Part shown: piece by piece, positions 1 to 27,420 of the stretch
Position numbering within the stretch: the stretch's first letter is position 1
How the letters are laid out: the number at the start of each line of letters is the position of its first letter
Virus record (IMG/VR): IMGVR_UViG_3300050132_000508
Location: 1 to 27,420 of that record
Origin: a virus
DNA length: 27,420 nucleotides
Reading direction: 5' to 3' (one strand)
Translations under genes and position numbers: made by a program
Notes under the pieces: model-generated
What the model saw: only the letters and a program-made list of their open reading frames with translations
Databases searched by the model: none
Told to the model about the DNA's origin: nothing

Positions 1-3000
1 TTATACCTGCGACAACTCGCGGTGAACAGCCGCTTTCAATGCCTTCGGCGCGGTCTTTTGCGTGCGATCCAATGCCGACATCCTCATTTCCTGCACGCGC
101 TTGATAACGGACGGCATGCTGATGATGATCGGCGTGTCCGGGTTCTTGGCATTCCAGTCGTCACGCGCCTTGCGCGCATTGGCAACCATATCCCTGTCGC
201 CAGAGGCTAACCCTTGCGCCCATTGCTCCTGAATATCTTTCGACTCCATCCGGGTCTGGCCGATCACATCAAGTGCCTGACCCTTGGCGTCCTGAACGTG
301 CGCGGTGCTGTTGGGCTGGAAGCCGACCATCTTCATTGCTGATTCAATCGGCGTCACGGCATTGACCTTATAGCCGCGATCATCGCGATAGGTGCCGGTA
401 TTCATCATATCCGCACCTTTTATGATATTGCGGATCGACGCCGGAGTGACCTCGGTTGCCGCGTCCATGAACTTTCCGTCTACCAGCTTGTTGCTGGCGT
501 CAAATGCGCGCTTCGCCACGTCCGCGACCGGGCCAAACAATTCGGCCACGTCGCTTGCATGCGAATCCTTCTTTGTCAGCAGGCCGGTGCCGGGAACCAA
601 TTTGCCCAGGCTGAAGCGGCCGGCGATGTCGATCGGAACACCCGGTAAGCCGGAAAGACCGCGCAGGGCGATATCGGACCCATCTTGCCCCAAGGTATTG
701 ATCAAGAATTCCTGCTTGGCGCGTTTGGTGCTGAAGTTATAGCCCATGCGCTGCAAGATGCCGTCCAGCACATCCTCCATGTCCTGCTCAAACGGCAAGC
801 CGTTTGCGCCGCCCATCAACAGCATGACGGCAACCATCGTCAGCGCGCCCTTGCGTCCTGCGGCGCGCTCCGGCGATCCAGGCTCTCCGGCCGTCGCCAT
901 ACGCGACAGCAATTCGATGTTGCTGATGCTGAACTGCTTGAACGTCATCGCCAAGCCGCCCAGTGTGCTACGGCCCCATGCCGGCTTGTTACCGGCGTTA
1001 TACACGCCCTGCGTCGCGGCGACTGCCTCGGCCGCAAACTTCTCCGGGTTCGCGATCCCTTCTTTGATTGCCGTGTTGTACCCGGCAATGAATGTTACCC
1101 GGCGATTGGTCAACTCGGCCATTGAGAACAGCTTGCCCCATCCCAAGTTGATTTTTGACATGGTATTGCTCAATGCCGCCTTGGTATCTCCCAACATGGT
1201 GCCGTCGCCGGATTGCAATACGCCCTTGCCGTTGGCTTGCGCCTTCAATTGGTGGATTTCCTGCGGCGAGACAATCCCCTCTTCTGTCGCCCACTTCAGC
1301 GCCGCGTCCAGCTTGGCATCGCCAGTTGATTTCTTGCCGGCCAAGCGTACCGCATCCAGCATGCGCGCCGCCGACTTGCCGGCCCCGCCATATTGACTCA
1401 GGTACGGGAAAGTCATTGTAAAGGGCTGCGTCAAATTGACCATTGCCGATGCGACCGAGCCGCCCAGGTATTGCGCGAACATCAAGCCGCCCAAGGCAGA
1501 GCCGCCGCCCTGTGGGTTCTTGATGTGTTCGGCCAGCTTCACGGCCGCATCCTTTAATTCACCCTGCGTCTTCGGAATTGCCTCAATCGCATCGTTCAAT
1601 TCACCCATGTGGGCATTCATGGAGGTCAGCTTGGAATTCGAGTACAGGAAGCCGGCCAGCACGCGCGCGGAGTCTTCGCTGAAGCCGGCGATACCCTTGC
1701 GCTGGATCAGGCGCTTCATGGCGCTGCGATTGTTCTTCGCCAGCTTCAGATACGATTGATAGGCTTCATTGCCGGCTGCGTCCTTGCTATCCAAGCCAAG
1801 CATCGCGCCAAACAGTTCAACCGTTTCCGGTGACACGCCCTGGAACAGCTTGTACGATTCTTTCGACATCGTTCCGTGCGTGATGGTCGCATCCGGGTAG
1901 TTGGCGCGCATTTGCCGTGCCATCTTCGCCGCTTCCATCTTGTCTTCAAACATGCCGAAGTATTTTTCTTCGCCGCCCTGCGTCACGTAGACCGTGTAAT
2001 CGCCATAGCGCGACAGCGGCGCGTAGCCGCGATCGATCAGGTTTTGCGCCTTGTCCGCTTTGACGATCATCTGGTCTGCCGTATCCAGATGCGCGGCTTC
2101 TCTGGCGGGATCGGTTTTCGCAAGCTGCATGAAGTGGTCGCGCAGCAATTCGCTGGCCTTTGCGACGCTGCCGGTGGCGATCATGGCATCATTCATCCCC
2201 TTGGCATCTTGACCGCCGAACTTCACCATGTCGCTGATCGCCAGATTGGTGATACTAAGATCGGTCGCCGCGCGGAATTCCTGATACAAGCCGATCTGCT
2301 TGTCAGTCAGACCGAACTTCTCGCGCAGTTCTGCCGGGGTCCAGACGATACCGCCGCGCAACTCGGATTGTTCAAATTGGTCGTTGATCGTTGCGTCGTA
2401 ATTGTCTTGCTTGCCCTCCATCCAGCGCTTGTTTTGCTCGTCGTCAATGACGCCCTTGCGCAACAGGATTTGCGCTTTTTGATCGACGGACAAGGTTTTT
2501 GCCGCTTCTTCCAAGTCGGCCAGCTTCAGTGCCTTGCCATCGACGCCGCGCGCCCAGGTCAAGGTGCCCTCGAAGATAGGTGCGGCGATCGCCCTGGTGT
2601 CAGCCGGCGACAAAGGCGATTTTTTCCAGATGTCCGACATTTGTTCCAGCTTCGGAATGATGGTCGGCGCGAGGTTTGCCGCTTCATTGGCATACATCGA
2701 TACGTCGCCAATGAAATTTTGTACGCGGTCGTACACCTTTCCGAATAGAGGCTCTTGCTTGGCAAGATTGAACTGGGTGCCGATGGTCTTATGCCACCAG
2801 CCCAGTTTGCCGGAATCGTTGAATAAGTCGCCAACGATGTAATCTGCCGGCAGGCGCACGTCCTTGATGGAGTTTCCGGCTTGCGCCAGGGTGCTGCCGA
2901 TCGTCCGCTTGAAGTTGACGGCCGAATTGTCGGTGCTTATTCCTTCGCCCAGGCTGCTCTGGTTCTCGCGACCTGCTCTGGCGTCAGCGTAGTCTTTGAA

Positions 3001-6000
3001 GGTGATTGTACCATCGTACGCATCAATCTTGCGTAAGCCGTTTCCTTCCCACCAGCCTTCAGCACTGGGGATGACGTGCCAGACGCCAAGTTCTCCGGCG
3101 TCTGCGGCAACTGCGGCAACTGTGTTTTGTGCATAATTCTTTCCTTGTTCAGACTTATCGATCTGGATATCAAGCAAGCGTGTTGGCATGCTTCCATCAA
3201 GCTCCAAGACAGTATATCCGACCTTATTGCCATCCGGGTTCAAAATGTCGTACTTCACCGCGCGCATGCCGTCCGGTGCGGCGTAAAAAACATCATGCGA
3301 ATAGGTCACGTCACGCGGGTTTTCCAGTGAAACATTATCGCTTGACCACGTAGGAAATCCGGTTCTCTTATCGGTTCCCACGTTTTTCCATTCGGTTTCG
3401 ATCTGATATTGGCCAACCTGCGCAGGCGTCGCGCCGTCCTTGATGCCCATGCTGTTGTAATAGTCCGACAGCGATGGATTGCCATTACTGGCGCTACGCG
3501 AGAACGTGATGCCGTTGCTGCTCGGCGACATTTTATCGGCAAGCGCTTCGCGGCTCTGTTGCAGCAGATAATACAGGTCCGCATCGGTGCCGTTCGACAG
3601 AGCGGAAAAACCGTGGCCGCGCAGCCAGCTACGGACCATGCCAAGGATCGCCTGCACCTTGGTTTTCAGTGTTGGCCTTGCTTCCGCGATATGCGCAAGC
3701 ATTTCCTGCATTATTTCATCGATCTTTGCCGCGTCAGTCTTGCTGTCGTCATTTGCTAAATTTGTGGCATACTCCGAAAGATCGATCTTGTGGCGATTGA
3801 CAATATCGTTTAAGCCTTTCATGCCGCCGATCGCATGAAACAGGTCGTTCATCCGTTCTTCGACCCTCTGGCCGAACAGCTTGGAAAGCCCTTGATGTCC
3901 ATACAATTCGTGAAGCAATGTTTTCTCAAACTGTTCCGGCGTCGCGTGCTTGTCGCGAATGACATAAACGACATTATCATGTCGTGCCCCCTCGATAGCA
4001 TTTTCAGCCTTATCGTGGATCGCCGCGTCTACGATGACCTTGGGCAAGTCGTAAAAGTTGTCTACAACCCGGATACTGGTTCCTGTGAGGCCGTCCCGAA
4101 AGCCTCGTACCACGTTCCCGACCACACGATCCGCATCTGCCTGACTCACGACCACGCGATTACTACCGGGCGTGACACCGGATTCTTTGGCGTCTTCCGG
4201 CGCGGCTCTGGAAAAAAAGACTTTTCCCTCCCCAACTTCTTGCGCGAGTGAGTCCGATCCCTCCGTATTTCCGCTCGCATTCACACCCTCGTTTTGCGCT
4301 GCTGCCTGTTGCGCGTCCGTGACCTCCGGTAAAGCGACATCGTTTTCCAGTGGATCGCCATCGATCGCTCTCGCGGTCTTGTCTTGCGACAGTTCGTGAA
4401 TCACTTCCTCCAGGCGTGCATTCTTGGCGTCCAGTTCTCCCTGCTTGGCAAACTGCCCGCCCTTGCGCGCCTCCAAGTCTGGCAATCCGGCCTTGGCATT
4501 CTTCAGGCGTTCCTCTGCATACGACACATTGCCCCTGCGGCCGTTGATATCGAGGTGGTTGTCGAGCGTCGATATCGCCGCCCGCATGCCCGATGTCGAA
4601 TAGGCTTGCAGCGGGTTCGTCTGGCCGCTTGCCAGTGTGGACCCATCCGGCCGCAATACCGCCAGCGTGGTCATGAAGTCGCCGGCAAAGGTCTTGTTAT
4701 AGGTCGCCTCCAACGGCATGCCTAAGTAGGTGCCAAGCTGTTGCGTGACTTCCTTTTCCTTGGTCAGATCGATCGACTTTTGCGCGGCCTGCTCCGCGAT
4801 ATAGCGCGCGGCGTCCGTCCTGCCGATGTACTGGTCATCGTTCATCGTCATTTCAAAGTCGGCAGAGTCGCCAAACACATGGGATATTTCTTCCATATAG
4901 CTGTTTTGCGACGCCTTGCGCTTGCCATTGATCGCAATCGAGAACTTGGCATCGTCATCGCCGGCCTGCTGCGATTTTTGCGCCTCATACGCGGCTTTTT
5001 TCGCTTCCTCCGACGTATGATAGGTCTTGCCTTCGACTTCGATATTGCGGCCGGCAATCTTGTCCGACTGGTCGGTAAAGGCGCGGTGCAATAAGTCCAG
5101 GTCCGCGCGTTGCGCGGCGATATCCGCAGGCAAACGCGCGATGGAGCGCTGTGCGTCCTCGATCTGGCTGATAATTCCCCACTCTTTGCGTGCGTGCTGA
5201 CGCTTCAGCAATTCAAGCGAGTCGATTTCCGACATCAACTTGACCCGTTCCAGCAACATCGGATCGCCCGAAGCGAGCGCGGCCAGTTCCGCCATGCTGA
5301 CCGATTCGTTATCCTCAAAATCCATCGAGAATGCGCCGTCATACTTGCGAATGCCGTTGATCATCTTCAGTTTGGACGAATTCAGCGACCACATTTTCGC
5401 GTCGATAGTGCGTTCGGTCGCATACGCCTTGATTGCCACGGCAAATTTATCCATGCCGTATTTATCCAGCAACATATTGCCCTGACGGATAATCCGGCCT
5501 TCGCGCTGTTCGATGTCGGACGGCTTCCACGTCACATCGACGTGGTGCAGGCCGACCAGACGCTTCTGCACGTTGGTGCCCGCGCCCATGCGCGGCGTCG
5601 AGCCGATCAAGACGCGCGTAGTGCCGTCATTGACCGAATCGAACATCGCTTGTTTCTGTGCGTCGTTGTTGGCTTCCTGTATAAAGCGGACTTCGCCGTC
5701 CGGGATACCGAGCTTGACAAGGTTATCCTTGATCTGTTGGTAGGCATTCCAGCCGCCGTTTTGCGCAAGGCGCATTTCTTCCATCGCGTTCGGATCGTAT
5801 TGCTCCAGGCTTTCACCGACGCGGCGCAATGCCTCGTCGTCGCCATTGCCAAGCGCTTTGCTTTGCTGCGCGAGCAAGGCATCGTAGTTCTTCAGAACCG
5901 TTGCGTCTTCTTTTGCCTTCGGTACCGATCTGTCCAGGAAAACCAGTTGCGTGCCGCGATCCGCATGCCATTGCTGATAGAGCGCATGCACTTGCTGCGC

Positions 6001-9000
6001 CACTTCATCCAGCTTTCCGCCCTTTTCATCGCTCGGGTTGCTTGGATCGACGGCGCGCACGTCCAGCGATACCTTCCTGGCGCGGTCCATCAATTTCAGG
6101 CGTTGGATGTTGCGCTCGCGCGGGTCTTGGATGCCTGGCAGGCCGTCGAAGCCACTGATGATATCGCCCAATAATGAAACTTGCGCCTCGGTCGGCTGAA
6201 TCACGACTGATTCGCGGTCGCCGCCGACAACCTTCGGAATCGGGAACTCTTCGCCGTTGTGGTCTTCTGAATATGACTTCTTGATGTCGTCATTGCTGAC
6301 CGAATCGGTAAAGCCGTTGTACAGGTCCATCAACGAGCGCATGTTAGACCATGTGCGGCCCAGGCGATTGACTTCCTTCAGACGGCCGGTTTCGTTCGGC
6401 TCCCATCCTGCATCGGTCGAGACAAACTGTGCGCGCCATGCGTCGAAGTGGTCTAGTCCGAGTTCTTTCAGCTTATCGGCCGCGAGATAGCGCATCATCG
6501 TGTACATTTCGACGGCGCTATTCGATACCGGCGTGCCGGTCGAGAACGTCACTGCACCCGTTGGCGTTTCGCCCAATACCCGGACCTTGTTATACAGGTC
6601 AAATGCCTTTTGCGATCCGGCCTTGTTGCCCATTCCCTTGACGCCAGTGAGGCGCGAACTATAAAAGAGGTTCTTGAATTCGTGCGATTCATCGATCGAC
6701 AAATCATCAACGCCCATTTGCTCAAACGTCAGCAAGCGGTCCTTGCTGTCTGCGCCCTTGATCATGTCCATGCGCGCCGTGATCTTGTCGCGCAAGCGCT
6801 CGGCTTCCTTCACGCCGAACGGCTTGCGGTACGAGGTTACGCCGCTGTCGTCGGCCGCTTCCTGCGCATCCTTGATTGCCGCTTCTGCCGCTTCCAGTTC
6901 GCCATTCAGGTAGCGCCCTTCGGTTTCCGGTGAAATCGGGATAAAGAAGAACGACGAATGCGGAATCAGTACGATATCGTGGTCGCCGGTTGCGATCTTC
7001 GCGAACAGTTTGCGACGCTTGGACTTTTCAAAGTCGGCTTTGCCGGCCGCAAGCACTTTCGCGCCCGGATACAGGCGATAGATATCCGCTGTGAATTGCC
7101 CGATCATGTGATTAGGGACAACGATCAACGGCTTTTGCGACAAGCCCATGCGACGGCGCTCCATTGCGCGCGCAATCATGGTGAAGGTCTTGCCTGCGCC
7201 GACCGCATGGTCGAGCAACATGTAGCGCTCCGCGATGCCGCGCCAGATCGCATTTTTCTGATGGCGGCGCATTTCAATTACGGAGTCCGGTACCTTACCC
7301 GGCAAAATCAGGTGCGAACCGTCATGCTGGCGATTGACCACCGTATTGAACTTGTCGTTGAACATCGATACCAGCTCGTTGCGACGATCTGCGTCCTTGA
7401 ATACCCAGTCGTTGAATTCAGCGACGATTGCCTTGGATTTCAGCGCCGCAAGGGCGGTTTCTTCCTGATTGATGTGTGCCTTGCCGTCGCTGTCGTGGTC
7501 AACTACCTTCGTCGCGCGGCTGTTAAGCAAATCGTTGATCAGTGCCGTCGAGGGCATGCGCGACGTGCCCCATTCTTCTTCGTTGGCCCGGAAATTGGCC
7601 TTGTTGTCGATCGAATAGCTGTTCGTCAGCGCGGAAAACTGTACGCGCGAATCTTTTCCGCCCGATATGTGGTCAATGAATTCCTTGTAATGCTTGGGCG
7701 GTATCCATGCCGCGCCCAGGATCGGCGTGACGTGTTCCGCGCCCCACGGTTCCGGCTGAATTTCGGTCAGCGCCCTGACGTTTTGCGGCAGTCCGGCATT
7801 ACGCGCGGCTTCCAGCTTGCGCACCACTTGCCCGGACAAGTATTCGTTGCGCGTGACGATATCGCCGGTTTCCGGGTCGGTGAAGACCAGTGGCTTATCG
7901 GCGTTGAGCATTTCGCCGGAAACAGTTTCCTTGGGCAGTCCAAGCAGGGACGCAATGCGGTCCATATCGACGCGACCGGATTCAGCCATCACGATCGACA
8001 GCGCATCGGCATGGCTCGTCGCCTCGGTCGGCGGAATATACTTGTTGATGACGCGCTCGGACAAGATCGGCGCAGGATTGGCCGTTGCTTCACGGGCCTT
8101 TTCGCCCATCTTTTCCGCTTTTGCCTTGCTGATCGCCGGCCGGTATCCGTTTTCCAGTGCTTGCACCAATGCGCCATCCGGCATGTTTTGAACCAAGGCG
8201 GAATTGGACTGTTCGCTGATGAAACCGTTGCCGTCGATAAATTTCTTGTAGGCGGAGTTCAATGTCTTGCGGTTCGCCTCGATCATCTTGGCCGGCGCAT
8301 CTTCCGCTTCCAGCATCAATTGATTCTTGAGGATATCGCGCATGCCGACCAATTCCTTCAGGCGACCGAAGCGCGCTTCACCCAAGAGCGCGCCGGCCGG
8401 AATATCGGACTCGTTGGCGAATACCTTACGCTCGTACAGATTGCGGTTGGTCGGCACGTCGCCCTTCATGATCTTGACGTTCTTGCCGTCCGCGTCTAGC
8501 ACGGGTTCAACTTTGTACCATTTCCCTTCGGAATTCATGAGCAGATCGGGTGCCCACGGCGATGCCGGCGACAAGGCGCGCTTGGTAAGTTCAAAATCGC
8601 CTTCCGGCGTTTCGCGCTCGATGACTTGCTGCATGCTGCCATCGTTGGCAAGCTGGATCGCGCCTTGCTCATGGCCTTCGAGTGCGATATGCAGCGAATC
8701 GCTCATCGCTTTGTGGCGGGAGATCGACGCATCGATCGCGCTTTGATGTTGCGCCATCACGTTTTCCGGCAAGGTGGCAACAGCGGTCTTGAGCATGCCG
8801 GCAAGGTCGCCGCCCTTGTCCGGACGCACGGTGATATCGTTCCCGTGCTGCATCGATCCTGAACGCTCCAGCGAACCCATGATCATGTGCGGGTTCGCCT
8901 TGAAGTAGCTATTGACCTGCATCGGCTCGCCGCCCAGTGGATCGGAAACCTTGGCAGAATTCACCCATGCCGGAATCTGGCCGGCCAGCGCGCGGCGCTC

Positions 9001-10611
9001 GGCTTCGGCCTGATAGTTCTTTTCCGGTTTGCTGCGGGCAGCGGAAAATGCGGCTTCCATGTTGGCCTCTTCCGCCGCCGTCAAGCGCTGCAAGAACAGG
9101 ATATCGGTCACAACTTCGGTGCGCGCATTCTCTTTGAAGGCGCTATCGGGCAAGCGGATCGCGGCCAGTAGCTTGGCTTTCGCTGCCAGCATGTTGCGCG
9201 CGGTTGCATCCATTGCGTCGAGCAGGTAGCGCGAGACAACCTGAACCTGCAAACCACCAGGCTTCACGGCATCGAGCGCGGCCAGGAAGAATTGATTATG
9301 GATCGACAGGCGGTTCAATTCAGGCTTGAACTGGAAGCGCAGCGATTGATTGCCGAATGGCGGATTGCCGATACTCAGGTCGAAGCTGCCATCGGACAGC
9401 GGCACATTCTGGAAGCCGCTATTCAATACGGTTTCCTGTGGGTAGAGCGCTTGCGCGATACGCGAGGTCAGGCTGTCGTATTCGACGCCAATAAACTTCG
9501 TGCTGTGCGCCAAGTCTTCAGGGATCAATCCAAGGAAATTACCCGTACCCATTGACGACTCAAGCGTCAAACCGCCTTGGAAACCAAGACGACGCGCCGC
9601 GTCCCACATGCTTTGCACGATGGTTTGCGACGTGTAGTGCGAGTCGAGCGTCGAGCGCGAAGCAAGTTGCTGCTCGGCAGGCGTCAACAGGCTGGCCAGT
9701 TCAGGTCCGCGCGTTTTCCATGCGTCCTTATAGTCGCCAGTCAGCGGGTCCGGGAAGGCGTTTGCCAATCCGCCCCAACCGACATAGCGCGCAAGAATGC
9801 CTTGCTCGGTCGGCGTGGCGCGGCGATTTTCTTCCTCGATCTGCTTGAGCGTGCGGATCGCCAGCAGGTTATCGTTGAATTTCTCAACTTCGCCGCCTTT
9901 TCCAAGGCGCAAATCGTCGGTAATACGGAAATTTTGCGCCGGAATGCTCGGCGCGTTGCTTGCTGTGGGGGTCGGCGTTAAGTCGGTTCTACTGCGTTCT
10001 CCGGGTCTTGCGGATCGTACATCATTTCCTGATACTTCTTCTCCGCTGCCGCGCGCTCCACTTCCTCCCAGTCGTCCGGGTTCGGCTCCTCCGGTGGTAG
10101 CAGGATATACCTCTTCAGCGCCACTTCCTCCGCTTCGTGCGCCCGGTACCCCTGCTGAATCAAGTCCGATATCTCGTTGAACGCCTTCGACGCTGCCGTC
10201 TGAATGGCCTCCCCCAGTTCTCCGTCCTTCTTCAGTTCCGCCGTTTTCTCCGGGAGCCACTGCGCCCAGTGTTCCCGCGCCATCATCGCTAATGTCGTTC
10301 TGTCCATTGCCGCCGCCATTTTTTACGCCCCTTTCAAGTGTATCTGAATTGTCAGGAATTACAAAATTACTAATCGCAGGCGCAAAATCGCCCCAGTCAA
10401 CGGCATGGCCGTCTTTCTCGGCAATCGCATTGATCTGTGCCACGATGCCGGCGCGTTCGTCGTGCGCGTCCTTCAGCATCAAATTCGCGGCCGTCAAATA
10501 CGCCGCCGCTTTCGTGACGCCATCCGTTTCCATTACCTCGGCAACCCGCTCCTTGAGTGCCGCCATTTCGGACTTCGGATAAGATGCCAAACAGGTCGAG
10601 GGAGAAGCCAT
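1..10611 (-). CDS. Giant polyvalent protein: DarB-like N6-adenine methylase + SNF2 helicase + zincin + PLxRFG-type C-terminus (3536 aa)
   Basis: The sequence is complete: ATG at 10611 behind an AAGGT Shine-Dalgarno, TAA at 1-3. Visible parts are: a 97-residue helical N-terminus; a Gly/Ser-rich linker (about 98-212) that overlaps a nested gene; the DarB-type YVGWGG motif (about 274); methylase motif I (GTGNF, about 352) and NPPF (416-419), the N6-adenine catalytic motif; a helicase with Walker A GAGKT (1138-1142), DESH (1307-1310) and QREGRIIRQGN (1702-1712); a zincin-like HELYGH (2234-2239); a possible GNAT-like fold (about 2475-2525); PLSRYG (2865-2870), matching the PLxRFG family; and a hydrophobic segment near 3250-3270. 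Such polyvalent proteins, including P1 DarB, are known to be delivered with phage DNA and to act against restriction. Its position after the ejection-protein genes supports virion packaging here, but that is inference. The GNAT call is the weakest. Confidence 0.9.
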   Translation of the reverse strand: MASPSTCLASYPKSEMAALKERVAEVMETDGVTKAAAYLTAANLMLKDAHDERAGIVAQINAIAEKDGHAVDWGDFAPAISNFVIPDNSDTLERGVKNGGGNGQNDISDDGAGTLGAVAPGENGGTEEGRRTGGGHSDGSVEGVQRDIGLDSAGVPGARSGGSGAEEVYPATTGGAEPGRLGGSGARGSGEEVSGNDVRSARPGERSRTDLTPTPTASNAPSIPAQNFRITDDLRLGKGGEVEKFNDNLLAIRTLKQIEEENRRATPTEQGILARYVGWGGLANAFPDPLTGDYKDAWKTRGPELASLLTPAEQQLASRSTLDSHYTSQTIVQSMWDAARRLGFQGGLTLESSMGTGNFLGLIPEDLAHSTKFIGVEYDSLTSRIAQALYPQETVLNSGFQNVPLSDGSFDLSIGNPPFGNQSLRFQFKPELNRLSIHNQFFLAALDAVKPGGLQVQVVSRYLLDAMDATARNMLAAKAKLLAAIRLPDSAFKENARTEVVTDILFLQRLTAAEEANMEAAFSAARSKPEKNYQAEAERRALAGQIPAWVNSAKVSDPLGGEPMQVNSYFKANPHMIMGSLERSGSMQHGNDITVRPDKGGDLAGMLKTAVATLPENVMAQHQSAIDASISRHKAMSDSLHIALEGHEQGAIQLANDGSMQQVIERETPEGDFELTKRALSPASPWAPDLLMNSEGKWYKVEPVLDADGKNVKIMKGDVPTNRNLYERKVFANESDIPAGALLGEARFGRLKELVGMRDILKNQLMLEAEDAPAKMIEANRKTLNSAYKKFIDGNGFISEQSNSALVQNMPDGALVQALENGYRPAISKAKAEKMGEKAREATANPAPILSERVINKYIPPTEATSHADALSIVMAESGRVDMDRIASLLGLPKETVSGEMLNADKPLVFTDPETGDIVTRNEYLSGQVVRKLEAARNAGLPQNVRALTEIQPEPWGAEHVTPILGAAWIPPKHYKEFIDHISGGKDSRVQFSALTNSYSIDNKANFRANEEEWGTSRMPSTALINDLLNSRATKVVDHDSDGKAHINQEETALAALKSKAIVAEFNDWVFKDADRRNELVSMFNDKFNTVVNRQHDGSHLILPGKVPDSVIEMRRHQKNAIWRGIAERYMLLDHAVGAGKTFTMIARAMERRRMGLSQKPLIVVPNHMIGQFTADIYRLYPGAKVLAAGKADFEKSKRRKLFAKIATGDHDIVLIPHSSFFFIPISPETEGRYLNGELEAAEAAIKDAQEAADDSGVTSYRKPFGVKEAERLRDKITARMDMIKGADSKDRLLTFEQMGVDDLSIDESHEFKNLFYSSRLTGVKGMGNKAGSQKAFDLYNKVRVLGETPTGAVTFSTGTPVSNSAVEMYTMMRYLAADKLKELGLDHFDAWRAQFVSTDAGWEPNETGRLKEVNRLGRTWSNMRSLMDLYNGFTDSVSNDDIKKSYSEDHNGEEFPIPKVVGGDRESVVIQPTEAQVSLLGDIISGFDGLPGIQDPRERNIQRLKLMDRARKVSLDVRAVDPSNPSDEKGGKLDEVAQQVHALYQQWHADRGTQLVFLDRSVPKAKEDATVLKNYDALLAQQSKALGNGDDEALRRVGESLEQYDPNAMEEMRLAQNGGWNAYQQIKDNLVKLGIPDGEVRFIQEANNDAQKQAMFDSVNDGTTRVLIGSTPRMGAGTNVQKRLVGLHHVDVTWKPSDIEQREGRIIRQGNMLLDKYGMDKFAVAIKAYATERTIDAKMWSLNSSKLKMINGIRKYDGAFSMDFEDNESVSMAELAALASGDPMLLERVKLMSEIDSLELLKRQHARKEWGIISQIEDAQRSIARLPADIAAQRADLDLLHRAFTDQSDKIAGRNIEVEGKTYHTSEEAKKAAYEAQKSQQAGDDDAKFSIAINGKRKASQNSYMEEISHVFGDSADFEMTMNDDQYIGRTDAARYIAEQAAQKSIDLTKEKEVTQQLGTYLGMPLEATYNKTFAGDFMTTLAVLRPDGSTLASGQTNPLQAYSTSGMRAAISTLDNHLDINGRRGNVSYAEERLKNAKAGLPDLEARKGGQFAKQGELDAKNARLEEVIHELSQDKTARAIDGDPLENDVALPEVTDAQQAAAQNEGVNASGNTEGSDSLAQEVGEGKVFFSRAAPEDAKESGVTPGSNRVVVSQADADRVVGNVVRGFRDGLTGTSIRVVDNFYDLPKVIVDAAIHDKAENAIEGARHDNVVYVIRDKHATPEQFEKTLLHELYGHQGLSKLFGQRVEERMNDLFHAIGGMKGLNDIVNRHKIDLSEYATNLANDDSKTDAAKIDEIMQEMLAHIAEARPTLKTKVQAILGMVRSWLRGHGFSALSNGTDADLYYLLQQSREALADKMSPSSNGITFSRSASNGNPSLSDYYNSMGIKDGATPAQVGQYQIETEWKNVGTDKRTGFPTWSSDNVSLENPRDVTYSHDVFYAAPDGMRAVKYDILNPDGNKVGYTVLELDGSMPTRLLDIQIDKSEQGKNYAQNTVAAVAADAGELGVWHVIPSAEGWWEGNGLRKIDAYDGTITFKDYADARAGRENQSSLGEGISTDNSAVNFKRTIGSTLAQAGNSIKDVRLPADYIVGDLFNDSGKLGWWHKTIGTQFNLAKQEPLFGKVYDRVQNFIGDVSMYANEAANLAPTIIPKLEQMSDIWKKSPLSPADTRAIAAPIFEGTLTWARGVDGKALKLADLEEAAKTLSVDQKAQILLRKGVIDDEQNKRWMEGKQDNYDATINDQFEQSELRGGIVWTPAELREKFGLTDKQIGLYQEFRAATDLSITNLAISDMVKFGGQDAKGMNDAMIATGSVAKASELLRDHFMQLAKTDPAREAAHLDTADQMIVKADKAQNLIDRGYAPLSRYGDYTVYVTQGGEEKYFGMFEDKMEAAKMARQMRANYPDATITHGTMSKESYKLFQGVSPETVELFGAMLGLDSKDAAGNEAYQSYLKLAKNNRSAMKRLIQRKGIAGFSEDSARVLAGFLYSNSKLTSMNAHMGELNDAIEAIPKTQGELKDAAVKLAEHIKNPQGGGSALGGLMFAQYLGGSVASAMVNLTQPFTMTFPYLSQYGGAGKSAARMLDAVRLAGKKSTGDAKLDAALKWATEEGIVSPQEIHQLKAQANGKGVLQSGDGTMLGDTKAALSNTMSKINLGWGKLFSMAELTNRRVTFIAGYNTAIKEGIANPEKFAAEAVAATQGVYNAGNKPAWGRSTLGGLAMTFKQFSISNIELLSRMATAGEPGSPERAAGRKGALTMVAVMLLMGGANGLPFEQDMEDVLDGILQRMGYNFSTKRAKQEFLINTLGQDGSDIALRGLSGLPGVPIDIAGRFSLGKLVPGTGLLTKKDSHASDVAELFGPVADVAKRAFDASNKLVDGKFMDAATEVTPASIRNIIKGADMMNTGTYRDDRGYKVNAVTPIESAMKMVGFQPNSTAHVQDAKGQALDVIGQTRMESKDIQEQWAQGLASGDRDMVANARKARDDWNAKNPDTPIIISMPSVIKRVQEMRMSALDRTQKTAPKALKAAVHRELSQV
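9978..10319 (-). CDS. Nested small phage protein overprinted in the +1 frame of the giant gene (113 aa)
   Basis: This frame lies wholly inside the 3536-aa gene, shifted +1, opposite its Gly/Ser-rich linker (residues about 98-212). The ATG at 10319 follows a strong Shine-Dalgarno (AAAGGGG, about 7 bases upstream), and the frame ends in TAA at 9978. The product is acidic and helical with balanced globular composition, with segments such as AREHWAQWLPEKTAELK and a YILLPPEE motif. Chance +1 frames in this window are instead Arg/Ser/Pro-rich. It resembles, from memory, a family of small phage proteins with a W-LP-AELK start and an LLPPE end, often found close to such giant genes. No function is known to me. 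The overlapped frame looks like the passive partner, being low-complexity Gly/Ser. I regard this as a real gene, though expression is not proven. Confidence 0.75.
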   Translation of the reverse strand: MAAAMDRTTLAMMAREHWAQWLPEKTAELKKDGELGEAIQTAASKAFNEISDLIQQGYRAHEAEEVALKRYILLPPEEPNPDDWEEVERAAAEKKYQEMMYDPQDPENAVEPT

Positions 10612-10677
10612 GTACGTTACCTTGCCAGTAAAAATGCGATGATCAGTGCGGACATTCCCGCGTCAATAAAACTCGGT

Positions 10678-10950
10678 TCAATTTGCGTGGGATTGTAGGC
10701 ATTGAGTCAGGATTTCACGCATCAAATTGCAAAATTCTTTTTGCTGCGCCGTCGAATCGTTGATTGCCGCTGCAATAAGGCGCAGTGACGCGCCGATATC
10801 GTCGCCTTTCTGCGGCTCTGGTCCGTCCGGTTCGGACGTTTCCGGGCGGTTGAGCGGCGACATCTTGTGAACGCGCCGGCCATCCTCTTCGCGGATCACG
10901 CCGTCGCGCGCCATTTCGTCAATTTCAGACTGGGATAACTTGAGCGCCAT
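10678..10950 (-). CDS. Small hypothetical phage protein (90 aa)
   Basis: I do not recognise a family. The start at 10950 lies 3 bases after the stop of the 1669-aa gene and has a good Shine-Dalgarno (AAAGGG, about 7 bases upstream), so it is probably translated from the same message. The protein is hydrophilic and has two parts. The first half contains a short helix and the segment IREEDGRRVHKMSPLNRPE. The second half is a predicted amphipathic helix ending in a Cys-containing tail (MREILTQCLQSHAN). The 3' end of the gene coincides with a sequence element that recurs upstream of the SET gene. Its position between two large putatively injected proteins suggests a structural or accessory role, but nothing in the sequence shows which. 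Confidence 0.8.
   Translation of the reverse strand: MALKLSQSEIDEMARDGVIREEDGRRVHKMSPLNRPETSEPDGPEPQKGDDIGASLRLIAAAINDSTAQQKEFCNLMREILTQCLQSHAN
10684..10716 (-). promoter_or_regulatory. Conserved intergenic element, copy 1 (upstream of the giant gene)
   Basis: Positions 10684-10710 match 19821-19847 at 25 of 27 bases, and a looser match continues to 10716. On the minus strand the core contains AATGCCTACAATCCC, with a TACAAT that could be a -10 box. No convincing -35 lies 16-18 bases upstream. The copy overlaps the last codons of the 90-aa gene and lies about 75 bases before the giant's ATG. A promoter or a binding site for a phage regulator is the likeliest reading. Confidence 0.5.
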
Positions 10951-10953
10951 TTC

Positions 10954-13900
10954 TTACCCTTTCATACAGGCGATCAAGTCTTCCAGAGACTTGATACGGT
11001 CGGAAACATCGCGCATGGCGACGCTGGCCGCGACACTCATGCGCGCTGACTTGCCGGTATCGGCATTCTTGACATCGACGGCGATGCGAATTTCAGACAA
11101 TGGCTTGCGCGGCAGTTCCGGTTCCGGCGTTGTAGTCGGCGCATCCTTACCGAACAGGTGCGCGGCGTCGGCATCGCTGACCATCGTTTGCCCGTTGGCC
11201 TTAGCCGCCGCCAGTTCGCGCTCATGCTCGATCTGATCGGCTGCAGCCTGATCGGTGCTGATCAGTTTGTCGCCATCGCCGCGTGTGGCTTCCGCCGATT
11301 CGCCCAGGCGCGTCAGTGCAACCTCGGCATATTTACGCCCCACCTTGTCGAGCGGGTAATAGCGGTCGGTTTCATGATTGACCAGCGCATATTTGGGAAC
11401 GGCAGACTTGGAAATGTTCTCGATCGACGTGAAGCCCTCGGAAATCTGGCGATCGATCACATCCTTGCCGGAAACGAGGGTCTTATCCTCGGCGCTGGTC
11501 TGGAATTGTTGATTGTCGGCGTTGCGTTCGGCATCGGCGGCGTGTTCAGCCGTTTGCTTTGCCTTCAGTAGCGCAGCCTGGGCTTCGTTGTGCGCCTTGT
11601 CCTGTTCCGGCGTGACGCCGGCCCATTCCTTGAGCGCTTCCCATGACGCGCCCTGCGCTTTCGGCAATTTGACGCCTGTGAACTCGGCAAAAACCTTTTT
11701 ACTTTTGTCGTTCAAGCCGTTGGTGATCCACTTCAGGCGATAGGCATCCTTGCTGATCAGATCATCGGCGAAACGGTAATGAAACTCCGTCGATACCGGG
11801 CTTACGCCGTCGCGCCCCTCGGCCAGCAGTTGCGCATAGCGCGCGGCGATCACGTTGCGGTCAAGCGGCTTGTCGCCATCCTGCTCGGCCTTGATTTCGT
11901 CTGCGGTCGGCGCGGTTTCTTCTTTGGCTTTCGGCTCGGTTAAGCCACGCAGTGCAATTTCCTTGGCGATCGGCTTTTCACGCTTCGGCAATGTATCCTT
12001 GGCCTGCCACAGTTGATCGTCGCTCATGTCCTTGACCGACAGGCGGTTCAATTCCTGCGCGGTCAGCGCTGGCGCGGCCGGCTCGTCGCTGGCAGCGGTC
12101 GGCTCCTTGCCGGATTTAATATCGGGCTGCGCTTTTTCAGGCTCCGAACGGTCATTCTTTGAGAACTCATCATCGGGTTCTACGATAACCTTGTCGGGCC
12201 GTTCAAATGCCCGCTCGCCATCCCATTCCTGGTAATGTAAGATAGGCTTTCCATCGCCATCCGTCTTCACGCTCGATACCTCGGCGCTCCTTCCGCTGGA
12301 AGTGGTAACAGTGTCGCCAATATGGATAGGCAATCCGTTCTTGTCCTTCGCAATCGGGGCCAGCGTTTGATTTTTGTTCGTGTCGATGGCCGGCGCAGCA
12401 ACAGGAGCCGCTTCTGTCGGCTTTGCTGGCGCTGCATACGCAGTCACATCGTCCGGGTGCGTGTTTGCTACGTCGGATTCGCTATCGGTGCCTTCGTGAA
12501 ACTCGGCAATCGCGTTGTACGCGGCTTTCCATTGGCGCGGGCTGATCTTGTCAACGTGCGGCGCAACCGCAGGGTTAGCGCGCATCAACTTGGATGCCTG
12601 CGATACCGCCTGCTGAAGCGAGCGAGCGCCCTTGCGCACCAATAACTCAATAACCTTTGACAGCGCCGGCAGGAGCGCGCCAGCGGTATGCTGCTGGCCG
12701 GTGATATTCAGCTTTGCGCCGAATACGTCGCCCAATACATCGCCCAGGTGCGACATTGCATCCGACATTTCATTGTCAAAGGCGATATCTTCGGCTGATT
12801 TTTCCGGCGTTGAATCCGGTCCAGTCCGCTTTTCCAGTTCTGCGGCACTTGCTGCCGCTTTATCCTGTTCCGACCATTTCGCGGCCAGTTGCTCCATGCC
12901 CTTGTCATGTTCCGCTATGCGCTGCTTTTCCGAGTCGCGTTCAGCCTTCAGGCGGCGTGCTTTTTCCAGGCCGGGAGGAGCAGCTATAGCCTGATGAAAA
13001 TCGGTCGTGACCGCTTCCTCCGGCGCATTTTTTGCGATTGGCTGCTTGGTCTTGCCATCCTTCAGCCATGCCTTGAAATCGTCCATCGACGTTTCGGTGA
13101 TCTGCTTGCCCCCCCTCCAATTGGCGTCATAGTTCGACTGGTAGGCGTCGCGCGCCTGCTGCATCGTGTCGAAGCCAAGCATGACCTTATGTTCGTCTGG
13201 CTTGCCGGTGTCCGGGTTGACCTGATCGACAACGAAAACCTTCTTGCTGTCTTCATTCTTGCCAATAAAGGTGTCGATATGGTCTTTGTCCATACCGACC
13301 GTACCCTTGATGTAGCCATAGTGCTGCTGCATCGTGGTTTCCCACGGCGTTCCATCGCGCGCAATGCCCGAGCGGGTCGAGCCGGCAGGATTCTCGATCG
13401 AGATATCCATACCATCGAAGCGAACATGGCCCTTGGCATAGTTGCCGGCCTCCTTTTGCGCTTCCGTTGGCTGCGCAAGATCGTTATGCGGCGAGGTTGC
13501 TGCTGCGTGCGCGGCGAGGTCGAGCGTACTTAATGGCGCTTTTTTCGCCTCGGCTTCAACATGATCGCTAGTACCGCCAGGTCGTGCAAGTCCATCAACC
13601 GCTGCTTCGTTACCGCTTCCGGCCGGAACATGACGCTCAATTCTGCTTGCGTAGTCAACTCCGCCTTGATCATTTTTCCCTGCAATTCCGGCGTCCAGAT
13701 TACCGGATCGTACATTTCCATTGACATCGCGCGCCTTGATTGCTTGTTGGTAATAGGATTTCTGCCCATCGTTGAGCTTGAAAATCTTGGTTGACCCAGG
13801 CTTGTGCAGGATATTGCCGGCCGGCGTCTTCAGGCGCATGCCTTGGGCGATCGCCGTGTCCACGGCGTCGGTGTTGGCTTTGCCGGCGCGAGCGCGTACC

Positions 13901-15963
13901 GCGTCGATCTTTTCAGGTACGGCATTGACCAATTCATTCGGCGCGCTCGGCTCCGGCCGGATCGCGTCGTCAATATGGACGTGGTCTTCGTCGGTCAGGC
14001 GCGGATTGATATAGCCGTCGCGCTTGAGTGCAGCGGCATAGGCATCCTTCTTGCGCTCGGCCGGGATCGCGTCATTGTCCAGCACTTGATTGCGCAAGGC
14101 GGCGCGGTTGGCATCGGCCTTCTGCTGGTACGCTGCTGCCGTGCGTGCGTCAGTGGCTTTGATCGCCTCGTTTTGTTGCAGTGCATCCCACCGCGATTGC
14201 TCTGCTTGCGCGGTTGCCGCCCGATCCCTGTCTTCCTTCAATAGCGATTCCATCTGTGCGTGTTCGCCAAAGCCGGTAGGTGCCGACATCGCGCGCGTGG
14301 TTGCCATGTCCTGTAGCGCTTGATGCGATACAGGCGGCAACGTGGCGTCGATCGATCCGGCTTCAGCCGGTGCCTGCAAGTGCTGCACGGCAGTCAAGAT
14401 CGATTGCGATAACGCGCTGGTCGGAGCGACGGTATAGTCTCCCTCGGCATGGGGAATGATCGTCAGTTGATTGCTTTGCCCGGACGCATTCATGCGCGGG
14501 ATAGCTTCTTGCAAGTAGTCTAGGTCGTATGGATGCCCCATAGACGAATACGTTTGCAGATTTTGCAGCCCGGACGTGTTCTGTGTCTTTTCCGGTGCCG
14601 TGTAGTCGATCGCATTAGGATGCGGATTAGCAGTCGGGTTGTACAGAGACAGAGGGGGTGCCGACTGCGCTGGATCGGCGGGTATCGGCGTCTGCGTATA
14701 GTCGAGCGGCTTGCTCAAGTCCTGTTTTTCAGCAAGCGCTGCTTGCCCTGCATTCGCCGCCTGCGACAGCACGCCAGTATCTGCCAATACCATAGGGGCG
14801 GCATTTACTTGGCTTGGATCGTCATGCGTCGCATCGCCATGCGCGCCATTCCCGTGCGCAAATGCGCCGGTAGCGCCGCCCATCACTGCGCCATTGACCA
14901 AGGCATCGCCGGCCGCGTTGGTGACGCCCTTCATCAAGTCCGGTTCACCGTTGGCGATATTGGTGAAATACTGTTCCTGCGCCGCCTGCGGCATGCCTTG
15001 CAGCACGCCTTGATGCAACATTTCCTTGCCGACCTGCGTAAGTTTGCTTCCGGTGACGCCCATCGCTTCCGAGCCGGTCGCCAATTGCATCTTGGCACTT
15101 CCCATAAGCCGGCCGGTGGCGTAGGTCAGTGCGCCGGTTCCCGCGCCTGCCGCAAGTGCCGGCAGTGCATAATCGCTGTAATCGCGGCCATTCTCCGCTG
15201 CGTTCTCTGCGATATTGCCCGTGCTTTGCGACCCCATGTCCGCAGCGCCGGCCGCATGCAATGCACCTGTACTGGATTCGAGTGCGGTTTGCGCTGCGCT
15301 CATGACAGGAGCACCCGCCGCTGTGGATGCGGTTTGCGCGGTCGCGGCATCGGCTTCGAGCGCGGCCTTTGCCGCCGCGTCTTCCGTTCCACCAGCCTCA
15401 ATGATCGCTTTTGCTGCCGCCGCTCCCTCATCGGTAGCCAGCGCCGCCTTGATCGCAATGCGGCCAGCTACAAGACCGCCAACGGCCATCGTTTCGCCAA
15501 TACCAGGTAGGGAGCCGACAATACCCCCCATGAGCGCGCGCGGATTTTTGACGTTGGCAACGATCTTATCGACAAAGCCATCGGCATTCGCGACGTTCTG
15601 ATCAGATTGATTCTGACTATCGCTCAACCCCTGGCCAAGAAACTGATTAGTCGCTTCGGGGTCGTAGCCAATGGCGCGCAATCCGTTGCCGGCCGCGCCG
15701 CCAGTAAGCATGTCCGCGCGGCCGACAACACTCTTTCCGTAGTCCACCACGCCTTGCGCCGCCTTGATGCCCATATCGCCAACCGTACGCAATACGCCGG
15801 CCTGCTGCACTGGAGGCGTCGGGGGCGTGTATCCCATGCTCTTTTCGAGAATGGACTTATCCATGTCCGGGTAGTACATTTGATGAACGGCATCGACAAA
15901 CTGGCCGTCATCAAGGCCGTCGCTCAATGCCGGCAATTTCGCGCGCGCTTCTTGAATGTTCAT
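10954..15963 (-). CDS. Putative ejection/internal virion polyvalent protein with inorganic-pyrophosphatase-like domain (1669 aa)
   Basis: ATG at 15963 follows an AGGGA Shine-Dalgarno; the stop is at 10954. The first 400 residues are Ala/Gly-rich with long weakly hydrophobic helices (for example about 140-175), as in proteins that phages eject into the cell envelope. Residues about 841-972 match the pyrophosphatase-like domain of phage polyvalent proteins: a KGHVRFDGMDISIENPAGS start, GYIKGTVGMDKDHIDTFIG with acidic DKDHID at 892-897, and a W-GG-ITE end. A small SH3-like basic segment may lie near 1210-1260. The C-terminal third is charged and probably coiled-coil. It follows the 672- and 237-aa genes, so the three may form the ejection set, comparable in position to T7 gp14-16. 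No transglycosylase motif was seen. The role in DNA delivery is inference; the pyrophosphatase-like domain is well supported. Confidence 0.85.
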   Translation of the reverse strand: MNIQEARAKLPALSDGLDDGQFVDAVHQMYYPDMDKSILEKSMGYTPPTPPVQQAGVLRTVGDMGIKAAQGVVDYGKSVVGRADMLTGGAAGNGLRAIGYDPEATNQFLGQGLSDSQNQSDQNVANADGFVDKIVANVKNPRALMGGIVGSLPGIGETMAVGGLVAGRIAIKAALATDEGAAAAKAIIEAGGTEDAAAKAALEADAATAQTASTAAGAPVMSAAQTALESSTGALHAAGAADMGSQSTGNIAENAAENGRDYSDYALPALAAGAGTGALTYATGRLMGSAKMQLATGSEAMGVTGSKLTQVGKEMLHQGVLQGMPQAAQEQYFTNIANGEPDLMKGVTNAAGDALVNGAVMGGATGAFAHGNGAHGDATHDDPSQVNAAPMVLADTGVLSQAANAGQAALAEKQDLSKPLDYTQTPIPADPAQSAPPLSLYNPTANPHPNAIDYTAPEKTQNTSGLQNLQTYSSMGHPYDLDYLQEAIPRMNASGQSNQLTIIPHAEGDYTVAPTSALSQSILTAVQHLQAPAEAGSIDATLPPVSHQALQDMATTRAMSAPTGFGEHAQMESLLKEDRDRAATAQAEQSRWDALQQNEAIKATDARTAAAYQQKADANRAALRNQVLDNDAIPAERKKDAYAAALKRDGYINPRLTDEDHVHIDDAIRPEPSAPNELVNAVPEKIDAVRARAGKANTDAVDTAIAQGMRLKTPAGNILHKPGSTKIFKLNDGQKSYYQQAIKARDVNGNVRSGNLDAGIAGKNDQGGVDYASRIERHVPAGSGNEAAVDGLARPGGTSDHVEAEAKKAPLSTLDLAAHAAATSPHNDLAQPTEAQKEAGNYAKGHVRFDGMDISIENPAGSTRSGIARDGTPWETTMQQHYGYIKGTVGMDKDHIDTFIGKNEDSKKVFVVDQVNPDTGKPDEHKVMLGFDTMQQARDAYQSNYDANWRGGKQITETSMDDFKAWLKDGKTKQPIAKNAPEEAVTTDFHQAIAAPPGLEKARRLKAERDSEKQRIAEHDKGMEQLAAKWSEQDKAAASAAELEKRTGPDSTPEKSAEDIAFDNEMSDAMSHLGDVLGDVFGAKLNITGQQHTAGALLPALSKVIELLVRKGARSLQQAVSQASKLMRANPAVAPHVDKISPRQWKAAYNAIAEFHEGTDSESDVANTHPDDVTAYAAPAKPTEAAPVAAPAIDTNKNQTLAPIAKDKNGLPIHIGDTVTTSSGRSAEVSSVKTDGDGKPILHYQEWDGERAFERPDKVIVEPDDEFSKNDRSEPEKAQPDIKSGKEPTAASDEPAAPALTAQELNRLSVKDMSDDQLWQAKDTLPKREKPIAKEIALRGLTEPKAKEETAPTADEIKAEQDGDKPLDRNVIAARYAQLLAEGRDGVSPVSTEFHYRFADDLISKDAYRLKWITNGLNDKSKKVFAEFTGVKLPKAQGASWEALKEWAGVTPEQDKAHNEAQAALLKAKQTAEHAADAERNADNQQFQTSAEDKTLVSGKDVIDRQISEGFTSIENISKSAVPKYALVNHETDRYYPLDKVGRKYAEVALTRLGESAEATRGDGDKLISTDQAAADQIEHERELAAAKANGQTMVSDADAAHLFGKDAPTTTPEPELPRKPLSEIRIAVDVKNADTGKSARMSVAASVAMRDVSDRIKSLEDLIACMKG
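13530..13727 (-). CDS. Candidate nested protein overprinted in the +1 frame of the 1669-aa gene (65 aa)
   Basis: This frame is shifted +1 inside the 1669-aa gene, opposite a Gly-rich linker just before the pyrophosphatase-like domain. I chose the ATG at 13727 because AAGG lies 6 bases upstream; an earlier ATG at 13769 would give 79 aa but lacks a Shine-Dalgarno. The product begins MSMEMYDPVIWTPELQ, contains a helical LMDLHDLAVLAIML stretch and ends in a basic tail (KPRRKKRH). Its composition looks like a folded small protein, unlike the Arg/Ser-rich chance frames nearby. I know no function. It repeats the design of the nested gene at 9978-10319, which raises my confidence, but a chance open frame cannot be excluded. 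Confidence 0.45.
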   Translation of the reverse strand: MSMEMYDPVIWTPELQGKMIKAELTTQAELSVMFRPEAVTKQRLMDLHDLAVLAIMLKPRRKKRH

Positions 15964-16003
15964 GCAATCCCTGATTCTTCGTTATTTTATGTAGTCAGCG
16001 TTT

Positions 16004-18022
16004 TTAGTTGATTTGCTGCGGCTCTTTTTTCGCCATGAACGCGACGAAATCAGGGTTGATTGCAGAGCCGCGTCCGTTCCCAATTTTTATGTACTTAGGC
16101 GGTGCGCCTATAAGGTCCGCATCGCTGTAATTGGTTGCCATAACCTTTTGCTGGTAGGCCGGGTTGATCACTGCGCCACGCCCTTGATGGATATAGGGCG
16201 TGATAGGTGCCGGTGGCTGCACTGGCTTTCCTCTCACGCCTCCGGGTCTCTGCAATACCGGAGAATTTGCCGATGCTGCCGCCGCACTATCCGCCGCAAC
16301 CTCCCGGTCGTACTGCGCCAGCATGTCAGGGTCGTTGTAGGCCATTACCTGCTGGCGCGTAATGTTGATCAGGTTGCCAGTTAACTTCGGCGGAGACTGA
16401 TTAGCACTTGAGCTAGATGGACCTCTGATACCCATTGGGTCGGGCGTCGTAGATGGCGACGATCCGCCGTTGGCCGCTCTGCCATAAATATCCTGCGTCT
16501 GCTGATTCAGCATACTGCGGCGTGTAAGCAAAGCCTTCGCGCCAGCGGAATTTTCATCCCACATGCCGCCAGCCTGTGCCTTGGATATTTCGGTGTTGAC
16601 TGTCTCGGCCTGCTTTTGCACGTCCTGAAGGCGCAGCTTATCGCTCGGACTAAGGGAATTTGCCGCCTGCGCATTCTGCGCGTCAATGCGGTTTCTTTCC
16701 GCCACATTTGCCAGCACCCCATTGCGGTAATCGGCTGTGCTTTCTATTTGTTGCTTATGCCAGTCGGAGGTTTGCACTGCCATATATTTATGGTATTCCG
16801 CAACCGATTGCGTATTTGCAGATTTATCCGCAGCCGCAAGCTGCTGATCGATACTCATCAACTGGTAACGCGCCTGCGTCACGTCCGTTGTCGATACCGT
16901 TCCATCCGGCGAGCGCAGCGTGACAATTTTGGTGGGCTGTTCGACGCCATTAACCATCGTCGTGCCATCCTTGGCGCTGACAAGCTGCACGCCGCGCCGC
17001 AAGCCGACGCTGTTGTATTTGTCGATCGCTTCCTGATACTGGCCTGTCGCCATCAAGTCGAGCGCGTCATGTACGCCCTCTTGCTTCATCATATTGATGT
17101 TTTTGACGGACTGAGCATATTCCTGCGGAGATATGCGGCCATCAGTCACTTGCCGGTTGATCAATTCAAGCTGTTGATCCAGGGTAGTATTGACGTTGTG
17201 CGCTTGCGGCACGCCGGCCGGCTGAAGCATTGACTGGTTATTGGTGGATTGCGCAGCTTGTGGGTCGGCATTGGTAAGCGGCCCAGGAGCGGTAGCCGGC
17301 GCAGGCCCGCTATCCACCGCTGCCGGCGCATTGGCGGGCACTGCCGGCGTCGCAGAGTCCGCTTGGCCGGATGATACGGCCGGCGCATTGGATGCTGAAT
17401 CAGTAGCGGTCTGGCTTGCGTCCGCAGAGTTCGGTGCGGGTACAGCAATAGCTGTCGCAGTCGAATCCGATCCGTCCGCCGTTGCCGTTGGCGATTGTGT
17501 TGCGCCGGCTCCAGTGCCAAGGTTGGCAAGGGCGGCATCGTTGATTGATCCGTCCGCATTGAGCGCCGGAGCTGCGCCGGATGCTGCCGCGCCCGATACG
17601 CCCGCTGCTGGCGTTTGCCCCGAAGAATCTGCCGGCTGCGCCGATCCGTCCGATGACTGCGGACTGACGACATTGACAGGCGGCGAGTTCAGACCGCCAG
17701 CCCTGACAAGAGGTTGCGGAGAAGGCGTGCCCATATCGGGCGCATTCGCCTGCCCCGTTGCCGCTGGCGCTGCCGCAGAAGATTGCTGTGCGGGCGCAGA
17801 TTGATTTTGTGCGTCATACTTGGCCTTAATATCAGCCATATCCGCCAAGTTTTTGGTACGATTGCCCGTGGCAATATCGCGCTGATATTGCACGAAATTT
17901 TGATCTTGCTCGGCGCGAGATTCTTGCGCGGCCAGCCGCGACTGAAGCGCCTGATTGTCCATCGCCGCGTTTGCGCCCTCGTAACCGGATGCAATTCCAG
18001 CAAAATTTAAGCCAATACCCAT
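16004..18022 (-). CDS. Putative ejection (internal virion) protein (672 aa)
   Basis: ATG at 18022 follows GGGAT at suitable spacing; the stop is at 16004, 40 bases before the 1669-aa start. The N-terminal 70 residues are helical (MGIGLNFAGIASGYEGANAA, then a charged coiled coil rich in Gln). Residues about 73-265 are a long Ala/Ser/Pro/Gln/Thr low-complexity linker. Residues about 270-520 are helical with a small repeat-like segment (YAQSVKNINMMKQEG, ALDLMATGQYQEAIDKYN). The C-terminus contains two similar motifs, GRGAVINPAYQQKVMA and GRGSAINPDFVAFMAKK, a short internal duplication. The long flexible, helical build and the place between the 237- and 1669-aa genes suggest an ejected virion protein similar in position to T7 gp15. 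There is no recognisable enzyme motif. Confidence 0.75.
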   Translation of the reverse strand: MGIGLNFAGIASGYEGANAAMDNQALQSRLAAQESRAEQDQNFVQYQRDIATGNRTKNLADMADIKAKYDAQNQSAPAQQSSAAAPAATGQANAPDMGTPSPQPLVRAGGLNSPPVNVVSPQSSDGSAQPADSSGQTPAAGVSGAAASGAAPALNADGSINDAALANLGTGAGATQSPTATADGSDSTATAIAVPAPNSADASQTATDSASNAPAVSSGQADSATPAVPANAPAAVDSGPAPATAPGPLTNADPQAAQSTNNQSMLQPAGVPQAHNVNTTLDQQLELINRQVTDGRISPQEYAQSVKNINMMKQEGVHDALDLMATGQYQEAIDKYNSVGLRRGVQLVSAKDGTTMVNGVEQPTKIVTLRSPDGTVSTTDVTQARYQLMSIDQQLAAADKSANTQSVAEYHKYMAVQTSDWHKQQIESTADYRNGVLANVAERNRIDAQNAQAANSLSPSDKLRLQDVQKQAETVNTEISKAQAGGMWDENSAGAKALLTRRSMLNQQTQDIYGRAANGGSSPSTTPDPMGIRGPSSSSANQSPPKLTGNLINITRQQVMAYNDPDMLAQYDREVAADSAAAASANSPVLQRPGGVRGKPVQPPAPITPYIHQGRGAVINPAYQQKVMATNYSDADLIGAPPKYIKIGNGRGSAINPDFVAFMAKKEPQQIN

Positions 18023-18058
18023 AATTAAATCCCGCTCAGTAAATTGCGTTTGTTAAAT

Positions 18059-18087
18059 AAAATAGTCTTCGGTCATTGTTGGAGCAA
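18059..18087 (-). promoter_or_regulatory. Weak sigma70-like promoter candidate before the 672-aa gene
   Basis: On the minus strand TTGCTC (18087-18082) and TATTTT (18064-18059) are separated by exactly 17 bases, in the only sizeable gap of the ejection-gene region. The boxes match the consensus poorly (about 4 of 6 each), and the surrounding gap is AT-rich, so this may be chance. Confidence 0.22.
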
Positions 18088-18183
18088 TGCATCCTGGGTC
18101 AAGGGCGGAACCGCATACACCCCATTCCGGCTCCTAAACTGAATCCCATATTTTTTTATAGCCCGACAACGGTCCCGCCGCCG
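18073..18183 (-). other. 133-base gap with an open frame lacking a good start (possible gene relic or mini-gene)
   Basis: The gap 18023-18155 between the 672- and 237-aa genes contains a minus-strand open frame of 36 codons. It begins inside the end of the 237-aa gene in the -1 frame and crosses an A7 run. It ends with protein-like VYAVPPLTQDALLQQ and a TGA at 18073. The only usable start is GTG at 18120 (15 codons), 10 bases after AGGAG at 18131-18135. It could be a mini-gene, or the remains of a longer C-terminus of the 237-aa protein. Confidence 0.25.
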
Positions 18184-18869
18184 TTAAGCGCATTGACATC
18201 GCTTGCCTGAGTGGTATATGGGTCTGCCGCGTTCAAAGCGGTCGTCTGTGCCGCATTTTGTCCATATATCCCTGCAAGTCCGCTGATCGTCGTTGATGCC
18301 AACCCACCGATTCCTGTCGCGGTAGACGAGGCAAGTTTCTGCTGGTTGGCGGCAATCGCCATTGAGCCATTGGCCGCATTCGCCAGCCCGGTAGAGGCGT
18401 TAGTGACAAGACCCTTACCTAAACCGAGAGAGTCCATCTGACGGCCCCATGCCTCATTTTTGATATTGGTACGAGCCTGCGTCTGCGCATTAGCGCCTAT
18501 TGCCGCACCCTTGATTTGTAAATCGGTGTTTGCCGCCGTCGCTGCCGCACTGCTTGGGTCAAGCCCTGGCGTACGCGCAAGGTTTGCCTGCGCCGCTCCG
18601 ATCTGGCTTGATACATCGGCCTGTGCCGTGCCTGCCGCCTGATTTTCGTTCGCCTGCGAATCGAAGTTCTGTGCCGTGGAAACCATTTGGTTTTCCATCG
18701 GCTGATAAGTCTGTAGGTAGGTGTTGTATTGCTGGTTCGCCAATGCCGTTTGGGACTGGGTAGCCGCCGTTGCTGCATCCGTGGCGCTTGCTGCCGTATT
18801 CGCTGCCTTATTGGATGCGACGCCGGCTACGATCGCGCCACCTACTGCCGCAGTAATCATTGCTGACAT
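18156..18869 (-). CDS. Putative ejection (internal virion) protein, Ala/Gly-rich (237 aa)
   Basis: ATG at 18869 follows AAGGA at 6 bases and overlaps the end of the SET gene by 13 bases; a second in-frame ATG at 18860 is less well placed. The protein opens with a small hydrophobic segment (MITAAVGGAIVAGVASNKAA). A helical, Gln/Ala/Asn-rich body follows, with almost no charged residues and repeated QAN and AAN patterns (AQANLART, ATAANTDLQI). The end is Gly/Ala-rich with weak hydrophobic stretches (TGIGGLASTTISGLAGIYG). This composition is typical of small internal virion proteins that insert into or cross the host envelope, such as the T7 gp14 class. The gene order before two larger putative ejection proteins fits. 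The assignment rests on composition and position, not on a motif. Confidence 0.75.
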   Translation of the reverse strand: MSAMITAAVGGAIVAGVASNKAANTAASATDAATAATQSQTALANQQYNTYLQTYQPMENQMVSTAQNFDSQANENQAAGTAQADVSSQIGAAQANLARTPGLDPSSAAATAANTDLQIKGAAIGANAQTQARTNIKNEAWGRQMDSLGLGKGLVTNASTGLANAANGSMAIAANQQKLASSTATGIGGLASTTISGLAGIYGQNAAQTTALNAADPYTTQASDVNALNGGGTVVGL

Positions 18870-19798
18870 GGAAAATCCTTGTGAAAAGTTTTCATAACCT
18901 CGTTGACGGACTGGCGGTAATCAATAGTGATTTCCTCGCCATCCTGCCCGCCTTGACAACCATGAATGTCGCGCAACGCGACGAGGTTGATATCACCGCG
19001 ACTATTCGCGATGGTCATACGTGCGTTTGGTGCCTTTGCATGATTGGTATAGCGGCCGGCCGGTGTGCGCTTCTCGTCCACCTTGGCTGGCGCAATGATT
19101 TCTCCCTCTACTATGCTGGCCGTGGCGAACACGCCGCGCCCTTCAATGGGCGACTTCGATACCTTCATCTTGTAATTGCCCATCGGCATGGGAATCTGAT
19201 TACTTTCAATTTCGGATTGCGCGCGGACATACTCTGCTGTCACGCCAAACTCAGCGAGCATTTTTGTAAAGTCGTTGCGGTCTACCGCGTGCGCGATCTG
19301 GCCCTTGAAATGCTTGGCGTCCAAGTGGGAATTCCAAGTCTTATCCTTGGTAAAGAAAATCTTTTCCAGCGCGTCAATATCGGTTTCACTGGTCGAAAAG
19401 ATGTTCAGCCAAGTAGTGTCTTCATGGATGTAGCCGATTTTCTTCCCAGGCGGACCGACAAAGCACATGGGAGCGCGCATTTCCTCGATGCTTCCGTCGT
19501 CCTTGAACATCGTTACCAAGCCGGTAAGAAAGACGTTCATTTGCTCGAAATTCTGGTGATGGCCGATAGCAAACGTATCGGCAGGGATATTAACTTCGCG
19601 TATGTAGAGATTTGGCCCGAAGCGATGAATGACCGGGCAGTCCCGTTGCGGCATGGCGAGCATGATTTGCTCTACAGATTCAACCATTTCAGAAGTAAAT
19701 GGCGCACCGCCGATGACGGACCAGACACTTTCCGCAGATTCCGGCGTAAGCTGAATGGCAGGCCCGTGCTGTCTATTGATAAGCTGCAAATTCGCCAT
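18857..19798 (-). CDS. Cupin + SET-domain protein, putative protein-lysine methyltransferase (313 aa)
   Basis: Residues about 60-150 form a cupin-like barrel: GHHQNFEQMNVFLTGLVTMF, then PMCFVGPPGKKIGYIHEDT with His125, as in small phage cupin proteins. Residues about 208-300 form a SET domain with its hallmark motifs: EGRGVFA (219-225, S-adenosylmethionine loop), RYTNHAKAPNA (249-259, equivalent to RFxNHSCxPN) and GEEITIDY (287-294, with the catalytic-type Tyr294). SET proteins methylate lysines of other proteins; the target here is unknown and might be a virion or host protein. The gene lies between tail genes and ejection genes, and its end overlaps the 237-aa start. The ATG at 19798 is preceded by GGGAT, which a hairpin can cover. 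The SET call is firm; activity is not shown. Confidence 0.85.
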   Translation of the reverse strand: MANLQLINRQHGPAIQLTPESAESVWSVIGGAPFTSEMVESVEQIMLAMPQRDCPVIHRFGPNLYIREVNIPADTFAIGHHQNFEQMNVFLTGLVTMFKDDGSIEEMRAPMCFVGPPGKKIGYIHEDTTWLNIFSTSETDIDALEKIFFTKDKTWNSHLDAKHFKGQIAHAVDRNDFTKMLAEFGVTAEYVRAQSEIESNQIPMPMGNYKMKVSKSPIEGRGVFATASIVEGEIIAPAKVDEKRTPAGRYTNHAKAPNARMTIANSRGDINLVALRDIHGCQGGQDGEEITIDYRQSVNEVMKTFHKDFPCQQ

Positions 19799-19801
19799 GA
19801 A

Positions 19802-19833
19802 ACAATCCCGTGGTATTCAATGCGCGGGATTGT
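19802..19833 (-). promoter_or_regulatory. Inverted repeat covering the SET gene's ribosome binding site
   Basis: Nine bases at 19802-19810 (acaatcccg) and 19825-19833 (cgggattgt) are perfect complements separated by 14 bases. In the transcript the inner strand of the stem contains the GGGAT that would serve as Shine-Dalgarno for the ATG at 19798. The hairpin could lower translation, or the DNA dyad could bind a repressor. The outer arm also belongs to the conserved element at 19821-19853. Confidence 0.5.
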
Positions 19834-19853
19834 AGGCATTAAGTCAGAAATTC
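19821..19853 (-). promoter_or_regulatory. Conserved intergenic element, copy 2 (upstream of the SET gene)
   Basis: Positions 19821-19847 match 10684-10710 at 25 of 27 bases, with 29 of 33 over the longer span. Unlike copy 1 it lies entirely in non-coding DNA, between the 140-aa gene's stop and the SET start, which argues against shared coding as the cause. The minus-strand TACAAT might be a -10 box, with TTGAAT 15 bases upstream as a poor -35. GCGCATTGAA occurs on both sides of the core as a direct repeat. Confidence 0.5.
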
Positions 19854-19876
19854 AATGCGCTTTTTTAAAAAAATAA

Positions 19877-20299
19877 TTATGGCTTTGGGTTCGCGGTCTT
19901 GACCGCTTCTACCTGCGAATAATAATCAACTAATTTAGAGCCGTCGCCGCGCGCTGACCAGTACATCGCGTCAGCAAATACACAGAGGTCAGGGTAAGCC
20001 GCGCGCCGCGCGTCAAGCACTGCATTCAAGGCATCGGCGGCGCGCTGCGCATCGCTGCGTACATCAACTGCCATACGCTCCGGCATCTTCCACGTCCAGC
20101 CGCACGGCATATTACTTTTTGCGGAAAGTTCGGCCGGCGTGTAGTCGCATACCGAGCCGTTGGCGATGTATTGCGCGTTGCGGTCGATCTTGGCGGCGAC
20201 CGCGAGGATATTGCCTTTCTGTTGCGCGATCATGTCGGATGGCATGGTGCCGGTCGCGATCACATTGCCGCCATCGTCGTATCGTACAAAATTCGTCAT
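19877..20299 (-). CDS. Small tail accessory/assembly-like protein (140 aa)
   Basis: I chose the ATG at 20299, which overlaps the stop of the upstream 493-aa gene as ATGA, over an upstream in-frame start that would run deep into that gene. The N-terminus reads MTNFVRYDDGGNVIATGTMP, a small beta-hairpin-like start seen in phage tail accessory proteins. The C-terminus has the pattern RRAAYPDLCVFADAMYW, GD, then VEAVKTANPKP. That resembles the YPsi-DAlYW / VKakYPKP ending of small tail proteins of the XkdW or tail fibre assembly type. This resemblance is from memory. Its position directly behind a tail protein fits an assembly or baseplate accessory function. It is the last gene before the conserved element and the SET gene. 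Confidence 0.75.
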   Translation of the reverse strand: MTNFVRYDDGGNVIATGTMPSDMIAQQKGNILAVAAKIDRNAQYIANGSVCDYTPAELSAKSNMPCGWTWKMPERMAVDVRSDAQRAADALNAVLDARRAAYPDLCVFADAMYWSARGDGSKLVDYYSQVEAVKTANPKP

Positions 20300-21777
20300 T
20301 TCATTACGCCTGTCACAGTTAATGACCAATTGTCCAGCCACCAAGTACCGCCTCCCGGCCAGTCGTTCCCAAACCATAGTGTGAACGTATGTGTTCCTGG
20401 CGATACACTCACGACCGCAGACGCGACATGCGATCCGGTGTAGTTGTTGATCGCGCTGTCCGACTGCGCCAATACAACGGCTCCATCCATGTGGACTTCG
20501 ACGCGGGTGTTACCCCCGCCGCCTGATGCTCCTGTCTGCCAGGTAATGAGGATGGATACTTTTGCGGCATACGGATAGGCGGGCATCAGCGTCGCCGCGC
20601 CTATTTCAGACATATAGTAATTTGACGTTCCGGTGAAGGTTCCCGTACCAGACCCGCTGACCGACATAGGAACGGTCACAGATTGATCGGCTATTTGCAG
20701 TGTGCCGACCGACAAGTCATCGATCTGCGCGCCGCCGACTACCTTCAAGCCAAGCTGGCCGGTGCCAACGGAATTTGCCTGAAGCTGCGTGCCGGTGATC
20801 GATCCTAGCGCGATCAGATTGCCATTGATCGATACTAGCCCGGTCTTAGCATCGATCGCGAAGGGCACAATTTCAGGATGCCCAGGTGCTCCGACTGCAA
20901 AGGTATCCGCCAGAACGATGAACGACGACGATGTTAGGCCGGTAACGTCTACGGCACTATTGAGCGATACGCCAGTGACATACGCCTGCCCCGGCGTTGA
21001 TAAATCGATCTTGACACCCCATTGCGCGCTTAATCCGGCGACCTTCGTGTTGGTAACGGTCATTGCTTGTTGCATCACGGCTGAACTAATGGGAAGCCCG
21101 GTCCCCGGATCGTCAATCGCCGCCTGAAGTTGGGTCAATTGGGTTGCCGTTGCGCCGGCAGAATTTGCTACGGCACTCTGGACATTTTGAATCAGCGCGG
21201 CATTTTCTCCGACGCTGGCCCAAATGGTATTGATCTCCAAATTGATCGCATTATCACTATTGACACGATATGCCGCCTCCACTACGGAAGCCGATACACT
21301 ATCTCCGACTTGCGCATAGACGCCACTTTGCGCAAGGACGGCGACATCATTCGGCGTCGCCGTGACCGTTGTCGCATTCTGGATCGCATAACCCGTTGCC
21401 TGCGCTGCCTGCTCAAGTTTGCTGGCGAAGCTGCCCGCGATATCGCTCGGAGAACTGATCAACGTCAGCAATGAAAACATGTTTTGCCATGCGGCCGACT
21501 GCAAGATGCTCGATTGAAGCGCGGCTGCAAGCGCTTGCATTGCCGGGACATCCGACTTCAAGCCGTTGGCAATCGATGAGGCGATCGCATTGGATGTTTT
21601 CAGGGACTGCGGCGATCCAGGTTTAAGACTGGCAAGGGTTAGGAATGCGTTATCTCCATTCCCGCTATCGCCATTACGCACGCCAATTCCATCGGCCATC
21701 GCGCGTAGCACTTCACGGACGTTCGGGTCCGTTACCGCATTGATCGATGATCCTGATATTGCTGGTACTACTGCCAT
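20296..21777 (-). CDS. Tail protein with DUF1983-like (lambda J-type) domain (493 aa)
   Basis: ATG at 21777 follows AAGGA about 9 bases upstream and sits 1 base beyond the end of the 614-aa gene. Residues 1-240 are helical and Ala/Ser/Gln-rich, probably coiled coil. Residues about 245-325 match the DUF1983 domain of host-specificity proteins such as lambda J: LSAQWGVKIDL, YVTGVSLNS, SSFIVLADTFAVGAPG, PFAIDAKTGLVSINGNLI. A linker of repeated GTxQLxANSVGTGQL type follows. The C-terminal 120 residues look like a beta-sandwich (VSVSPGTHTFTLWFGNDW), a possible receptor- or sugar-binding tip. It is likely a tail tip or fibre-like protein in contact with the host surface. Confidence 0.8.
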   Translation of the reverse strand: MAVVPAISGSSINAVTDPNVREVLRAMADGIGVRNGDSGNGDNAFLTLASLKPGSPQSLKTSNAIASSIANGLKSDVPAMQALAAALQSSILQSAAWQNMFSLLTLISSPSDIAGSFASKLEQAAQATGYAIQNATTVTATPNDVAVLAQSGVYAQVGDSVSASVVEAAYRVNSDNAINLEINTIWASVGENAALIQNVQSAVANSAGATATQLTQLQAAIDDPGTGLPISSAVMQQAMTVTNTKVAGLSAQWGVKIDLSTPGQAYVTGVSLNSAVDVTGLTSSSFIVLADTFAVGAPGHPEIVPFAIDAKTGLVSINGNLIALGSITGTQLQANSVGTGQLGLKVVGGAQIDDLSVGTLQIADQSVTVPMSVSGSGTGTFTGTSNYYMSEIGAATLMPAYPYAAKVSILITWQTGASGGGGNTRVEVHMDGAVVLAQSDSAINNYTGSHVASAVVSVSPGTHTFTLWFGNDWPGGGTWWLDNWSLTVTGVMK

Positions 21778-21778
21778 T

Positions 21779-23623
21779 TTATACGTCCTTCAATCCACGG
21801 CCGGATTGCGCCATCTTCAATCGCTTGAATGTTCCGGTGCCGATGATTTCAATTTTCCAGCGATCGCAAATAGGCAAGCCTGGATAGCCATTGCAGGGTC
21901 CAGACGGCAAGCGGAACGTAGTTTGGCCGGTTGTCAGCGCTTGCGAGTAGCCAAGCACGCCATATTGGTAGAAATTGACGGTGAAATTGCCAATACATTC
22001 CGCTTGGGCGATGGTAAATATCGTCGGGTCCGGGAAAATGTGATCATCCGACTGCCATTTCACGATCGAATCGCTGCCGCCGCCGAATTGATTCATTTGC
22101 GTGCCGTTGATCGTGTACATCTGGTCGGAAGTCACCAAAACAGCCGTAGTTTGTGCGATCAGATTGGGTAAATCCGTCATGTTTCCGGCGACTTCATCGA
22201 GCGTGATCATAAACGCCGTGAATGCGTTGCTTTTTGAGAAAATAACCAGCCGCCCATCGTAATAGGCTAACACCATGTCGGACAGCGAGTTGTTGCAGCG
22301 CGCGCGCCACGTTTCCCGCGTGAAAAAGCGCTCGGACAACGACATATCGCACTGTCCGCCAGTTACCACGACAATGCCATCGTGCGACGCATAGATCAGA
22401 CTGCCTTGCGCGTTCAATATAGACCACTTGGATACGCCGGCCTGCTGGATATCCAGCATCGTTTGCGACATCGCGTCGGGACTGATGCCAGAAACCATAA
22501 CCGGCTTGCCTACTGTCGTTACCAGCGCGCCAGTGCCGCACGCAGCAGCCCCCACAACCGCATTCTTGAACACGATCATATAACTCGGAGGCCAAGACCA
22601 CGGACGATAGGCATCCGAGAACCACATTTGATTACCCGTCCACGCCGCCAAGATGCCATTGCCGACATAAATCAAGCCCTGCAAGTTCGCGGGAGGCGGA
22701 TAGGCGTCGTAATACGCAAGCGGCGTGCTGACGGTGGTGGCTGTCGATGTATCGGGTACCGTTACCGCGCCCGTTGAGCCGTTGACAGTGAGTGCATAGT
22801 AATAGTCGGATGTCGTTGTGCCGGTCGATGTGTGATAAACACGCGCCTGATTGATTGGCACATAGCTCCCATAGCCATCAAAGTTCACTTGAACGGTAAC
22901 GGTGGTATAAGTAGTTGCGTTGTTGTAGGATATCGTCGTCACATTGACGACTGTCGCATCGCTCGGCGGTCCTTCTTCGTTGTTGGTATTGGCGTAGGTA
23001 TAAACGTATGCCCGTGTCTCGGTATAGACCTGCGCGTTTGCTTGCACCAGCGCATCGCGGGTAGCTTGTGCTGCGGCCAAGTCCGCCGTAGATTGATCAG
23101 TGACAGCCTGCAGTCGCGCCGCATAGGTATTAGCCGGCGCTGCGGGAACCGCAGTGGCTTTATCCGCCTCTACCTGCAAATCCGCCGCCGTTGCTGCCGC
23201 ACCGGTCGGCATTACAGGAGGAACTACTGTCACAACCGGCGCAATCGTCGGACGCGGAACGCCGACCGCGTAATATGATACCGGCTCCGTGGCGAATACG
23301 GTCGCCAGCGAGCGCGGCGTAACCCGGAAACCTTCCGTCAGCGACGTGTAGTAAAGACGATCGTTCGCCAAGCCGGAGCCAAGTGGACTGATTACCGCGT
23401 CCGCATCGTTCGCCCACGAATAGAAGCGCAATCCATCCTCACTCCAAATCGATTGCACGGCAAACGGCAATGTCTTCAAATTGAAATCGCCTTTTAGCGA
23501 AACCAATTGATTGGCGTATGAAAAATCAATATTTTGCGCTTCCGTCGCCCCAGTTGGCGGCAATGCGGTATCGGGATACCTCGGAAACAGCCCGCCGAAC
23601 ACATCTATCTTTACTGGCTGCAT
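21779..23623 (-). CDS. Tail nozzle-like virion structural protein (614 aa)
   Basis: ATG at 23623 has only a weak Shine-Dalgarno and starts 3 bases after the Rz stop, so it may rely on coupling. The N-terminus, MQPVKIDVFGGLFPRYPDTA, then AQNIDFSYANQLVSLKG, is characteristic of phage virion proteins that open with an 'FGGxxPR' segment. The long centre has alternating beta-strands with blade-like repeats (LIYVGNGILAAWTGNQMWFS, GSLIYASHDGIVVVTGGQ, MVLAYYDGRLVIFSKSN), compatible with a beta-propeller as in tail nozzle proteins such as T7 gp12. An Ala-rich helical insert lies near 145-200. The nozzle comparison is by pattern, not by alignment. The following gene is another tail protein, which fits. 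Confidence 0.75.
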   Translation of the reverse strand: MQPVKIDVFGGLFPRYPDTALPPTGATEAQNIDFSYANQLVSLKGDFNLKTLPFAVQSIWSEDGLRFYSWANDADAVISPLGSGLANDRLYYTSLTEGFRVTPRSLATVFATEPVSYYAVGVPRPTIAPVVTVVPPVMPTGAAATAADLQVEADKATAVPAAPANTYAARLQAVTDQSTADLAAAQATRDALVQANAQVYTETRAYVYTYANTNNEEGPPSDATVVNVTTISYNNATTYTTVTVQVNFDGYGSYVPINQARVYHTSTGTTTSDYYYALTVNGSTGAVTVPDTSTATTVSTPLAYYDAYPPPANLQGLIYVGNGILAAWTGNQMWFSDAYRPWSWPPSYMIVFKNAVVGAAACGTGALVTTVGKPVMVSGISPDAMSQTMLDIQQAGVSKWSILNAQGSLIYASHDGIVVVTGGQCDMSLSERFFTRETWRARCNNSLSDMVLAYYDGRLVIFSKSNAFTAFMITLDEVAGNMTDLPNLIAQTTAVLVTSDQMYTINGTQMNQFGGGSDSIVKWQSDDHIFPDPTIFTIAQAECIGNFTVNFYQYGVLGYSQALTTGQTTFRLPSGPCNGYPGLPICDRWKIEIIGTGTFKRLKMAQSGRGLKDV

Positions 23624-23626
23624 GGG

Positions 23627-24163
23627 TTACTTTTTGGGATTATCGTTGAACTGGTCGCGCATGGCGTTATAGGCTTGCTGCAATGCCGTCAATTGCTCGG
23701 CGTTTGGCTCGCAGACTTCCCGGTAGTTGCGGTCTGCGAGTTCAAGCTGGTCGGAACAGGTTGAATCAGGGTACGTGCGGGCGCTCCCAGTGCTGAGTCG
23801 AGCGGAGGGAGTTGCGGGCACATCGGCGGGGGCGTCGGGGTAGAGCATGCCGACAACATCGCCAGACACAACACAAGTAGGAGTAGTGGCAAGTTTTGCC
23901 TTGAGTTTTGTAAGTTCATTATTTGCCTTCGCTTTCCCGGTTGATAGTACGGTGGTTAAATTCGCCCCGATTGTAGCCATTGCGCCGGTTGCGACGCGCT
24001 CTTTATTTATCGTCGCATCGACAATGACAACATCTTTCTTCAAAATGGCATTCTCAATTGCGTTTTTCTCGTAGTGGTACCCAGAATATCCGCCCACGCC
24101 CAGGCTGACGATGATCGCCAGCAAGAACGCGAGCCATATGCGGGGATTAAGTAGTGACATCAT
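23627..24163 (-). CDS. Rz: Rz-like i-spanin (178 aa)
   Basis: ATG at 24163 overlaps the stop of the preceding 77-aa gene as ATGA. The protein has a single N-terminal membrane segment (about 8-25, WLAFLLAIIVSLGVGGYSG) followed by a charged helical periplasmic region, the architecture of i-spanins that join the outer-membrane lipoprotein Rz1 to disrupt the outer membrane at lysis. The C-terminal half has two Cys (DSTCSDQ, REVCEP) and a terminal helix (LTALQQAYNAMRDQF). Rz1 is nested in it in another frame, the classical embedded layout. It is the last gene of the lysis cassette. The assignment rests on topology, position and the nested Rz1. Confidence 0.88.
   Translation of the reverse strand: MMSLLNPRIWLAFLLAIIVSLGVGGYSGYHYEKNAIENAILKKDVVIVDATINKERVATGAMATIGANLTTVLSTGKAKANNELTKLKAKLATTPTCVVSGDVVGMLYPDAPADVPATPSARLSTGSARTYPDSTCSDQLELADRNYREVCEPNAEQLTALQQAYNAMRDQFNDNPKK
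23689..23919 (-). CDS. Rz1: Rz1-like o-spanin lipoprotein nested in Rz (76 aa)
   Basis: The gene lies completely inside Rz in the +1 frame. ATG at 23919 follows GAAGG at 7 bases. The signal peptide has a hydrophobic core (LPLLLLVLCLAM) and a lipobox LSAC at residues 22-25, so Cys25 should be lipidated after signal peptidase II cleavage. The mature part is short and Pro-rich (STPTPPPMCPQLPPL), as in Rz1 proteins, which sit in the outer membrane and bind Rz. The combination of lipobox, Pro-rich tail, embedded position and own ribosome binding site makes this a firm assignment. It also shows that this phage uses nested +1 genes, relevant to the other two nested candidates. Confidence 0.92.
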   Translation of the reverse strand: MNLQNSRQNLPLLLLVLCLAMLSACSTPTPPPMCPQLPPLDSALGAPARTLIQPVPTSLNSQTATTGKSASQTPSN

Positions 24164-24393
24164 GCTTTTGGCTCCGAAGTTTCAGAAAGTTTAATTGATG
24201 CGCCCATTGCGCCGATCGCTGCGCCTGCGCCGATACCGAATGCTTGGCCGTCGAACGACTTGCCAAGGTAGAATGCCGCGATTTCGAGGGCGAGGAATAC
24301 CACCACGACCACGAACCCGATTACCTTGACAACTGCGTAAGACTCGCCATCGATGCCGGTCAGGCTATCCTTGAGAACTTGACTTAAATTCAT
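24160..24393 (-). CDS. Small membrane protein, holin or antiholin candidate (77 aa)
   Basis: I chose the ATG at 24393 because GGAG lies 7 bases upstream; a longer start at 24441 would overlap the previous gene. The protein is MNLSQVLKDSLTGIDGESYA, then a strong membrane helix (VVKVIGFVVVVVFLALEIAAF) and a second Gly/Ala-rich hydrophobic stretch (AFGIGAGAAIGAMGASI), ending with a charged tail. Two membrane segments and the position between the endolysin/HNH genes and Rz fit a holin or antiholin. Similar small proteins are widespread in phages. It is the better holin candidate of the two membrane proteins, because it has two hydrophobic segments, but I cannot show which one sets lysis timing. 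Confidence 0.75.
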   Translation of the reverse strand: MNLSQVLKDSLTGIDGESYAVVKVIGFVVVVVFLALEIAAFYLGKSFDGQAFGIGAGAAIGAMGASIKLSETSEPKA

Positions 24394-24394
24394 A

Positions 24395-24946
24395 TCAATC
24401 TCCGTGATGAATGATTTCAACTTTCGAGAAGCGCACGCCATTCATTGCATAGCGTTGCGCCATCCAGACAGGTTCAGGCAAGTCATGCACGCCCTCATCC
24501 CTGCCGATGTGGTGAGGCTTGCACAGCGCCCGACCGTTGATCCGCATGTCATCCACGAACAGATACGGATCGGCCGGCCGGTACCACTTGCAGGCCGGCA
24601 CTTCTTCGCCGGTATCCGCGTCGGTCCATGCCGGCACGTCTTCCCACGTTGCGCCAATCGAGAACGCCTCCCAGTCGTAGCCGGGAAAGTCCTTGCGGAT
24701 CGGCGCGTCGGGAGAAAAGTCGATCATTTCCGCGAAACTGCGTTCGATCGGGAAGTGATGCGCCTCGATCGGGTGCCCGGTTTCCTCTGCGGTGCGCTGG
24801 CAAATCCAGCAACGGCCGGCAACGTGATCCAGGAGCCACAAACGCGACTTCCTGAAAAGGGAGGTCGTTACCCTGGCTGCATGGCCGGGAAGAAACACGT
24901 CTACCTCAAACGTGTTTTTCTCTTCGTGAACTTGATAGACGCTCAT
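24395..24946 (-). CDS. HNH-like zinc-binding protein in the lysis cassette (183 aa)
   Basis: ATG at 24946 overlaps the endolysin stop as ATGA and follows a strong GGAGG; the longer upstream start is not needed. The protein has a Cys pair CWIC (46-49), then EAHHFPIERS (62-70) and a C-terminal LCKPHHIG. This gives a CxxC-HH-C-HH arrangement like the HNH or zinc-finger endonuclease fold (HH, then an Asn in MRINGRALC, then HH). Similar phage proteins end in a WMAQRYAMNG-VEIIHHG tail. Its position among lysis genes is not explained by that fold; it may be a nuclease or only a zinc protein. A nuclease call is not secure. Confidence 0.75.
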   Translation of the reverse strand: MSVYQVHEEKNTFEVDVFLPGHAARVTTSLFRKSRLWLLDHVAGRCWICQRTAEETGHPIEAHHFPIERSFAEMIDFSPDAPIRKDFPGYDWEAFSIGATWEDVPAWTDADTGEEVPACKWYRPADPYLFVDDMRINGRALCKPHHIGRDEGVHDLPEPVWMAQRYAMNGVRFSKVEIIHHGD

Positions 24947-25422
24947 TTTGCCGCCTCCGCGACAACCGGCCGCAAGCACCAGTCACGTTCAAACTTGCGC
25001 CGCGCAAGCAGGCCAGGAATGACTTTGCCGTCCGCCATATCCCATACGAGCAATCCGTTGCATGCGCTCGTATAGTCTCCCGCGTTGAGATTCTTCAGTA
25101 GTGACGATCGGCAGTACGCCTCGCCGCCCACGTTGTAGGCAAAAAGGGTAAAAGCGTTGAACTGGTTTTCATTGAGCGGGACGTTCGTGCATTTGAGAAC
25201 TTCCTCGCCCTTCGATTTAAGTTGCGTCTTCAGTAAGGCGGTGCATTCGACCGGCGTGTAGGTCTTGCCGCGAATGATATCCTTGCCGGCATAGCCATCG
25301 CACACGGTCCAGACATCGGCCACGTCCCGATACGGGACGTAGCGCGTTCCTTCAAACCGCGTTGTCGCGGCGATCAGCGCAGCGCTGACCAGGCCGACAA
25401 GCCATGTGTTTTTAAAGTTCAT
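24943..25422 (-). CDS. Endolysin, GH24 lysozyme with signal-anchor N-terminus (159 aa)
   Basis: ATG at 25422 overlaps the holin-like gene's end and follows AAGGA at 5 bases. The catalytic triad of T4-type (GH24) lysozymes is visible with exact spacing: E24, eight residues, D33, five residues, T39 (FEGTRYVPYRDVADVWTVCDG region). The N-terminal WLVGLVSAALIAAT (7-20) is a weakly hydrophobic Gly/Ala-rich helix, typical of SAR endolysins that are exported by the Sec system, stay membrane-tethered and are activated on release. Further family features are NENQFNAFTLFAYNVG and GLLARRKFERDWCL. Several Cys are present, which may take part in activation. It cuts the glycan strand of peptidoglycan. Confidence 0.93.
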   Translation of the reverse strand: MNFKNTWLVGLVSAALIAATTRFEGTRYVPYRDVADVWTVCDGYAGKDIIRGKTYTPVECTALLKTQLKSKGEEVLKCTNVPLNENQFNAFTLFAYNVGGEAYCRSSLLKNLNAGDYTSACNGLLVWDMADGKVIPGLLARRKFERDWCLRPVVAEAAK

Positions 25423-25630
25423 CGTCTTCCTTGTCTTCTGTGTTGATCTTGTAGCCCTTGTATTCGCGGTACCAGTGCCAGCCCTTATAGGTGATCAAGA
25501 CCACCAGATAAACGAGCGTCGCCAACTGGACCAGATCGGGAATCTGAAAGCCTGCAATCGTTGCAACGGATACCGTTGCCGGAGCGGAGAATTTCGTAAC
25601 CATTTCAGGAACCGTTTCTTTTTGGATCAT
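25412..25630 (-). CDS. Small membrane protein, holin candidate (72 aa)
   Basis: I chose ATG at 25630 because the open frame upstream of it runs through a terminator hairpin (25662-25684). The Shine-Dalgarno is poor. The protein opens MIQKETVPEMVTKFSAPATV, then has one hydrophobic region (about 20-52: VATIAGFQIP, then LVQLATLVYLVVLITY), a basic/aromatic stretch (KGWHWYREYK) and an acidic end (NTEDKEDDEL). This is close to the build of small phage holins of the type MxxKxVPxxVxK... Its end overlaps the endolysin start, the usual holin-endolysin arrangement. I recall similarity to a phage holin family but cannot verify it here. Confidence 0.75.
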   Translation of the reverse strand: MIQKETVPEMVTKFSAPATVSVATIAGFQIPDLVQLATLVYLVVLITYKGWHWYREYKGYKINTEDKEDDEL

Positions 25631-25661
25631 ATGTTTGTCTTGGATAGTGAAAAATTGGACG

Positions 25662-25684
25662 AAAAAAACCGCCCGAAGGCGGCT
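25662..25684 (-). terminator. Rho-independent terminator with UUCG loop
   Basis: The transcript would read CCGCC-UUCG-GGCGG followed by U7 (A-run 25662-25668, stem 25669-25673 and 25678-25682, loop 25674-25677). A UUCG tetraloop with a GC stem is a very stable hairpin. It sits about 20 bases after the stop of the 109-aa gene and about 32 bases before the holin-like ATG, so it separates the tail-fibre unit from the lysis unit. Confidence 0.85.
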
Positions 25685-25702
25685 CATCTGGTCTTGCGTT
25701 GA

Positions 25703-26032
25703 TTAAGAATTGGTTGTGTACCCTTCCAATATCGGGGAATTCTTACAGTGGTCCACCTGTATCCAGTCAAGCAGCTTGCAAAGAACACACCCCCACTCGC
25801 GTTGCTCCTGCATCGCCCGGTATGCGCGTGAGCTGATGTAGTCGCCAATTTCACCGTTGGTAACGATATTCCCCAATAGGTCATAGCCGCAGGCAAGGGC
25901 AAATGCCTTATCGGGAGCGAACACCAGCGCCCATATTGCGCGCGGGATAGCTAAAATCACGACCAACTGACAGACAATCAAGATCAATAAGATCGCGAAG
26001 CGTTTCAGGATTGAGATTGCAATTTGTTTCAT
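25703..26032 (-). CDS. Small membrane protein with conserved C-terminal Cys/His motif (109 aa)
   Basis: ATG at 26032 overlaps the stop of the 207-aa gene as ATGA, with AGGGG upstream; a much longer open frame behind it is a chance reading. The N-terminus has one strong membrane helix (FAILLILIVCQLVVILAIPRAIW). The C-terminus reads GEIGDYISSRAYRAM, then CVLCKLLDWIQVDHCKNS. This resembles small phage proteins I recall that carry a 'xTxSSRAxR ... C..L...HCxxS' ending; function unknown. It is the last gene before the terminator, after tail genes and before lysis genes. It might be lysis-related or an exclusion membrane protein, but nothing proves this. Confidence 0.75.
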   Translation of the reverse strand: MKQIAISILKRFAILLILIVCQLVVILAIPRAIWALVFAPDKAFALACGYDLLGNIVTNGEIGDYISSRAYRAMQEQREWGCVLCKLLDWIQVDHCKNSPILEGYTTNS

Positions 26033-26652
26033 GCCGGCCACCCCTGTGTGATATCGAACGTCGTAATTGTTGTTTCCGTCAGCGCATTGATCTGCGCCCT
26101 GATAGCCTGTTTTGCCTGAGATAGACTGCCGACGAACTCGCCGACCGCAACGCCCATCATCATCGCCTGCGCTGGCGTCATGGCATGCGAGACATTGGCC
26201 GCGTCGATGAACCCTATCGGCATCGCAACGGCCCCTTGCTGCGCGGCGATCATCGCCAGCGAGGTATAGCCCGATATAAACGTCAGATCGGGGTATTGAG
26301 TCGCATCGCGCGTCTGAATCATCCCGGTAACTGCGGGCACTGCCAAGACTGCCGCTACTGCCGGGGTGATTACCGTCACGCCATCCGTACCAAGAACGGC
26401 GGGAACCGCAGCCGCCGCCGCGACGGCTGGCACAAAGGTATAAAGCAATCCTCTGTTCTGCACGGAGAGACGTTGCTCCTCCAGTGCGGCAAGGAGCGCG
26501 GCCTGTCCCGCCGCCAACGTCTTCCCCATGTAGATGTAATTGCTTGTGTCGGTTCCGTCCGGCACAGAAACGATATCCTGCTCTGTGCCGGTCGCCACGT
26601 ATTCGTCGGAAGCGGTAGCAGCTACCGCGTTGTTTTGTATAATTAGCTTCAT
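26029..26652 (-). CDS. DUF4376-like tail fibre-associated protein (207 aa)
   Basis: ATG at 26652 starts 3 bases after the stop of the fibre gene, with a weak Shine-Dalgarno, so translation is probably coupled. The N-terminal part begins MKLIIQNNAVAATASDEY with beta character. The middle (70-110) is an Ala/Val/Pro-rich low-complexity stretch with near repeats (FVPAVAAAAAVPAV and TPAVAAVLAVPAV). The C-terminal 95 residues (113-207) resemble DUF4376, known in phage tail fibre and assembly proteins: IGFIDAANVSHAMTPAQA, then helices with AIRAQINALTET and the terminal ITQGWPA. It probably assists or forms part of the fibre encoded just upstream. The DUF4376 link is by pattern. Confidence 0.78.
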   Translation of the reverse strand: MKLIIQNNAVAATASDEYVATGTEQDIVSVPDGTDTSNYIYMGKTLAAGQAALLAALEEQRLSVQNRGLLYTFVPAVAAAAAVPAVLGTDGVTVITPAVAAVLAVPAVTGMIQTRDATQYPDLTFISGYTSLAMIAAQQGAVAMPIGFIDAANVSHAMTPAQAMMMGVAVGEFVGSLSQAKQAIRAQINALTETTITTFDITQGWPA

Positions 26653-26655
26653 AGG

Positions 26656-27420
26656 TTAGACCGCGATGTAGATGACGTTTTGTGTCGTGCCGCCAACCAG
26701 CGACCATGTGTAGCGCTCCAGTCCGTTTGCCGCCGAAACAATATTCGCATTGGCGTTATTCACCGATGGGTAAATTCCGCTGTTCGCGTAGGTAGTAGTG
26801 CGCCCCACCGCGACCGATGGTGAGCCAAGGTTCTCGCCGGTTGGAAGGATCACGCCCGTTGCTGTACCCGCCGTTCCTGTTTGACCGATTCCCCAAGCCA
26901 GAGACAAATCTTCGGAACCGCCCGTAGTCCAGACGCGCAACAGGATAACCTTCGTTCCATTTGCAACGTGAACATACGGCTCGGCAGCTGTGGTTGACGT
27001 GGTGCCATAAGCGGACACTAACGTCTGAACCTGGGCAGAGTTAGCCTGCAATGCCGAAAGCGCAGTATTCGAGTTGTACACCGCGAGCCTTGCTACGGTA
27101 CTTGTCATCACCGACGCCGACGCGGCATTGGATGCCCATACCGCTGTCATGGCCGTGCTGGATGCGGCTACCGCTGTCATGGCCGTGCTGCTTGCGGCTA
27201 CCGCTGTCATGGTGGCTTGGGCGGCAAGCGTTGCGTTGGTGGTCGCGCCGCCGTTGATTGCAACTTGGTTCAGGTAAGCACCGACGCTGTAGCTCGACCC
27301 GAGGGCGAGGTTGTCTGCGGTCGCGTTGGCACTGACTGCCGAAGTGGCCGTGCTGCTTGCGGCTACCGCTGTCATGGCCGTGCTGCTTGCGGCTACCGCT
27401 GTCATGGCCGTGCTGCTTGC
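26656..27420 (-). CDS. Tail fibre protein with decapeptide repeats (3' part; 5' end beyond the window)
   Basis: The frame is open to the right window edge, so the true start is outside; the visible part is about 254 codons, with TAA at 26656. The N-terminal visible part holds AMTAVAASST-type decapeptide repeats in two blocks, separated by a Gly/Ala/Asn-rich insert (VGAYLNQVAINGGATTNATL). A different repeat-like segment follows (STVARLAVYNSNTALSALQAN). Such repeats occur in long phage fibre shafts, presumably as a trimeric helical or beta structure. The last 110 residues are a beta-rich domain (TKVILLRVWTTGGSEDLSLA, then GLERYTWSLVGGTTQNVIYI), a likely receptor-binding or trimerising tip. Confidence 0.8.
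   Translation of the reverse strand, partial: ASSTAMTAVAASSTAMTAVAASSTATSAVSANATADNLALGSSYSVGAYLNQVAINGGATTNATLAAQATMTAVAASSTAMTAVAASSTAMTAVWASNAASASVMTSTVARLAVYNSNTALSALQANSAQVQTLVSAYGTTSTTAAEPYVHVANGTKVILLRVWTTGGSEDLSLAWGIGQTGTAGTATGVILPTGENLGSPSVAVGRTTTYANSGIYPSVNNANANIVSAANGLERYTWSLVGGTTQNVIYIAV
27139..27228 (-). repeat. 30-bp tandem repeats in the fibre gene, block 1
   Basis: Three 30-base units start at 27139, 27169 and 27199 (unit begins taccgctgtcatggccgtgc). The first two differ at two bases; the third has diverged after 12 bases. They encode the AMTAVAASST decapeptide. Confidence 0.85.
27341..27420 (-). repeat. 30-bp tandem repeats in the fibre gene, block 2 (continues past the edge)
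   Basis: A partial unit near 27345-27363, a full unit at 27364-27393 and the first 27 bases of the next unit to 27420 are identical wherever they overlap. The array is cut by the window edge, so copy number is unknown. Confidence 0.85.

Follow-up and report, generated by a model that had tools for sequence, protein, structure and literature searches.

A probable overprinted gene, remotely related to TnpV, within giant DarB-type methylase-helicase genes of phages and mobile elements

Small genes lying wholly inside a larger phage gene, in another frame and with a start of their own, are familiar from Rz/Rz1 of lambda and D/E of phiX174. To our knowledge few long same-strand overlaps are well supported outside small viruses, and gene finders suppress them. 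TnpV, for which we know of no demonstrated function in the literature, has been described from stand-alone genes, and among DarB-type proteins we know of virion packaging and injection for P1 DarB only. These polyvalent methylase-SNF2 proteins join a methylase-helicase dyad to many other domains (Iyer et al. 2017, PMC5512222), and a word search of that paper found no mention of an overlapping gene or of TnpV. In P1, a small protein encoded beside DarB, Ulx, “aids DarB localization”, in this case to the virion head (PMC9024508). Here we describe a DarB-type locus in which one segment of the giant gene very probably codes, as judged from its sequence and that of its relatives, for two proteins.

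The window analyzed is a stretch of 27,420 nt, positions 1 to 27,420 of IMG/VR record IMGVR_UViG_3300050132_000508. On its minus strand, a gene at 1..10611 encodes a giant protein of 3536 aa in which an adenine methylase is joined to an SNF2-like helicase, and which belongs with the DarB-type proteins in this dyad, in its many domains and in its InPase-containing neighbor. By Pfam search the helicase scores above the cut-off for PF04851 and below it for PF00176 and PF00271, while the methylase match to PF07669 is also below its cut-off. The conserved methylase module opens with a segment (FRITDD..., 9532..9963, minus) about 50% identical to proteins annotated as DNA methylase or DarB-like antirestriction protein; this segment, labeled LPD36 because it lies N-terminal to the methylase, was the query used to gather relatives. 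Upstream of it are a linker of about residues 98-211 (9979..10320, minus) and an N-terminal segment, residues 1-97 (10321..10611, minus), with homologues only in three relatives (L006, L009 and L010). The neighbor at 10954..15963, also on the minus strand, encodes a 1669-aa polyvalent-type protein with an InPase domain.

A sequence-only reading had pointed to a 113-codon frame with a strong AAAGGGG Shine-Dalgarno (SD) sequence opposite a Gly/Ser-rich stretch of the giant. The frame is present at 9978..10319 on the minus strand, with its ATG at 10319-10317 and its TAA at 9980-9978, and its placement in +1 relative to the giant is borne out; it is not opposite the giant, however, but on the same strand and out of frame with it. 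The linker encoded by the same DNA is indeed rich in Gly and Ser, together with Arg and Glu. The AAAGGGG lies 8 nt ahead of the nested ATG (10328..10334, minus), and a second in-frame ATG (MDRTTL..., 10305..10307, minus), which aligns with a start conserved in relatives, offers an alternative start. The 113-aa product is acidic (computed pI 4.45) and predicted to be all-helical, with a confident AlphaFold model (pLDDT 85), as the earlier reading had supposed.

Relatives were found by tblastn and HMM searches upstream of the methylase in 122 partly redundant loci, and in 121 of these they sit exactly in +1, no stop interrupting the methylase frame across them. Homologues of the 113-aa product, whose absence would have counted against a gene, are thus present in more than 100 loci; the most distant are 24-35% identical and keep to the same frame without exception, and that frame is open in every relative. 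The arrangement spans bacteria as distant as Proteobacteria and Firmicutes and turns up in phages, in prophages and in mobilizable plasmids, and the nested gene is almost never annotated in the records examined. It is not universal: seven loci away from contig edges gave no match, and P1 darB, which we checked, lacks the nested gene, unlike the window’s giant. No earlier report of it was found in the open PMC literature.

Taking membership of PF14198 (“Transposon-encoded protein TnpV”, from Tn4451, Tn6104 and relatives) as a score above the Pfam gathering cut-off of 27 bits, the nested ORFs of Firmicutes are TnpV proteins (1e-25 to 1e-37, 88-126 bits) in the same +1 arrangement. An intermediate, L093, scores 24.6 bits (2.5e-5), and the window’s protein has no Pfam match, PF14198 included. 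We therefore call it a remote relative rather than a member, and its place in the superfamily rests on profiles and intermediates. The nested profile aligns with TnpV at an hhalign probability of 94.7% (E 6e-8), a larger alignment giving 94.0% (E 1.4e-7), and the AlphaFold models of the nested protein and TnpV share, when secondary structure is compared, the same order of helices around Pro and Gly turns. These data suggest that the nested gene belongs to a phage branch of the TnpV superfamily. Other searches gave little: neither model had a match in a PDB fold search, and the sequence profile met in the PDB only de novo designed helical proteins and chance hits, which were rejected as effects of composition. 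The one significant viral structure match was Q8W6J4, presumably the phage PBC5 protein whose frame continues into the nested one. A lysis label was rejected, as the match to PHROG_938 (“endolysin”) stems from that PBC5 protein.

Could the nested ORF be a chance open frame, with the giant alone translated? When the giant protein was recoded with synonymous codons the nested frame stayed open in 49% of trials, so its open length is not remarkable, and the decisive evidence is comparative. Between the window and its closest full-length relative the giants are 81% identical, the nested proteins 75% and the fast-evolving giant linkers 55%, and within the overlap changes at the three giant codon positions number 44/17/16, making the giant’s third position the most conserved. 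Its share of changes is 0.21 at the nested ORF, as against 0.44-0.84 at other alternative-frame ORFs with an alignment; among 32 alternative-frame ORFs of the giant, the nested ORF alone shows this reversal. Substitutions likewise gather at the nested third codon position in 30 close pairs. Together with distant homologues confined to one frame, SD enrichment and TnpV homology, these codon-position and homology tests refute a chance frame, to which we give next to no probability. A second possibility is separate translation of the nested gene and of the methylase, the latter starting near the nested stop and the giant not reading through. One plasmid record is annotated in this way, and the linker not only evolves fast but, as had been proposed, is mostly a by-product of coding for the nested protein, its hydropathy being -0.96, with synonymous reshuffling of the nested codons giving -0.93. 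Yet, given the nested proteins, the giant frame has 0 stops where 118 are expected in 39 loci and 324 in 53 further loci (0 against about 442 over both sets), while stops in the third frame are not depleted (201 against 150, and 515 against 394). Moreover, in none of 40 loci does the giant frame offer an SD-preceded ATG between the nested start and the methylase, the sole in-frame start inside the window’s overlap being a GTG without an SD, 99 codons ahead of the methylase. Two plasmids share the same DNA here, one annotated with the split and the other without it, so the split is a choice of annotation, and we regard separate translation as very improbable. Programmed frameshifting from the giant’s N-terminal part, with the nested product as a C-terminal extension, would fit PBC5, where the upstream frame passes directly into the nested one, although PBC5 may carry an indel or sequencing error. 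In the window an in-frame TAA one codon ahead of the nested ATG (10323..10325, minus) closes the nested frame upstream and excludes such a fusion, several relatives have a stop 1-6 codons upstream of the nested start, and the chance that frameshifting applies is slighter still.

Dual coding is thus the reading we hold with considerable confidence: 9978-10319 holds a conserved, largely unannotated gene overprinted inside the giant. Both frames of the overlap are under selection, constraint being strongest in the nested frame rather than confined to the giant’s, and the nested ORF behaves as a real gene in its one-frame homology, its reversed codon-position pattern and the lack of giant-frame stops. 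The signals for translation agree. The nested ATG is conserved among relatives, and SD cores precede 25 of 40 phage nested starts and 46 of 51 in Firmicutes, compared with 8.5% and 11.5% at the respective control ATGs. Ribosomes on the giant’s mRNA would read the segment as a hydrophilic linker between the N-terminal part and the methylase-helicase module, while separate initiation at the internal SD and ATG would yield, in the +1 frame, a TnpV-like acidic helical protein of about 113 aa. We infer that both products are made.

The origin proposed earlier, a local fusion of residues 1-97 to a DarB gene across an intact middle gene, is not supported, as the overlap is old and shared and residues 1-97 are confined to a small clade. 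In most relatives the giant’s own frame continues for 500-2000 codons further upstream, and the 1669-aa neighbor aligns with the N-terminal part of the contiguous giants of L014, L033 and L017, so that the window’s shorter giant is more likely derived, having been split from a longer one or given a different N-terminus. The overlap itself may go back to an ancient fusion or insertion. The earlier reading also proposed a search for stand-alone homologues upstream of DarB-like genes; TnpV does occur as stand-alone genes, but mostly not directly upstream of these. The stand-alone genes lie near recombinase, relaxase or conjugation genes. A quick tree shows at least two changes between the nested and stand-alone states on well-supported branches, with no safe root. 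It is conceivable, though rather doubtful, that TnpV and the giant are an ancient overlapping pair, possibly predating the split between proteobacterial phages and Firmicutes elements, with stand-alone TnpV genes, that of Tn4451 included, as escapees from nesting and the nested protein as an obligate co-factor of the giant, itself a machine for DNA protection.

As to function, we tentatively propose, by analogy with P1 Ulx and DarB, that the nested protein may be the giant’s partner: translated from the message they share, it would help the giant to fold or to be loaded into the virion or transfer channel. That TnpV also stands alone in small mobile elements, with no giant next to it, speaks against a partnership of an obligatory kind. 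An antirestriction or anti-defense role beside the giant, for example as a DNA mimic, would suit an acidic protein encoded within an antirestriction-type gene, and small overprinted genes are often accessory. Its charge is not conserved, however (-18 to +2 in phage members, -13 to +4 in TnpV members), no known antirestriction family in Pfam or PDB fold was matched, and we think this role unlikely. For an excisionase-like recombination accessory factor the odds seem poorer. The role of Tn4451 TnpV in excision was postulated from homology to lambda Xis (PMC3158075) and the neighborhoods of stand-alone TnpV genes would agree, but the phage members, with a median pI of 4.9, are strongly acidic, the nested gene is linked to giant structural or antirestriction genes rather than integrases, and the fold search gave no match to a DNA-binding protein.

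If dual coding is correct, there is a second protein hidden in a large class of DarB/SNF2 polyvalent genes, one that the functional studies we found do not consider; mutants with the giant deleted or truncated are directly affected, for they lose the nested gene as well. TnpV gains a new context. Its family includes stand-alone genes as well as nested ones, the latter always in one frame, and so presents a rare opportunity to learn how dual coding is maintained over long times and why +1 is chosen. With TnpV the nested protein shares the helical core and helix order; TnpV differs in that the phage branch scores below its Pfam cut-off, lacks its N-terminal ~30 residues and is more acidic, and in that the phage and Firmicutes genes described here are nested. 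P1 Ulx is likewise a small protein encoded beside DarB, but it has no detectable sequence homology to the nested protein and does not overlap darB. Lambda Rz/Rz1 and phiX174 D/E resemble the window’s pair as small nested genes with their own starts; they serve lysis, whereas the host gene here is a giant methylase-helicase, and unlike them this pair is found in plasmids and bacterial chromosomes as well.

The giant methylase-helicase occupies a single ORF on the minus strand of this 27,420-base virus record, from 10611 to 1, and in Pfam its 3,536-aa product matches helicases and, weakly, an Eco57I-type methylase. Within it, on the same strand but out of frame, a nested ORF of 113 codons runs from an ATG at 10319 to a stop at 9978, with AAAGGGG upstream at a spacing of 8 nt and a TAA in its own frame one codon before the ATG. 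The giant's residues over this stretch (about 98-211) are rich in Gly, Ser, Arg and Glu. The sequence-only reading had described the nested ORF accurately in every particular except the word "opposite", as both frames share one strand. In 49% of trials that recoded the giant protein synonymously under its own codon usage, no stop interrupted the nested frame; ORF length alone is thus no proof, and the case depends on comparison. A 513-codon frame antisense to the giant (6958-8499, plus strand) was set aside as a chance ORF, since the corresponding frame of the closest relative contains 11 stops. Elsewhere in the window, a 313-aa protein (18857-19798, minus strand) matches the SET domain (PF00856, E 6e-8) and adjoins phage tail genes, an unusual setting.

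Relatives were gathered through the methylase start and then inspected upstream, the nested gene not being a selection criterion; nested homologues were found there, in the +1 frame every time. Profile searching, with a second profile for the Firmicutes form, gave matches in 122 loci of a partly redundant set. In 121 the match lies +1 relative to the methylase, whose frame stays open across it; in the one exception, a Streptococcus phage or mobile element (L143, 8183-8411), a gene for the transposon-encoded protein TnpV follows directly on the SNF2 gene and is not nested. Sixteen loci had no profile match, nine of them stopping at a contig edge. A pattern scan and tblastn of IMG/VR found one copy, 75% identical and likewise nested inside a giant, here of 3,329 aa. 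Named phages carrying the pair include Sinorhizobium PBC5, Agrobacterium Atu_ph08, Klebsiella SopranoGao and LASTA, Pseudomonas Itty13, Vibrio VvAW1, Ochrobactrum POI1126, Erwinia PEp14 and Microcystis Mwe-JY07, and in none of their retrieved regions is the nested gene a separate annotated feature. Two Enterococcus faecalis plasmids, pKUB3006-2 and pEFM9-2, are identical over 1,201 bases (region 2300-3500), yet one is annotated with a full SNF2-related protein and the other with TnpV plus a shortened one, which partly explains how the pair stayed hidden; its novelty was judged against open-access papers.

Both frames are under selection. With the nested proteins kept constant and their synonymous codons resampled from each locus's own usage, we expected 118 giant-frame stops in 39 phage-type loci (PBC5 excluded) and 324 in 53 further loci, and saw none in either set. 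The third frame was not depleted (201 stops against 150 expected; 515 against 394), so composition does not account for this absence. Compared with its closest full-length relative, the window shows 75% identity in the nested protein and 55% in the giant's linker, and changes by giant codon position in the overlap number 44, 17 and 16; the third position, usually the freest, is thus the most conserved. The giant has 32 alternative-frame ORFs of 80 codons or more, and among them the reversed pattern is confined to the nested one, with a giant third-position share of 0.21 against 0.44-0.84 in the 29 other alignable ones. The codon-position pattern in 30 close pairs across the family agrees. Linker hydropathy (-0.96) matches that after synonymous reshuffling (-0.93), with a slight excess of disorder-promoting residues (0.75 versus 0.69; 38 of 40 loci). 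On this evidence we take the linker to be mostly a by-product of nested coding, kept stop-free.

Signals for translation are conserved as well. The ATG is kept at the homologous position across nested relatives, and the start has a Shine-Dalgarno core ahead of it in 25 of 40 phage-type and in 46 of 51 Firmicutes-type cases, whereas control ATGs of that frame have one in 8.5% and 11.5%. Between the nested start and the methylase, none of 40 loci has a giant-frame ATG with such a core, which makes separate initiation of the methylase in that interval unlikely.

The window's nested protein has no Pfam match. Its Firmicutes counterparts, nested alike, reach 88-126 bits against TnpV (PF14198, cut-off 27), and an intermediate reaches 24.6 bits; profile-profile comparison of the nested family with TnpV gave a probability of 94-95% (E about 1e-7), and AlphaFold models (pLDDT 85 and 81) have a common helix order. 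By these profiles and models the window's gene is a remote relative of TnpV, though not a member by the Pfam threshold.

The giant had been proposed to arise locally, by fusion of a small gene (residues 1-97) with a DarB-like gene. The comparison gave this no support: residues 1-97 have homologues in only three collected loci (L006, L009, L010), and the product of a separate neighbouring gene (10954-15963, minus strand), 1669 aa long and containing an InPase domain (PF18823), has its match in the N-terminal portion of the contiguous giants of L014, L033 and L017. Together these make it more likely that the window's giant lost or swapped its N-terminal part. PBC5 carries a variant of the arrangement: around 11964-12315 of its record the frame changes relative to Atu_ph08 immediately upstream of the nested start, through an indel, a sequencing error or a real fusion. 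Its orf33 therefore reads from the upstream region into the nested frame, which explains why the C-terminal end of PHROG_938 ("endolysin") is the nested family. Among 30 TnpV loci inspected, in 11 genomes holding the pair, 17 lie nested in the +1 frame, 11 are free-standing genes and 2 are unclear; a quick tree, with no safe root, interleaves nested and stand-alone forms with at least two changes, and the overlap may first have arisen by insertion, fusion or overprinting.

All evidence on the pair is computational, and the nested protein has no fold or sequence match beyond its own family. Stand-alone TnpV genes neighbour recombinase, conjugation, relaxase and other genes, and for TnpV of Tn4451 a role as excision factor has been postulated (PMC3158075); a recombination factor is one main rival for the nested protein, and an improbable one. 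The giant's relatives in named phages are annotated as DNA methylase or DarB-like antirestriction protein; that the nested protein is itself an antirestriction protein is the other main rival, slightly less improbable yet still doubtful. We tentatively favor a partner that may aid the giant's folding or packaging, because both products would come from one message and remain linked in phages and plasmids alike, and because P1, where the nested gene is missing, instead positions DarB by separate small proteins such as Ulx (PMC9024508).
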